Part shown: one piece after another, positions 1 to 64,000 of the stretch
Numbering within the stretch: position 1 is the stretch's first letter
How the letters are laid out: the number at the start of each line of letters is the position of its first letter
From: Dongshaea marina
GTDB lineage: Bacteria > Pseudomonadota > Gammaproteobacteria > Enterobacterales > Aeromonadaceae
DNA length: 64,000 bases
Direction: 5' to 3'
Assembly: GCF_003072645.1 (NCBI RefSeq)
Contig: NZ_CP028897.1
Coordinates: forward strand, 1,191,658-1,255,657
Position numbers and translations under genes: made by a program
The notes under the pieces: model-generated
What the model was told of the DNA's origin: nothing
Databases searched by the model: none
The model's input: only the letters and a program-made list of their open reading frames with translations

Positions 1-108
1 CTTCACTCAAGCCAGCCTTACCTTGAGAGCTTCAAGGCTCAGTGTGGCGAGTGGGTGGAATCAGTTTCGGTGAATCTGCACCGGATTGCAGATCCTACGT
101 CGGCGTAA
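1..108 (+). CDS. Possible 3' end of a gene entering from the left edge
   Basis: Frame 1 is open from the first base to a TAA at 106-108, giving 35 residues that end in ...RIADPTSA. The composition looks protein-like, but the piece is too short to name. It may equally be chance, because the next 1.2 kb is non-coding repeat DNA. Sequence to the left of the window would settle it. Confidence 0.25.
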   Translation, partial: LHSSQPYLESFKAQCGEWVESVSVNLHRIADPTSA

Positions 109-152
109 AGGCATTGGCGATATCTCGCTGATGATTTAGCGAGGCTGAATGA

Positions 153-266
153 TTTGACCTGCGGTCAGCTTTTGTGCCTATGACACAACTGTCCGGCCGC
201 GGGCTTCGGGTCAGGGGGACTGCTCACCCAGTCCCCCTACCAACCCTGAGGGTGCCCCTCGATTCG
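153..266. repeat. Repeat unit A, copy 1
   Basis: About 115 bp that recur at 739-854 in the same orientation with only scattered differences. The unit contains a perfect 9-bp hairpin (GGGGGACTG / CAGTCCCCC around a CTCACC loop) and ends at GATTCG in both copies. No coding content is evident. It alternates with repeat unit B. Confidence 0.8.
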
Positions 267-518
267 TGGAAATCCTGAAAATCACTTACTCTTTGAAGCT
301 CAGCATAGACACGCCGTCCTTGGCGTGGCTATGCACTCATGGCGTCCTGCCATTCGGCTTCACTCGTATTATGATTTTCAGGCACGAATCAAAAGGGGGA
401 GAGAGCCTGTGAGTTAGCGCAGTGATGATATCTACAGATTTATTCTATTCAGGGTCTTTGCTCTGAGAACATAAATAGGCAGGAACTTCTTAATATTATC
501 ACTGATGCTGAGTCGAAG

Positions 519-727
519 AGGGAAGTTAACTCCCCCGTGAGCGAGCCTTGGGTGAGCTATATAGGTTTGTTGTTTCATCTCGAGGCAGGATGCCGAGCCA
601 CGCAGGTCGATGTCGGGAACATCGTTCCGAAGTGAGTTTTTGATTACTTTTGGCGATACAAAAGTAATGTGCAGCCGGCACCCCGGCGAATGCAGCGCAG
701 CTGCAAGAAAGCCATCCGTAGGATAAA
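519..727. repeat. Repeat unit B, copy 1
   Basis: About 210 bp that recur at 981-1192 in the same orientation. Shared blocks are GAAGTTAA...CCCCGTGAG, the stretch TCGAGGCAGGATGCCGAG, and a palindromic core in which ATTACTTTTGGCG faces CAAAAGTAAT. A shorter inverted relative lies at 31893-31985. Open frames crossing it are not conserved between copies, so it is read as a dispersed intergenic repeat. Confidence 0.75.
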
Positions 728-738
728 GATCGACGTAG

Positions 739-854
739 TTTGACCTACGGTCAGCAGTTTTGTGCCTATGACACAACTGTCCGGCCTCGGACTGCGGGTT
801 AGGGGGACTGCTCACCCAGTCCCCCTAACAACCACGAGGGTGCCCCCTGATTCG
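739..854. repeat. Repeat unit A, copy 2
   Basis: Second copy of the 153-266 unit, in the same orientation, with the 9-bp G/C hairpin preserved. It differs by a few substitutions and a 2-base insertion near its start. It sits between the two B units, giving the order A-B-A-B across 150-1192. Confidence 0.8.
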
Positions 855-980
855 CATTACTCCTCAGAATAACTGGTTCTTTGTGGTACGCAGATACGGG
901 CGCCCCTGCCCGGTTCTGCTTTCAGGATATCCATATCCTTCACCCTTAAATCCCTGCGCGATTCTTCTGTGCGAATTAAA

Positions 981-1192
981 GGGGAAGTTAAACCCCGTGA
1001 GTGAGCGCTGAGGTGTGCTATTTTTCTGGGAATTTGTTCCTTTCGAGGCAGGATGCCGAGAGGCGCAGCTCTGCGGAGGGACTCGCAGCGCGGAGCGAAC
1101 TTTTGGTTACTTTTCTTGACAGAAAAGTGACTCGCCGTTCGGGCGAGACCGACAATTGCCACGTAGTGGCAAAAAGCTATCCGCAGGATATA
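981..1192. repeat. Repeat unit B, copy 2
   Basis: Second B unit, diverged from 519-727 mainly in the middle. The palindromic core is here GTTACTTTTCTTG facing AGAAAAGTGAC. It ends in the shared ATCCG(C/T)AGGATA motif. Nothing between this unit and 1256 looks like a gene. Confidence 0.7.
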
Positions 1193-1256
1193 AATGGTTC
1201 ACTTAGCTACAAGCGAACCAAGCAGCAAACTAGCCGCTCCACTGCTAAGTGGGGGG

Positions 1257-1317
1257 ATGGGGAGTCCTCCCCATCCAAGCTTCTTACGCAGGATATGAAA
1301 ATAGCTGTAGCTATGGG
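1257..1317 (-). pseudogene. Duplicated 3'-end fragment of nadK
   Basis: Bases 1271-1317 match 2587-2633, inside the nadK 3' end, at 46 of 47 positions. Read on the minus strand they still encode [15 protein letters not shown] in the NadK frame. The 18-bp dyad next to the nadK stop (2552-2569) is also copied, at 1257-1274, with one change. Compared with nadK, this copy lacks 21 nt bracketed by a CCCCAT direct repeat, which removes the last codons and the stop. It is a scar, not a gene. Confidence 0.85.
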
Positions 1318-1379
1318 CGTAGCTCGTCTCATCCCAGCACGCAAGCAACGATCCTGGTGTTGAGTGGGCTAAGCGATGT

Positions 1380-2333
1380 TTAGTCCAAAGAGCTAAGTTT
1401 AGTCAGAGTGTCGTGTGTTTGCTTATCTAGCATAATGTTTTCAGCTGCAATATTGTCATTTAGATAGGCTAAGGTACGGCTACCCGGTATAGGGATAATA
1501 TCTATAGGTTGATCTTGTAGAAGCCAGGCTAAAGCTAATTGCGCTGAGGTATGCCCTGTTTCTTTTGATTGTTTGAGCAGATGTGCTATCAGATTTTTGT
1601 GGGTCTCTAGCCTGTCTGTATACCCTGGTAGAGCTAGACGAAGGTCATCCCCATTTAGCGATTGGATGTCAGAACATTGTCCGGTGAGTGCGCCACGCCC
1701 TAATGGGCTATAGGCAACAAAGCCGATTCCCAGCTCTTTCAAACAGGGGAATAATGCTTGAGATTCAGGGGCCCAGAGTGAGTACTCATTCTGGATCACT
1801 GTGATGGGGTGGATTTCATGAGCACGCTTTAGCATATCCTCATCAAGCACGTTAGACAGCCCAATATATTTAACTTTTCCAGCTTTCACCAAGTCACTTA
1901 AAGCTTGCATGGTTTCTTCAATTGGTGTTTTGCCATCATGACTGTGTAGATAATAAATATCCAGGTAGTCAGTTTTCAAATATTGCAAGCTTTGATCACA
2001 TGCTTTCTTAAGGTATTCGGGGCTGGAGTCAAAACGCCACTGTGAAAAGTCAAGTGGAGCCCTGACTGTATCATTACGGATAATGCCCCCTTTAGAGCAA
2101 AGAATCATCTTTTCACGCATATCTGTGGTAAATGCTGACAGCAAAGATTCATTGAGGCCGTTACCATAGATATCGGCAGTATCGATTAAATTGATACCAC
2201 TATCTAGAGCATGGCTAATGGTTTTGAGAGCTTCTTTTTTATCTGAAGGGCGATAAAACTCTGAGAAACCAGCACAACCTAAACCGATACGCGAGACTTC
2301 TGGGCCATTTTGTCCAAGCTTAATTTTTTGCAT
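1380..2333 (-). CDS. Aldo/keto reductase
   Basis: A 317-aa NADPH-dependent oxidoreductase of the aldo/keto reductase superfamily (a single TIM barrel that reduces carbonyl substrates, cytosolic). The catalytic tetrad is visible: D51 and Y56 in DTADIYGN, K81 in SKGG, and H130 in YYLHSHDG. The LGLGCAGF-like N-terminus and the C-terminal PIPGSR cofactor segment are present. The ATG is preceded by AAGGAC at suitable spacing. The gene lies between the complete nadK and a duplicated nadK 3' fragment, so it appears to be inserted cargo. The substrate cannot be predicted. Confidence 0.9.
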   Translation of the reverse strand: MQKIKLGQNGPEVSRIGLGCAGFSEFYRPSDKKEALKTISHALDSGINLIDTADIYGNGLNESLLSAFTTDMREKMILCSKGGIIRNDTVRAPLDFSQWRFDSSPEYLKKACDQSLQYLKTDYLDIYYLHSHDGKTPIEETMQALSDLVKAGKVKYIGLSNVLDEDMLKRAHEIHPITVIQNEYSLWAPESQALFPCLKELGIGFVAYSPLGRGALTGQCSDIQSLNGDDLRLALPGYTDRLETHKNLIAHLLKQSKETGHTSAQLALAWLLQDQPIDIIPIPGSRTLAYLNDNIAAENIMLDKQTHDTLTKLSSLD

Positions 2334-2497
2334 GTTTTAGTCCTTTTAAATCGTACAAATAACTCCTTGTGGTAGGAGTTATGAAAGGGAAGGTAGGGCA
2401 ATGATGTTGTCGGCAATAGGCCCGATTTCTGGGCTGCATTTACCTTTTCTTGGAGCGAGAATTCTACCAAAAGAAATGTATACCGAGTAGAGAAAGT

Positions 2498-2537
2498 TTG
2501 GTGACACAAGGGGGTAGTATCCCACTTGTGTCACCAA
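2498..2537. terminator. Strong hairpin between nadK and the aldo/keto reductase gene
   Basis: A perfect 13-bp inverted repeat (TTGGTGACACAAG at 2498-2510, CTTGTGTCACCAA at 2525-2537) with a 14-nt loop that can extend by GGG/CCC. It lies downstream of nadK on the minus strand and upstream of the reductase. There is no T tract on either side, so it may be a processing hairpin, a binding site or a repeat end rather than a true terminator. Confidence 0.5.
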
Positions 2538-2568
2538 GGTTCCGGGAAGGAATGGGGAGCCCTCCCCA

Positions 2569-3453
2569 TCAAAAAAGCTTACTTCCCCATCCAAGCTTCT
2601 TACGCAGGATATGAAAATAGCTGTAGCCATGGGGATGGAGCAGGCGCAGCTGATGCTGGGTCTTGCGAATGAGGATCTCATCACCCGGCAGCACGGTCAG
2701 GGCCACCTGGCCATCACAGCTTATCTGCATCTCATCGGCTCTTGAGTTGGGGGAGACGACCAATTTGATCTCACTGTCGGAGTCGACCGCAATCGGGCGA
2801 CAGCTGAGAGTATGAGGGTGCATCGGCACCAGGGCGATGGCGTTGAGGGAAGGAGTCAGGATCGGGCCTCCTGCCGACATCGCATAGGCGGTGGAGCCGG
2901 TGGGGGTGGTCACTATGATGCCATCGGCCCGCTGGCTATACATGAAGGCCCCGTCGATATAGACCTCGAATTCGATCATCGGGCCTATCTTCCCAAGGTG
3001 CAGCGCCGCTTCATTCATCGCGCTGTTACTGGCCTTGAGCTCATCGTGGCGATAGACTTGGGCTTCAAGCAGGAATCTGTGCTCGGTCTGGTACTCTCCT
3101 CGCAAGATCTCGGTGAGCTGAGTCTCAAAGTCACAGGGGGAGAGGTCGGTCAGAAAACCCAGGTTACCCCGGTTGATCCCGACGACCGAGATATCAAAGC
3201 GTGACAGAACCCGGGCGACTCCCAGCATATTGCCATCGCCGCCGACCATGATCGCCAGATCACACTTCTGGCCTAGAGTCACGAGATCGCGGGTACTATC
3301 GGGAGAGACTCCCAATTCATCTGCAATACGCTCTTCAACCAGAACGCTCAGCTTATGCTGTTCCAGGTAGTGCATCACCTTATGCAGAGTTTGCTTGGTC
3401 TCAGGGTGATTCAGCTTACCGATCAGGGCTATTTTTTTAAAATGCTGGCTCAT
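2569..3453 (-). CDS. nadK: NAD kinase
   Basis: A 294-aa ATP:NAD 2'-phosphotransferase that makes NADP+ in the cytosol. The diagnostic GGDGN motif is at residues 71-75, [10 protein letters not shown] follows near 94-103, and TPTGSTAY is at 183-190. The C-terminus [18 protein letters not shown] is as in the E. coli family, and length is normal (about 292 aa). The stop codon touches a perfect 8-bp dyad at 2552-2569. The gene is divergent from grpE. Its last 16 or so codons are duplicated at 1257-1317 on the far side of the reductase gene, as if DNA had integrated at this 3' end. Confidence 0.97.
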
Positions 3454-3572
3454 AGTGTCTTAGTGCTCAATTGTGAACGGGCAGTATAGCGTGTTATTTA
3501 CCTGAAAATAGATGATTTGAGGCACATATGGGTCAAATTTATATTTTTCGTCCATTTTGCAACTCCTTAGCC

Positions 3573-3600
3573 CTTGAAACCCGATATTGGATCCCCATAA
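3573..3600 (+). promoter_or_regulatory. Sigma-32 heat-shock promoter of grpE
   Basis: CTTGAAA at 3573-3579 and CCCCATAA at 3593-3600, separated by 13 nt. This matches the sigma-32 consensus (CTTGAAA, N11-16, CCCCATNT). It ends 17 bp before the grpE ATG region, so the leader is very short. Confidence 0.9.
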
Positions 3601-3616
3601 TAGCCTGCAATAGCAT

Positions 3617-4255
3617 GTGAATTTGAACGGAGAAACCATGAGCGCTGAAGAGCAAAAAGCACAGCAGCAGAATGTCGAAGCCGAGCAGGCTGCAGCCACT
3701 TCTGAACAAGAGGTTGAGCAGCCTCAGGTTGAAGTTAGCGATGAGCAGATGATGCTTGATCAGCTGGCTGCCCTGAGCAGTCAGGTAGAAACCTTGCAGC
3801 AGCAGGTATCCGAAGAGAAGGATCGTGCGCTGCGTGCTGTCGCCGAGCAGGAGAATATCCGTCGCCGGGCGGCTCAGGATGTTGAGAAGGCCAACAAGTT
3901 CGCCCTGGAGCGTTTTGCCAATGAGCTGCTGCCGGTTATCGATAGCCTGGAGCGAGCGATTGAGCTGGCCGACAAAGAGAATGATGAACTCAAGCCGATG
4001 CTTGAAGGAATCGAGCTGACCCTGAAATCGATGCAGGGCGCGGTTGGCAAGTTTGGGGTTGAGGTTGTTGATCCAACGGGACAGAGCTTTGATCCAAATC
4101 GTCACCAGGCGATGAGCATGGTTGAGAATGCAGATGTTGACCCGAACACGGTTCTGCATGTGATGCAAAAGGGCTATGAGCTCAATGGTCGGGTGATCCG
4201 CCCTGCGATGGTGATGGTCTCTAAGGCTCCCGCGACCGATAAGTCTGAGTCTTAA
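3617..4255 (+). CDS. grpE: Nucleotide exchange factor GrpE
   Basis: A 212-aa cochaperone that releases ADP from DnaK. The N-terminal region (about 1-55) is acidic and Gln/Glu-rich, a long coiled-coil helix follows (about 55-145), and the C-terminal beta domain contains the conserved [22 protein letters not shown]-type segment and the ending [18 protein letters not shown]. Length is typical. The ATG follows GGAG (GAACGGAGAAACC). Transcribed from its own sigma-32 promoter and ended by a strong terminator, it is a separate unit from dnaKJ although next to it. Confidence 0.97.
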
Positions 4256-4308
4256 GCAAGACTTAGGCTCTGTTATGTCAATAGAGCCTGGGATTTAGGT
4301 TACAAGGA

Positions 4309-4340
4309 CCGTAACCGGGGGAACCTGGTTACGGTTTTTT
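4309..4340 (+). terminator. Rho-independent terminator after grpE
   Basis: CCGTAACC pairs perfectly with GGTTACGG across a 10-nt loop and is followed at once by six T. It lies about 55 bp downstream of the grpE stop. Confidence 0.9.
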
Positions 4341-4399
4341 ATTAGCCGACAGACATCCGGCTAGTGCCAATTATGAAAGAAGAGTGATCAGAATACGCT

Positions 4400-4497
4400 G
4401 ATAATCCATGAATCATTTGCGCCACGCAGCAAGTACATCCTGTATGCTCGATGCCAGCATCCATGCTGGCAACGGGCTAAATGACTCACAGATTATC
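4400..4497 (-). repeat. 98-bp dispersed element with terminal inverted repeats, copy 1
   Basis: Both ends carry a 19-bp imperfect inverted repeat of the form GATAAT(C)(T/C)(G/A)TGA(G/A)TCATTT. Inside is a perfect stem GCCAGCAT-GG-ATGCTGGC and the block ATACAGGATGTACTTGCTG. The reverse complement matches 49027-49124 closely, and similarity continues about 25 bp further (CTGATCAC...CTTTCTTTCAT). It has no coding capacity and resembles a small non-autonomous (MITE- or REP-like) element. The rest of 4341-4762 holds no recognisable gene. Confidence 0.8.
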
Positions 4498-4762
4498 CAG
4501 ATTAGTATGAGTAGCATTCTGGTCACCTATCTACTGGGATTGGTGTAACGGCTATCCGACACCTTGTGGATTCATCCCTTAAAACTCTACTGTAGCTTCC
4601 CTGCTACAGAAGGTCGGCTAGCAGGCCACCTGAATGACGGCATTCATGCGGTCAACGCGTTTGAATTGATCTCAAGCAGGCGCACAAAAGGCCCCATCCC
4701 GCCAAGTTTGTGCCAAGAGAAGAGAGATTAGGAATTTTTTTTCAATTTTTTTATCTCTAACG

Positions 4763-4790
4763 CTTGAAGAGCAAAAATATGCCCCCATCT
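4763..4790 (+). promoter_or_regulatory. Sigma-32 heat-shock promoter of dnaK
   Basis: CTTGAAG at 4763-4769 and CCCCATCT at 4783-4790 with a 13-nt spacer, nearly perfect sigma-32 boxes. A leader of about 105 nt follows before the dnaK ATG at 4902. Confidence 0.9.
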
Positions 4791-4901
4791 ACTGGGTAAC
4801 GGTAAAAAAGAATCTCGCTAAGGTGCCTCGTCGGAACATTTCCCTTATACGGCATCTGCTGGCGGTAACAGTTTAGAATTGATTTTCGGAGAAATTAGCA
4901 C

Positions 4902-6839
4902 ATGGGCAAAATCATTGGTATTGACTTAGGTACAACGAACTCGTGTGTTGCTATCTTGGATGGCGACGCGCCTCGTGTAATCGAGAACGCCGAGGGCGAT
5001 CGTACGACTCCTTCTATCATCGCATACACTGACGATGGTGAAACTTTGGTAGGTCAGCCTGCAAAGCGTCAGGCGGTAACCAACCCTAAAAATACTTTGT
5101 TCGCTATCAAGCGTCTGATCGGTCGGCGTTTTGAAGATGCCGAAGTTCAGCGTGATATCGAAATCATGCCTTACAGCATCGTACGTGCCGATAACGGTGA
5201 TGCCTGGATTGAGGCAAAAGACAAAAAGATGGCTCCACCACAGATCTCTGCAGAAGTTCTGAAGAAGATGAAGAAGACTGCAGAAGACTATCTGGGTGAA
5301 GAAGTAACTGAAGCAGTTATCACTGTTCCTGCTTACTTCAACGACTCTCAGCGTCAGGCAACTAAAGATGCGGGCCGCATCGCGGGTCTGGACGTGAAGC
5401 GTATCATCAACGAGCCAACTGCCGCAGCCTTTGCTTACGGCGTAAACAAGACGACCGGTGACCGTAAGGTTGCGGTATATGACTTAGGTGGTGGTACTTT
5501 CGATATCTCTATCATTGAAATCGATGATATGGACGGCGAAAAGACTTTCGAAGTACTGGCGACCAACGGTAACACTCACCTGGGTGGTGAAGACTTCGAT
5601 AACCGTCTGATCAACTACCTGGTTGAAGAGTTTAAGAAGGATCAAGGCTTTGACCTGCGTAACGACCAGCTGGCTCTGCAGCGTCTGAAAGAAGCCGCAG
5701 AAAAGGCGAAGATCGAGCTGTCTTCAGCTCAGCAGACAGACGTGAATCTGCCATACATCACTGCAGACGCGACCGGTCCTAAGCACCTGAACATCAAGGT
5801 GACTCGTGCCAAGCTGGAGTCTCTGGTTGAAGATATGGTCAAAGACTCTCTGGAGCCTGTTCGCATCGCACTGCAGGATTCTGGTCTGTCTGTATCTGAC
5901 ATCGATGATGTCATCCTGGTTGGTGGTCAGACTCGTATGCCTCTGGTACAGACCGAGGTTGCCGGCTTCTTCGGCAAAGAGCCACGTAAAGACGTGAACC
6001 CGGACGAAGCGGTTGCCATGGGTGCTGCGATTCAGGGGGCGGTTCTGTCTGGTGACAAGAACGACGTACTGCTGCTGGACGTAACTCCTCTGTCTCTGGG
6101 AATCGAGACCATGGGTAGCGTGATGACTTCTCTGATTGAGAAGAACACCACCATCCCAACTAAGAAGTCTCAGGTATTCTCAACTGCTGAGGACAACCAG
6201 TCTGCGGTAACCATTCACGTACTGCAGGGTGAGCGTAAGCGCGCTTCTGACAACAAGTCTCTGGGTCAGTTTAACCTGGAAGGCATCCGTCCTGCACCAC
6301 GTGGTCTGCCACAAATCGAAGTAACCTTCGATGTAGACGCCGACGGTATCCTGAACGTATCCGCTAAGGATAAGGACACTGGGAAAGAGCAGAAGATCAC
6401 CATCCAGGCATCTTCCGGTCTGTCCGACGACGAAGTCGAGCGCATGGTTCGCGAAGCGGAAGCGAATGCCGCTGAAGATAAGAAGTTTGAAGAGCTGGTT
6501 CAGACCCGCAACCAGGCTGATGCTCTGGTTCACGCCACTCGCAAGCAGGTAGAAGAAGCTGGTGAAGCACTGCCTGCAGATGAGAAGAGCAAGGTTGAAG
6601 ATGCGGTATCTGCTCTGGAAACTGCCATCAAGGGTGAAGATAAGGCGGAGATCGAAGCCAAGCAACAGGCTCTGATCGAAGCATCTTCCAAGCTGATGGA
6701 GATCGCTCAGCAGCAGGCACAGGCTCAGGCAGCTCAGGGTGCCGATGCAGGTGCAGAGCAGCAGCCAGGCGCAGAAAAAGCGGCTGACGACAATGTTGTT
6801 GATGCCGAGTTTGAAGAAGTGAAGGATGACAAGAAGTAA
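4902..6839 (+). CDS. dnaK: Molecular chaperone DnaK (Hsp70)
   Basis: A 645-aa ATP-dependent chaperone. The nucleotide-binding domain (about 1-385) starts [16 protein letters not shown] and contains the phosphate-binding [13 protein letters not shown] and the [10 protein letters not shown] segment. The interdomain linker is [13 protein letters not shown], followed by the beta-sandwich substrate-binding domain, the helical lid, and a Gln/Ala-rich tail ending in an EEV-type motif ([12 protein letters not shown]). Codon use is highly biased, as expected for an abundant protein. It follows its own sigma-32 promoter and heads the dnaK-dnaJ operon. Confidence 0.98.
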
Positions 6840-6862
6840 GTTGTCCCTTCCTTAGGAGCTAT

Positions 6863-6888
6863 ACGGGCGTTGGGTGACCAACGCCCGT
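6863..6888 (+). other. Intercistronic hairpin between dnaK and dnaJ
   Basis: A perfect 11-bp stem (ACGGGCGTTGG / CCAACGCCCGT) closed by a GTGA tetraloop of the GNRA type, with no following T tract. Its place between two cotranscribed chaperone genes suits an mRNA-stabilising or partial-attenuation role, which would give more DnaK than DnaJ. That role is inferred. Confidence 0.7.
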
Positions 6889-6927
6889 CTGCATATCTAA
6901 AAGATGCGTTTATCTGGTTGTTAGAGC

Positions 6928-8076
6928 ATGTCAAAACGAGATTACTACGAAATTCTGGGCCTGGATCGTGATGCGGACGAGCGCGCCATCAAGAAGTCCT
7001 ACAAGCGCTTGGCGATGAAGTATCATCCGGATCGCAATAAAAATGATGCGGGTGCAGAAGAGAAGTTTAAAGAGGTCAAGGAAGCTTACGAGATCCTCAC
7101 TGACCCTCAAAAGCGCGCGGCCTACGATCAGTATGGTCATGCCGGTGTTGATCCTAACCAGGGTGCCGGCGGCTTCGGTGGAGGCGGCTTTGGTGGCGCG
7201 GATTTCGGTGACATCTTTGGCGATGTATTTGGCGATATCTTTGGTGGCGGCCGTCGTGGCGGCGGTCAGCAGCGTGCAGCCCGGGGCTCGGATCTGCGCT
7301 ACAACATGGAGCTGACTCTTGAAGAGGCGGTCCGTGGCGTTAGCAAGAAGATCAAGGTTCCAACTTACGATAGTTGTGATGTCTGTCATGGTAGCGGTGC
7401 CAAGAAGGGCTCTAAGCCTCAGACTTGTCCAACTTGTCATGGTAGTGGCCAGGTGCAGATGCGCCAGGGCTTCTTCGCGGTTCAGCAGCCTTGTCCTCAC
7501 TGTCACGGTAAGGGACAGATCATCTCCGATCCATGTACCAAGTGTCATGGCCAGGGACGTTATCAGACCACTAAAACCCTGTCAGTGAAGATCCCTGCGG
7601 GTGTGGATACAGGCGATCGGGTTCGCTTATCCGGTGAGGGTGAAGCGGGTGAAAATGGTGCTGCGGCGGGCGATCTGTATGTGCAGATCCATGTTAAAGA
7701 TCACGATATCTTTGTCCGAGACGGCAATAACCTTTACTGCGAGGTGCCGATTAGCTTTACGGCGGCGGCTCTGGGTGGTGAAGTGGAAGTTCCAACCCTG
7801 GATGGTCGGGTGAAGCTGAAGATCCCCGGAGAAACTCAGACTGGCCGGATGTTCCGGATGCGTGGCAAAGGGGTTCACTCTGCTCGCAGCCGTGCGGTTG
7901 GCGATCTCATCTGTAAGGTGGTTCTTGAGACTCCGGTACGCCTCAATGAGCAGCAAAAAGAGCTGCTACGCCAGTTTGAGGAATCACTGGAAGGCTCTTC
8001 GCCTAAGCGTCACAAGCCAAAATCCACCGGATTTTTTGATGGTGTAAAACGCTTTTTTGATGATCTGACCAATTAA
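6928..8076 (+). CDS. dnaJ: Chaperone DnaJ (Hsp40)
   Basis: A 382-aa cochaperone that stimulates the DnaK ATPase and delivers substrates. J domain at about 1-70 with HPD at 33-35, then a Gly/Phe-rich linker (about 75-120). The zinc domain has four CxxCxGxG repeats ([32 protein letters not shown]), followed by the C-terminal substrate-binding domains. Length and architecture are those of a type I DnaJ. It is cotranscribed with dnaK (88-bp gap holding a hairpin) and ends at a strong terminator. Confidence 0.98.
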
Positions 8077-8100
8077 AAGATCGTGTTTTCCCTGTAAAAA

Positions 8101-8127
8101 GCCCACCTTGCAAGGTGGGCTTTTTTT
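8101..8127 (+). terminator. Rho-independent terminator after dnaJ
   Basis: A perfect palindromic stem GCCCACCTTG/CAAGGTGGGC followed by seven T, 25 bp past the dnaJ stop. It closes the dnaKJ operon. Confidence 0.93.
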
Positions 8128-8259
8128 ATTTGATAAGCCGGTCGCTATTTTATAGGTCCATCATAACTCTATGTATATTAGTTGTTTATTGTAACCGTAT
8201 GTTTTGATTAAGGCTTTCATGGATCTGTTATTTGAAAGGAAAAACGCGGTTTCCAAAAA

Positions 8260-8314
8260 CTGTCGCACCGATGCGACAGGTTGGTGCATTTTTAATCGGA
8301 CAAAATCTGTCCGA
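8260..8314 (+). other. Two adjacent perfect hairpins upstream of the first GH64-like gene
   Basis: CTGTCGCA-CCGA-TGCGACAG (8260-8279) and TCGGACA-N5-TGTCCGA (8296-8314) lie in a row, about 230 bp ahead of the ATG at 8548. Apart from these, 8128-8547 holds no convincing gene; a TTG-started 68-codon frame across 8232-8438 contains both hairpins and resembles nothing known. They may form a structured leader, an operator pair, or a repeat. Confidence 0.45.
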
Positions 8315-8688
8315 ACCTCTTGTTAGTCTCATCATCGAGTCAGTCAAAGCTTCGCAAGCAGGAGCATTCGGAGCGACTGAATCTTTTAAAGCTGAAGGGA
8401 TAGATACCCCTATCTGTATTGAAATACCTGATTTGTGAGTCCTTATCTTTTTGCTTGTGCCTTTCCGCAGGAGAGCATTTAGCTGTTTTTTATTCTATGC
8501 AGATCTTGAGCTTCAGCCCTTAAACCATCAATAGATGAGATATTGAGATGAAATCATTCAAGGTGAAAAAGTTAGCAGTGGCAATGGTTGGTTTGTCTGG
8601 TCTGGCTATGGCCAGTGGCAGCGCGTTTGCTGGCGCCCCGCAATGTATTAATGTGAGCTTTGATAATGAGTGCGTTTTTTGGTCCATC

Positions 8689-8765
8689 GCGATCACCCAA
8701 TAAGATCGATAGCGATCACTGAATAATATCGATCGCGATCGCTCAATAATATCGATGGCGATCAC
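8689..8765 (+). repeat. Iterated transposase-binding-type repeats at the IS21 left end
   Basis: GCGATCAC-like octamers occur at 8689, 8712, 8735 (as GCGATCGC) and 8758, spaced exactly 23 bp apart. Inverted forms (GTGATCG...) appear at the right end at 11251 and 11273. Multiple terminal repeats are typical of IS21 ends, where IstA binds. Confidence 0.8.
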
Positions 8766-8904
8766 TTTTGAGTTTTATATTATTGGGTGATCGGCATGAA
8801 TATTATGCAGTCCCGACCGAAATGTTATTCATTTCAACTCCCGTTTCGCAGGTGTTTTTTTAACCGGCTATGCTCTCTGTTTGACCTCGAGCGGAGAGCC
8901 AGCC

Positions 8905-10452
8905 ATGCCAACGGTGCATATCACCATGCGAAAACTCAAAGAGATCCTCAGACTCAAGTACCAAGGCGGCCTGAGTCACCGCCAGATCGCAAGCAGCCTG
9001 TCTGTGTCTCCGTCGACTGTGTCCAATTACTGCAAAAGGGCCCAACAGATGGGGCTATGCCAATGGCCTCTGCCTGCTGAGTGGGATGAAGAGCGGCTGC
9101 GCCGTGAGTTCCTTGAGACCCGGATCACGGTTCGTCAGACACCTCCTCTGCCGGATTGGGCCGTGGCCCATCAGGAGCTCAGACGCAAAGGGATGACGCT
9201 ACAACTCCTGTGGGAGGAGTATGCTGAGCGACATCCCAAGAACCACTACAGCTATAACCATTACTGCATGCGTTATCGTGAGTGGCGTAAATGCCAGTCT
9301 CCCTCAATGCGTCAGAGCCATAAAGCCGGTGAAAAACTGTTTGTTGATTACTGCGGTCCAACCGTGCCCATCGTGGATCCGAGGACTGGGGAGGAGCGTC
9401 GGGCTCAGATCTTTGTCGCTGTGATGGGTGCATCCAGCTACACCTACGCCGATGCAACCTTGAGTCAGGGGCTGGAAGACTGGGTGATGAGCCATAAACG
9501 GGCCTTCGAATTTCTGGGGGGAGTACCAGAGATGATCGTTCCGGATAATCTCAAAAGCGGAGTCAGTAGAGCGTGTCGCTACGAGCCAGATCTCAATCCT
9601 ACCTATCAGCAGCTGGCTGCACACTATGGTGTTGCAGTGCTTCCTGCCCGTCCTTACAAGCCCAAAGATAAAGCCAAGGCTGAGGTGGGCGTGCAGATCG
9701 TTGAGCGCTGGATCCTGGCAAAACTGCGCCATGAGACCTTCTTCAGTCTGGCTCAGCTAAACCAGCGGATCGGGGCTCTGCTCACCGAGTTGAACAATCG
9801 CCCGTTCAAGAAGCTGCCGGGAAGCCGTAAATCACAGTTTGAATTGCTAGACAAACCGGTGCTCAAATCGCTGCCTCAAAACCCCTATCAGTTCACCCGG
9901 GTGAAGGCGGTTCGGGTTCATATCGACTATCACATCGAGCTCGACAAGCACTACTACTCGGTTCCCTATACCCTGCTCAAACGCAAGCTTGAAGCGCATA
10001 TCTGCGACAACCTGGTACGGATCTATCATGGTGGTCGCTGTGTCGCGACACATCCACGCAGCTATCAGCAGGGAGGGCAAACCACCCACCCCGATCATAT
10101 GCCGGTCGCACACCAAAAGCAGATGCAATGGACCCCGGGACGCTTTCTGAACTGGGCTCAGGAGATAGGCCCCTCCACGCTTGCGGTGATCAAACAGCTG
10201 CTCTACCGAAAGTCCCACCCGGAGCTTGGATATCGGGCCAGCCTTGGGATCCTCAACCTGGAAAAGCGATATGGACGCCCCCGCTTAGAAGCGGCCTGCC
10301 AGCGAGCAGACCGAACGGGCGTTTACTATCAGAAAGGGATCCGCTCCATCCTGGAAAAGGGGCTGGATGGCCAGCCACTGCCCGAAACTCAGCCGGATCG
10401 TCTGGCGGAGCTCACTCACCTCAATATCCGTGGCTCAGGCTACTATCACTAA
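8905..10452 (+). CDS. istA: IS21-family transposase IstA
   Basis: A 515-aa DDE transposase. The N-terminal helix-turn-helix (GLSHRQIASSLSVSPSTVSNY, near 20-45) binds the element ends. The integrase core has its three acidic residues in LFVDYCGPTVPI, EMIVPDNLKSGV and KDKAKAEVGVQIVERW. The start at 8905 is chosen because GGAGAG precedes it and the protein then begins MPTVHITMRKL; an upstream in-frame start adds only eight unlikely residues. It is cotranscribed with istB, nine bases downstream. Confidence 0.95.
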   Translation: MPTVHITMRKLKEILRLKYQGGLSHRQIASSLSVSPSTVSNYCKRAQQMGLCQWPLPAEWDEERLRREFLETRITVRQTPPLPDWAVAHQELRRKGMTLQLLWEEYAERHPKNHYSYNHYCMRYREWRKCQSPSMRQSHKAGEKLFVDYCGPTVPIVDPRTGEERRAQIFVAVMGASSYTYADATLSQGLEDWVMSHKRAFEFLGGVPEMIVPDNLKSGVSRACRYEPDLNPTYQQLAAHYGVAVLPARPYKPKDKAKAEVGVQIVERWILAKLRHETFFSLAQLNQRIGALLTELNNRPFKKLPGSRKSQFELLDKPVLKSLPQNPYQFTRVKAVRVHIDYHIELDKHYYSVPYTLLKRKLEAHICDNLVRIYHGGRCVATHPRSYQQGGQTTHPDHMPVAHQKQMQWTPGRFLNWAQEIGPSTLAVIKQLLYRKSHPELGYRASLGILNLEKRYGRPRLEAACQRADRTGVYYQKGIRSILEKGLDGQPLPETQPDRLAELTHLNIRGSGYYH

Positions 10453-10461
10453 GGATCAAAG

Positions 10462-11217
10462 ATGACAGAACAACTCAAACAGCAACTTCGGGAGCTGAAA
10501 CTAAGTGGTATCCGGGATGCCCTGGAAAGGCAACATCAGCAACCCGGGCACTACCAGGAACTCGGGTTCGAAGAGCGACTCAGCCTGCTGCTGGAGCAGG
10601 AGCTGACGGATCGGTCTCAGCGGCGGATCGAGCGCCTTATCAAGCAGGCCCGATTCCGGCTGCAGGCAAATCTGGAGCAACTGGATTATCGAAGTGATCG
10701 CGGCTTGCATAGAGCCCAGATCCGCTCACTGGCAGAGGGATACTGGCTTAGCCTGGGGCAGACTCTGATCCTGACCGGGGCGACCGGGTGCGGGAAAACC
10801 TATCTGGCCTGCGCCCTGGGCCATCACTTCTGTCTGCAGGGACTCGGGGTTCGCTACTTCCGGTTTAAAGAGCTGCTGGAGCAACTGCAGCTGGCTCAGG
10901 CTGATGGCAGCTATCGAAAGCTGATGGTTCAGTTGAGAAACACGCCGCTTCTGATCCTCGATGACTGGGGACTGGAGTCGCTGAATGCGCTTCAGCGTAG
11001 CGATCTACTGGAGTTAATCGATGCTCGCCATGGTCACGGAGCCACACTGATCGGCAGCCAGCTTCCGCTGGAGCACTGGCACACAATGATCGGTGAATCA
11101 ACCCATGCGGATGCGATCCTGGATCGTCTGGTTCATGGAGCGATCCGTGTAGAATTATGCGGAGAATCGATGAGAAAAATCACCGCAGAGTTGACGGATG
11201 CCGATCACTCAGGGTAA
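10462..11217 (+). CDS. istB: IS21-family ATP-binding helper protein IstB
   Basis: A 251-aa AAA+ ATPase of the DnaA/DnaC-like clade that assists IstA in target selection and strand transfer. Walker A is GATGCGKT (106-113) and Walker B is LLILDDWG near 155-162. The C-terminal RLVHGAIRVELCGESMRK motif is typical of IstB. Length is normal for the family. AAGGATCAAAG precedes the ATG. Confidence 0.95.
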   Translation: MTEQLKQQLRELKLSGIRDALERQHQQPGHYQELGFEERLSLLLEQELTDRSQRRIERLIKQARFRLQANLEQLDYRSDRGLHRAQIRSLAEGYWLSLGQTLILTGATGCGKTYLACALGHHFCLQGLGVRYFRFKELLEQLQLAQADGSYRKLMVQLRNTPLLILDDWGLESLNALQRSDLLELIDARHGHGATLIGSQLPLEHWHTMIGESTHADAILDRLVHGAIRVELCGESMRKITAELTDADHSG

Positions 11218-12900
11218 AAAATAACCCAGTCTGTGAGACGGGATGTTGAGGTGATCGACATCATATTATTCGGTGATCGCCATCGCGATAATACGCAATA
11301 ATGAGTCGGGGCAGACCATGTATGCGACGCTTCCTGATACCAGTGGAACGCAAATTCAGTTACCCCAGGGGATAACTAAAAAGTGCTTATCTACTTCATC
11401 TGATTTTAAGACAGGGCGAATCTACTTTAGTGAAAAGCAGGATGGAACATCTAAAGATGATGAAGCCTTTGTTGAGATGGGCGATGGATGGAATGTGGTG
11501 TGGAATCTGACCAATGTCGATAGCTTCATTCTCCCGATGCAGCTGCAGATCAACTATGACAACGGAACCACTCAGACGGTTGGTATCAAATCCGGAAATA
11601 CCCGGGATGGGATGATCCATAAATTAGAGATTGAGATGAAGGCTGCGGGCGATGATTATCCTGCTAGCTCCTTCTTTAAAGGTAACAAGGTGATTGCTCC
11701 TGGAAAGGTAAGCTATTCGGGGGATGACAAGCTCTGGAGCAGCGCTATCCAGGATGGGTTGAATAGCCTGGTGAAGCTTGGTCAGAACTTTAGCATTACC
11801 TATGGTCCGGAAACCTACAAAAACTTCCAATCCATAGGCGGAGGAAAGTACTCGGTCGATCTCTATTACAACGCAAATCTGGTGCAGACTGTAACTATCT
11901 GGGGTGTGAACAGTTATAACGCCGCGGCAGGGGAGATCCCATCCGATGAAAAAAATATCAGTGATAAAGAGAAACAGGGTCATCGATTTGCAGCACTTAT
12001 AGGTTCAGCGATTAACCGTGGAGTATTGGGAACTCCATCATCCTGGAGCAATCAGGATGACTATTTCCAGGGCTCCAATCGGGGATATAATGTTTACGCT
12101 AAAGTTATTCATGAAAACTCGATTGACAAGAAAGCCTATGGCTTCTCCTACTCTGACTACTATGGACACGCGGCAGCTCTTTCTTTAGGTGATGCTAACC
12201 CAGGTAGCGTTACTCTTAGAATACTGCCCCTGAGTAATGCAAACACCGTCAGTTGGGATAATCCAAATCTAACGGTTCACTATGATCAGGCTCCCGATCA
12301 GGGCAAGGGAACGGCAAGCTTCAATGGGAATGCATCCTATCAACAGGATCATATCTCCTATAGCTGCAGCATCAGCGATGGGCAAAAAACTATAAGCTCT
12401 GCGACTTGTACGGTTAGCAGTGATAATTCGGGTCTGAGTTTTTATAGTCAGAGCGCAGAGAACCTGGCTGGTGATACCCTGAAAGTCACGGCTCGGGATG
12501 ATTCTAACCCTGACATCAAGCCTGTGACGGTCGAGGCAATTATTCCCGGGAAGAAACCAACGCCTCCCGTCTCTGATACACCCTGGTATCGGATCTGGTC
12601 TCAGGGTAAGCGAGCAACTGTGGTGAAGGGAGTCCAGACCAAGACTGAGTCGGTTGGTTCAATTACTCACCAGGATATCCAGGTTGCCAATGGTCAACTG
12701 GAAGTTCAGATCCCGGGGGGGCTGTGTGCCAGTATGATTTGAACACTTACACACTAGGCACTTTTACCGATCCCGGCAAGTCAGTATGTAATGAGCTGGT
12801 GAATTCAGGCAGTGGATCCGGATCCCAAAGTGATCCGTACAACATTAACCTCGGCGGTGATATGTAACCTCCTGAAAGAGTTTTACCAATGTCAGCTGAA

Positions 12901-12922
12901 GCCCTGCAACGCAGGGCTTTTT
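12901..12922 (+). terminator. Rho-independent terminator after the first GH64-like gene
   Basis: Stem GCCCTGC-AAC-GCAGGGC followed by five T, 33 bp downstream of the restored stop at 12867. It shows that the first and second GH64-like genes are separate transcription units. Confidence 0.88.
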
Positions 12923-13072
12923 CATGGTTGTTAGATAATCAATTGCAGATCTGATCAGAGCTACCCCTTGGCACAAAAATCGAATGTCACTCCCTTGCGT
13001 GTCAAAAACACATTGCTGTAGCGGGCGGTAAAGACCCATCAAACAGCAAGAGCTATCAATTTTTGGGAGAGT

Positions 13073-15105
13073 GTGATGACCAAGATATATAAGTTTAAGA
13101 TTTGCGTAGTCGCAGCCTTAGTGCTGATCTTTTGTGGTCATGGAGCAGTTGCATCTACAGTGCAGGTAAATATTGACCTGAGTCAGGTAAACAACCAGGC
13201 GGTCAATTTAGATAGTGTGTATTTGCTGGTCAGCGGAAAGTGTTCACAGGATTCCCCTTACCCGGGGAAGCCTTGTTATATAAGCTTTGATCAATCTGGA
13301 GAACCAACTTACAAACCAGCTTCGAGCGTGAAAAGCTCTAAGGATGAGTCGGTGCTGCTGTCTAAGCTTCCTAAAGATGGCAAACAAGCTTATATCAAGG
13401 TACCTCATCTGGAGTCCGGGCGGATCTGGCTATCTATCGGTAAACCTCTGGATATGAAGACGAATAAGGACGGCTCAATAGAGCAACCCAATGTGACGCC
13501 GGATGTACTTAATGCCATGAACGCCAATAGTGCTATCTTGTACGATAAATTTGAGTTTACCTTTGGGCTAAAGGACGGTGGCTATAAGACGGTTATTAAT
13601 ACCACCAGTGTCGATTTTGCATCCCTTCCCTACATGATTCATCAGAAAGATACGGTGCCCGTCATGCCTGCGGCTGGCTATGGTCGGGGTGGAGATATGT
13701 TAGCACAGATGGAAAAGCTTGTTCCGGACTGGAGCAGTTCCTCCTGGGCTAAACTGGTCCAGTATGAATATATTGATAATCAGCCTCAGGTTGGTAATGG
13801 GGCAACGGATGCAGCCGCTAAAAATTTACTGAGGATCCACGCTCCGGGCCGGGACTCAATGAAGCAGTATTGGCCTAAGGACTATCTGGTTCCCTATCTT
13901 GAGAAGATTCAGCAGCATTATACCGCTCAGAATAAACAGGGCCTGAGGGTCACTATTAATACGGATCAATCGACCTGGTATGGGACTTTCAGCGGCTCGG
14001 TTCTTAGCTTCAACAAGTATTCTGCGAAAGGCAATATCATTGCAACCGAGAGCTTTGATTTCTCTGATGACTCAGGGCACTCGGTGAGTGACTCCATCTT
14101 TATGGGAGCGGAAGGTATTTTTTCGGCATCGGGCCAGAATCCTCCGACCGCCAAAGATGAGCTCGCCAAGGCATTGACCGCGACCATTCAGGCCGGACTT
14201 CTGATGCGTACTAAAAGTGTGCTACCTATTATCCCGCCGGGAAAAGATCAAATCAGTTATACGGATCTTTCTCCAGAGGTGGTGAAGCGCGTTGAGCGCA
14301 AGTATCTCTATAATCAGGGGGGAAATTTTGTCTCAGGATATACCCCGAATATTTGTGGCACCGGTGGTGAGCCCTGTACCAATATCTACGCTGCGGCAAT
14401 GCATGCATTCGGCGATGCCGTTACATATCCAAACGTTTATGGCTTCGCTTATGCAGATTATCTGGGGCTCGATAGTACCGCAACATCAAGTAATTTCTCG
14501 CCAGCTACTGTGATCATTAGCTTCGGTGATATGCAGGGCAGAGTTGTTGAACACCCGGGGAAGGTCAGGATTCAATCGGCCATAGACGGTACTGTGACTC
14601 TGGTGAGAACCGAAGGGACCAGCGGTAAGATAGATGCTGAGCTCAGGGTGATTGGCGCGAATACGGCCTTAGCTTTCTCTTTTGCCGATGGAGAGGGGGG
14701 CAGGATCAGCCCAAGGTGGTGAGCTTTGGGAAGCAGGGGGACCAAATACAACTCGTTGATCTTGCACATCCGGACTATGTTGATTCGGATCCGGTGACTG
14801 AAAGTGGAGCCATACCGGCCTGGTATCAATTTACTACGGCGAGCACAGCTGCTGGCAAAAGCACATCAATCAATGGACAGAAGATTCCCGGAGCAGCCGC
14901 AAGCCCCTCTTTGATGCTAGGTGATGGAAAGTTGATGACTCTTTCTGTCACTTCAAGTGGTCTGTCATGTCAATACATTCTCGATAAGGGCCTGGTTACT
15001 TATATATCAAAAGAACCCCTCTGCTGGCAGCTCCCTGCAAAAGCTGATAGTGGCAGTGGAACCAAAGAGAGCCCATTCCACTTTGGGCTGGGTGGGGACC
15101 TATGA
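13073..15105 (+). CDS. Secreted GH64-like (beta-1,3-glucanase type) protein, frameshifted
   Basis: About 677 aa when one G is added to the run at 14695-14700; as given, the frame ends at 14722 and resumes to 15105. The signal peptide is IYKFKICVVAALVLIFCGHG then AVAS. GH64-like segments are SGRIWLSIGKPLD (near 120), TSVDFASLPYMI, NLLRIHAPGRDS, and YPNVYGFAYADYLGLDS. The C-terminus (LGLGGDL) matches that of the interrupted paralogue just upstream. It is predicted to be exported and to bind or hydrolyse beta-1,3-glucan. The catalytic acids could not be placed with certainty, so hydrolysis is not proven. Confidence 0.75.
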
Positions 15106-15173
15106 GCAGAGACTGATGCTCCTTTCAGCCAGATGCCAGCCCTGGGGCTGGCATCGATTTGCAAGCGTCCATG

Positions 15174-15542
15174 TTATCCCAGTAGCTGAAGTAGCTCGGA
15201 GTCATCAAACCCTATGGTAATCGCCTCTGCATTTGCCAACACACTGCCTTCAAACTGTGGGCCCTGAATATAATTGAGGAGCACACCTGCGACCTCCTCC
15301 AGGGCAGATGTTTCATTGGCAAAGGAGAAGCTTTCAAGGCTGAGACAGCCATTTTCCGGGGTGTAATCCTCATCACAGGCCCAGTTATCATCCGTGGGAT
15401 CATAACTGGCTGAGCCCATCAGGTAGAGCTGATATCCCTGGGGGCTTTGAAACATCCCGAAATTAAAGGCGATGATGTCGGAGTCGGCTTGTTCGGTGAT
15501 TTGAGCTAACCACTGGTGAATGGTCTGTTCGAGAGAGGGCAT
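15174..15542 (-). CDS. Conserved-looking protein of unknown function, 122 aa
   Basis: Not recognised. The start at 15542 is chosen because AGGAGA lies seven bases upstream; longer in-frame starts add an Arg-rich stretch overlapping the next gene's promoter. The protein is acidic, with no signal peptide or membrane segment, and begins MPSLEQTIHQWLAQITEQ. It has an aromatic centre (GMFQSPQGYQLYLMGS) and many acidic residues near the end. The shape suggests a small soluble cytosolic protein. It lies convergent with the GH64-like gene and divergent from the solute-binding gene. Confidence 0.6.
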   Translation of the reverse strand: MPSLEQTIHQWLAQITEQADSDIIAFNFGMFQSPQGYQLYLMGSASYDPTDDNWACDEDYTPENGCLSLESFSFANETSALEEVAGVLLNYIQGPQFEGSVLANAEAITIGFDDSELLQLLG

Positions 15543-15666
15543 TGAGGTTCTCCTGTGTCCTGGTCTTCCACATGGTACTGGAAATAGAGGTGCATGCCCA
15601 ATCATAGCTCTTGAGCTGATTACAACTGCTAAAATTACAACACGGATCAGGGATAGAGGGTAGCTT

Positions 15667-16472
15667 ATGAGATGGCTCATCCTGCTCGGAGCAATGGCAG
15701 GCATAATCTTGGGTTCGACTGCCAGCCAAGCGGCAGCGCAAAAAGTGATTATCTATGGTGATGAAGACTACCCACCCTATAGCTTTATGGAGGGAGGAGA
15801 GGCTAAGGGGATCTATACAGAGATCGTGAAACGCGCCTTCTCCCGGATGAAAAACTATGATGTGAGTATTCGCCTGGTTCCCTGGAAGCGTGGATTGAAG
15901 ATGATCGAAGATGGAACCGCTCTCGCACTGTACCCCCTTATCTTCATATCTACAAACGCCCCTATATGTGGCCCTACTCTATTCCCATCATCTACGAGCG
16001 GGTCTCGGTCTTCTGCCATGAGGATGTGCTTGCCCAATCCCTGAGAGCCCGTTGGCCGGAAGATTATTATGGACTGATTATCGGCAATAATGCTGGCTTT
16101 GCTATCGGTGGAGATAAATTCTGGAAGGCGGTGAAGAAGGGACGGATCAAGATCCAGGAGGTAGGAGGGACCCGGCAGAATATTCTAAAAATGGGGCTTA
16201 AGCGAATTGATTGCTATATCAATGACAGGATCTCTATCCTCTGGGAGCTGAAGAAGCTCAAGGCCACTGGTGAGTATCAGGAGGGAGTCCGCCACGCCAA
16301 ACTGCTGGAGGGGGCAACCATCTCCATTGAGCAAGGTTTTCTTGGATTCACCGATAAAGATAAGGGCAAGTTTCCCTATAAGACAGACTTCATCAAGGAG
16401 TTTGATACAGTGATCTATAGTATGCGCCGCACCGGTGAGTTGCAGGAGATCATTGAGAGTTACGTCCGTTAA
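15667..16472 (+). CDS. Periplasmic solute-binding protein (SBP_bac_3 type), frameshifted
   Basis: About 268 aa when one C is added to the run at 15933-15937. The corrected reading is ALYPPYLHIYKRPYMWPYS, matching ALYPPYLRVKDRPYIWPYS of the adjacent paralogue. The signal peptide is RWLILLGAMAGIILGSTASQA; the mature protein starts with VIIYGDEDYPPYSF, typical of polar amino-acid binding proteins. No permease or ATPase gene lies nearby, so it may serve a remote transporter or a sensor. It forms a tandem pair with the next gene. Confidence 0.8.
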
Positions 16473-16504
16473 TGGGGCACCATGGCTGGTGACAGGAGCA
16501 CTGA

Positions 16505-17308
16505 ATGAGAAGATTGGGCGTGTTTTTGTGCCTGATGGCGCTTTGCATCGGTTACAGTGCTCAGGCTAAGCTCCAGGAGGTCATTGTCTACGGAGATGCA
16601 AACTACCCACCCTACAGTTATCTGGAGAAGAATGAGGCGAAGGGGATCTATACTAAGCTGCTGCGCAAAATTTTTTCTCAGATGAAAGGGTACAGGGTGG
16701 AGATCAAGCTGGTACATTGGCGACAAGGCTTGGAGTTGCTGCGTCAGGGGACGGGTTTTGCTCTCTATCCGCCTTATTTGCGAGTCAAGGATCGTCCCTA
16801 TATCTGGCCCTATTCTCTGCCACTACTCCAGGAAACAGTGGTGACCTACTGCCGTGAGAAGGTTCTGGAGAGCTCGTTACGACCCCGTTGGCCCAAGGAT
16901 TATTACGGCTTGGTGATAGGTAATAATTCGGGTTTCTTGGTGGGAGGCCCTGAGTTTTTTGAGGCGGAACGCCAGGGAAAGCTTAAGATCACAGAGGCGC
17001 GCAGTGCCCGGGAAAACTTGTTGCTACTAGGGATGCGTAAGACCGACTGTTATATCAATGATCGCCACTCGATCTTATGGGAGCTGAAAAAGCTTAAAAG
17101 CAGTGGAGAGTATCTTCCCGGAGAAAAGGGTGTCCAGATTTTTGAGGGGGCAACCATCTCCACCGAACAGGCCTTTGTCGGCTTTACCAACCGGGATAAT
17201 GGTAAGTTCTCTTTCAAGCAAGACTTTCTCCGCCAGTTTAATAGCATTCTCTATGAGATGCAGCGCAGAGGTGAGCTACAACAGCTACGTGAAGAGTTTG
17301 TTCGTTAG
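16505..17308 (+). CDS. Periplasmic solute-binding protein (SBP_bac_3 type)
   Basis: A 267-aa intact paralogue of the preceding gene, 32 bp downstream and probably cotranscribed. The signal peptide is RRLGVFLCLMALCIGYSAQA. The mature start has VIVYGDANYPPYSYLE, and the central DCYINDRHSILWELKKLKSSG and C-terminal GFTNRDNGKFSF are shared with the twin. It belongs to the family 3 periplasmic binding fold with two lobes. The ligand is unknown, probably a small polar compound. No transporter partner is in view. Confidence 0.87.
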   Translation: MRRLGVFLCLMALCIGYSAQAKLQEVIVYGDANYPPYSYLEKNEAKGIYTKLLRKIFSQMKGYRVEIKLVHWRQGLELLRQGTGFALYPPYLRVKDRPYIWPYSLPLLQETVVTYCREKVLESSLRPRWPKDYYGLVIGNNSGFLVGGPEFFEAERQGKLKITEARSARENLLLLGMRKTDCYINDRHSILWELKKLKSSGEYLPGEKGVQIFEGATISTEQAFVGFTNRDNGKFSFKQDFLRQFNSILYEMQRRGELQQLREEFVR

Positions 17309-17362
17309 TTATACAGGAGACTACCGAAGAAGCTCTGCGATTGCCCTTTGATGTATTAAGCC

Positions 17363-17405
17363 AGCTGTCTCAGGTGAGGCATAAGCGGTCTCACCTGAGA
17401 CAGCT
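17363..17405 (+). terminator. Long perfect hairpin after the solute-binding pair
   Basis: AGCTGTCTCAGGTGAG (17363-17378) is perfectly complementary to 17390-17405 across an 11-nt loop. No T tract follows. It lies 55 bp past the stop of the second binding-protein gene and most likely ends or stabilises that transcript. Confidence 0.65.
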
Positions 17406-17566
17406 TAGATACTTAGGCTGACGGAAATTGCATGCCAAGTTCATTTGATCGGCCTGTCCGCATTCAGCCTGAACATGAGTAAAAGGTCTGAGGGCCAACA
17501 CTATTTTAGCAACACCTGAGGGGCATGAGTTAAAATATGAACTCGGTATGAAAATAAAATTATAAT

Positions 17567-18541
17567 TTGAATGTGGATTACATGGATAAAAAAATAATAT
17601 ATAGCATGGGAATAAGACAGCTTGAGCTATTTCTGAGAATCTATGAAACTCAAAGTATTTCAGAAGCCGCAGTTATCTGTAACCTAACCCAGTCTGCTGT
17701 GACCAAGAGCCTCAGAAAGCTAGAAGAGCTACTAGGCTTGACTCTTTTCTATCGGCATACCAGGGATGTATCTGCAACTGAAGCGGCACATATATTATAT
17801 CCTTATGCATTAAATATATTTACAGAATCATTGAGTTTTGAAGAAAAGTCGATTCAGCTTAGAGATGGAGCTGAGGGCTCTGTGAGAGTCGGATTTGGTC
17901 CTCTGGTCTCATATCTATTTAGCTCAAGATTGGCCAGGGTTATATCATCACAAAACCCTAATGTGGATGTAAATTTTCTCAGTGGTCATTTTGAAGAGCT
18001 TAAGAGCAAGTTATTCAATCATGAATTAGATTTCTTTATCTGTGACTCACGGTCTATTAATCACATTCCTGATCCGGAACGGTTCGTTACAAATAAAGTA
18101 GCAACATTTCCTCTGATATCAGTCACATCTCCAGATGCACCATTCCTAACAGCTGGGGTGGATCTATTATCATGCCCCTGGGCGCTTCCAAAGATTGGTT
18201 ATCAGTATATGAATTACATTCCGGAGCGTGTATTCATGATGCTGAAACAAATTGGAAAAATCCGTTATGGGATCGATGACTTAAATACTTGCATCGAACT
18301 TGCTAAGTCTGGGCAGGCATTGACAATAACAACAAGGTTTATGGTCAAAGATGAAATAGATAATGGTGAGTTAATTGAGTTTTCTTTACCTTTAGAGCAG
18401 TTTAGAGAGCATAGTCTCTCTATTTATTCGCTACGCTCCAGGACATTGTCTCACACTGGGAAGGAGATGCAGGCTTTCCTCAAGAGTTGTATTTCATCCT
18501 GGTTTTGTGATTTGGAAAGTCAGTTATCTACAACCTGCTGA
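17567..18541 (+). CDS. LysR-family transcriptional regulator
   Basis: About 324 aa. The winged helix-turn-helix is at about 14-75 (RQLELFLRIYETQSISEAA...LTQSAVTKSLRKLEELLG), followed by the periplasmic-binding-like effector domain (VRVGFGPLVSYLF near 105). The start may be at residue 6 (MDKKI) or 14 instead of the first codon. The DNA is visibly more AT-rich than its left neighbours, suggesting acquisition. It is not divergently paired with an obvious target; candidates are the binding-protein pair upstream or the coiled-coil gene downstream. Confidence 0.9.
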   Translation: MNVDYMDKKIIYSMGIRQLELFLRIYETQSISEAAVICNLTQSAVTKSLRKLEELLGLTLFYRHTRDVSATEAAHILYPYALNIFTESLSFEEKSIQLRDGAEGSVRVGFGPLVSYLFSSRLARVISSQNPNVDVNFLSGHFEELKSKLFNHELDFFICDSRSINHIPDPERFVTNKVATFPLISVTSPDAPFLTAGVDLLSCPWALPKIGYQYMNYIPERVFMMLKQIGKIRYGIDDLNTCIELAKSGQALTITTRFMVKDEIDNGELIEFSLPLEQFREHSLSIYSLRSRTLSHTGKEMQAFLKSCISSWFCDLESQLSTTC

Positions 18542-18671
18542 TACACAGATGGGTTGTCTGATGGTGTTTTATTTATAACTGAACACGATTAATATATTCC
18601 TGGAGTTAAGGTGCTAATCCACCTTATGATAAGGCGTACATTTTTACATATTTCAGCTCCGGGGAGTTATT

Positions 18672-19322
18672 ATGGCGGATTATGAAAATGGGTCAGAAAC
18701 CCTCTCATCTTCCAATGGTGGATTCGGATGGGGAGATGCTAACATTTCAATAACAGCTCAAAATAAGTGGAGTATTTACAATGGAATAAATCAGAACCTG
18801 ACAGCTGGCTTCAAGTCCATGAGCGTGTTTGGTTTGAATCATAGCCTTAATTTGGGTGGTGTCCTATCCATGGGGACTAATATAAAACTCACAATGCATG
18901 CGGGTTATAAATATACTATGGATAAATACTCCTTTGACTTGAAGGTAAAGGACGAAAGAGCGATTGCTGAAGAGTTTGAGACAAAACTACAGAGCTCCGT
19001 ACTAATAAGCGAGTTGACAGAGTTTACGGCTGAGCGAAGTCAGATAGCACTTAGTGAAATAAATAGTATAACTAGTCAGGTAAATGCTGTTAATTTGAAT
19101 GTTGAGACTAATTTTCAGAAAATAGAAGATGACGTCAATAGCATAAGAACTGTGGTGTCGGATATTGAAGAGGTTACCTCGTCAATTGAGAAAAAAGATA
19201 TGCTAGTTCAAGAAAATATAAGTGAAATTAAAAACACTGTATCAAAGATAGAGGAGGTGACTAGTAAGATAACGACAGTTGATATGGATCTTAAAGATGC
19301 TCAAGTAATCTTAATAGCTTGA
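18672..19322 (+). CDS. Unknown protein with C-terminal coiled coil, 216 aa
   Basis: Not recognised. GGGGAG precedes the ATG. The N-terminal half (1-100) is Gly/Asn/Ser-rich with alternating polar and hydrophobic residues (GGFGWGDANISITAQNKWSI, GLNHSLNLGGVLSMGTNIKL), suggesting beta structure. Residues about 100-210 form heptads (NSITSQVNAVNLNVETNFQKI, VVSDIEEVTSSIEK, TVSKIEEVTSKI). Two internal repeats of the form I-EEVTS-I occur near 170 and 197. There is no signal peptide. The architecture recalls fibre- or tip-like structural proteins, but no function can be given. AT-rich. Confidence 0.6.
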   Translation: MADYENGSETLSSSNGGFGWGDANISITAQNKWSIYNGINQNLTAGFKSMSVFGLNHSLNLGGVLSMGTNIKLTMHAGYKYTMDKYSFDLKVKDERAIAEEFETKLQSSVLISELTEFTAERSQIALSEINSITSQVNAVNLNVETNFQKIEDDVNSIRTVVSDIEEVTSSIEKKDMLVQENISEIKNTVSKIEEVTSKITTVDMDLKDAQVILIA

Positions 19323-19603
19323 TATTTTTAGTGAATATCTTCTTGAGAAAAATAATCTGCTCTCGACAGATCTCTAAATATTGAGTTGGCTATACTAGCG
19401 TTGCTACATCTGCGAGAGTTAGCTGAGTCCTATCGTTACTATTTGAATAGTCAACTCTGCTATGGCTATTGAGGCAAATTTACACCTTTAGCTGAGCAGC
19501 GATGATGTTAAGAGCCTGTATGTTGACATTAGCAATCTAAGTTTGTTTTTCTGGAGGGAGTGAAACCGAGTCGGCAAGGTTTTTTATTTGGGCAAAAAGA
19601 GAG
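19323..19603. other. Intergenic region without a recognised gene
   Basis: AT-rich spacer between the coiled-coil gene and the panD terminator. No open frame with an acceptable ribosome-binding site or family resemblance was seen. Confidence 0.6.
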
Positions 19604-19636
19604 GGCAACCGAAGCGAGCACTTCGATTGCCTTTTT
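19604..19636. terminator. Bidirectional terminator downstream of panD
   Basis: GGCAA-C-CGAAG pairs with CTTCG-A-TTGCC (one mismatch) across CGAGCA and is followed by five T on the plus strand. On the minus strand it is followed by CTCTCTTTTTG, so it can terminate panD as well. Confidence 0.75.
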
Positions 19637-19640
19637 ATGG

Positions 19641-20021
19641 TTAAGCCAGCTGAACCGGGATGTCGTAGCTGGTACGCTCGATCTGGTTGTCAGCGTTGAG
19701 ATAAACAAGCTTGGGCTTGTGGGTCTTGACCTGTTGCTCGTCCATGGGGGCGTATGCACAGATAATGATCCGATCGCCTACGGCGGCCTTACGGGCAGCT
19801 GCGCCGTTCAAAGAGAACATGTGTGAGCCACGCTCGCCAGAGATGGCGTAGGTTGCAAAGCGCTCACCATTTTCGATGTTATAGATTTCGATCTTCTCAT
19901 ACTCGACGATCCCTGCGGCATCCAGCAGATCCTGATCGATGGCACATGAGCCTTCATAGTTGAGGACGGCATGAGTAACGCGAGCCTGGTGAAGCTTGCC
20001 TTTGAGCATGATTCGTTGCAT
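19641..20021 (-). CDS. panD: Aspartate 1-decarboxylase
   Basis: 126 aa. Converts L-aspartate to beta-alanine for pantothenate. It is a pyruvoyl enzyme made as a proenzyme that self-cleaves at G24-S25, visible in [10 protein letters not shown]. The substrate-contact segment [20 protein letters not shown] is present. Full length. It is last in the panB-panC-panD set, 35 bp after panC. Confidence 0.97.
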
Positions 20022-20056
20022 ATCTGTTTCCTGTTGATTTCAACCGCAAGGCGGGA

Positions 20057-20920
20057 CTATAGCTCATTTTGTGGACAAAGGTCCACAACCATATTATCGA
20101 TGAGGCGAACCTCACCCAGGTAAGCGGCCATCAGGATTACGGCCTGCTGGCTGGTTGGCTGGAGTGGCTCAAGAGTCCGGGCATCGACGATATCGATGGC
20201 GTCGGTTTTAAAGCCGAGTGAATCCAAAGTATCTGCCGCCTGCTTTGCCAGTGGCTCAGCCTGCCGCTCAGCTGCCAGCTCTTTGCTGATATTCCGCATC
20301 ACTCGGGCCAGCTGAGGCGCAAGCTCCCGCTGCTCAGCAGTGAGCAGGGTGTTGCGCGAGCTCAATGCCAGGCCATCCTCAGCCCGAACCGTAGGGACGC
20401 CGATGATCTCTATCGGCAGGGCCAGATCTTCGGTCATGGTACGGATAAGAGCCAGCTGCTGGTAATCTTTCTGGCCAAAGCAGGCGATGTCGGGTTGTAC
20501 CAGGTTAAACAGCTTGGTGACTATGGTGGACACGCCGCGAAAGTGGCCGGGACGCAGCGCCCCTTCAAGGAGCTCACTTAAACCCGGGACTTCCACAAAG
20601 GTGTGGTTTTCACTGCCTTTGGGATAGATGAGGGAGGCATCGGGCGTAAACAGCAGGTCGGCCCCAGCGTCTTGCAGTTTTAGCTGATCCTGTTCGAGGG
20701 TTCTCGGGTAGTTTTCCAGATCCTGTGAGTTGTTGAACTGCATCGGGTTGACAAAGATGCTGACAACCACACGCTCGGCATTTTGACGTGCCTTTTCCAC
20801 CAGGGTCAGGTGTCCCTGGTGGAGGTTTCCCATGGTCGGGACAAAGGCGATTGTGTCCCCGGCTTGTTTCCATTCCCGGATCTGCTGGCGAAGAGCGGCT
20901 GTATTTTCAGTAATAAGCAA
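20057..20920 (-). CDS. panC: Pantothenate synthetase
   Basis: 287 aa. Joins pantoate and beta-alanine with ATP. The class I synthetase motif is GNLHQGH (H34 and H37) after PTMG, with the KMSKS-like SSRN segment in [10 protein letters not shown] and the ligand segment DYQQLALIR. Length is usual. It lies between panB and panD; a gap of about 180 bp separates it from panB, so it may have its own promoter. Confidence 0.97.
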
Positions 20921-21103
20921 AATTCTTCTCCTTAGAGCACTTTCATTGAATCAGAATGATGACCCTGATGAAGGTCTCGTGTTTGTCCAATCCTCGTTTT
21001 AGTTAAGTCAACTTGTTGTGGCTCTGTCACAAGGTATCACCCTGTTGCTAGTCCACAAAAATCAGATGAATCCTATGGAGGATTGGATTTTTCTGTAAGC
21101 GCT

Positions 21104-21897
21104 CTAACTAAAGGAGTGCTCGGCTCCGGGAAACTCTCCACTGGCGACTTGGGCGACATACAGGGAGATTGCGCTCTGGATATCACCACTTTCGGCCAGG
21201 AAGTTCTTGCTGAACTTGGGGATATAACCCGAGGTGATCCCAAGGGCATCATGCATCACCAGGATCTGGCCGTCGGTCTCTTTGCCGGCTCCGATACCGA
21301 TCACCGGAATAGTGATCGCCTGGCTGATCTTTTTAGCCAGTGAAGAAGGAACACATTCGAGAACCAGCAGCTGGATCCCGGCTTGTACCAGGGCGAGGGC
21401 ATCCTGGTAGATCTCTTCGGCACGTTCATCTTCACGTCCCTGGATCTTGAAGCCTCCGAATACATTCACTGATTGGGGGGTAAGGCCTAAGTGGCCACAG
21501 ACAGGGATACCATTGCGCACCAGGGTTGTGACACTGTCACATAGCCAGCGTCCTCCTTCCATCTTTACCATGCCGGCGCCAGCTCGCATCATTTTGGCGG
21601 CACTCTCGCAACACTGCTCGACGTTGGAATAGCTCATGAAAGGCATATCGGCAATCACCAGGGCATTTTCTGTGTTCGCGCTGACACAGCGGGTGTGATA
21701 GGCGATCTCATCGACAGTCACTGAGAGGGTGTCCTGACCCCCTGGATCACCATGCCCGCTGAGTCACCAACTAAAATGGCATGGATCCCCTGGCGGTCAA
21801 ATAATCCGGCAAAGGTGGAGTCATAGGCGGTTATCGTCGCAAATTTTTGACCTTCCTGCTTCATTTTCAGCAGTTTTGAAGTGGTTATTCTGCTCAT
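21104..21897 (-). CDS. panB: 3-methyl-2-oxobutanoate hydroxymethyltransferase, frameshifted
   Basis: About 265 aa with one C added to the plus-strand run at 21738-21742; this restores [22 protein letters not shown]. Makes ketopantoate from alpha-ketoisovalerate and methylene-tetrahydrofolate. Family segments seen: [53 protein letters not shown]. The start at 21897 ([13 protein letters not shown]) has AAGGA upstream; the upstream in-frame start adds 14 residues absent from the family. First gene of the pantothenate set. Confidence 0.92.
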
Positions 21898-22228
21898 CAC
21901 TATTCCTTGGATAATCGGTGAAAAGCCAATGCTGATCACTGATAGATAACTCAGACGTTGTCTTGTGTATCGCTTAGCCCAGTGGTCCCTGTGCAGAGCT
22001 CGTAGTAAAACTCAACAAAGACTGGGGTCATGAGTAAATTACTGTCGCGTGCAGGGATTATAAGCAAATCACAACAGCAGACAATCTGATTTAGGACAAG
22101 GGCTTGGGAATTAACCAGGATATAAGCAGGCTGTTTTGCCAGAGAAACCCTGGTTGACGGGGATTGTAGGGGTTATGCGAAACGCTGAAAAGGGCTCGAA
22201 AGATGACTCGACTCGCCAGTCTTAGGGC
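21898..22228. other. Intergenic region upstream of panB
   Basis: 331 bp between panB and folK, both on the minus strand. It must hold the panB promoter and the folK 3' end. A loose inverted repeat (AACCAGG...CCCTGGTT, about 22115-22155) may belong to a folK terminator. No gene was seen. Confidence 0.5.
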
Positions 22229-22729
22229 TTATGACTCGGTGGAGTCTTGGGGCACAAATCTCTGTAGACCGCCGCGATCGCAGGCTCTGAGTAGTTCTGA
22301 CAGCCGGGTGCCACAGGGGAGTGTCAGCTGTGGCGCAATATCGGCCAGGGGATAGAGGACAAAAGCGCGCTCCTTCATTCCGTAATGGGGCACGGTTAAT
22401 CTTGGTTGCTCAATCAGCTCATCACCATAGAGCAGCAGATCCAGATCCAGGGTTCGCTCTCCCCAGCGACGCAGCCGCTGGCGCCCCTGAGACAGCTCGA
22501 TGCTTTGCAACGCATCCAGAAGCTGCAACGGGCTGAGCCGGGTGGTTATCTTGGCCACCGCATTCAGGTAATCCGGCTGATCGCTTGGGCCCATCGGTGG
22601 ACTGTGGTAGATGGGTGAGAAGCTTTCCAGAGTAGTTTCAGGCAGGCTGGAGAGGGCTTTTTGAGCCGCCTCCAGCTGCTGCAGTGGTTGCCCTAAGTTA
22701 CTGCCGAGGGCGATGTAGCAGGGGATCAC
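22229..22729 (-). CDS. folK: Hydroxymethyldihydropterin pyrophosphokinase
   Basis: 166 aa. Transfers pyrophosphate from ATP to 6-hydroxymethyl-7,8-dihydropterin in folate synthesis. The N-terminal YIALGSNLG, the pterin-binding YLNAVAKITT, and the signature RRWGERTLDLDLLLYGDE are clear. It overlaps the end of pcnB by four bases, indicating translational coupling, an arrangement common in gammaproteobacteria. Confidence 0.97.
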   Translation of the reverse strand: MIPCYIALGSNLGQPLQQLEAAQKALSSLPETTLESFSPIYHSPPMGPSDQPDYLNAVAKITTRLSPLQLLDALQSIELSQGRQRLRRWGERTLDLDLLLYGDELIEQPRLTVPHYGMKERAFVLYPLADIAPQLTLPCGTRLSELLRACDRGGLQRFVPQDSTES

Positions 22730-24129
22730 TGCTGGGCTGCCCCTGAGGGCTTACGGCGCGGGGTACGGCGACGGGGCCGGCGGAAGTTACGGCGTGTACC
22801 TCCGGAGACCTCCCGAACCATGGCGCCCTGTTGGCGCTTATCTGCTTCTCTGAACGTATCCCACCACTGAACTAGGGGGGTCAGCTCACCGTCGATACGG
22901 GCACGCAGTGCCAGGAAGTCAAATCCGGCGCGGAACTTGTTATGCTCCAGCAAGCGATAGGCTTTTTTACCATTGCGCTGAGGCATTCTAAGTTGCAGAG
23001 ACCAGATATCGCGGACGATCGCAGTGAAGCGGCGCGGGATCGAGATGGTTGTGAGCTGGCGCTCCAGCACATCGTTCATCGCGCACTGATAGGAGTCATA
23101 TTCGTTAAACTCACCCTGGGCCTGGATCGCTTTGGCGGCCAGTTGCAGGGGACCCCAGAGCAGCGCGGCAAACATGAAGGCGGGATTAACCTGCTTATCT
23201 TCTGCAACACGCTTATCCGTATCTGCCAGTGACAGGTCGACAAAGCGTTGAAAATCCGGTCCATATTCGGGGTCTTCAAAGGCGGCCTCGGTCTGGGGAA
23301 AAAGCTGGCGGAACAGGTCATAGTCGCGCAGCATCGCCAGGGTGGCCACCCCATGGCCAGACAGAAACAGCTTATTGGCTTCTTCAAACATCCGAGCCGC
23401 CGGGATCTCTCTTAGTAGCTCGCGCAGCGGGTGGATCGGGGCCCGAGTACGCTCGGTGATCTGCATATCCAGTTTGCAGGCAAAGCGGATCGCACGCAGC
23501 ATCCGTACCGGATCTTCACGATAGCGGGTCTCGGGATCACCGATCAGTTCGATGCGTCGCGCTTCGAGATCATGCAGGCCACCGCAGAAATCATGGATCG
23601 AATAGTCGCTGATATCGTAATACAGGGCGTTGATGGTGAAGTCACGGCGCTGGGCATCCTCTTCGATGTCACCATATACATTGTCCCGCAGCAGCATCCC
23701 CTCATCAGACTGCTTTGAGTGCTGAGGGTTGGTACCGTTGGAGTGATGACCACGGAAGGTCGCAACTTCGATCACCTCCCGGCCAAACAGGATGTGGGCC
23801 AGGCGAAAGCGCTTACCGATCAGTCGGCAGTTACGAAACAGTTTACGAACCGTCTCGGGGCGGGCATCGGTTGCAACATCAAAATCTTTGGGGGATTTGC
23901 CAAGCAGCAGATCGCGAACACCACCACCGACCAGAAAGGCCTGGTAGCCCGAGCGATGCAGGCGGTAGAGCACCTTGAGTGCCGGTTCACAGATCTGCTT
24001 GCGCGAGACGCTATGCTGCTCGCGAGGGATCACAACACGGTGGATCTGCTCAGCTTCTGGCTGGGATTTACCCAGCAGCTTACTGCAGCACCGTTTAATA
24101 CGAGAAAAAATAAGACACCTCATTGTCAT
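22726..24129 (-). CDS. pcnB: Poly(A) polymerase I
   Basis: 467 aa. Adds 3' poly(A) tails that mark RNA for decay. The nucleotidyltransferase core has FLVGGGVRDLLLG and the metal-binding KDFDVATDA, then the RDFTINALYYD block. The RNA-binding region follows, ending in a basic Arg-rich tail (GGTRRNFRRPRRRTPRRK). The N-terminal 45 residues are basic, and the true start could be slightly internal. Overlaps folK downstream; follows gluQ by 57 bp. Confidence 0.96.
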   Translation of the reverse strand: MTMRCLIFSRIKRCCSKLLGKSQPEAEQIHRVVIPREQHSVSRKQICEPALKVLYRLHRSGYQAFLVGGGVRDLLLGKSPKDFDVATDARPETVRKLFRNCRLIGKRFRLAHILFGREVIEVATFRGHHSNGTNPQHSKQSDEGMLLRDNVYGDIEEDAQRRDFTINALYYDISDYSIHDFCGGLHDLEARRIELIGDPETRYREDPVRMLRAIRFACKLDMQITERTRAPIHPLRELLREIPAARMFEEANKLFLSGHGVATLAMLRDYDLFRQLFPQTEAAFEDPEYGPDFQRFVDLSLADTDKRVAEDKQVNPAFMFAALLWGPLQLAAKAIQAQGEFNEYDSYQCAMNDVLERQLTTISIPRRFTAIVRDIWSLQLRMPQRNGKKAYRLLEHNKFRAGFDFLALRARIDGELTPLVQWWDTFREADKRQQGAMVREVSGGTRRNFRRPRRRTPRRKPSGAAQQ

Positions 24130-24186
24130 GTCGGTAGATATTTTGGCAGCGGCTATGATAGCTCAGCCGCCGGCAAATGAGAAACG

Positions 24187-25104
24187 CTATGCTTGCCGGG
24201 AGATATCACTGAGCTCAATCTCACGCTGGCAGGGAAGTTGAGCTGGGTTCCATTTTGAGCCAGCCCACTCGAGTTGCTCCTCAACGGGGGCCTGATGAAG
24301 CTCGAGGGGGGGCTTTAATCCCAAAAACTTCAGGGCTAGCCAGAGCTGAGGCTCGGGGTTGTCCAGGTCAAGTGCAGGAGCATGGTTCTGCTTAGAGAGC
24401 TTATGGCCATGACTCTCAACGGCCAGCGGTAGATGCAGGTAATCCGGCTCGGGCCAGCGCATCAGTTGATAGAGGTGGCGCTGGCGCACCGTGGTGCTCA
24501 AGAGATCGGCTCCGCGAACCACTTCGGTGATCCCGGCCTGGTGGTCATCAACGACCACAGCCAGGTTGTAGGCATAGAGCCCATCCCGGCGGCGGATAAT
24601 GAAATCCTCTTCGGCCAGGTGGGGTTCGACGGCGATCTCGCCCTGCAGCTTATCGAAGAATCCGTCGAGGGGCTGATCGACCCTGACTCGGATCGAGCTT
24701 TGATCCGCCGAATTAGTGAGCTTGCGGCAATGGCCCAGGTAGATGCCACCGATCGCCTTGATCTCTTTGCGGGTGCAGCGGCAGTAATAGGTTAGCTGTT
24801 GCTGTTTGAGGGTCTCAATGATTGCCTGGTAGCGTTCAAAATGCTGGCTCTGATAGACAATAGTCTCATCCCAGTGCAGGCCATAACGTTCCAGGGTCTT
24901 GCAGATCTGGCTGGCGGCACCTGGAACAACCCGGGGAGTATCCAGATCGTCTATCCGTAACAGCCACTTTCCCTGCTGGCTCTTCGCTTGCAGATAGCTG
25001 CCGGTGGCTGCGATCAGCGAGCCAAAATGAAGAGGTCCGGATGGAGTGGGGGCAAAACGCCCGCGATAAGAGTGAGAGATGGGGCTAGATTCTATGCTTG
25101 TCAT
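24187..25104 (-). CDS. gluQ: Glutamyl-Q tRNA(Asp) synthetase
   Basis: 305 aa. Glutamylates queuosine in the anticodon of tRNA-Asp. It is a truncated glutamyl-tRNA synthetase without the anticodon-binding domain: APTPSGPLHFGSL (class I HIGH-like, 26-29), a zinc site with CRCTRKEI and YLGHCRK, and the KMSKS-like KLSKQNHA. It normally sits next to dksA, as here. The 3' half is followed closely by pcnB. Confidence 0.96.
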   Translation of the reverse strand: MTSIESSPISHSYRGRFAPTPSGPLHFGSLIAATGSYLQAKSQQGKWLLRIDDLDTPRVVPGAASQICKTLERYGLHWDETIVYQSQHFERYQAIIETLKQQQLTYYCRCTRKEIKAIGGIYLGHCRKLTNSADQSSIRVRVDQPLDGFFDKLQGEIAVEPHLAEEDFIIRRRDGLYAYNLAVVVDDHQAGITEVVRGADLLSTTVRQRHLYQLMRWPEPDYLHLPLAVESHGHKLSKQNHAPALDLDNPEPQLWLALKFLGLKPPLELHQAPVEEQLEWAGSKWNPAQLPCQREIELSDISRQA

Positions 25105-25121
25105 GGATATAGGAAAAGAGT

Positions 25122-25143
25122 AAAGAGAGCCGAAGCTCTCTTT
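25122..25143 (-). terminator. Terminator between dksA and gluQ
   Basis: On the minus strand AAAGAGAGC-TTCG-GCTCTCTTT forms a perfect 9-bp stem with a UUCG tetraloop, then ACTCTTTT. It lies 12 bp past the dksA stop and should reduce read-through into gluQ. Confidence 0.85.
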
Positions 25144-25154
25144 GAATTGGGGAG

Positions 25155-25607
25155 TTACACACCACCCATCTGTTTTTCTTTGATCTCTGCAAGGGTTTTG
25201 CAGTCAACACAAAGATCGGCGGTAGGTCTGGCCTCCAGGCGACGGATCCCGATTTCGATACCACAGTGCTCGCAGTAGCCAAAATCTTCGTCATCAATTT
25301 TCTGGATGGTCTTTTCAATTTTTTTGATCAGCTTACGCTCGCGATCACGGGTCCTGAGCTCCAGGGCGAACTCCTCTTCCTGAGCTGCACGATCAACCGG
25401 GTCGGGGAAGTTGGCAGCCTCATCCTTCATATGAGTCACTGTCCTGTCCACCTCTTCGCGAAGTTGGTTGCGCCAAGCCTCAAGAATCTTTCTAAAATGG
25501 CTCAGCTGTGGTTCATTCATGTACTCTTCGCCTGGCTGCTCCTGATAGGGCTCAACGCCAGCGATGGCTAGAGGACCGAGTGATTTCCTAGTTTGGCCTG
25601 TTGGCAT
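25155..25607 (-). CDS. dksA: RNA polymerase-binding transcription factor DksA
   Basis: 150 aa. Works with ppGpp in the RNA polymerase secondary channel to control rRNA and amino-acid genes. The coiled-coil domain carries [22 protein letters not shown], including the two conserved acidic tip residues. The zinc finger is CEHC...CVDC near residues 114-138. Length is as in E. coli (151 aa). Upstream TAAAGCATGCC region has AGGAG at 25615-25619. Confidence 0.97.
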
Positions 25608-25698
25608 GCTTTATCTCCTAATTAGCACGATACAGTGTGCCCTCTAAATTTAAAAAGCGAGTATCTATAACAGAAAGATGCTCGGTTTAGCAATTTTT

Positions 25699-26442
25699 TC
25701 AAGTTTTTTTTGCTAAATCAGTACAACTATTCACATTTTTCCGTTCAAAAGGTACTGATTGGGCTAGCTTCAGAACTCCCGGTTCAAGATGGGCCCGATA
25801 ACAGAGAATTTCAACCCCTTGCTCTTCAGCTTCCCCGATAAGGGTACTATATTTTGCATCAATATGTGCGGCGGGTCTTACTTTTGTGATACCTGTGTGC
25901 TGAACAACAAAGAGTAACACGGCCCGATTTCCCTGTCTCTTGATGTGGATTAGCTCCCGCAGGTGTTTTTGTCCCCGCTCCGAGACAGCGTCAGGAAAAT
26001 AGCCACAGCCGTCGGACTCGAGCAGGGTGCAGCTTTTGACTTCCACATAGCAGGGGGGGCGAGACTCATCACTGAGCAGCAGATCGATACGGGAGTTCTC
26101 CTCGCCATACTTTACTTCCCGCTGGAGCTTCGAATACCCGCTGAGTTCATGGATCACTCCCTGCTCGATCCCCTCATAGGCAAGCTGATTGGCCCGCTGG
26201 GTGTTGATACAGATCACGCCGTGTTCGTTCTCGGCCAACTCCCAGGTATGGGGGTATTTGCGCTTGGGATTATCAGACTCGGAATACCAGACCCTGGAGC
26301 CCTCTATCGCACAACCTGTCATCGCCCCGGTATTGGGGCAGTGGATGGTGAGCTGCTCTCCCTTTTCATCATAGATATCGGTCAAAAATCGTTTATAGCG
26401 TTTGATAAGGGTGCCCTGCTGCAACGGTGGGGTGAACTTCAT
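25699..26442 (-). CDS. sfsA: DNA/RNA nuclease-family protein SfsA
   Basis: 247 aa. SfsA was named for sugar-fermentation stimulation; the fold is a small OB-type domain plus a nuclease-like domain. Seen here: the N-terminal [44 protein letters not shown] (the nuclease-like E-x-K), and [16 protein letters not shown]. It overlaps thpR by four bases and precedes dksA, the usual order in related genomes. Confidence 0.95.
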
Positions 26443-27017
26443 GAATGCTCCTGTAGGGGGTAGCGGGCCAGCTCCAGGTAGCGTACACCCTCTGGAAAGC
26501 TCCTGGACTCAAACAGTGAGAAAGCGTCTATCTTGACCCGGATTGGTGGGATCTCCAGCTCAGGGAGTGCGCCTTGCCACTTGCGATACAAGGTGGCGTG
26601 GGGGCGATAGGGGGTGCGCCAGTCAACATGGATCCCAAGCTCACTAATACGCCGGGCGAGGGTGCTGGCCAGCAGCTCAAGGGGGGCGGGCAGATCACCA
26701 GGTCCTATCCACAACACGCGTGCCTTTTTAAAGTGCCCCAGGGTATCGAGTGTGATTTCAAAGGGAGTGCCAGCGAGCTGTTTCGCCAGTTGATCAAGCT
26801 CTGCAAGCCGGTTCTCCGGGGTCATTCCCAAAAATGCCAGGGTCAGGTGAAAGTTGTCCGGGTGAACCGCCCGTCCGGAGGAGACAAGTTGCTTTTGCAG
26901 CAGCTGCAGGGGCCTGGAGATTTGGGAGAGTGATAGTCCAAAAAAGAGCCGCTTAGATCCACCAAGCGTAGCATCCGTGACAGATGAGGGTAAAATACGT
27001 GCACTCCCTTGTGACAT
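26439..27017 (-). CDS. thpR: RNA 2',3'-cyclic phosphodiesterase (2H family)
   Basis: 192 aa. It belongs to the 2H phosphoesterase family (formerly LigT / 2'-5' RNA ligase). The two catalytic HxT motifs are HLTLAFLG near 57 and HATLYRKW near 147. Before RLFFGLSL the N-terminus has about 22 extra residues compared with E. coli, and the annotated ATG is only 12 bp from the hrpB start on the other strand, so a later GTG start is possible. Translationally coupled to sfsA. Confidence 0.92.
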
Positions 27018-27029
27018 AGAGATCCAGAT

Positions 27030-29482
27030 TTGACTGATTTACCGGTGGCTGAGATTGTACCAGCCTTGCTGAGCGCATTAAAACAACATGAGCAGGTGAT
27101 ATTGCAGGCGCCACCTGGTTCAGGTAAATCAACCTGGCTGCCTTTGCAACTACTGGCCGATCCAAAATTCTCTGGTAAAAAACTATTGATGCTGGAGCCT
27201 CGGCGCCTGGCTGCCCGTGCCGTTGCCCAGCGCCTTGCTGAGCAGCTCGGAGAGAAGCCCGGCCAACAGGTAGGCTATCGGGTACGGGGTGAAACCCGGG
27301 TGAGCAAAGCAACTCGGTTGGAGGTGGTCACCGAGGGGATCCTTATCCGAATGCTACAACAAGATCCCGAGCTCGAGGGGATCGGCCTGGTGATTTTCGA
27401 TGAGTTCCATGAGCGAAGCCTGCAGGCCGATTTGGCACTGGCGTTTACCCTGGAAGCACAGCAGGTGTTTGCACCAGAGCTTAAGTTGCTGTTGATGTCT
27501 GCGACCCTGGATGACGCACTGCTAAGGCGTTTACTGCCCGAGGCGCAGACCCTTAGCTGTGATGGACGGCTGCACCCGGTGACTCATCACTATCGCCCCT
27601 GGAATCGTCAGCAGCCACTGATCCCGGCGATTGGAGCTGTGGTGCTGGAAGCGCTGAACGCACTGCAGGGGGACGGTCTGGTCTTTCTGCCCGGTGAACT
27701 TGAGATTCTTCGGCTGGTGGAATGGCTGGAGCCCCGGGTTTCTCAAACCATCCTGCTTTGCCCCCTGTATGGGCGACTCCCTTTCGAGAAACAACAGCAG
27801 GCGATACGTCCCTGTGTGGAAGGGCGGCGTAAAGTGGTGGTGACCACCAATATCGCAGAGACCTCCCTGACCATAGAGGGGGTACATTGGGTGGTGGATA
27901 GTGGTCTGGAGCGTCGGGAGGCCTTTTCGGCCCGGGATGGGATAGCAGCTCTGGAGCAGCGACAGATCTCCCGCTCTTCGGCCCATCAGAGAGCCGGGCG
28001 CGCCGGGCGTCTGGGGCCGGGAGATTGCTACCGGCTGTGGGAGCAGCAACAGCATCAGCGGCTTGAGGCACAGCGCCCCGCCGCGATATCACGCAATGAA
28101 CTTTGCCAGCTGGTGCTGGAGGCGGCTCTGTGGGGAAGCTCTGTTTGTGAGCTGCCACTTCCTGAGCAGCCACCCGGGGCACACCTTCAACATGCCCGGC
28201 AGCTCCTTGAGCGTTTTGAGCTGCTGGATAAGCGCGGTATCTTATCCTCCCTGGGACGACGAGTCGCGGCGCTTGGAGCCCACCCAAGACTCGGCTATAT
28301 GCTCATTGAAGCCCAAAGCCGGGCCTCGGAGTGTCCGGGGATCCTGGGTGATGCCTGTTATCTTTTGGCGGCACTGGAGCTTGGGATCACCGGCAGTGGT
28401 GAGCCCCTGTCCGTCAGCATAGGTAAGCAACTACCCCGCCTGACACCTTATGCCCGGCGTTGGTTTGACAAGCTCGGGGTGACGACGAAGCGATACCGAG
28501 GCGAGTGGATCGCTCTTTTATTAGCGATCGCCTACCCGGACCGGATTAGCCGCCTTGCGCAACACAGGTATCAGCTGAGCTCAGGGATCCAGGGCGAACT
28601 CAGTCGGGATAGCGCTCTTCAGGGGAGCCCTGGCTGGTGGTGGCAGAGCTGCGGCGTAGCGGTGACTCGGTCCGTATCTTTGGGGCGCAACCGGTTGAGT
28701 TGGCTCTCCTTGAGAGTGAACTGCCGGCCCTTTTTAGTGAGCACAAGGAGCTGGGGTGGGATGCTCAGGCACAGCGGGTACGGGCTGAGGTTCAGCGCCG
28801 TCTCGGGCGGATCGTATTGCAGCGCAGGCCTTTAACCGAGCTGAACCCACAGCAGAAGGCCCAGTGTTTGCTGGAGGGGGTTCGTGAACTGGGCGAGTCG
28901 GTACTGCCCTGGGACACCCAGAGTCAGCAATACTGGCAGCGGATCTGTTGCGCTGGCGAGTGGCTTAGTGATCTTGGGTTTGAGGCCATGGCTGCGGATT
29001 CCCTGATGACAAAGGCTTGTGAGTGGTTACTACCGGCCCTGGATGGGATGAGCCGTCTGGAGCAGCTTAAATCACTCAAGCTTAAATCTTTGCTGCGTGA
29101 CTGGCTGGGCTGGCCGCTGAGCGCCCGTTTGGATGAGTTGCTGCCTGAGAGTCTTGAGACACCGACCGGGAGCAGGGCTCGGATTGAGTATCAGATGGGG
29201 CAGGCCCCGCTGGTGGCCGTAAAACTTCAGGAGATGCTGGGGCAGGTGGATAGCCCACGGATAGCCGAGGGACGAGTGGCCGTGGTGGTGGATCTCTTGT
29301 CACCTGCCCGCCGACCGCTGCAACGAACCTCAGATCTGCGCTCTTTCTGGCAGGGCGCCTATACTGAGGTGCGAAAAGAGATGCGGGGGCGCTACCCCAA
29401 ACATTATTGGCCTGAAGATCCTCTGACTGCAGAGCCAACAAGGCGATTGAAGAAACATCTGGAGCAATCAAGTGGCCGATAG
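27030..29482 (+). CDS. hrpB: ATP-dependent helicase HrpB, frameshifted
   Basis: About 817 aa with one G added to the run at 28622-28625, which restores ALQGEPWLVVAELRRSGDSVR. DEAH/RHA-type RNA helicase. Walker A GSGKST (30-35), DEFH box (124-127), SAT motif (LLMSATLDD), VVTTNIAETSLT, and QRAGRAGR. The C-terminal HrpB-specific domain ends RGRYPKHYWPEDP. The start is TTG at 27030; no ATG gives the conserved N-terminus LPVAEIVPALL. The reading overlaps mrcB by 11 bases. Cellular role is poorly known. Confidence 0.93.
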
Positions 29483-31837
29483 TAAGAAAAAAGCCCCGGT
29501 AAAACGAACCAAGGCTAAGGCAGCCCCGAAAAAGAGTTCTCGCCGCTCAGGCAAGGGGAAGAAAGGTAAGGGGAAGAATCCACGCAGTTTTAAGCGCCGC
29601 TTCTGGATGACCTGTCTGAAGTTAGCTGTGGTCGGGATCGCGGCGCTGGTGATCTATGGCATTTACCTGGACGGGCAGATTCGCCAGCGTTTTGATGGCG
29701 AAAAGTGGCAGTTACCGGCCCAGGTCTACAGCCGGGGGCTTGAGCTCTATCCGGGACAAAAGCTCAGTGTCCCACAGATGCTCAGGGAGCTTAAGCTTCT
29801 CAACTACCGTAAGGTTCGCACCCCGATGCGTCCCGGCGAATTCTCCGCATCCAGTACCCGGATTGAATTGTACCGGCGTCCCTTTACTTTTCCCGATGGC
29901 TATGAGCCGGGTCGGCGCTTGTTGCTGAGCTTTGATAATGATGAGTTATCGGCCATTCAGGACCCTAACAGCGGATCCCAGGTTGGCTATGCGCGATTGG
30001 ATCCTGTGCTGCTGGCGCGGATCACCTTTGGTGAGCTTCAGGATCGGATCATGGTGCGCTTTAAACAGGTTCCCCCCATGTTAGTGAAAACCCTGCTAGC
30101 GGTGGAGGATCGAGACTTCTACCAGCATGGTGGGATCTCCCCCGAAGCGATCGCCCGGGCATTTTTGGCCAACCTCAGGGCCGGGCATACGGTGCAGGGG
30201 GGAGCACCCTGACCCAGCAGGTGGTTAAAAACTTCTTCCTGACCCGCCAGCGCAGCCTGTGGCGTAAATTTAATGAAGCCTACATGGCGGTATTGCTGGA
30301 GCACAGGTATAGCAAGGATGAGATCCTCGAGAGCTACCTCAATGAGGTTTACCTCGGGCAGAACTATGCACGTGGTGTCTATGGGTTTGGCCTGGCGTCC
30401 TACTTTTATTTTGGTCGCCCCCTGAGTGAGCTTGAGGTGCAGCAGATCGCGCTGCTGGTGGGATTGGTCAAAGGCCCTTCCTACTATGATCCCTGGCGTA
30501 ATCCCAAGCGGGCGATTCACCGCAGGGATCTGGTGTTGCGTCTTTTGACCGAGCAGGGCGATCTGACCCCAGCTCAGTATAAGGCGGCGGTCGCCAAGCC
30601 TCTGGGGGTGATCGAGCGGGGTAAGATGGCGTTCTCCAAGACCCCGGGCTTTATCGATCTGGTCAAAGATGAGCTTTATAAATCTCTTGGGGATCGCTTC
30701 AAGGACAGCTCAGGATTGCGGGTATTTACCAGCTTGGATCCCATCGCCCAACATTCGGCCGAGCAGGCGGTGAGCAGCAAGATCAAGGCTCTGGAGAAGG
30801 CCCGGGGTCTTAAGAACCTGCAGGCAGCCATGGTGGTGAGTGATTGGCGGCGCGCCGAAGTGACGGCTGTGGTTGGGGGGCGTGATCCTCACTATGCCGG
30901 GTTTAACCGGGCACTGGATGCTCGCCGCCCCATAGGATCATTGATCAAACCTCTGGTGTATGCGACTGCACTGGAGAACGGTTATCGGTTATCTTCTCCC
31001 CTGCAGGATGAGCCCTTGGTGCTCAAGAGCAGCAGTGGGGGAGAGTGGCGTCCGCGAAATTATGATCGCAAGTTCCGTGGGCAGGTGCTGCTTTACGAGG
31101 CGCTGGCAAAGTCGCTGAATGTGCCCACGGTACGTTTGGGGATGGCGGTTGGAGTCAATAAGCTGGTGGATGTTTTGCACCAGCTTGGTGTTGAGCATTC
31201 GATCAACCCCTATCCATCCCTGCTGCTGGGTTCTTTGCCCCTGTCACCCCTTGAGATGAACCAGCTTTACCAGCCATTGCTGACCGGTGGCCTGTATCAG
31301 CCGCTGTCGGCCCTGAGGGAGGTGACCGACCGTAAGGGGAATGTGGTCTGGCAGCGCCATGATATTACCAAGCGGATCTTCTCTCCCCAGGTCTCCTTCC
31401 TGGATCTCTACAATATGACTGAGGTGATCAAAGAGGGAACGGGGCGTTATCTCAAGTGGCGTTTTCCTGGCAAGCGGCTGGCGGGGAAGACCGGGACCTC
31501 GGATAAGCTTCGAGACTCCTGGTTTGCAGGGGCGGATAATCGTGAACTAGTGAGTGTTTGGGTTGGCCATGATGATAATAAGAGTGTCAAGCTGACCGGA
31601 GCTGCGGGAGCGCTGCGTTTGTTTGCCGGTTATTTCAAGCTCAGGGGAGTGAGTTCGCTGGAGCTTAATGTTCCTCAGGGGGTGGAGTGGGCTCAGTTCT
31701 CTAAGGTGACCGGTGCCCATGTGGCTGCAGGCTGCTCGGACTCGGTGCGTTTGCCGGTGCGTAGCAGTAAGCTGGAGCCGGAAGTCAGCTGTGATGGCAG
31801 CTCGGCCCGCAGCTGGTGGAATAAGCTGTTTGGCTAA
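29472..31837 (+). CDS. mrcB: Penicillin-binding protein 1B, frameshifted
   Basis: About 788 aa with one G added to the run at 30197-30202, restoring VQGGSTLTQQVVKNFF. Bifunctional peptidoglycan synthase. A basic cytoplasmic tail (KKKAPVKRTKAK) and one membrane anchor (LAVVGIAALVIYGIYL) come first, then a UB2H-type region. The GT51 domain has VEDRDFYQHGG with catalytic Glu and EILESYLNEVYLGQ; the transpeptidase has GSLIKP (nucleophile Ser), SLN and KTGTS. GTG start inside the hrpB end. The partner lipoprotein LpoB is not in the window. Confidence 0.94.
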
Positions 31838-31866
31838 CGGGCCATTCCCCGGTTTCTCGCTATAGA

Positions 31867-31893
31867 AACAGCCGCCAGTAGGCGGCTGTTTTT
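31867..31893 (+). terminator. Rho-independent terminator after mrcB
   Basis: AACAGCCGCC-AGTA-GGCGGCTGTT, a perfect 10-bp stem followed by a T run, 30 bp past the mrcB stop. Confidence 0.92.
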
Positions 31894-31985
31894 TATCCTG
31901 CGGATGGCTATCGAATGTGGCTTCGTGACAGGAGCCGGGGGGGCGGCAGCACATTACTTTTGTACCGCCAAAAGTAATCAAAAGC
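31893..31985 (-). repeat. Inverted relative of repeat unit B
   Basis: ATCCTGCGGATGGCT at the left and CACATTACTTTTGTACCGCCAAAAGTAATCAAAA in the middle match the reverse complement of the B units at 519-727 and 981-1192 (CATTACTTTTGTATCGCC... in B1). The palindromic core ATTACTTTT/AAAAGTAAT is kept. It shows that unit B is dispersed in the genome, not just a local duplication. Confidence 0.7.
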
Positions 31986-32053
31986 TGTCTGCGATGTGCT
32001 TCTGGCACAACAGTCCGCAGCTCACAAAGCTGGAATACACTTTTGATCCCGGA

Positions 32054-33631
32054 TTAAAACGACGAAGCTTCAGGCTTGGGGAGCTTAACCCAGGCAACAT
32101 CCCAGCTTGAGCCATCGGGTAAAGCGTATATACCTCCATAGCTATGTTGGCTATCTGAGCACCACTCGCTCACTATGCATTGGTAGACATTCGATTTATC
32201 ACCCACATAGACATAATCCCCCGCCTTATAGGGTGCACTTCCATCGTAGGGGGTTGGGGTGAAATCACCTCGTACCGTGACCCTGCTAAAAGGGCTGCCT
32301 GTCGATTTTTCGAGATTGCTAATCGATTCATTGATCAGAGTGAACATCTGCTGGCGGCTTGCCTTATTGTTTATCTGGAACTTGTTCACCTCTGTGTCAA
32401 TTAGGGCTTTTTGCGCCTGTGCGAACGCAGTCTTCGCCTGGGACTGGGTGATAAGTTGTAATTCTCCACTCGCCGGGTCTTTATAGGAGAGCTGGTCCAT
32501 AACCTTGATAAAGACGCTCCGGATGTTATCCAGAGTAAATTGAATATCATTGGTCACCTTCAGGTTGTACGGGCTCAGATCTTTTCCATAGAGTTGATCG
32601 GCATAGAAAGAGACCTGACGAGTATAGCGATAGTAGGTATCTTTTCCGCGATCTTTATCTTTAGAGCCGATTGCGTCACGGTAATCCATCGGATCCAGGT
32701 TGTAATCATTCAAATGAGCCAGGGCATTGGTATTTTCGCTATCACAAACATCCAGATAGCTTTCCAGTGGAGTGCTATAGGAGCCAGCATTATAGACCAC
32801 ATTCATGACGACATCGGTCAGGCGATCGCCGTTGGTATTGGCCAGGGATGGGTCATTGATATTGTTAAAGCACTGAAGCCATTTCGCCTGATACTTATAC
32901 CAACTATTACTTGCAAGGGTTTGCATCCGGTTAAGATCGTTAAAGTGGTAGAAGGCTGTTGCCATCGGCCCAAAATAGATATCATCCAGTGCGTCAGGAC
33001 CTGTTTTATTAGTTTGAATCAAGTTGTCCTGATCATTAATGCTATAGCCCAGAGTGGTACGCACTGCATCGTAGTTAATTAAACCCAGAGAACCATCATT
33101 AGGATTATTATCGGGAAGGCGCTTGGCATAGTCATTAATTTGATAGGGGCCACCCTGACCCGAGGTCAAATAACTAGTTTTTTTAGATGGATTATTAATG
33201 GCCTGGGTTGCTGCATCCGGATTAAACTCGGTATTAATGACCTCATCACCCAAGCCGCCCTCCTGCAATAACTGTCCTAGTATGCTTCCATAGAGGTAGT
33301 CCTTATTAAATTCCAGTGTGGGGTGCTTTTCATGGAGAAGGTGGCCATACATCACACCTGCTATGAGGTTCGAGATGATGGTGGTATTTGCATACGGGGT
33401 TCCTAAATTAAACAGGTCGATGGATTTTTGATTGTCTGAATAATGGAAAGTGACATGATGAACTATCACATTCTCAGTTGGAATGGGCTGAGTTGTATTC
33501 ACTGTTGCCCCCTTTGTTGCAAAGTCAAGTGTTTGATTTTCTTGGGTAGCCTGAGCACTTAAGGCAGAGGTGATACAGGCGAGACTCACCAGTGTCGGTA
33601 ATAATAAACGCATTTGAATGATTCCTTTCAA
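32054..33631 (-). CDS. Secreted protein with C-terminal CBM5/12-type chitin-binding module
   Basis: 525 aa. The signal peptide is RLLLPTLVSLACITSALSAQA (the ATG at residue 7, IIQM-R, is the likelier start). The C-terminal 50 residues (YKAGDYVYVGDKSNVYQCI...WDVAWVKL) have the aromatic pattern of a family 5/12 carbohydrate-binding module, with a Tyr/Trp-rich binding face. The main domain (about 90-460) is not firmly recognised; EGGLGDEVINTEFNP and SGQGGPYQINDYAKRL recall lysozyme- or transglycosylase-like active-site regions. It probably acts outside the cell on chitin or peptidoglycan. Monocistronic. Confidence 0.72.
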   Translation of the reverse strand: MKGIIQMRLLLPTLVSLACITSALSAQATQENQTLDFATKGATVNTTQPIPTENVIVHHVTFHYSDNQKSIDLFNLGTPYANTTIISNLIAGVMYGHLLHEKHPTLEFNKDYLYGSILGQLLQEGGLGDEVINTEFNPDAATQAINNPSKKTSYLTSGQGGPYQINDYAKRLPDNNPNDGSLGLINYDAVRTTLGYSINDQDNLIQTNKTGPDALDDIYFGPMATAFYHFNDLNRMQTLASNSWYKYQAKWLQCFNNINDPSLANTNGDRLTDVVMNVVYNAGSYSTPLESYLDVCDSENTNALAHLNDYNLDPMDYRDAIGSKDKDRGKDTYYRYTRQVSFYADQLYGKDLSPYNLKVTNDIQFTLDNIRSVFIKVMDQLSYKDPASGELQLITQSQAKTAFAQAQKALIDTEVNKFQINNKASRQQMFTLINESISNLEKSTGSPFSRVTVRGDFTPTPYDGSAPYKAGDYVYVGDKSNVYQCIVSEWCSDSQHSYGGIYALPDGSSWDVAWVKLPKPEASSF

Positions 33632-34311
33632 AATATAATGCCATACGAGGGTTAACCAGAATGGACAAGCCCCATGTCAGATATAATGTGGTTAGAGTTT
33701 AAATTCGCACCTATAGAAAATTCACCTTGCGAATTAAGTGTTATTATTCTGTCGCACTCAGATTAAATCAATAGGGCTTGAGTTTAATTTAAGGATAGTG
33801 TGACTCATGTCAAATATATGGGAAAACCATAATTAATCTACAGTGTTGTTGTTTTTCCTCTATGGAAACATTCCCATAGATAGATACTTTCAATTTAATT
33901 GTATTTATTTTTAATGTGGTTCATCTATTATTATCAGGTTATTTTTATTGGATGATTTGGTTTATCTTTATGAGGTAATGTGGTGGATTAAAATATATCT
34001 TAATCTCCTAGTCTGTATTTTGATGAGTCACATATTAAAATTAATCTATTTAAGATTAAATAACTGTCCCAAGTAGTGGAACACTTGGGCAGCTGTTGAA
34101 GTGTGAATAAGCAGACCCTGTACGTCATGGATGACGTGGTGGAGCTTCCATGGATGGATTCATAGCGTGTCTGCGGTCACACATCAACAGATGTAGCGGT
34201 AATAGGGTCAGCTATTTAAAGCAATCTGTATTTCAGTAGGCAGCATAGCTTTTGAAACTCCGGGACAGCAACAAGCCATTGCTGCTGCGGTCCCGAATAC
34301 CATTTTGCTTG
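33632..34311. other. AT-rich intergenic region without a gene
   Basis: 680 bp. The left two thirds are very AT-rich and would hold the promoter of the secreted-protein gene. On the right are small palindromes: CCCAAG-N10-CTTGGG near 34069-34094 and ACGTCATGGATGACGT near 34121, the latter sharing a CATGGATG centre with the 98-bp dispersed element. No open frame with a credible start was seen. Confidence 0.55.
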
Positions 34312-34653
34312 TTATTTGTACTTCAATCCGGATCGCCTGAGCCATCCCCAGAGCGTGGAGATACCAACCTTCACCTGATAACTCTTTTGCAATCGTGCCT
34401 GTAGTTCGTAAAGGGTGATATCCGGCTGCTGTTGAATGAGGGCTGACAGGTAGTCATGATACTTGTCAAACTGAGAGCGTCGGTGTCCTCCCTGTTGGCG
34501 GGCTGACCACTCTCCGGTTTTAGCACGCCTTATCCACTTGACTGCCGCCGAGTGGCTGACTCCAAACCTGCGGGCTGCATCTGCTGCAGAGCTACCCCTT
34601 AGTCCGGCCTGGATGACTCTGTCCCGAAGATCCTGACTGAATGCTTTAGGCAT
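34312..34653 (-). CDS. IS630-type transposase OrfA-like remnant
   Basis: 113 aa with an N-terminal helix-turn-helix (FSQDLRDRVIQAGLRGSSAADAARRFGVSHSAAVKWIRR), a basic linker, and a second winged-helix part ending STLWGWLRRSGLKYK. This is the DNA-binding half of IS630-family transposases. The downstream DDE half is absent and no terminal inverted repeats were found, so the element is a decayed remnant. A stand-alone regulatory use cannot be excluded. Confidence 0.8.
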   Translation of the reverse strand: MPKAFSQDLRDRVIQAGLRGSSAADAARRFGVSHSAAVKWIRRAKTGEWSARQQGGHRRSQFDKYHDYLSALIQQQPDITLYELQARLQKSYQVKVGISTLWGWLRRSGLKYK

Positions 34654-34936
34654 TAATCCTTCCTTTGGTAAAGCTTCTAGGGTCTCACAAATAGGTTAGA
34701 GTTAAACTCAAATGAGTCTAATTATCCTGAAAATCTTTCAAAAATTTGAGGTCTGTTGGCCATCGATGTTTTCGAGGTGAGATACCAGGCTTGTCCAGGG
34801 TAAGGGGCAGGATAGGTTAGCTGTGTACTGGGAGGCTGATTGCCGATACATAGAACCTGGAGCAAGGGCATGCTCTGGGAGATGTGCCTTCGCATCAGCT
34901 TGCTCAGGCACATGAGTTCTTACAGAGATTTTTAGA

Positions 34937-35598
34937 TCACATCGGCTTGAGGTTGGGAGAAATGATGAGCTCAGCCTCGGTAAGGGCCTGGATCTCCTCA
35001 ATGCTGGTATCAGGGGCGATCTCAATGAGATGCATCCTTTCATCAATGATCTCAATCACTCCAAGTTCGGTGATCACTAGGTTGACCTGGCGGGCCGCGG
35101 TCAGGGGCAGGGTACAGTGCTTGAGGAGTTTTACCTTGCCCCGGGCACAATGCTCCATGGCAACGATCACCTTTCGGGCTCCAACCACCAGATCCATGGC
35201 TCCCCCATGCCCGGGACCATCTTCCCCGGAATGATCCAGTTTGCCAGGTTGCCATGCTGATCCACTTCCAGAGCGCCGAGCACGGTCACATCCACATGAC
35301 CGCCACGAATAATCGCGAACGAATCGGCGCTGTTAAAAAAGCTGGCTCCCTGCCTGGCCGTGATCGGCTGACCTCCGGCATTGACTATGTGTTCATCGAC
35401 ATCCTCTCCCTCGGCGAGGGCATCGATGCCCAGCAGACCATTTTCAGATTGCAGCAGGATCTGGATACAGCTATCAACCTCATCGGCCACCAGGGCAGGC
35501 AGACCGATTCCAAGGTTTACTATGTCACCATCGTGGAGTTCTTTGGCCACTCGCTTTGCGATGCGCCGACGTATGAGTTGTTTATCTACTGCAGTCAT
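34937..35598 (-). CDS. atoA: Acetoacetate/3-oxoacid CoA-transferase beta subunit, frameshifted
   Basis: About 220 aa with one C added to the plus-strand run at 35202-35206, restoring MVPGMGGAMDLVVGARKVIV. Beta subunit of the heteromeric transferase that moves CoA onto acetoacetate. The catalytic Glu lies in the LQSENGLLGI segment. The start codon overlaps the alpha-subunit stop (ATGA). It lies next to the tyrosine-degradation genes, whose end product is acetoacetate. Confidence 0.9.
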
Positions 35599-36250
35599 AG
35601 CTCCTCTCCCTGATAGATGTGGTCGACATAGAGCCCCGGAGTGTGAACCGCTTCAGCCTGGATCCCCCCGTTTCAACTAACTCGCCCGCCTCGACAATGA
35701 CCTTGTTGGCTGCGGTTGCCATCAGGGGATTAAAGTTCTGAGTGGTCCCCCGGTAAAACACGTTCCCACAGGGATCGACCTGGCTTCCCTTGATAAGAGC
35801 CAGGTCGGCAAAAAGAGGCGTCTCCAGAAGGTACTCTTTTCCCTCAACTCGCAGAGTCTGTTTTGATTCGGCGACCAGGGTGCCAAGTCCGGTCGGAGTG
35901 AGAAATCCACCTAAGCCGGCTCCGGCGCAGCGGATCCGCTCGGCCAGGGTTCCCTGGGGAACCAGTTCAACATGGAGCTCTTCGCTGTTCATCTGTCGCC
36001 CGGTTTCCGGATTCAGACCTATGTGAGAGGCGATGAGCCGGCTCACCCGCTTGGCGCTGATGAGTCGCCCCGATCCGATCTGTTCAAAGGCGGTATCCGT
36101 GCTGATCAGGGTGATCTCCCGGACTTTGGATTCGAGCAACAGATCGATCAGACCTTCCGGGGCGCCATTGCCCATGAAGCCACCGATCATCACCGTCATA
36201 CCATCTTTGAAACAGGAGAATAGCTGCTCCTTATCGATTTGCTTATTCAT
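35595..36250 (-). CDS. atoD: Acetoacetate/3-oxoacid CoA-transferase alpha subunit, frameshifted
   Basis: About 219 aa with one C added to the run at 35664-35669, which restores an ending ETGGIQAEAVHTPGLYVDHIYQGEEL and the stop that overlaps the beta start. The N-terminus has TVMIGGFMGNGAPEGLIDLLLES, the CoA-binding Gly-rich segment, and later GLGGFLTPTGLGT. The start at 36250 is set by overlap with the thiolase stop (ATGA); longer frames run into the thiolase gene. Middle gene of a three-gene operon. Confidence 0.9.
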
Positions 36251-37467
36251 TGCACCTCCGGGGGACAGCGTTTGATGATGAGAGCAACTCCCATTCCACC
36301 GCCGATACACAGGGAGGCGAGGCCATAATCGAGTTGGTTACGATGCAGCTGATAGACCAAAGTGGTCAGGATCCGATTACCGGACGATCCCAGGGGGTGA
36401 CCCAGGGCAATGGCACCCCCGCTCAGATTGGTTCGCTCGAGGAGCCATTTTTCTTCGACCCCATGCTGCTCACTTAACTGCCTGATCACCCCGAGGGATT
36501 GGGCCGCAAATGCTTCGTTGAGCTCGAAGCAGTCGATCTCGTCGAGTTTGAGCCCGCTTTTTTCCAATGCCTTATGAATGGCAGGAACCGGACCGAGTCC
36601 CATGAGTTTGGGTGAGACACCCGCCTGGGCATAGCCCACCACCTCCGCCAGGGGAGTGAGCCCCTGCTGTCGGGTGGCGGTTTCAGAGGCCAGCACTATG
36701 GCGGAGGCACCATCACTGATAACCGAGGCATTGCCCGCGGTGATACTTCCATCCTCTTCAAAGGCGGGTCTTAGGGATTGAAGCGCCTGGAAGGTGGTTT
36801 GGGTCCTGGGTGCCTCATCGGTGGTTATCGTATGCAGCTTACGCCGGGCAGTGTAGGAAACGCTTGCCAGCTCTTGTGAAAAGTGTCCTGCCTCAATGGC
36901 GATGGCGGCTTTTTGCTGGCTTAGCAGGGCAAATCGGTCTTGCTCTGCCCGGCTTATTTGGAGTTCCCGGGCGATATTTTCTGCGGTGACTCCCATATGG
37001 TATTGATTGAACACATCGGTCAGGCCATCTTTTAACAGGCTGTCCAGGGCATTTTGGTGGCCCAGGCGAACGCCGCTGCGGATCGCAGGGCTCAGGATGA
37101 AGGGCGCCTGGGACATGCTTTCCATGCCGGCGGTGATGACCCGCTCGGCTTGTCCGCACTGGATATGGCCTGCTCCATCCATGACGGCCTTTAACCCGCT
37201 TCCGCATACCATGTTGAGGCTGTAGCTTGGAGTTTGTTCGGGGATCCCGGCGGCCATGGCTGCCTGCCGGGCAGGCCCCATGCCACTGCCGGCACTCAGC
37301 ACGTGTCCGGCAATGACTTCATCAATACTTTGGGGATTAAGGCCACTTTGGGAGAGCGCCTCCTTAATGGCGACCGCTGCGAGCTCTGCTGCGCTTGGTG
37401 AGGAGAGGGCGCCGTTGAAGTTGCCCATGGGGGTGCGTTTGGCCCCCAGGATATAAACCTTTTCCAT
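36247..37467 (-). CDS. atoB: Acetyl-CoA C-acetyltransferase (thiolase)
   Basis: 406 aa. Cleaves acetoacetyl-CoA to two acetyl-CoA. The nucleophile Cys is in NMVCGSGLKAVMDG (near 88-92), with the catalytic His in GGAIALGHPLGSSGNRI and the second Cys in CIGGGMGVALI. Length is typical. It is translationally coupled to the CoA-transferase genes. Together the three genes activate and split the acetoacetate released by homogentisate breakdown. Confidence 0.95.
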   Translation of the reverse strand: MEKVYILGAKRTPMGNFNGALSSPSAAELAAVAIKEALSQSGLNPQSIDEVIAGHVLSAGSGMGPARQAAMAAGIPEQTPSYSLNMVCGSGLKAVMDGAGHIQCGQAERVITAGMESMSQAPFILSPAIRSGVRLGHQNALDSLLKDGLTDVFNQYHMGVTAENIARELQISRAEQDRFALLSQQKAAIAIEAGHFSQELASVSYTARRKLHTITTDEAPRTQTTFQALQSLRPAFEEDGSITAGNASVISDGASAIVLASETATRQQGLTPLAEVVGYAQAGVSPKLMGLGPVPAIHKALEKSGLKLDEIDCFELNEAFAAQSLGVIRQLSEQHGVEEKWLLERTNLSGGAIALGHPLGSSGNRILTTLVYQLHRNQLDYGLASLCIGGGMGVALIIKRCPPEVQ

Positions 37468-37571
37468 CCTGGAATCTCAATGTTAACTAAATGTTAATTC
37501 ATTCTAGGTGGATAGAGTGCGCGCTGTTACCCCTAAAAATTCAAAGTCAGTTCTCAAAAATGCAAAGCACC

Positions 37572-38464
37572 TTATTTGTGCCGGGCGAGTAAGAACTCCT
37601 TGAAGTGGCTGGCGATGGGGAGGCCTTGGCTGGCGGGTGATAGTAAAGATTAAGGCTCCAGTCACTGGTCTCATACTCTGTGAGCAGGGGGATAAGGCTC
37701 CCGCTTTCAATCTCATCTTTGACCAGAAACTTCGGAAGGTAAGCGATGCCGGCTCCCAGCCTGGCGCTTTTCAGCAGCAGATCGCTGTCGTTGACCTCCA
37801 GTGACTTGGGAACCTTGATGATCTGAACCTCATCCTCCTGTTTGAAGATCCACTCATTGCTGCCGGTCAGGGTGCTGGCAAACAGACACTGGTGCTGAGC
37901 TAGCTGCTGCGGCGTCTTGGGAGCCCCACACCGAGCCAGATAGCTTGCAGCGGCGACCATGACAAAGGGCGAGCGCATGATCTCCCTGCGTACCAGGTGA
38001 AGATCTTTCTCCCGATAACCCTGGTAATTGGCATTGGCGCTGATCATCAGATCTGCCTCATCGGCAAGATCCAAGGCCCAGGGGGTGATCTTGAGATTGA
38101 TGAGAACCTGTGGATGATCCATAAGATAGCAACTGACTTTCTCCATCAGGTAGTGGTTTGCATAGACCGGGGTGCAGATGAGGTTGAGTTGGCCTTTGTC
38201 ATGGCTTTGATAGTCCTGCATGGCCCGGCAAAGCTGCTCTGATCTGTCCACCAGGGGAGAGAAGTCATCGAGCAGTTTCTGCCCGGCTGCGGTGGGAGTG
38301 AGTAAGCGGTTGCTACGCCGGCACAGGGACATCCCGAAGTGCTGCTCAAGTTCCCGGAGCCAGCGGCTTCCGGCAGAGACCGACAGCTCAAACTTACGGG
38401 CCGCGGCGGAGATGGAACCGCTGCGGATGGCGCATACAAAAAAAGCCATTTTATCTAACATCAT
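37572..38464 (-). CDS. LysR-family regulator near the acetoacetate genes, frameshifted near its end
   Basis: About 298 aa with one G added to the run at 37617-37620; the corrected end is SPIASHFKEFLLARHK with stop at 37572-37574. The N-terminal helix-turn-helix is SGSISAAARKFELSVSAGSRWLRELEQHFG, followed by a substrate-binding effector domain. It is transcribed toward the thiolase operon (same strand) and behind the second LysR gene. A likely role is control of the acetoacetate genes; the effector is unknown. Confidence 0.9.
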
Positions 38465-38474
38465 GGAGAGACTC

Positions 38475-39352
38475 TTATTGAGTGACGAGCAGCTCGGTGA
38501 TCATCTTGCCCGCTTTTCCCTGGGGACGGTCGTAGGGGTAGACAAGCTGAGGCGTAAAAGAGAAGCGGGAACCGGAGAGGAGGTTCAGCTCGACCAGCTC
38601 GCGGTTTCTTAGCTCCTGCTCTATGAGGTAAAGGGGCATCCAGCCAAATCCCATCCCCATCATCAGCGCCGTTTTCTTGCTCTGAAAACTGTGCATGTAA
38701 AAGACCCGATCTCCGCCAAATTGCAACTCATCGAGCTTTTGCTTGTGCGTATCGCCCGAGTCATGGATGGTGAGCTCGACATGACCCAGCAGCTGCTCCT
38801 GAGTCACTTCGGATAGCCTGGCCAATGGGTGTTCCCGGGAGACGGTTAGTACCACTGTCACCGGGGGAGAGGCAGGGCCTTAAGGTAAGGGGTCGGGTGA
38901 TAATCCTTAACCAGCATCATGTCCGCTTCATCCAGGGTAAAGCGCATCTGGACGCCGCCCAGAGCCTCAACCTTGAGTTGGATTCGGGTTGGCACCTCCT
39001 GATCAGAGAGCCTCTTCAGGGCCCGCATGACGGGCTCCATGGGCAAAGACTCATCGATCACCAGCTCCAGGGTGGGCTCCCAGCCCTGGGTATAGTGTTT
39101 GGCGAGCGCTTCAAGGCGTTTGCTATGGCGGAGTATCCGCTTACTTTCATTCCAGATCGCCCTGCCGGCAGGGGTCAGCCGGGCCCGGTAACTGCTGCGA
39201 TCGAAGATGGGGACATCCAGCTGCTGCTCGAGCTTTTTCATCTGGTAGCTCACGGCTGATTGTGCCTTATGCAGCGCGGTGGCAGCCTTGCCAAAACTAC
39301 CTTCGCGGATCACCAGATCCAGTACTCTGAAGGCCTCGATATCAAAACGCAT
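38475..39352 (-). CDS. LysR-family regulator divergent from hmgA, frameshifted
   Basis: About 292 aa with one G added to the run at 38863-38867, restoring ALPLPPVTVVLTVSREHPLA. Helix-turn-helix: REGSFGKAATALHKAQSAVSYQMKKLEQQLDVPIF. The start at 39352 (MRFDIEAFRVLDLV) fits the family; the upstream 23 residues do not. It is divergent from the homogentisate/HPP genes with a 7-bp dyad between, so it is the likely regulator of tyrosine catabolism. Confidence 0.9.
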
Positions 39353-39428
39353 TTTGCTCTCCCGGCTTAAGGGCGAGGAGTAACAGCCAGAGATCTCCTC
39401 TCGTTCCAGTTTCTCGTACAAAATTCAG

Positions 39429-39451
39429 CTTCATCAAAGAATCAGATGAAG
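39429..39451. promoter_or_regulatory. Dyad between the LysR gene and hmgA, candidate LysR box
   Basis: CTTCATC-N9-GATGAAG is a perfect 7-bp inverted repeat that contains a T-N11-A core, in the 215-bp divergent promoter region. Position and form fit a LysR-type operator. Not proven. Confidence 0.55.
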
Positions 39452-39567
39452 ATATTCAAAACATTATTGTTTTTTTTGTGGGTGTTTGCAATTAGGTTAA
39501 ATGCATAACAAATGATTAACATCTTGGGGCGTGATATGGATGCCCCTGGTCAACCTGGAAACACCCT

Positions 39568-40730
39568 ATGCCCTTTTACGTGAAACAGGGAGAAATTCCC
39601 GGCAAACGTCATATCACCTTTTATAAAGAGGATGGTGAGCTATATCGCGAAGAGCTGTTTTCAACCCATGGCTTTTCCAACATTTACTCCAATAAGTACC
39701 ACCATAATATGCCCACCAAGAGTCTGGCGATGGAGTCCTTCTCCATAGATCACGGGCAGGCCTGGAGCGATGCCCTGGTGCAGAACTACAAGCTCGATAG
39801 CCGGTTGGCCGATAGCGAAGGGAACTTCTTTACTGCGCGCAATAAGCAGTTTTATAACCAGGATCTGGCGATCTACACCGCCCGGGTGACAACGGATACC
39901 GAACAGTTTTATCGAAATGCCTATGCCGATGAGGTGGTGTTTGTTCATGAGGGGGAGGGGACCCTCTATAGCGAATACGGCACGTTGGAGATAAAGCGCT
40001 GGGATTATCTGGTGATCCCGAGGGGACCACCTATCAGCTTAAATTCAACAGCTATGCCAATGTCCGGTTATTGGTGATCGAATCTTTTTCCATGGTGGAG
40101 GTACCAAAGCATTTTCGCAACGAATATGGGCAGATGCTGGAGAGTGCCCCCTATTGCGAGCGGGATATCCGTACCCCAAGCCTGCAACAGGCGACGGTTG
40201 AGCAGGGGGCTTTTCAGCTGGTGCATAAGTTTGGTGACAAATACCAGGTTCAGACTCTGGAGTGGCACCCCTATGATCTGGTGGGCTGGGACGGCTACAG
40301 CTATCCCTGGGCCTTTAATATCGATGACTATGCCCCTCTGGTTGGTAAAATTCACCAGCCCCCCAGTACTCACCTGCTGTTTACCACGCAAAACTTCGTG
40401 ATCTGTAACTTTGTGCCGCGCTTGTATGACTTTCACCCCGAGGCGATCCCGGCTCCCTACTATCACTCCAATATCGACAGTGATGAGGTGCTTTACTACG
40501 TCCATGGTGACTTTATGAGCCGCACCGGGATCGATGCCGGCTACCTGACCCTGCATCAAAAGGGGGTTCCTCATGGCCCTCAGCCCGGAAAGACCGAGGA
40601 GTCGGTCGGGAAAAAAGAGACCCATGAATACGCCGTGATGATCGACACCTTTGCTCCCCTTCAGTTAACCGAGCATGTCAAAAAAAGCATGGTCGCAGAC
40701 TACAACCGATCCTGGCTTGAATCCCAATGA
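39568..40730 (+). CDS. hmgA: Homogentisate 1,2-dioxygenase, frameshifted
   Basis: About 388 aa with one G added to the run at 40022-40025, restoring VIPRGTTYQLKFNSYANVRLL. Fe(II) dioxygenase that opens the homogentisate ring to maleylacetoacetate. The cupin-type segments include ADEVVFVHEGEGTLYSEYG, the iron-site region DSDEVLYYVHGDFMSR, and GVPHGPQPG. The start ATG is the first of the divergent unit. It is followed by hppD after 34 bp. Confidence 0.93.
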
Positions 40731-40764
40731 GCTTTTGGCGACTGACTTTTATGGAGAGAGACAG

Positions 40765-41805
40765 ATGATAGAACAAGCGAATCCACTCGGGCTGTGTGGC
40801 ATCGAGTTTACCGAGTTTGCGGCCCCCAAGGCTGATTTTATCCACGAGATCTTTAGCGATTTTGGCTTTTCACTGCTCAGGCAGTTTCGGGGCAAGGATA
40901 TTCTCTACTATCAGCAAAACGATATTCACTTCTTGCTCAATCTGGAGCGAGAGGGGTTCTCCAGCGCCTTTGCCAAGGCCCATGGGCCAGCGATCTGCTC
41001 TATGGGATGGCGAGTAAAAGATGCCGACTATGCCTTTGAGCAGGCGGTGTTGCGTGGCGCGAAAGCTGCGGATGATTGCCGCAAGGATCTCCCTTATCCG
41101 GCCATCTATGGCATAGGGGATAGCCTCATCTACTTTATCGATAAATTTGCAGAGCGTGGAAGCATTTATGATGAGGATTTCGTGATGCTCGATGATCCCT
41201 GCCATGTTGAGGAGAAGGGATTTATCGAGGTCGATCACCTGACCAACAATGTCCATAAAGGCACCATGGATTATTGGGCGAATTTCTACAAAGAGATCTT
41301 TGGCTTTACCGAGATCCGCTATTTCGATATTCGGGGTCAGAAAACAGCGTTGGTCTCCTACGCCCTGCAATCCCCCTGTGGCAATTTCTGCATCCCGCTG
41401 AATCAGGGCAAGGATGATAAGAACAATCAGATCGATGAATATCTCGATGAGTATAAAGGCCCTGGGGTCCAGCACCTGGCGTTTCGCTCTCGGGACCTTT
41501 TGGATTCACTGGACAGGATGCAGGGAAGCAATATTGAGACCCTGGATATTCATGATGACTATTACCAGAGCGTATTCCAGAGAGTACCGAATGTGAGGCA
41601 GGACCACAGACGGATCCAGCAACATCAGGTGTTGGTGGATGGGGATGAAAAAGGTTACCTGCTGCAGATATTTACCCGCAACCTGTTTGGCCCGATCTTC
41701 ATCGAGCTTATTCAACGAGAGGCGCATCAGGGGTTTGGTGAGGGGAATTTTCAGGCCCTGTTTGAATCAATCGAGCGGGATCAGGAACGGCGCGGTGTGA
41801 TCTGA
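40765..41805 (+). CDS. hppD: 4-hydroxyphenylpyruvate dioxygenase
   Basis: 346 aa. Converts 4-hydroxyphenylpyruvate to homogentisate. Two VOC half-domains are seen. Iron ligands: His in FIEVDHLTNN, His in GVQHLAFRS, and Glu in GPIFIELIQRE. GGAGAGAG precedes the chosen ATG at 40765 (MIEQANPLGLCGIEF). An upstream in-frame start overlaps hmgA and adds 30 residues unlike the family. Same operon as hmgA. Confidence 0.95.
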   Translation: MIEQANPLGLCGIEFTEFAAPKADFIHEIFSDFGFSLLRQFRGKDILYYQQNDIHFLLNLEREGFSSAFAKAHGPAICSMGWRVKDADYAFEQAVLRGAKAADDCRKDLPYPAIYGIGDSLIYFIDKFAERGSIYDEDFVMLDDPCHVEEKGFIEVDHLTNNVHKGTMDYWANFYKEIFGFTEIRYFDIRGQKTALVSYALQSPCGNFCIPLNQGKDDKNNQIDEYLDEYKGPGVQHLAFRSRDLLDSLDRMQGSNIETLDIHDDYYQSVFQRVPNVRQDHRRIQQHQVLVDGDEKGYLLQIFTRNLFGPIFIELIQREAHQGFGEGNFQALFESIERDQERRGVI

Positions 41806-41868
41806 CAAGGTTCAGCCGAAACAGAGGTTATCGATTCATTTTTGTGGTATCTCAATAAAGGAAGTCTA

Positions 41869-42882
41869 ATGAAATTAGCCAGCTTAAAGGGAGGCCGGGA
41901 TGGCCAGTTAATCCTGGTCTCCAGGGATCTTAAATCAGCAGTTCATGTCGGACAGCTGGTGCCAAACCTGCAGACCGCTCTGGATGATTGGAGCCATTAT
42001 GAGCCTCAATTACAGGCGCTTTATCAGCAACTCAACACAGGCGAGCTCAGTGGTGCCTTTGCCTTTGATCCCAGGGCGTGCAGCTCTCCACTTCCCAGAG
42101 CTTATCAATGGGCCGATGGCAGTGCTTATGTTAATCATGTGGAGCTGGTGCGCCGGGCGCGTGGCGCCGAAGTTCCCGAGAGCTTTTACCAGGATCCCCT
42201 GATGTATCAGGGGGGCTCGGACAGCTTTATTGGCCCCTGTGATGATATCCCGCTGGGGAGTGAGGCGTGGGGAATCGACTTTGAGGGTGAAGTGGCTGTT
42301 ATCACCGATGATGTTCCCATGGGGACGACTGCACAGCAGGCGGGCCAGCATATCAAGCTGCTGATGCTGGTCAATGATGTCTCTTTGCGCGGACTGATAC
42401 CCTCTGAGCTACAAAAAGGCTTTGGCTTTTTTGTTTCTAAGCCATCGAGTGTGTTCTCCCCGGTTGCCGTGACTCCCGATGAGCTTGAGGATGCCTGGCA
42501 GGATTACAAGGTCCATCTGCCACTGAAGGTTGATTTTAACAATGAACCCTTTGGCAGGGCCGATGCCGGCAAGGATATGACTTTTGACTTTGCCGAGCTG
42601 GTATCCCATGCGGCCAAAACCCGTCCGCTGGGCGCTGGTGCCATCGTTGGCTCGGGGACAGTTTCAAATAAGCAGCCGGTCAATGCGGAGTCGGCGATCC
42701 ATAATGGGGGGATTGGCTACTCCTGCATCGCAGAGGTGCGGATGATAGAAACCATCTATTCCGGCAAGCCGAGCACCCCCTTCATGCGCTATGGCGACAG
42801 GGTGCGTATTGAGATGCGCAACGCCCGGAATGAGAGCATCTTCGGGGCAATTGATCAGCAAGTGGTCTCCTATTGCGAATAA
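41869..42882 (+). CDS. Fumarylacetoacetate hydrolase family protein
   Basis: 337 aa. The last step of tyrosine breakdown, splitting fumarylacetoacetate to fumarate and acetoacetate. It is the shorter bacterial type. The metal-binding FAH segments include SEAWGIDFEGEVAVITDDVP (acidic ligands), LMLVNDVSLRGLIPSEL, FFVSKPSSVFSPVAVTP and AGAIVGSGTVSNK. The start at 41869 has AAAGGAAG upstream; an earlier start adds nine residues. Operon with hppD. Confidence 0.9.
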   Translation: MKLASLKGGRDGQLILVSRDLKSAVHVGQLVPNLQTALDDWSHYEPQLQALYQQLNTGELSGAFAFDPRACSSPLPRAYQWADGSAYVNHVELVRRARGAEVPESFYQDPLMYQGGSDSFIGPCDDIPLGSEAWGIDFEGEVAVITDDVPMGTTAQQAGQHIKLLMLVNDVSLRGLIPSELQKGFGFFVSKPSSVFSPVAVTPDELEDAWQDYKVHLPLKVDFNNEPFGRADAGKDMTFDFAELVSHAAKTRPLGAGAIVGSGTVSNKQPVNAESAIHNGGIGYSCIAEVRMIETIYSGKPSTPFMRYGDRVRIEMRNARNESIFGAIDQQVVSYCE

Positions 42883-42994
42883 TCTTCAAGGCCCTCTTTA
42901 TATTCTTTGGCGTCCCCGGGGCGCCTTTTCCCGAAAGTGATAGCTATTTTGTCTTAAGGATGAGCCTGACTCGTCCCAATAAGGAAATGATTGG

Positions 42995-44232
42995 ATGAAG
43001 ACACTGTTAACCCGCTATGAAAACACCCCTTGTGAAATTGTCTTTGAATGGCATGACTCTCAGACCGAAGCCAAGGGGTGGATCGTCATCAACTCCCTGC
43101 GGGGCGGTGCCGCCGGTGGCGGCACCCGGATGCGTAAAGGGTTGGATCGCGCCGAGGTTGAGGCCCTGGCAAAGACGATGGAGATCAAGTTTACGGTGTC
43201 CGGTCCCGCCATTGGCGGGGCTAAATCAGGGATCGATTTTGATCCCAGTGATCCGCGCAAGTCCGGGGTGCTGGCGCGCTGGTATAAGGCGGTAGCGCCG
43301 ATTCTTAAGGCCTACTACGGGACGGGTGGGGATCTAAATGTTGATGAACTGCATGAGGTGATCCCCCTGACCGAGCAGTACGGCCTGTGGCATCCCCAGG
43401 AGGGGGTAGTCAATGGTCATTTTAACCCGACTGCCAGTGAGCAGATCCAGAAGGTTGGCCAGCTCAGGTTAGGGGTTTCAAAGATTGTCGAGGATAGCCG
43501 CTTTACTCCGGATGCGAGCCGTAAATACAAGGTTGCCGATCTCATCACGGGTTGGGGGGTTGCCGAGTCGATTCGTCACCATTACGCCCTCTATGGAGGG
43601 GAGCTTACAGGTAAGCGGGTGATTGTGCAGGGCTGGGGGAATGTGGGAGCCGCGGCTGCTTATTATCTTGCCAAACTCGGGGCAAGTCTGGTCGGGGTGA
43701 TCGATCGTGATGGGGGATCATTGAGTACCAGGGCTGCTCACAAGAGAAGGTTCAGGAGCTGTTTTTAAACAAGGACGGTAATCTCATCGCCAGTAAGGAT
43801 CGCCTCGGGTTTGCCGAGATGAACGAGAAGATCTGGGGTCTGGAGGCCGACATCTTCCTGCCTTGCGCGGCTTCCAAACTGGTGACTCGTGAACAGTTGG
43901 ATCGCCTGATCTCAGGAGGGCTGGAGCTCATCTCCTGTGGGGCCAATGTACCTTTTCGTGATGAGGAGATTTTCTACGGCCCTGTCTATGAATATGCCGA
44001 TCAAAAGGTAAGCGTGTTACCTGATTTTATCGCCAACTGTGGGATGGCTCGCGCCTTTGCTTATCTGATGCAAAGCGACATTGATATCTCAGATGAGGGG
44101 ATCTTTGGCGACGTGTCCGACACCATCTATCAGGCGCTGGCTCGTTGCGCTCGTCACTCACCCTCCAGGCAGGAGATCGCCAAGACGGCTTTTGAGCTTT
44201 CGCTGCAGTCCTTAGTCAATTACGAGCGATAA
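42995..44232 (+). CDS. Glu/Leu/Phe/Val dehydrogenase, frameshifted
   Basis: About 412 aa with one G added to the run at 43712-43716, restoring VIDRDGGIIEYQG. NAD-dependent oxidative deamination of an amino acid. The substrate region is GGAAGGGTRMRKG with the catalytic Lys of MEIKFTVSGPAIGGAKSGI, and the nucleotide-binding motif is VQGWGNVGAAAA. Its place in the cluster suggests it acts on phenylalanine/tyrosine or branched substrates and replaces an aminotransferase step; specificity cannot be read from sequence. 112 bp after the FAH-family gene. Confidence 0.88.
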
Positions 44233-44320
44233 GACAGTGCCCGGGAGGCATGGGTGAGGCTTTATTGGCTGAGCTGGCCGATGGCTTCCGGGATAGGAGA
44301 GAACCTCAGAGGGGAAGAAG

Positions 44321-44959
44321 ATGATTTTATACGGCTATTGGCGTTCCAGCGCGGCATACCGGGTGAGGATCGCCCTTAATTTAAAGGGGCTTAGTTATCA
44401 GCAGCGCAGCATCAACTTAGCTCAGGGGGAGCAGCATGATGCGGCATACAGGGAGCTTAATCCCCAGGGACTGGTTCCGGCCCTTGAGGATGGCGAGGTT
44501 CTGTTAACGCAATCGTCGGCCATCCTGGAGTACCTGGAGGAGAGCTACCCCCGGGAGCCTCTGTTACCCCGCGATCCTTTGGCCCGGGCCAGGGCCCGCG
44601 AAATCTCGGCTCTCATCGGCTGTGATATTCACCCTCTCAATAACCTCAGGGTTCTACAGTACCTGGAGGGCTCCTTAGGGATCTCTCCCGAGGGAAAGCT
44701 TGACTGGTATTTCCACTGGCTTGAAAAGGGTCTTGAGGTGATAGAGCACAAGGTCATGCCTGGCGGCCCCTATTGCCTGGGCCCACAGCTGTCACTGGCC
44801 GATCTCTATCTTATCCCTCAGCTATACAATGCGCGGCGCTTTGGTTTTGATCTTGAACGGTATCCTTATCTGACCCGGATCGAATCGAGTTGTAACCGGC
44901 TGGATGCCTTTGCCAATGCGATACCAGAGCAGCAGCAGGATGCACAGCTGGTGTCTTAA
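44321..44959 (+). CDS. maiA: Maleylacetoacetate isomerase
   Basis: 212 aa, a zeta-class glutathione transferase that isomerises maleylacetoacetate to fumarylacetoacetate. The active-site motif is YWRSSAAYRVRIALN (SSxxxR near 8-15), with PQGLVPALEDG and LTQSSAILEYLEE for glutathione binding, and the C-terminal domain has LSLADLYLIPQ. Full length. In the operon after the dehydrogenase, 88 bp downstream. Confidence 0.95.
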   Translation: MILYGYWRSSAAYRVRIALNLKGLSYQQRSINLAQGEQHDAAYRELNPQGLVPALEDGEVLLTQSSAILEYLEESYPREPLLPRDPLARARAREISALIGCDIHPLNNLRVLQYLEGSLGISPEGKLDWYFHWLEKGLEVIEHKVMPGGPYCLGPQLSLADLYLIPQLYNARRFGFDLERYPYLTRIESSCNRLDAFANAIPEQQQDAQLVS

Positions 44960-44999
44960 GTGGCCATCTTGTAACCCAATGATTTCAGGGAAGAGCCAT

Positions 45000-45802
45000 A
45001 TGTCTAAAGCGAGTAATTATGTTGCGAAAGAGCCGGATGAGAAGGGCCTTATCGCGTATACAGAGTCTGAAGATCAGATCTGGAGCTTTTTGATCACACG
45101 GCAGAACAGCCTGGTGGCAGAGCGGGCTTGCGATGAGTTTTTAGAGGGGTTAGATACGCTTAAGTTGCCGACTGAGCGAATTCCGCAGTTGGCTGAAATT
45201 AACCAGGTGCTGAGTCGCACCACGGGCTGGGGCGTTGCCAGAGTTCCGGCTCTCATCTCTTTTGAGTCTTTTTTTAAGCTGCTCGCCAATAAGAAATTTC
45301 CGGTTGCGACCTTCATTCGCTCCCGTGAAGAGCTCGACTATCTTCAGGAGCCGGATATATTTCATGAGATCTATGGCCACTGCCCGCTTCTGACCCATCC
45401 CTCTTTCGCTAAGTTCACTCATTGGTACGGACAACTGGGCCTGAATGCATCCCCAAAGAGCGTGCCTATCTTGCCCGTCTCTATTGGTTCACCGTTGAGT
45501 TCGGCTTGCTTAACTCCTCAAGAGGGCTAAGGATTTATGGTGGCGGGATCCTCTCCTCTGCATCCGAGACCCAGTCCTGCCTACAGAGCACTGGCGCAGT
45601 GCATCAGCCACTGGATATATTAGAAGCCCTGCGTACCCCATATCGGATCGATATTGTACAACCCGTCTATTTCGTGTTGGAGCAGTTAGCCGATCTCGAA
45701 AAATTTTGTAGTGGCGAGCTACTCTCTGAGGTCAATCGGGCGATGGCGCTTGGTTTGCGCACTCCGAGATTTGAAGCCGCCGAGCCAGTCACCAATTCAT
45801 GA
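45000..45802 (+). CDS. phhA: Phenylalanine 4-hydroxylase, frameshifted
   Basis: About 267 aa with one C added to the run at 45451-45454, restoring [21 protein letters not shown]. Tetrahydropterin-dependent conversion of phenylalanine to tyrosine. The iron ligands are two His in [14 protein letters not shown] and Glu in WFTVEFGL. It is a single-domain bacterial type without a regulatory domain. ATG at 45000 ([12 protein letters not shown]) with GGGAAGAG upstream. Directly followed by phhB, its cofactor-recycling partner. Confidence 0.94.
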
Positions 45803-45815
45803 TAAGGAGATAAAA

Positions 45816-46151
45816 ATGTCGTTAAACACCCAAGAATGTGAAGCTTGCAGAGTCGGGGCTCCCAAGGTGGATCGCAATGAACTCGATCAGTTCCTTCAGG
45901 AGTTGCCCGAGTGGAAGCTGGTGGTAAAAGAGGGGATAGAGCAGCTTGAGCGGGTTTATCGATTTAAGAATTTTCGCCAGGCCCTGGCCTTTACCAACAG
46001 GGTTGGCGAGATGGCCGAGCAGGAGGGGCATCACCCGGGCCTTTTGACCGAGTGGGGGAAGGTCACAGTAACCTGGTGGACCCACAGCATCCAGGGGCTG
46101 CATAAGAATGATTTTATCTGTGCGGCTAAGTGTGATCTGTTATTGGATTGA
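45816..46151 (+). CDS. phhB: Pterin-4a-carbinolamine dehydratase
   Basis: 111 aa. Regenerates the pterin cofactor used by PhhA. The family motif [28 protein letters not shown] contains the catalytic His residues and Trp. TAAGGAGATAAAA gives a strong ribosome-binding site. 92 bp of its 3' end (46045-46136) recur at 51023-51114 beyond an accessory island, so its present last codons (KCDLLLD) probably came with the inserted DNA. Confidence 0.95.
46045..46136 (+). repeat. Left copy of a 92-bp direct repeat (phhB 3' end)
   Basis: Identical to 51023-51114 at 91 of 92 positions, same orientation, 4978 bp apart. The two copies bound an AT-rich set of accessory genes. The position inside the 3' end of a housekeeping-type gene is typical of integration sites. 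Confidence 0.93.
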
Positions 46152-46163
46152 TGACTTCGGATG

Positions 46164-46193
46164 TGAGCCCACTTCGGATGAGTGTGGCTCACC
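46164..46193 (+). terminator. Hairpin downstream of phhB
   Basis: GTGAGCC-CACT pairs with AGTG-(T)-GGCTCAC around TCGGATG, 12 bp after the phhB stop. There is no T tract. From here to 46805 no gene is convincing; a 90-codon frame at 46356-46628 is Ser/Leu/Cys-rich and lacks a ribosome-binding site. Confidence 0.55.
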
Positions 46194-46805
46194 GATTTGT
46201 CTGGTTTTTATCCGGAGACAATAACCTGTCTTGTGGATGGATGCTCTTGCCCATCAAATGATTCAATTAAGCCAAATTATCTGGGCTAGATCATTTTTCG
46301 AACCATCGACACTCTCATATTTGGCTCTGTTTACGTTTCAGATTTGCTTCTGTAGTTGGCAAGTGTTTCAGCCCGCAAGCCTGCTCTACTCTTCTATTTG
46401 ACCTGCCTCTTCTCGCGACTAAGCTTTCTAATGGCTGCTCATCTTTGCTTTGCCAGTTTACCCCGCTCACTTCAGTGTTGCTTGAAATTAGCTCTAAAGA
46501 AACTTGAAATGAGCTTTGATAGTCTATACCATCAGTTTTCGAAAATTGATGAATCTCATGTTTTTGTCATGATCTGCTCCTGCCAAGGAGGGGATAGGAG
46601 ACGACGTAGCCCGGGTGGAACAAGATAGTTGTTAGGACATCAGTCTGGAAGAAGGGTAAGTATGGCAAGGTTACCAGCCCTTTAGCTTTGTTTAAATTTT
46701 CTTGTTGGTAGCCCAATAAGGTCGCTTTTTATGCGTGAAAGGTACTTGCAAGAATACCTAAATTGAACTTAAGTGAATTTGTAAAATTACACCTATAGAT
46801 AAAGG

Positions 46806-46991
46806 GTGAGGATGAAGATGAACAGCGTACCGAGTAAACAGCAAGAGCACTTTACTGAACACCCCGTTGTCATTGAGTTTATAAAAAGAATAGAGAAGGT
46901 CATGGATGAGGTTGTTCAGGGAAGGATGACGGTGAGTGAGGTGACTCACCGTTTTGAAACTATGAAAATGGATCTGTTCCAGCATACCTGA
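46806..46991 (+). CDS. Small protein of unknown function, 61 aa
   Basis: Not recognised. Mostly helical and charged (HPVVIEFIKRIEKVMDEVVQGRMTVSEVTHRFETMKMDLF). The start may be the GTG at 46806 or an ATG at 46812. It lies in the AT-rich island between the two phhB 3' copies. Its regular amphipathic pattern favours a real gene over chance, but support is modest. Confidence 0.4.
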   Translation: MRMKMNSVPSKQQEHFTEHPVVIEFIKRIEKVMDEVVQGRMTVSEVTHRFETMKMDLFQHT

Positions 46992-47122
46992 GACTTATAA
47001 TTTGCTTATCATTTATTGAACTAACATACGACTGTACTTTAGATTATATCAGGGTGGTTGATTAAGGAAATCTAATCAATATTTGATTGGATCTAATCGA
47101 TTTTTAATTCAGTGATTAAATA

Positions 47123-47350
47123 ATGAATTGGATTAAAGAAAAAGAGTTTGGATGCATTCGCATATCCGAATCAGGACTCGTTTATACAGATATACAAGAG
47201 AACTCCCCTGATATTATAGGGGATATTCATTATGTACAGGATCTAAATGTCTATTTGTATAAACCAAAATCAGACATTCGACTTGATGCACATGAACTCA
47301 AGTGTATTCATTTCATACTGTCTAACTTAAACCAAGAAGCTAATGGATAA
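47123..47350 (+). CDS. Small protein of unknown function, 75 aa
   Basis: Not recognised. It starts MNWIKEKEFGCIRISESGLVYT, is mixed alpha/beta in look, and has two Cys and no signal or membrane segment. It ends 11 bp before the SDR start, so the two may be cotranscribed. The DNA is very AT-rich. The ribosome-binding site is weak. Confidence 0.45.
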   Translation: MNWIKEKEFGCIRISESGLVYTDIQENSPDIIGDIHYVQDLNVYLYKPKSDIRLDAHELKCIHFILSNLNQEANG

Positions 47351-47361
47351 GGGAAATACCG

Positions 47362-48111
47362 ATGAGTGAATTTAAAGATAAGGTAGTTGTTATTACTGGT
47401 GGTTCAAGTGGTATCGGTCTGGAGACAGCGAAATTATTTCACAAAGAAGGTGCCCAGGTTGTAATCATGAGCAGAACAGCCGAAGCGTTAGATAAAGCTG
47501 CTGCTGAAATCGGCTCTAATGTCATGGCTTTGAAGGTTGATGTTGCCAGTGTTTACGATCTGGAGCAAGCAGCCGCAACCATTAAAGAGGTTTATGGTCG
47601 TGTTGATGTCCTGTTCTCAAGCGCGGGTATTGCCCCGATGCTACCGTTTGAAATGGTTTCAGAAGAAATATTTGATGCTGTAGTCAATGCAAACTTCAAA
47701 GGCGCGTTCTTTACAGTTCAAAAGATTTCACCGCTAATGCCAGAAGGATCTTCAATCATCCTTACCAGCTCAACGGTTGCGAGCACCGGGGTTCCTAACT
47801 TCTCTGTATACTCAGCTAGCAAAGCTGCCGTCCGCTCGCTTGGTAGAACTTTGACGAGTGATTTGGCATCTAAGAAGATCCGCGTTAATACTATTAGTCC
47901 CGGCCCAATTGAAACGCCAATGCTGGACAAAACAGGGTTAACCAAGGAGCAGATGAACGGCTTCAAAGAAATGGCGGTCACGCAAACCCCAGTAGGACGA
48001 TTTGGCTATCCGACCGACATTGCCGAGGCAGTCATGTTTTTTGCTTCTGAAAAGTCATCTTTCATAACTGGCGTAGAGTTGACCGTAGACGGCGGCAGAA
48101 CTCAAATTTAA
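47362..48111 (+). CDS. Short-chain dehydrogenase/reductase
   Basis: 249 aa classical SDR, cytosolic NAD(P)-dependent oxidoreductase. Cofactor motif TGGSSGIG (12-19), SSAG near 86-89 in place of NNAG, catalytic Ser near 136, Y150 and K154 in YSASK, and the C-terminal GVELTVDGGRTQ. The Arg at 38 after the second strand (MSRTA) suggests NADPH preference. Island cargo inside the phhB repeats, closed by its own terminator. Substrate unknown. Confidence 0.93.
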   Translation: MSEFKDKVVVITGGSSGIGLETAKLFHKEGAQVVIMSRTAEALDKAAAEIGSNVMALKVDVASVYDLEQAAATIKEVYGRVDVLFSSAGIAPMLPFEMVSEEIFDAVVNANFKGAFFTVQKISPLMPEGSSIILTSSTVASTGVPNFSVYSASKAAVRSLGRTLTSDLASKKIRVNTISPGPIETPMLDKTGLTKEQMNGFKEMAVTQTPVGRFGYPTDIAEAVMFFASEKSSFITGVELTVDGGRTQI

Positions 48112-48117
48112 CTATTT

Positions 48118-48143
48118 AGCCCCTTTTTATAAGGGGCTTTTTT
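48118..48143 (+). terminator. Rho-independent terminator after the SDR gene
   Basis: AGCCCCTT / AAGGGGCT stem with a short T-rich loop, followed by six T; 7 bp after the stop. Confidence 0.9.
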
Positions 48144-48153
48144 AGAGGTTTTT

Positions 48154-48657
48154 ATGAGAAAAATAGTGTTTTTTGCTGTTTGTGTTTTTGTGATTGCTGG
48201 GTTTTCATTTAATACGTTTGCGTCATCGAACAGCATTGTTTATGCTCGCTGCATTGACAAAGAGGGTCATTATATTTTCTGCCGTCAAGATAGTAGGACA
48301 AGTTATAGAAACATTCAACGCTTCATCATGCACGTCCACTGCCTTACTGGATTATGGAAAAAAGAGATAACGGTATCAATACCAGTTGGGGTTCAGAAAA
48401 CATACTCCAAGACAGGCGGGTTGAATCTATGTGATTCCATGAGATTTGATTACACGCATACAACATTTGATGATGCTAACGGGGAGCAATACGACACGGG
48501 AGCTAAAGATGATTATAGTTATGCTTACCATAATGTTCTGATGATGTGGGATGAACATGCGAGAGATGGTAAAGGATGTTGGAAGGATGCTAGCCATAAA
48601 GATAATGGTCATGTTTCTTTTACTGATAAATGTGTGACCGTATTAAATAAAGGTTAA
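48154..48657 (+). CDS. Secreted Cys-containing protein of unknown function, 167 aa
   Basis: Not recognised. The signal peptide is RKIVFFAVCVFVIAGFSFNTFA with cleavage before SSNS. The mature part (about 145 aa) has six Cys, suggesting disulfides in the periplasm or outside, and is rich in His, Asp and Tyr (DYTHTTFDDANGEQYD, AKDDYSYAYHN). AT-rich. Follows the SDR terminator directly, so it has its own or read-through transcription. Confidence 0.65.
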   Translation: MRKIVFFAVCVFVIAGFSFNTFASSNSIVYARCIDKEGHYIFCRQDSRTSYRNIQRFIMHVHCLTGLWKKEITVSIPVGVQKTYSKTGGLNLCDSMRFDYTHTTFDDANGEQYDTGAKDDYSYAYHNVLMMWDEHARDGKGCWKDASHKDNGHVSFTDKCVTVLNKG

Positions 48658-49026
48658 TTAAAATGGAGAGGATACTTGTAAGGAGGCTGGTATTCATATG
48701 AAAATAAATTCAAGTATTCGGTAAAGTAACAATAAAAGTTGGGACATTATGTAATCTTCCATTACCCATTGTAGCATCCAAATCTGAGATTGTCAGAGCG
48801 ATTAACTCAAGGGGAGAGCTCAAGTGGTGAGTGAAATAAGGACATGGGTGATGATTGATGTCCGTGCAACAGCAAAGTCTTACTATCTTACCTGAAGGCG
48901 TCATGCAGCAGAAGCGGAGAAGTTAGCTTGCCGCTAGCGATTAGTGTTGAAAAACTCCCCTATCAAGGCAAGCTCTTATAACAATCCCTGTAGTTAAGTG
49001 TTCAGGATGTAGCGAGTTCCTATTAG

Positions 49027-49124
49027 GATAATCTGTGAGTCATTTAGCCCGTTGGCGGCATGGATGCGGGCACCGAGCATACAGGATGTACTTGCTGTGT
49101 GGCGCATATGACTCATGGATTATT
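49027..49124 (+). repeat. 98-bp dispersed element with terminal inverted repeats, copy 2
   Basis: Matches the reverse complement of 4400-4497: GATAATCTGTGAGTCATTTAG at the left, the central CATGGATG, GAGCATACAGGATGTACTTGCTG, and CATGGATTAT at the right. The internal stem is less perfect than in copy 1. It lies in a gene-free stretch (48658-49473) inside the island; the rest of that stretch shows no gene. Confidence 0.8.
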
Positions 49125-49473
49125 AGAGCAAACTGATCACCTTTCTTTCATGATTGATAATACAGGATGATAGCGTCTCCTGTCTGGTTTGAGTCTGCTT
49201 TTAGAGCCTTAATCGTTCTGACTTTTTGCTTAGGACTGCTTCCTGACAGGTGCCTTGATGTATCCGGATGCTACACAGGGGTTCGTGAACGATTGAGATG
49301 GAGGATTGACATACTGCTTCACTATCATGAACTTCTACTTTAGTCTGTGAGGTTTTAGGACGGTGGATTATAATTCATCGTCAAATCCTACTTTAAAATA
49401 ACTTAAAATATGCAGTCTTTAGAGTGGGATTTACACCTTAGGTCAATAGAAAAACATAAAGTAGGAGTAGTAA

Positions 49474-50040
49474 GTGGATACTTTTTCTGACCGGTTGGCG
49501 GAAATGCTGGAGTTGCGGCACATGACACAGGCGGATCTCGCTAAAGCAGTCGGAGTGGGAACTGGGACTGTTTCGTATTGGATCAAAGGTGGGGCTAAAA
49601 AACCAGCTAAGTATCTACCTGCTATCTGTGCTGCCTTGCGTGTGACTGAGCTGTGGTTGGTTCATGGTGTGGGAGAGCCTGAAGGGGATGGAATCGAGCG
49701 AGTAGAGCAAGAGGTCCCTGTATCAGAGATAACGAATGATGGTTTTACAAGGCACGTTAGAATGCTTGATTACCAGAATTTGGAGCGGGATGGCGACTAT
49801 CAGGGGTATATGCTGGTTGACTCAGAGATCCTTCAGGTAGGGTCGGTGATCATTGTTGACAGAAGGAAGACGGGGTCGGGGCTATACCTGTGTTGCAACG
49901 GCAAGGAAGTCTTTTTATCCCAACGAAAAGATAAGATCACGAGGGCTAGCTGGCATCATATTACAGATCAAAAAGTAAACCTGAACAATCTTGAGATCCT
50001 TGGTTACGTTTGCGGGCTCATTAACAATAGAGAATGGTAA
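49474..50040 (+). CDS. Phage-type XRE/CI-like repressor
   Basis: 188 aa. The N-terminal helix-turn-helix is LAEMLELRHMTQADLAKAVGVGTGTVSYWIKGG (near 8-40). The C-terminal part (about 85-188) looks like the LexA/CI oligomerisation region (GYMLVDSEILQVGSVIIVDRR), but a Ser-Lys protease pair is not clear. GTG start with AGGAG at good spacing. It lies in the island and precedes the VUT transporter by 7 bp, so the two are probably cotranscribed. Confidence 0.82.
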   Translation: MDTFSDRLAEMLELRHMTQADLAKAVGVGTGTVSYWIKGGAKKPAKYLPAICAALRVTELWLVHGVGEPEGDGIERVEQEVPVSEITNDGFTRHVRMLDYQNLERDGDYQGYMLVDSEILQVGSVIIVDRRKTGSGLYLCCNGKEVFLSQRKDKITRASWHHITDQKVNLNNLEILGYVCGLINNREW

Positions 50041-50047
50041 ATGCGGT

Positions 50048-50899
50048 ATGCTGGAAATTATTTCAATTAAAAATGGAATAGTTCGCTGTAAGACCCAAAG
50101 TGGCAGGGAAGTTTCTTATAGAGATGTCGATGTTGTGAACAGCGGAGATATGATTTCATATTTCAATGAAGCAGACATCGAGCGGATCACTCGTTCGAGT
50201 AAGCAAACAGGCCTTGTGCTCAGAAAAGCAAATGGAAAGGCTGTCAGTTGTTACCAGTCAGATAATGTACAGCTACTCAGTGGGTTGAGTATCGCGTTCT
50301 CATTTTTTTCTCTGATTAGTGTGCTGGTCTCGTCCATGACCTCGATTACCTTGTTTGGGATCCACTTCCCTGCAGGGATCTTTATTTATCCGATCGGACT
50401 GATGCTGCTGGATGTGATTAATGAGAGTTTTGGAGCCGAACATTCAAGAAAGACGATTTACATCTCAACAGGAATCATCCTGGGAGCGGCTATTGTTATT
50501 GCTTGGCTTGTGAGCATGCCAAGGGAGTATATGAGTGACTACCAGGTGATTCAGGAAGTCTTCTCCAAGTCAGTTGGTTATCTGCTTGTGTTTTCGATCG
50601 CCTTTTTGATTTCTAACTACCTGAATGCGCTGGTATTTACTAAGCTCAAGTCGCTTTTTCTGGGCCGTTTTCTATGGCTTCGCTGTGTTCTGGCGGCGCT
50701 GGCCTGTCAGCTGATTATTTCATTATCGATAACGGTGCATCACTGGCTTGATCATGGGATCACGTATCGTTTCCTGTTGATCGTCTCGACTATGTATCTG
50801 TTAAAAATCGCTTTAGTAGCCCTGTTTTCACCCTGTACTTACCTGTTTGTTTGGTATTCGAAGGCTAAATTCAGGCAGGGAAACCCGATCCCCTCATAG
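50048..50899 (+). CDS. VUT/YhhQ-family transporter (queuosine-precursor type) with N-terminal extension
   Basis: 283 aa. The family signature PAGIFIYPIGLMLLDVINESFGAEHSRKTIY is at about 110-145, and about six membrane segments follow from 75 on. YhhQ-type proteins import queuosine precursors (preQ0/preQ1). Residues 1-75 form an extra soluble domain (LEIISIKNGIVRCKTQSGREVSYRDV...) not usual in YhhQ. The chosen ATG at 50048 follows the repressor stop; an earlier in-frame start overlaps that gene. Confidence 0.85.
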   Translation: MLEIISIKNGIVRCKTQSGREVSYRDVDVVNSGDMISYFNEADIERITRSSKQTGLVLRKANGKAVSCYQSDNVQLLSGLSIAFSFFSLISVLVSSMTSITLFGIHFPAGIFIYPIGLMLLDVINESFGAEHSRKTIYISTGIILGAAIVIAWLVSMPREYMSDYQVIQEVFSKSVGYLLVFSIAFLISNYLNALVFTKLKSLFLGRFLWLRCVLAALACQLIISLSITVHHWLDHGITYRFLLIVSTMYLLKIALVALFSPCTYLFVWYSKAKFRQGNPIPS

Positions 50900-51022
50900 A
50901 AGATTTCCGGTCACAAGGATGTGGCTGTTCGTGTTTTGGATACAGGACAAAGTGCATCAATGAGCGCTGTCTCGACTCCTGAACGTGGCATCTTTTGGTG
51001 TGATCCACCCAGGTTAGTGAGA

Positions 51023-51129
51023 TGACCGAGTGGGGGAAGGTCACAGTAACCTGGTGGACCCACAGCATCCAGGGGCTGCATAAGAATGATTTTATCTGTG
51101 CGGTTAAGTGTGATCACCTGTTTGATTAG
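51023..51129 (+). pseudogene. Duplicated 3'-end fragment of phhB
   Basis: 92 bp match phhB 3' sequence at 91 of 92 positions, and the frame continues to a good ending (KCDHLFD, stop at 51127-51129). It is probably the original phhB terminus left at the far end of an insertion. There is no promoter or start of its own. Confidence 0.9.
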
Positions 51130-51199
51130 TCGCTGAGGGCTGTGAGTTGACTCTTTAAAGGAGGGCTCACAGCTCTATGGCCTGGCAGTGTAGCTCAGA

Positions 51200-51916
51200 T
51201 TACTGAGAGCGTTTTAGTAGCTCTGGCAGGGTTTGCTGCAGCTCCTGGCAGGCACTAAGGTAGTGGGCTTTGAGCAGGCTTTCTGCTCTGTCTGGATCGC
51301 GTGCCAGCAGAGCATCCACCAGAGCGACATGCTCTTTTTGGTTCGCCTCAAAGACTGTGCTGCTTGCCATATTATGTTTAAGCCATAAATTTCGGTAGCG
51401 CGACGCTTTCTCATAGAGCTCCTGGTGGATGCGTAATAATGTTGGAGAAGCGCAGCCCCGAACAATCGCGTCATGAAACTCGTGATGGATCAGCTCCCAG
51501 CTCTCTATTTCCTGCTGACTTTTGCTTTGTAGATCACCGGCCTTTTTTAACCGGTGAGCCGCAGCCAGAATACCTGCCTCCCAGATATCATCACCCCGTT
51601 CGATCGCCTTACGTACGCATAGGCCTACTATATCGGCACGGATCTCATAGATATCTAGCATCTCTTTAAGACCGATGGGAGTGACCCTGAATCCCCGCTG
51701 ATTTTCGACCTCGACAAGCTGCTCAGTGATTAATTGCGATAGTGCTTCGCGTAAAGGTGTGACACCTGCCTGGTAGCGTTCTTTAAGGCGAGCCATTTTA
51801 AGCTTTTCGCCGGGGGCGAAGTAGCCACTCAAAATATCTTTTTTGAGAAGCTTTAGGGCCTGACTCCCTGAGTTTTCGCTGGTGATAACCGATTGGAGTT
51901 GGGGCGTTTGCGTCAT
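51200..51916 (-). CDS. glaR: GntR/FCD-family repressor of glutarate genes
   Basis: 238 aa. The winged helix-turn-helix has LKMARLKERYQAGVTPLREALSQLI, followed by an FCD ligand domain with metal-site His/Asp residues (ELIHHEFHDAIVRGC). It is divergent from glaH and lhgD; in E. coli the homologue CsiR/GlaR represses those genes and responds to glutarate. The assignment rests on context and subfamily. Confidence 0.85.
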   Translation of the reverse strand: MTQTPQLQSVITSENSGSQALKLLKKDILSGYFAPGEKLKMARLKERYQAGVTPLREALSQLITEQLVEVENQRGFRVTPIGLKEMLDIYEIRADIVGLCVRKAIERGDDIWEAGILAAAHRLKKAGDLQSKSQQEIESWELIHHEFHDAIVRGCASPTLLRIHQELYEKASRYRNLWLKHNMASSTVFEANQKEHVALVDALLARDPDRAESLLKAHYLSACQELQQTLPELLKRSQ

Positions 51917-51999
51917 CTTATTCTCTTCATGGCTTACTTTATCGAGCGTATTTTAGCGGAATCGATGGCGCTAAGGCAAAAGGATTGTTGACAATGTGC

Positions 52000-52017
52000 A
52001 ATAATGTCGACATTATT
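52000..52017. promoter_or_regulatory. Perfect 18-bp palindrome in the glaR-glaH promoter region
   Basis: AATAATGTCGACATTATT is fully symmetric and lies between the divergent glaR and glaH starts, about 46 bp ahead of glaH. A related half (TTGTTGACAATGT) is just upstream. It is a strong candidate operator for the GntR-type regulator. Confidence 0.65.
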
Positions 52018-52063
52018 TTGCTCTGTCGCCATTATTGGTTTCGTATGACTCAAGGAGCAAAGT

Positions 52064-53007
52064 ATGGATACTCTGGGTTCACCTTGTAAGCAGCTTGATG
52101 CACAAGGGTTTAAGGTTTCGACTTTTACAGATAATGAACGGTTGCAGGTCATCACTCTCAGTCACGACCTGGTTCAGAAGTTTCGTCAGGAGTGCCTGCA
52201 GTGGCCTGTCCAGGCGCTGGAATACAAGCCATTTTTACGTTTTGTCCTGGCTGAGCGGTTGGATGCTTTATCGAATTACGGCTTACGACTTACTTTGAGG
52301 GGGATCCTGGGTAGGCGTGAGCAGGGGGCTTTTCTGTTGCAGGTTGAAGAGAGTCCGTTGGAGTCTTTTGAAGGGCAAACCGAGTTTTATATCCAGCTTT
52401 CTACGGCCATCTCCCATCTTATCGGAATGCCAAATTTTGATGCCATGTATGGTAAATATTATGCGCGCTTTACGGTAAAAAACAGTGATGATAGTGATAG
52501 TTACCTGTGTCAGGCCCACCGCCCCTAGAGCTGCATAACGATGGGACCTATGTGGATGAGCGGACTGATTTTGTACTCATGATGAAGCTGGCAGAGGAAA
52601 ATATGCTGGGGGGCGATTCCCGATTACTTCATCTGGATGACTGGCAGGAGCTGGAGAGGTTTTATCATCACCCCCTGGCGAAACAGGCGATTCCATGGGG
52701 AGCTCCTCCCAGTAAAAATGTAACCTGTAAGGTTGAGCATTCGGTTTTTTTTGAAGAGGACTGCCAGGGCAGGCCCCATATGTTGTATATCGATCAATTC
52801 GCGGAGCCGCAGAATTTAGCACAAGGCTTGTATCTGCACCAGCTGGGAGAGTCACTGGAGAATGATCCATATGTCTTTAATGTTCAGGTGCCGGTTGGAT
52901 CTATGCTCGTGGTGCAGAATCACTGCTGGTTGCATGGTCGGGATAAGTTTATCGAAAGCCCTGGTCTACGCCGTGAGCTGTTACGGCAACGCGGACATTT
53001 TTGCTAA
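52064..53007 (+). CDS. glaH: Glutarate 2-hydroxylase, frameshifted
   Basis: About 314 aa with one C added to the run at 52522-52525, restoring AHRPLELHNDGTYVDE. Fe(II)/2-oxoglutarate enzyme (CsiD/GlaH) that turns glutarate into L-2-hydroxyglutarate. The iron triad is H and D of HNDGTY plus the distal His of LHGRDKF. Followed by lhgD, whose enzyme uses its product. Confidence 0.93.
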
Positions 53008-53063
53008 TCAGTGAGGTGGCGGCTTGCCACCTGTTCTTTTAACGGAATAAGAAGTGGCACTCT

Positions 53064-54281
53064 ATGGAGTTTGATTACATTATCATCGGTGGTGGCATTG
53101 TTGGGGTTTCAACGGCCTGGCAGCTTAAGCAGAAATACCCGGATAAGCGGATTCTATTACTGGAAAAAGAAGACCGATTTGCCAAACATCAGACGGGCCA
53201 TAATAGTGGCGTGATCCATGCCGGGGTCTACTATGCGCCAGGAAGTCTGAAGGCCCAGTTTTGCCGTCAGGGACTGGCGGCGACCATCAACTTTTGTCAA
53301 AAGCATGAGATCCCTTATGAGCAGTGTGGCAAATTACTGGTTGCGACCAGCCCTCTTGAAGTCGAGAGGATGCAGGCTCTTTATCAGCGTTGCCTGAAAA
53401 ATGGTATCGAGGCTGAGTTACTTACTTCTGATGAGCTTAAGGAGCGTGAGCCACATATTAATGGACTCGGAGCGATCTTTGTCAGACAGACCGGGATTGT
53501 TGATTATCGCAGGCTGACCACTCAAATGGCGGATTGTTTCATGGCGTTGGGAGGCGTGAGTTTTTTAAACGCGAAAGTCACCGGTCTTACTGAATGTAAG
53601 AGTCATATTGAAGTGTGTTACCAGCAGCAGGGAGAGCAAAAGCAGATCAGGGGCCGCTACCTCATTAGTTGCTCCGGCCTGATGGCGGATCGCATGACCA
53701 GAATGTTAGGGATCAAAACTGATTTTCAGATCATTCCTTTTCGGGGTGAATACTACCGTTTAGCTGCGCAGCATAATCATATTGTGAACCATCTTATTTA
53801 CCCTATTCCAGATCCTGAGCTTCCTTTTCTAGGCGTTCATCTGACACGAATGATTGATGGCTCGGTGACCGTGGGGCCAAATGCGGTGCAGGGCTGGAAG
53901 CGGGAAGGCTATGGCAAGATTAATCTTAGCTTGCGAGACACCTGGGATATGCTTTGCTTCAGAGGGTTTTGGAGGGTCTTAAAGAATAACTTTTCGACAG
54001 GAGTTACCGAGACCAAAAATTCCTGGTGGAAACCCGGCTACCTCAAGCAGGTTCAAAAATACTGCCCCAGCCTCAAGCTTGAAGATCTTCGCCCTTATCC
54101 TGCGGGAGTTAGAGCGCAGGCGGTTCTCAGGGATGGTAGCCTGGTCCATGATTTTTTATTTGTGAATACCAAGCGATCACTTCATGTGTGTAATGCACCA
54201 TCGCCTGCGGCGACCTCCGCGATACCGATAGGTGATTATATCTGTCGTCAGGTAGAGAAACATGGCGAGCTGCTATTTTAA
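53064..54281 (+). CDS. lhgD: L-2-hydroxyglutarate dehydrogenase
   Basis: 405 aa FAD protein (also lhgO) that oxidises L-2-hydroxyglutarate to 2-oxoglutarate and passes electrons to the quinone pool. FAD motif IIIGGGIVGVSTAWQL at the start, then the HNSGVIHAGVYYAPGSLKA substrate/flavin region and VTVGPNAVQGW. Full length. Forms the glutarate operon with glaH, 56 bp downstream. Confidence 0.96.
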   Translation: MEFDYIIIGGGIVGVSTAWQLKQKYPDKRILLLEKEDRFAKHQTGHNSGVIHAGVYYAPGSLKAQFCRQGLAATINFCQKHEIPYEQCGKLLVATSPLEVERMQALYQRCLKNGIEAELLTSDELKEREPHINGLGAIFVRQTGIVDYRRLTTQMADCFMALGGVSFLNAKVTGLTECKSHIEVCYQQQGEQKQIRGRYLISCSGLMADRMTRMLGIKTDFQIIPFRGEYYRLAAQHNHIVNHLIYPIPDPELPFLGVHLTRMIDGSVTVGPNAVQGWKREGYGKINLSLRDTWDMLCFRGFWRVLKNNFSTGVTETKNSWWKPGYLKQVQKYCPSLKLEDLRPYPAGVRAQAVLRDGSLVHDFLFVNTKRSLHVCNAPSPAATSAIPIGDYICRQVEKHGELLF

Positions 54282-54446
54282 TTGACCAGTGAAAGGGGGA
54301 CTCCTATAAGTTCTGGGAGTATTGACTCCAGTATTCTTGGGGGCCTGAGAGGGGAAAAGCGCGACTGGCACGAATGGATGGGGCTGACTAGGCTTAGTGA
54401 AGCGTTATCATCCTTCTCGATGATTGCTGTTTCGTAAGGAGTCGCT

Positions 54447-55181
54447 ATGTCATTGCCGCTCACACAACCCAGCCTCCAGCTTCGCCAGCTGTTCGATCCT
54501 GAGTCCTGTGCCTATACCTATCTGCTGATTGACTCGGTGACAAGTGCGGCACTACTCATCGATCCTGTGCGAGAGCAGCTTGATCGTGATCTCAGGCTGA
54601 TTGAGGAGCTGGGGGTTCAACTGATGTTTACTCTCGAAACCCATGTGCACGCCGATCATATTACCTCCTCGGGGCAGATCCGCCAGCAGACCGGAGCCAA
54701 GATTGGCTTTAGTGCGGCGGCGAATATTGCCGGGGCCGATATCTCTCTTAAGGAGGGCGATTCTTTGCCCCTGGGGCAGCATCAGATAAGAGCGATAGCC
54801 ACCCCGGGGCATACCTCGGGGTGTACCTGCTACTATGTGGACGGCATGTTATTCAGCGGCGATACCCTGCTGATCCGGGGGTGTGGCCGAGCCGACTTCC
54901 AAGAGGGTGATCCGGGTGCCCTCTATGACAGTGTGACCAAAAAGCTCTTTACCCTGCCGGATGAAACCCGGGTGTATCCGGCCCATGATTACAATGGTCG
55001 AACCATGTCGAGTATCGGTGAAGAGAAGCGCTGGAACCTTAGGTTAGGTCAGGGGCGCTCCCGGGAAGCCTTTATCGAGATCATGAATCATCTTAACCTT
55101 CCCCTGCCAAAAAAAATCAAAGAGGCGGTGCCTGCAAATCAGCAGTGCGCCATGGATGAGCCTGCACAAGAAGGCGAGTGA
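54447..55181 (+). CDS. Metallo-beta-lactamase fold protein, persulfide dioxygenase-like (ETHE1 type)
   Basis: 244 aa. Metal motif HVHADH (66-71), then PGHTSGC with H122, FSGDTLL with D139, and YPAHDYNG. This layout and the RGCGRADFQEGD segment match ETHE1-type persulfide dioxygenases that oxidise glutathione persulfide to sulfite. Sulfur-specific partners are not adjacent, so the exact substrate is inferred. TAAGGAG precedes the ATG. Confidence 0.87.
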   Translation: MSLPLTQPSLQLRQLFDPESCAYTYLLIDSVTSAALLIDPVREQLDRDLRLIEELGVQLMFTLETHVHADHITSSGQIRQQTGAKIGFSAAANIAGADISLKEGDSLPLGQHQIRAIATPGHTSGCTCYYVDGMLFSGDTLLIRGCGRADFQEGDPGALYDSVTKKLFTLPDETRVYPAHDYNGRTMSSIGEEKRWNLRLGQGRSREAFIEIMNHLNLPLPKKIKEAVPANQQCAMDEPAQEGE

Positions 55182-55210
55182 GGTGCATCACCTCACTCGC
55201 TGTACCTGAG

Positions 55211-56239
55211 TTAATTAAAGCCTTCCAACACGATTTTGCCGATCGCCTTACCGGATTCTATATGGGCATGGGCTCGCCTGAGGCTGGTGGCATTGATGCT
55301 GCCATAATGTTCCCCCAGAGTGCTCTTGAGTATTCCCTGATCAAACATGGAGGAAACTCGGTTAAGGAGCTCCCGCTGTTTATCCATGTCGGCGGTTTGA
55401 TACATGGAGCGGGTGAACATCATCTCCCAGTGCAGTGAGATCGACTTAGGTTTCAGCAACATGATATCCAGGCCGTTTTCAGGGTCGTCAATCAGGGCGA
55501 GCTTGCCACGAGGGGCCATCACTTCAACCAGCTCGGCAAAGTGTTGCTCTGTGTGGGTCAGGCTGATGACATGGGTGATCTCTCCGATACCTGCTTTCTC
55601 AAGCTCCTCACGCAGCGGGCGGCTGTGGTCTATGACATGATCGGCCCCCAGAGTCTTGACCCATTGCTGACTTTCGGGGCGGGATGCGGTTGCTATGATG
55701 GTGGCCGATGTCAGTTGAGCGGCTAATTGAGTCAGGATTGAGCCAACGCCCCCTGCGGCTCCGACGATCAATAGTCTGCACTCGGGATCTTTTGTTTGGG
55801 AGGGGTGATTTTTAAATTCCAGGCAATCAAACAGTAGCTCCCAGGCGGTAATGGCGGTTAGAGGGATCGCGGCGGCCTCTGCGTTGCTCAGTGATTTTGG
55901 TTTGTGTCCAACAATTCTTTCATCAACCAGCTGATATTCGGCATTGGAGCCGGGACGGGTCAGATCGCCTGCGTACCAAACCTTATCTCCAACCCGGTAA
56001 GCGCTGACCTCATCCCCGGTCGCGACCACCTCAGCAACCGCATCCCAGCCCAGGATCCCGGGATGAGCGAGATCAGGCTGTCGATTTTTTCGTACCTTGG
56101 TATCGACCGGATTCACCGAGACAGCTGCAACTTTTACCAGGAGATCGCGCCCGGCTGGCTGTGGGGTTGGCAGCTCAATATCGAGCAGTGACTTTAGTTC
56201 CTGGATTGGCAGGCAGTGTTGATAGGCAACGGCTTTCAT
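55211..56239 (-). CDS. Zinc-type alcohol dehydrogenase-like / quinone oxidoreductase family protein
   Basis: 342 aa MDR-superfamily NADPH oxidoreductase. N-terminal GroES-like domain (LLVKVAAVSVNPVDTKVR), Rossmann motif LLIVGAAGGVGSILTQLA. The catalytic zinc Cys of true alcohol dehydrogenases is missing, as in the quinone-reductase branch. Divergent from a LysR gene that probably controls it. Confidence 0.9.
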   Translation of the reverse strand: MKAVAYQHCLPIQELKSLLDIELPTPQPAGRDLLVKVAAVSVNPVDTKVRKNRQPDLAHPGILGWDAVAEVVATGDEVSAYRVGDKVWYAGDLTRPGSNAEYQLVDERIVGHKPKSLSNAEAAAIPLTAITAWELLFDCLEFKNHPSQTKDPECRLLIVGAAGGVGSILTQLAAQLTSATIIATASRPESQQWVKTLGADHVIDHSRPLREELEKAGIGEITHVISLTHTEQHFAELVEVMAPRGKLALIDDPENGLDIMLLKPKSISLHWEMMFTRSMYQTADMDKQRELLNRVSSMFDQGILKSTLGEHYGSINATSLRRAHAHIESGKAIGKIVLEGFN

Positions 56240-56336
56240 TATCTTTCTCCTCGGTGAGTATGGATGACATTATCGGCCGAGCTATTTACACTAAAAAGAG
56301 GGTAATATTTAAAACACTATCAAAAAATATTTGATT

Positions 56337-57230
56337 ATGAATGTCGAAGATCTGCAACTCTTTGTCTCTATCGCGGATACCGGCGGGATCAGCCGCTCGG
56401 CTCAGCTTCTGGATATGACTCCTGCTGCGGCCAGTGCCGCGCTCAAACGTCTGGAGCAGCAGCTCGGATGTGAGCTGTTTATTCGCTCGACCCGCCAGCT
56501 CAGGATCACCGCTCCGGGGGAGCGTTTTCTGGCACACTGCCGCACAGCTCTTGCCAGCCTGGAGCAGGCAAGAGCAGCCATTGATGAACCGGGTGGGGAA
56601 ATGTCCGGTGAGATCCGCTTGTCGGTATCTTCGGATCTGGGGCGAAATTTTGTGCTGCCCTGGTTGGATCAGCTGATGGAGTTACACCCCAAGCTCTCAT
56701 TGCACCTGAGCCTGGGTGATGCCCTGGTGGATTTTTATATGCAGCGAGTTGATGTGGCGCTGCGCTATGGCTGGCCGGAGGATTCATCGATGATTGCGCT
56801 GCCAATCTCTTCGATTGAGCGGGTGGTGTGTGCCTCCCCAGAGTATATCGCCCGGTATGGCGCTCCCGAGTATCCGGAGGAGCTAGAGGCCCATAATGCA
56901 CTCTTGTACCAGCTGGGTAGCCGAACCCATGATCAATGGAAATTTCGTGACAACGAGGGTCACTATAAGATCAAGGTTGTGGGGAACCGGGTCAGCAATG
57001 ATGGTGAGGTGGTGCACCGCTGGGCGTTGGCCGGCAAGGGGATTGCCTTTAAGTCAAAGTTGGATATCGCCGCGGATCTTAAAGCCGGGCGGCTGGTGCA
57101 GCTTTTGGGAAATTACCAGCAGGAGCCGACTCAGCTATACCTTATTTGCCCCTCAAGGGCCAAGGTGACCCCCGTGGTGTTGAAACTTCGGGATTATCTG
57201 CGTGAGCAGTGCCAGCTTTTGCTCGAATAG
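56337..57230 (+). CDS. LysR-family transcriptional regulator
   Basis: 297 aa. Helix-turn-helix TGGISRSAQLLDMTPAAASAALKRLEQQLG at about 16-45, then the effector domain. The ATG at 56337 is preferred to an upstream TTG two codons earlier. Divergent from the quinone-oxidoreductase-like gene, 97 bp away, the usual arrangement for a regulator of that gene. Confidence 0.92.
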   Translation: MNVEDLQLFVSIADTGGISRSAQLLDMTPAAASAALKRLEQQLGCELFIRSTRQLRITAPGERFLAHCRTALASLEQARAAIDEPGGEMSGEIRLSVSSDLGRNFVLPWLDQLMELHPKLSLHLSLGDALVDFYMQRVDVALRYGWPEDSSMIALPISSIERVVCASPEYIARYGAPEYPEELEAHNALLYQLGSRTHDQWKFRDNEGHYKIKVVGNRVSNDGEVVHRWALAGKGIAFKSKLDIAADLKAGRLVQLLGNYQQEPTQLYLICPSRAKVTPVVLKLRDYLREQCQLLLE

Positions 57231-57259
57231 CTCCTGAGCACCTGCCCAGGCAGGTAGGG

Positions 57260-57454
57260 TTATTCGAGAAGTTGTTGCACCCGGCCGACCTCTCCGGTCT
57301 CGAGGCGAACCTTGATCCCGTGGGGGTGAGTCGGGGACTTGGTCAGCAGGGTTTGTACTACCCCTTCGGTCAGCTTGCCACTGCGTTGATCCTGTTTTTG
57401 AACAATCGCAACCCGGCTTCCGGGCTGGATCTCTTTTCTACCTGGTACGGACAT
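57260..57454 (-). CDS. YwbE-family protein
   Basis: 64 aa small conserved protein of unknown role (YwbE / DUF2196). It starts MSVPGRKEIQPGSRVAIVQK and has TEGVVQTLLTKSPTHPHGIKV and the LETGEVGRVQ ending, diagnostic for the family. An in-frame start ten codons upstream lacks support. The small beta-barrel look suggests a nucleic-acid or RNA-binding role, which is inference. Confidence 0.9.
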   Translation of the reverse strand: MSVPGRKEIQPGSRVAIVQKQDQRSGKLTEGVVQTLLTKSPTHPHGIKVRLETGEVGRVQQLLE

Positions 57455-57504
57455 AGTTACCCCTATCGTATGATGTCCGGGCATTATAGCCTAAGGATGA
57501 GGCT

Positions 57505-58236
57505 TTAACCGATTTTGCTTTTATCGCTGTTGTGAGTATGTGAGCTCGCCTCTTTGGTCAGCTTCAATTTAGCTATGCTAGGTGCTTGTGGCTTCATCAC
57601 AGAGTCGGGGTCGAGTTGTAATTTCGAGTACGTGGTTACAGTTGAGGTGGGATGGATGCTCGGCTTAATCCAGTCCCATATTTTAAGGACTTCTAGGGAA
57701 AGAGAAAGGGCAAAACCTAAATAAGCAATGGCTCTAGTTTTGCTGAAATGATTAGCACTTATTGCGATCTGCTTTTCGGTATTGCGGTGTGCGATCAGTA
57801 TTAATGAAGTTTCTAGGCCTTTCTCTGTGAGTGTGACTTTATCGACCCCAATCGTACTTACCACCTTTGCTCGCTCTCTGCTGACAAAGTCATACTCCAA
57901 TAAGCGGGCTAATACACGCTCAATTGCAATCATGGTTTGTACTTCAGGCTCACTTTTACCTTTAGATGTGCAGTCAATAGCGGACTCCTCCGCAAAAAAC
58001 GTCATCCGCCTGTAAACTTCAGGTCCGTGACGGTAGAAAAAATCTGTATCTTGTTGGAGCCTTAGGTTATCGGTTTGGGGGATATTGCCCTTAAGGTAGT
58101 CCCAATGTTTCTTTTCATGCCCACTTGGGAGAAACAGCTCCCCATATTTGTTTAGCGCGATCAGAGCACCATGCCACTCAATAGGTTTTAATTCATCGAT
58201 GATCTTTTGCTCATCGTTCGATACGTCATCAGTCAT
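57505..58236 (-). CDS. Unknown protein with one predicted membrane segment, 243 aa
   Basis: Not recognised. Residues 1-160 look soluble and charged (DDVSNDEQKIIDELKPIEWHG, YRRMTFFAEESAID). One hydrophobic segment lies near 170-185 (AIAYLGFALSLSLEVLKIW), followed by a polar tail. Possibly membrane-anchored with both soluble parts on one side. It stands alone between YwbE and a small membrane protein gene. It is less GC-rich than its neighbours. Confidence 0.65.
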   Translation of the reverse strand: MTDDVSNDEQKIIDELKPIEWHGALIALNKYGELFLPSGHEKKHWDYLKGNIPQTDNLRLQQDTDFFYRHGPEVYRRMTFFAEESAIDCTSKGKSEPEVQTMIAIERVLARLLEYDFVSRERAKVVSTIGVDKVTLTEKGLETSLILIAHRNTEKQIAISANHFSKTRAIAYLGFALSLSLEVLKIWDWIKPSIHPTSTVTTYSKLQLDPDSVMKPQAPSIAKLKLTKEASSHTHNSDKSKIG

Positions 58237-58526
58237 GTTTCGCTGATCTCCTGCTAGCTATGGCCTGGTTGCGTTTGGATTCTATTAGAAGCGCTAATGT
58301 CAGGAAAGAAATTGCCGAAAATCGACAGTGCTTACAGTCGGTGGTTTGAACTGTGGTTGTCAAAGCGAGTCCTTAGAGGACACACGTTCTACGGATTTTG
58401 AAATAAAATTAGGCAACAAGGTGCCCTGGGCATGACTTTTGTATCAACTTGTGACAGAGCTCAAATTGAATAAATAGCAGTCGCCGCTGATACTGAAAGC
58501 AGCAGCCTGTATTGGGGAGCGGGGTC

Positions 58527-58835
58527 ATGGCGCAAAAGATAATTCTGATTGTAGTGCTGTTATTGATATTTTTTGCAGTGCTATTTCCACCCTGGACGGC
58601 AAGTCCGGCGAATACCGATGCCGGAATGTTTCAGATCCATTTTGGCTTTATGCTGAGTATTCCCGAAGCAATTGAGCAGATGTGGGTGAAGATCGCCGTC
58701 AAGGTCTTGGCTCTGGAGATCATCGCGATCTGCTGCATTGGAGGAATCGCTTACTGTATTGCCAGCATGTTTGGTGGTGAGCCCAAGAAAAAGGCAGATG
58801 ATGACGAAGATGATGAGGATGATCGCCGCCGCTAA
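58527..58835 (+). CDS. Small membrane protein with acidic tail, 102 aa
   Basis: Start ATG at 58527 with GGGAGCGGGG upstream. Two membrane segments (KIILIVVLLLIFFAVLFPP near 4-22 and VLALEIIAICCIGGIAYCIA near 62-81), a periplasmic loop of about 35 aa, and a strongly acidic/basic tail (DDDEDDEDDRRR). No family recognised. The region 58237-58526 upstream has no gene. Confidence 0.72.
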   Translation: MAQKIILIVVLLLIFFAVLFPPWTASPANTDAGMFQIHFGFMLSIPEAIEQMWVKIAVKVLALEIIAICCIGGIAYCIASMFGGEPKKKADDDEDDEDDRRR

Positions 58836-58973
58836 AGCTGCTCAGGGCTAAGGAGTACCTCCAGAGCTTAGGGAGGTTTAGCTTGCTCCTGGCTCAAGTC
58901 ATGGGGAGCTAGAGTTTCAAGCCTGGTATGTGAGTGATGACCCAGGGAGCCCCACAACTGTATCCGGGACACC

Positions 58974-59002
58974 GATGGAGCCACCCGATGTGTGGCTCCA
59001 TC
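58974..59002 (+). terminator. Hairpin downstream of the small membrane protein gene
   Basis: GATGGAGCCAC pairs perfectly with GTGGCTCCATC (11 bp, 7-nt loop), followed by GCTTTTAT. Its distance of 140 bp from the stop weakens the assignment. Confidence 0.55.
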
Positions 59003-59033
59003 GCTTTTATCTCATCACATCAGCTGTGAGGCT

Positions 59034-59579
59034 TTATAAGAATTCCTGGAGCAGCCAGTAACTCACCGGGTTATCCGGACACTGATAGGGGCCGCACTCG
59101 ATAAAGGTCATGATGAAGGTCAGGAGAACACTGATGATTGCCAGCAGGCATACCATCTTTGCAATCATCCCCATTTGCGGGGCGATGACCGGCTCATCGG
59201 TGGAGAGCAGGAGTAAAATGGCTGTACCCAGTATGGTCAGTGAAAAAATAACAAAGGCCCAAGTGTAATAGTGAAGGCCCAGGATGGCGCTGCCGTAAGG
59301 GGGAGTGCCTGGGATCACATGCAAAGAGATCTGGCGCAGGGCCACGGCGGCACCAAACAGGGCGGCAACCAGGATAAGACCATAGTGGCGTTTGCGGGGG
59401 CCCTCGACCACATTGAGCAGGAATCCAAACATCACGGCGGCAAATCCAACCCTCTGCAGCAGGCACAGGGGGCAGGGGAGCTCATTGAGGATAAACTGAA
59501 AGACCAAACCTGCGATGAGCACCAGGCTGAGCAAAAACAGGGCCAGAATATTCAGGGGGCGGGTCAGGATATCAAACAT
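59034..59579 (-). CDS. dsbB: Disulfide bond formation protein B
   Basis: 181 aa, four membrane segments. Inner-membrane oxidase that re-oxidises DsbA using quinone. First redox pair in LPCPLCLLQR; second periplasmic pair in IECGPYQCPDN. The loop HVIPGTPPYGSAILGLHYYTWAF is unusual for classical DsbB and fits the DsbI/DsbB-like branch. Start ATG at 59579 is placed by AAGGAG; a TTG two codons earlier is too near it. Confidence 0.9.
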   Translation of the reverse strand: MFDILTRPLNILALFLLSLVLIAGLVFQFILNELPCPLCLLQRVGFAAVMFGFLLNVVEGPRKRHYGLILVAALFGAAVALRQISLHVIPGTPPYGSAILGLHYYTWAFVIFSLTILGTAILLLLSTDEPVIAPQMGMIAKMVCLLAIISVLLTFIMTFIECGPYQCPDNPVSYWLLQEFL

Positions 59580-59591
59580 GATCAAGCCTCC

Positions 59592-59747
59592 TTAGAGCAA
59601 AATGGTCAGGGGATCGGTGGCATGATGGGCAAACCAGAACACCGCCAGGATCAGGCTCACCACAAACAGGAGGTACCCAATGCTAGTCTTTTTGCCAAAG
59701 ACGGCGATCATGGCCAGGGCCTGGATCAAAAAAATTAACGACATCAT
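59592..59747 (-). CDS. DUF5993-like small membrane protein, 51 aa
   Basis: Reads MMSLIFLIQALAMIAVFGKK at the start and ends HATDPLTILL, with two short hydrophobic stretches. Small proteins of this kind (DUF5993) commonly sit just ahead of DsbB-type genes. AAGGAG precedes the double ATG, and its stop is 12 bp before dsbB, so the two are coupled. Role unknown, presumably an accessory to the DsbB partner. Confidence 0.82.
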   Translation of the reverse strand: MMSLIFLIQALAMIAVFGKKTSIGYLLFVVSLILAVFWFAHHATDPLTILL

Positions 59748-59944
59748 GAGTCACACTCCTTGTCTCTCATCTCGTTGGGGATTTCTCTTGATTAAGTGTA
59801 GGAGTGAACTGAAAAGGTGAGGAGAATATTCCAAGATATCATGGCGATATTGGTTTGCTGTGCCCGAAACGAGTGAGGGACTCTCGTAGCAAGTCGATCA
59901 AATGGGAGCCTTCATCAAGTTTGCCATCAAACAGCCGGCTGAGT

Positions 59945-60382
59945 TTACCGGCTTAGGTTGCTCTCTGGAGCTGTATTTTGCTGGCAGCCTTCAGAAACTT
60001 CCAGTTCAGTATATCCGGTTTGCGGATCTGCGGCCCTGCTAAAGACAAGGTTCGAATAGCTATGGATTATCAGCTCGGCGGTGGTATCGACAATCGAACC
60101 TTCAAGCAGGTGCCCACCTAGGACCTCACCCTTTTCATTTGCCACAGAGATATGCAGATGCTGATTATGAGGGGTCAGGGTGCCCATCACAGAGACAATC
60201 TCAAGTGGGGCTGAGAGTTTGAGAGTCTGTGCGGCACCAGCCAAACGGATGTTCAGCCTGGATAAGCAGCCGGCGCATGAGGCGATGCTTCCTGCCCGGA
60301 TCTGATGGCGGGTGACCAGCTGTTGAATGCTCTGTTTGAGATCTGCGCCTCTGGTCAGGCGGGTGGCAATAGGGGTGATCAT
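59945..60382 (-). CDS. PPC/DUF296 domain protein
   Basis: 145 aa. PPC (DUF296) domain of the kind found in AT-hook proteins and bacterial stand-alone forms: RLTRGADLKQSIQQL, IASCAGCLSRLNIRL, VSVMGTLTPHNQHLHISVAN, LGGHLLEGSIVDTTAEL. The conserved His/Gly face (HLHISVA, GGHL) suggests metal or nucleotide binding. Trimeric fold by family. Precise function unknown. Confidence 0.9.
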   Translation of the reverse strand: MITPIATRLTRGADLKQSIQQLVTRHQIRAGSIASCAGCLSRLNIRLAGAAQTLKLSAPLEIVSVMGTLTPHNQHLHISVANEKGEVLGGHLLEGSIVDTTAELIIHSYSNLVFSRAADPQTGYTELEVSEGCQQNTAPESNLSR

Positions 60383-60428
60383 GTAAAGCCTCGATGGAGT
60401 GAAGTTTCGGATTTTTTGCTACTTTTAA

Positions 60429-60456
60429 AACTGAGCGACTGTCGTGTCGCCCAGTT
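60429..60456 (-). terminator. Terminator after the M20 amidohydrolase gene
   Basis: On the minus strand AACTGGGCGAC pairs with GTCGCTCAGTT with one mismatch, then TTTTAAAA. 17 bp past the M20 gene stop. Confidence 0.65.
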
Positions 60457-60473
60457 CAGTTAGGCCTGAGTCG

Positions 60474-61643
60474 CTATTGGCATTCGCCATGGATCAATTC
60501 GATGAAAAAGCGCATTCCGGTCTCGATCGCCGAGTCATCAAACTGATAATCCGGGGTATGTAATCCGGCACAGTTCTCGCCGTTGCCGATAAAGGCAAAG
60601 CAGCCGGGAATTTTCTCAAGATAAAATGAGAAGTCCTCGGAGAAGTTAAAGGGCTCGCTGAGCTCAATCACCTTATCTTCTCCAACAGCCCTGCGTGCAG
60701 CAGCCAGGGCGGTTTGAGCATTTTGCCGATGATTGACTGTGGGAGGGTAGCGCCGGGTGTAGCTCGCCTGAGCCTTGCAATGAAAGGCCTGGGCACTGGT
60801 ATTGGCCAGCTCGATGATCCGCTGCTCCAGAATATCCCGGGTCTTTGGGGTGAAACTTCGGGCCGTACCACACAGGCTGACTTGAGATGGGATCACATTG
60901 GGGGCGTTCATATCCCCGCCATGAATATGGCCGACACTGACCACTGCTGCCTCACTGGCCGGAACATTACGGCTGGTGATGGTGTGCAGCATGGTGATGA
61001 AGTGGGCCGTTGCCAGGCTTGGGTCGGTGACCTTGTGCGGCATGGCACCATGGCCTCCACTTCCCAAAAACTCAACCTGCCAGGTATCTCCGGCGGCAGT
61101 CACGGCTCCCGAACGGGTCGCGATTTTTCCAACGACCATGCCCGGGAGATTGTGTAGCCCATAGATGGCCTGGATCGGGAAGCGCTCAAACAGACCCTCC
61201 TCTATCATCACTCGGGCTCCGGCCTCTCCCTCCTCTGCGGGTTGAAACAGAAAATAGACAGTCCCGGCAAAATCATTGTGCTCAGATAAGTAGCGGGCGG
61301 TGGCAAGCAAGATGGCGGTGTGGCCATCGTGACCACAGGCATGGCTGGCTCCCGGGATCTGAGAGCGAACACTGTGCTCAGCTGATTCTTCAATATTCAG
61401 GGCATCCATGTCGGCTCTCAGGGCGATGTTGGGACCTTCACCCCTGCTGCCTTTGAGGATGGCAACCAGCCCGGTCTGCGCAAGTCCCTGATGAACCTCA
61501 AGTCCTAACTCCTGGAGAAACTGACTCACCCGGGCACTGGTTTTATGCAGTGCAAAGCTTATCTCCGGATGTTGATGAAGCTGATGGCGAGTAAGGGTGA
61601 GTTCTGCGGCGATCGCTTTGAGACGGGAGGTATCGATAGTCAT
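60474..61643 (-). CDS. M20-family amidohydrolase
   Basis: 389 aa zinc amidohydrolase of the hippurate hydrolase / N-acyl amino acid deacylase group. ALRADMDALNI, HACGHDGHTAILL (metal ligands) and FLFQPAEEGEAGA with the catalytic Glu pair; FNFSEDFSFYLEKIPGCFAFIGNG near the end supplies the last ligand region. No signal peptide, so cytosolic. The acyl substrate is unknown. Monocistronic, convergent to nothing, divergent from the isocitrate-lyase-type gene. Confidence 0.92.
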   Translation of the reverse strand: MTIDTSRLKAIAAELTLTRHQLHQHPEISFALHKTSARVSQFLQELGLEVHQGLAQTGLVAILKGSRGEGPNIALRADMDALNIEESAEHSVRSQIPGASHACGHDGHTAILLATARYLSEHNDFAGTVYFLFQPAEEGEAGARVMIEEGLFERFPIQAIYGLHNLPGMVVGKIATRSGAVTAAGDTWQVEFLGSGGHGAMPHKVTDPSLATAHFITMLHTITSRNVPASEAAVVSVGHIHGGDMNAPNVIPSQVSLCGTARSFTPKTRDILEQRIIELANTSAQAFHCKAQASYTRRYPPTVNHRQNAQTALAAARRAVGEDKVIELSEPFNFSEDFSFYLEKIPGCFAFIGNGENCAGLHTPDYQFDDSAIETGMRFFIELIHGECQ

Positions 61644-61863
61644 GGGGACTCCTGAATATGAAGGGCTGGAAGGAGTGTAACAGGTTCGTGATTATATCTG
61701 ATGTTGATTTTAGGGCTCTTCTGCGTTGGTTTAGATTGTAGTGCCTCTATTTGTTAATAAATCTAACAAAATGGTCAGAATTAATTGATTCAAAACTAGT
61801 CAGTATACGCATAAATTACAAGGAGTTAATAGAACTGTCCCTAATGATAAATAAGGATTTTTT

Positions 61864-62759
61864 ATGACTTCAATTACAAAACAATTGAGCTCTGATGAGA
61901 CTGTACTGGCTGCCGGTTGCTTTAATGCGCTATCGGCACTGGCGATTGAGCAAGCGGGATTTTCCATGACCTATCTTTCAGGTGCCAATATCGCTTATCA
62001 CCAGCTGGGACGGCCGGATGTGGGCCTGGTGAGTATGACAGAGGTTGCGGCGACCCTGGAGCGGGTTTGCGAACGGGTCGAAATTCCAGTGATTGTGGAT
62101 GCCGACACTGGCTTTGGTAATGAGGTAAACACCCACAGAACGGTACGCCTGTTTGAGAAGATGGGGGCGGCGGCCATTCAGCTCGAAGACCAGGTGACTC
62201 CCAAGCGCTGCGGCCATCTTAAGGGGAAATCACTCATCTCCAGTGAAGAGATGCTCATTAAGCTTGATGCTGCGCTGCAGGCGCGGCGCAGTGAGGATAC
62301 GTTGATCATTGCACGGACCGATGCGATTGCTGTTGAGGGGTTTGATGCAGCATTAGCCCGGGCTCATGCCTATGTTGAGGCGGGGCCGATATGTTGTTTG
62401 TTGAGGCGCCTGGCGATTTGGAGCAACTCAGGGAGATTGGTCGTGCCTTTTCAGGTAAGACTCGCTTGATGCTGAATCAGGTTGAAGGGGGAGTGACTCC
62501 GATTGTGTCACCCATACTCGCTCAGGAATATGGCTTTGATCTGGTGTTTTATCCCACGGCTCTGACCCGAGCATTCGGTTTTATGGCGCAGCAGTTTTTA
62601 ACCACCCTCAAGGCTGAAGGGACCAGCAACTCGATGCGCGATCAGATGTTTGATATCCAGCAGCTCAACGAGATGCTGGAGACTCAGTCTTTCATGGCCT
62701 CCATTACCCCGAAACGTCAGGATATCCTGGCTCAGGGAAAGGCGGTTGAAGGGTTATAA
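61864..62759 (+). CDS. Isocitrate lyase/PEP mutase superfamily enzyme, frameshifted
   Basis: About 298 aa with one G added to the run at 62382-62385, restoring YVEAGADMLFVEAPGD. C-C bond lyase of the methylisocitrate lyase type. Substrate segment SGANIAYHQLG, metal-binding VDADTGFG, LEDQVTPKRCGHL (the K-[KR]-CGH signature with active Cys), and IIARTDA. Neighbouring a LeuC-like dehydratase, it could be a 2,3-dimethylmalate lyase, a methylisocitrate lyase or an oxaloacetate decarboxylase; sequence alone does not decide. Confidence 0.9.
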
Positions 62760-62952
62760 GCGTGCTATCTCTCTCGGGCGCCATGTATCTCTTCTTCACG
62801 ACTTATGAAAGTGCGATGCCGTGATTAGCGCTCTTACGCTGAAGACAGGCTGTGTTTATTCGGATCTTTTTGCTGAGGATGTGAGCAATGGATCTTGACT
62901 TCAGCTGTGTGATAACAACTTCAAACCAAATCGATTCCAAATGGAGATGAAC

Positions 62953-64000
62953 ATGGGGCAACATATAGTTGAAAAGATCCTGGCTCATGCCTCAGGTAAG
63001 AGTGAGCTTATTCCTGGGGAGATCATCGAGTGCCAGGTTGACTGCCTGATGGCGCATGACTCCAGTGGGCCGCGCCGCTGGTGGCCCAGGCTTGAGCTGC
63101 TCAATGCTCGCCCATGGGATCCCAAAAAAGTAGTTGTGATAACCGATCACTTCGTGACGCCCTATGATCGTGAGAGTGCTCAAATCGTGGCCACTGCCGG
63201 TGCTTTTGCTCGCCACTATGGCACCCGGTTACATGATCGTGAGGGTGTGTGTCACATCGTTCTTGAAGAACAGGGGTATATACAGCCAGGTATGTTTGCC
63301 GTTGGCGGTGATTCTCACTCGCCGACGGCAGGTGCTTTCGGGGCATTTATGTGTGGCTATGGTGATTTAGATACAACAGGTGTTTTGGTCAGCGGTAAAA
63401 CCTGGGAGCGGGTACCTGAAGTGATCCGGCTGACGCTCAATGGCAGGTTACAACCGGGTGTATGTGCTAAGGATATCGCGCTCTACCTGGCTCGCACTCT
63501 GGAGATATCCTCAGATCAGGTCCTTGAATTTCAGGGAGCCGTTGTTGAGAGGTTACCAATGGAGGAACGCATGGTGTTAACGAATATGGCACCTGAGATA
63601 GGCGCGATGACAGCGATCATTAATCCCGATGAGGTCACTCACCACTATATGAAAGCCCAGGGGCATGATATCGATCCCTCCTATCTTGGCTGGGTGAGCG
63701 ATTCTCACGCAGGCTATCACCAACAGATGGAGCTCGATCTGAGTGGACTTAAACCGCAAATTGCGCTTCCTGGCGATCCAAAAAATGCAGATGAATTGAC
63801 CCATCACCTGGGGGCTCACTTGGATCAGTGTTACATCGGGGGCTGTACCGGCGCTAAGTTGGAGGATCTGAAGATGGCGGCCCGGGTGCTTGAGGGGCAG
63901 AAGGTTCATCCTGCAACCCGATTATTGGTGTGCCCGGCTTCGCAGAAGATTATGCGGCAGGCTGAGCAGCTGGGGCTGTTAAGAGTACTGCTTGCGTCCG
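62953..64000 (+). CDS. LeuC/aconitase-family dehydratase large subunit (runs off the window)
   Basis: At least 349 aa, open to the edge. Fe-S hydro-lyase of the isopropylmalate/homoaconitate type: VVVITDHFVTP, GDSHSPTAGAFGAF and CYIGGCTGAKLEDLKMAARVL, the latter two with cluster-ligand Cys. The third segment near the C-terminus is not yet complete (LLVCPASQK). GGAG six bases before the 62953 ATG (MGQHIVEKILAH) sets the start, though ATGs at 62941 and 62947 are in frame. A small-subunit (LeuD-like) gene is expected beyond the window. Confidence 0.92.
   Translation, partial: MGQHIVEKILAHASGKSELIPGEIIECQVDCLMAHDSSGPRRWWPRLELLNARPWDPKKVVVITDHFVTPYDRESAQIVATAGAFARHYGTRLHDREGVCHIVLEEQGYIQPGMFAVGGDSHSPTAGAFGAFMCGYGDLDTTGVLVSGKTWERVPEVIRLTLNGRLQPGVCAKDIALYLARTLEISSDQVLEFQGAVVERLPMEERMVLTNMAPEIGAMTAIINPDEVTHHYMKAQGHDIDPSYLGWVSDSHAGYHQQMELDLSGLKPQIALPGDPKNADELTHHLGAHLDQCYIGGCTGAKLEDLKMAARVLEGQKVHPATRLLVCPASQKIMRQAEQLGLLRVLLAS

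Follow-up and report, generated by a model that had tools for sequence, protein, structure and literature searches.

The E. coli membrane protein YhhQ (COG1738/TIGR00697) has been shown to transport the queuosine (Q) precursor preQ0; its C-terminus is cytoplasmic and six helices have been proposed (PMC5372724). The regulators named for genes of Q-precursor transporters are preQ1 riboswitches and PurR (PMC5372724). On F-like plasmids, non-homologous regulators replace traJ in the regulatory interval (PMC5102898).

Here we describe a two-gene locus that combines parts of such systems. It lies in a stretch of 64,000 nucleotides from Dongshaea marina (hereafter the window), where the gene of a CI-type repressor is followed by that of a membrane protein of the VUT family. 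The VUT protein resembles YhhQ in its Vut_1 and TIGR00697 matches, both above the cut-off, and in its predicted six-helix core. Unlike YhhQ, it has some 70 extra N-terminal residues and a paired repressor, lacks an Asp and an Asn of the family and is distant in the tree. It also resembles the ECF S-components RibU, BioY and ThiT in predicted core fold, but shares only 5-15% sequence identity with them and has an extra, putatively cytoplasmic domain. In the pair loci that we read, genes for an ECF ATPase or T-component were not seen.

The repressor is like phage 186 CI (2fjr) in joining an HTH to a non-cleavable S24-like C-domain fold. In contrast to 186 CI, it has no surrounding phage genes and is joined to a VUT gene in nearly all relatives. 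With the S24 peptidase repressors LexA and lambda CI it has the domain order and the C-domain fold in common, whereas the catalytic Ser and Lys positions are not retained. Serratia F-type plasmids carry such a pair in the regulatory interval before traY/traA, the interval for which traJ replacements are reported (PMC5102898). The pair differs from traJ-type and alternative regulators in being a CI-type repressor with a membrane partner, and PMC5102898 mentions neither VUT nor Serratia.

The observation made in an earlier note on this DNA is confirmed and its interpretation partly supported. The strongest pattern is invisible from the window: pairs of this kind are repeatedly placed at, and exchanged in, conjugation control regions.

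A repressor gene is joined to a VUT gene

A CI-like repressor followed 7 bp later by a VUT gene had been described, and the coordinates, strand, spacing, start codons and gene identities all proved correct. According to the ORF list and the sequence, the last base of the repressor stop codon is 50040 and VUT starts with the ATG at 50048. The repressor starts with GTG, and GGAG is found a few bases 5' of it. The features are as follows.

49359 to 49382, no strand: 24-bp imperfect dyad with TATAAT at its centre, candidate operator (dyad scan and sequence)
49474 to 50040, + strand: CI/186-type repressor, 188 aa (HTH_3 36.6 bits, cut-off 23; structural model)
50048 to 50899, + strand: N-extended VUT/COG1738-type membrane protein, 283 aa (PF02592, Vut_1, 79.6 bits, cut-off 27.2; TIGR00697 62 bits)
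50908 to 50927, + strand: terminator-like stem-loop 3' of the VUT gene (pattern scan only)

As a hairpin the candidate operator is weak (z -1.6) and it is not common to the relatives; a dyad comparison of the pair loci found no operator or dyad that they share. There was no Rfam match in 48600-51200, hence no riboswitch seen there, and neither a Q gene beside the window pair nor a preQ1 riboswitch was found among the window ORFs and in the Rfam scan.

The pair lies in an AT-rich island

The proposed location in a putative mobile island is borne out by low GC and by 105-nt direct repeats at the borders.

46045 to 46149, + strand: left border of the island, formed by one copy of the phhB 3' end (105-nt direct repeat, the two copies 94% identical)
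46150 to 51022, no strand: AT-rich island between the phhB repeats, ~5 kb (GC 37-45% compared to 47-56% in the flanks)
48154 to 48657, + strand: secreted Cys/Trp protein, possible cargo (aligned with seven proteins of locus L011; no Pfam match)
51023 to 51127, + strand: right border of the island, formed by the other copy of the phhB 3' end (105-nt direct repeat)

The identity of the two copies rises to 99% over the first 93 nt, and they are the only copies in the genome. GC reaches ~50-56% in the left flank and 47-50% in the right. Flanking repeats and foreign composition, both features of prophages or integrative elements, are found together. The scanned ORFs of 46.0-51.1 kb, between the repeats, include no integrase or phage structural gene, and we therefore speak of an island or remnant, a mobile element not being demonstrated.

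The secreted Cys/Trp proteins form a family of ~155 aa, with one member beside the window pair and seven arrayed (L011 11033-15409) beside a second, damaged pair of the same clade elsewhere in the genome. No direct repeats resembling attachment sites surround this second pair. The family has no match in Pfam or on plasmids. To the right of the island, at window 52064-53007, two overlapping frames (154 and 166 aa) make up the gene between csiR and an FAD oxidoreductase gene; judged by its neighbours, this split gene is csiD/glaH-like.

The repressor lacks the residues for cleavage

Both domains of the repressor have counterparts among phage repressors.

49495 to 49659, + strand: HTH DNA-binding domain, residues 8-62 (Pfam HTH_3; Z 12.4 to P22 C2)
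49696 to 50034, + strand: S24/186-CI-like C-terminal domain, residues 75-187, catalytic Ser and Lys absent (2fjr/2fkd match; alignments)

The N-domain of the model is like that of the 434 and P22 repressors. The C-domain matches phage 186 CI (2fjr/2fkd) with Z 9.9 and rmsd 3.4 over ~105 residues. On our reading of the alignments, the S24 catalytic Ser-Lys pair is not at the expected positions. Since the C-domain is without cleavage residues, release would be likelier through binding of a ligand or partner than through RecA-driven cleavage.

The VUT core is of the Q-precursor transporter type but has lost conserved residues

The VUT protein was correctly taken to be of the queuosine-precursor-transporter type: the NCBIfam model TIGR00697 ('queuosine precursor transporter') is matched with 62 bits against a cut-off of 50.95. 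Foldseek alone gave no match with E < 0.001 for VUT, whereas a comparison of the predicted core with RibU (5kbw) gave Z 14.7 and rmsd 3.3 over 168 residues.

50255 to 50881, + strand: membrane core, residues 70-278, ECF S-component fold (RibU 5kbw match)

In the tree, the window VUT falls into a monophyletic clade A (support 0.894), which groups with clade C (0.905), at a great distance from both clade B and YhhQ. At window residue 224, clade A has Tyr, Ile or other residues, compared to Asp in 67% of the other VUTs and in all of clade B. At residue 92, it has Ile or Val in place of the Asn kept by most other VUTs. P115, D122, R212 and K253 are retained. The loss of Asp224 and Asn92, whose role in transport is putative, is the main ground for doubt about the substrate of clade A, and a Q role for the window VUT is putative.

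A subclade without the conserved Asp and with no Q gene alongside could thus have been repurposed. In that case the clade A VUT would no longer be a transporter but a membrane sensor or an exclusion/immunity protein matched to its repressor, and the pair would be exchanged like phage immunity regions. Besides the loss of the two residues, the additional cytoplasmic domain, the joint exchange of repressor and VUT and the several VUT types found in the same Serratia interval (see below) are in keeping with this. Nevertheless, we consider such a change of function quite unlikely, as four conserved residues (Asp122, Arg212, Lys253 and Pro115) are retained and the exchange partner is a member of the Q-linked clade B. 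In addition, no known defence or exclusion family matches VUT.

For the last reason, a known defence system was discarded as an explanation; PADLOC gave no match for VUT and only HTH-level matches for the repressor. A phage gene was likewise rejected: the VUT matches in phages are only distant, none is confirmed in viral contigs, and the pair is plasmid-borne.

An unnamed domain precedes the membrane core

The N-terminal extension, put by the earlier note at about 75 residues, comprises ~70 residues before the first membrane helix.

50048 to 50206, + strand: unnamed N-terminal domain, residues 1-53, predicted cytoplasmic (model; conserved in relatives; related upstream genes elsewhere)

In the AlphaFold model of VUT (mean pLDDT 75), residues 3-53 form a beta-beta-beta-helix unit (local pLDDT ~66-75) and residues 55-70 a low-confidence linker, and the first membrane helix begins at residue 70. 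E. coli YhhQ (221 aa) is without such a unit. A mis-called start is ruled out, because the extension is conserved in the relatives and forms a structural unit of its own in the model; it is a genuine domain. Given the cytoplasmic C-terminus and the six helices proposed for YhhQ, the N-domain should be cytoplasmic as well.

The alignment of ten relatives reveals a common pattern, with some variation, that ends in F-x3-D-(R/K)-x2-I. Ahead of the VUT core, clade C (an array in the same genome, proteins of ~530 aa) and the queF/queC-linked clade B have a similar pattern. Profile comparisons place the domains in the same register (A-C, p value = 2.8e-6; A-B, 5e-4; B-C, 7e-4). We also ran a model of the N-domain against the 989 non-VUT ORFs of evenly sampled gammaproteobacterial VUT loci. 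Seven of the eight best matches lie immediately 5' of a VUT gene in the same orientation (p value = 7.5e-7), only two to four of these matches being individually strong. Aligned together, the upstream proteins apparently contain two copies of the domain each (profile comparison, p value = 3.1e-6). The VUT N-domain has no Pfam match and the upstream proteins have no convincing one. An unnamed domain outside Pfam thus exists in two settings, as the N-terminal part of VUT proteins and, in a related version, encoded by a gene of its own ahead of VUT.

Several Gammaproteobacteria of the class sample (G356, G378 and G125) have 6-10 VUT copies, some with an N-domain-like gene directly upstream.

Repressor and VUT form a conserved but rare unit

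Repressor and VUT are a conserved two-gene unit. Relatives are found on plasmids of Serratia, Vibrio, Legionella/Fluoribacter, Cedecea and Arsenophonus and on chromosomes of Vibrio, Moritella and Sodalis. Whether the two genes are always joined had been raised: a CI-type gene lies directly upstream of VUT in nearly all relatives, mostly overlapping the VUT start, but there are several exceptions. In Moritella (L036) a related repressor is found ~2 kb downstream of VUT, in one Serratia (L031) the repressor frame is broken, in Burkholderia (L220) and another Serratia (L225) the HTH gene is on the opposite strand, and Spartinivicinus (L219) has no adjacent HTH gene.

In an even sample of the class, an HTH gene was seen tightly upstream of only 5 of 109 VUT genes, four of the five also with an S24-like domain. 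N-extended clade A pairs have a sparse, scattered distribution: apart from D. marina itself, none was found in 369 gammaproteobacterial genomes, compared to 4 of 197 Vibrionaceae genomes and 2 of 296 in a third sample.

Clade B pairs have the same layout and the same type of extension, and either share an operon with queF or lie next to queC; the D. marina genome has one such pair. The suggested co-occurrence with queuosine genes therefore holds for this sister clade, and that with dpd genes does not: dpd is annotated near none of the pairs that we read.

A class I SAM-dependent methyltransferase-type gene is found near the pair in unrelated contexts (L030 6828-7625, L035 6653-7441, L036 6877-7680, L094 6326-7165 and L096 6389-7231).

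Pairs are placed at transfer regions and exchanged between plasmids

On eight plasmid backbones, the pair and the genes that open the transfer region are oriented divergently. These are Serratia pE13, a Serratia IncI1/F-type backbone, V. parahaemolyticus pVPSD2016-4, V. owensii/ED002, Serratia JSRIV006, Fluoribacter pLD-TEX-KL, L. geestiana and Arsenophonus paNv_CAN7. The two plasmids that were read whole have seven and six divergent gaps, so that chance placement would be ~1/6 each under this crude null. Pairs away from transfer genes are those of Cedecea (L100) and S. symbiotica (L095), the chromosomal pairs of Vibrio and the window pair.

Two Vibrio plasmids with flanks 98% and 93% identical differ by a block of ~1.65 kb that consists of just the pair, a clade A pair in one plasmid and a clade B pair in the other. 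This exchange suggests that clades A and B, the latter being the clade tied to queF/queC, may have equivalent roles. That both genes are exchanged jointly is also the best argument for repressor and VUT being a matched pair. Similarly, in Serratia plasmids the interval from the transglycosylase gene to traA has flanks 96.7% and 93.8% identical and differs in content. A clade A pair accompanies traY in one version, and a clade B pair plus queC accompanies traM in another; yet another version has a third VUT type together with an HTH gene. We found no paper linking COG1738, VUT or queuosine to conjugation or plasmids, an absence that is not proof.

These placements bear on the simplest use of an importer, which is nutrient salvage. 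The pair would then be cargo, an autoregulated preQ0/preQ1 importer that aids queuosine synthesis of the host, and its proximity to transfer genes would reflect a tolerant insertion spot. The queF and queC partners of some pairs, the TIGR00697 match together with the shown preQ0 transport by YhhQ (PMC5372724) and the chromosomal pairs without transfer genes would fit such cargo. We regard it as possible, on the unlikely side, because on eight backbones the pair points away from where the transfer region starts; moreover, the hosts examined already have other VUT genes, and clade A is without residues retained by the transporter family.

A proposed cassette controlling mobile-element genes

The reading that we tentatively prefer, at somewhat less than even confidence, is that the pair is a cognate, exchangeable cassette: a regulator and a 7-deazaguanine-handling membrane protein that would together control genes of mobile elements, with substrate, ligand and targets being putative. 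The repressor would probably repress its own promoter and, on plasmids, also the divergent transfer operon, and would be released by a ligand or partner rather than by cleavage. VUT would most likely bind or import a 7-deazaguanine (preQ0/preQ1-like) compound and pass the status of this compound to the repressor, via the imported ligand or via the N-terminal domain.

The conserved pair, with genes that overlap in relatives and a divergent position at the transfer start on eight backbones, argues for the cassette, as do the swap of clade A and B pairs in Vibrio plasmids and the queF/queC links of clade B. The TIGR00697 match, the S-component fold, the match of the C-domain to 186 CI and the N-domain in clades A, B and C point the same way. 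Against it stand the absence of Asp224 and Asn92 from clade A, the lack of an adjacent Q gene and of a common operator, the window and chromosomal Vibrio pairs, which are not beside transfer genes, and the lack of a paper on a link to conjugation.

A more specific and rather doubtful form of the cassette is that, in several bacterial orders, conjugative elements detect a queuosine precursor through a membrane S-component, whose new cytoplasmic domain would signal to a cognate CI-type repressor of transfer genes. This would amount to a Q-responsive protein switch for horizontal gene transfer, exchanged between elements like a phage immunity region. If true, a tRNA-modification nutrient would be tied to plasmid spread through a travelling CI-type repressor and a Q-precursor-type membrane protein. 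Our results suggest a variation on known parts, with an unusual and testable link to the control of conjugation.

Other VUT and Q genes in the D. marina genome

With 11 VUT matches, the D. marina genome has among the highest counts in the sample. Besides the window pair, the damaged second pair and the clade C arrays, they comprise an HTH-VUT-QueF operon, one plain VUT and a VUT gene that shares one base with the S24-like gene upstream of it and lies ~2.7 kb from queC. One queC and two queF copies are present.

The earlier note had also suggested that imported preQ0/preQ1 could serve 7-deazaguanine modification of DNA in the element, in the manner of dpd systems. Apart from the known involvement of preQ0 in DNA modification in general (PMC6884629), nothing favours this, and we hold it to be very improbable: the TGT family has one locus in the whole genome, which is tgt itself in two overlapping frames, with no second family member that would correspond to DpdA, and a dpd gene is annotated near none of the pairs examined.

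The tgt locus (L101 1471-2612; C1:~3416579-3417657) is a pseudogene or an assembly error, given its two overlapping frames. Clade C is arrayed at two places (L009 4708-13755 and L010 4943-12282; C1:~628700-637800 and ~4440900-4448300), where the proteins reach ~530 aa and combine the same N-domain with a second membrane half. These arrays have GGDEF/EAL-type neighbours or fusions and insertion sequences.
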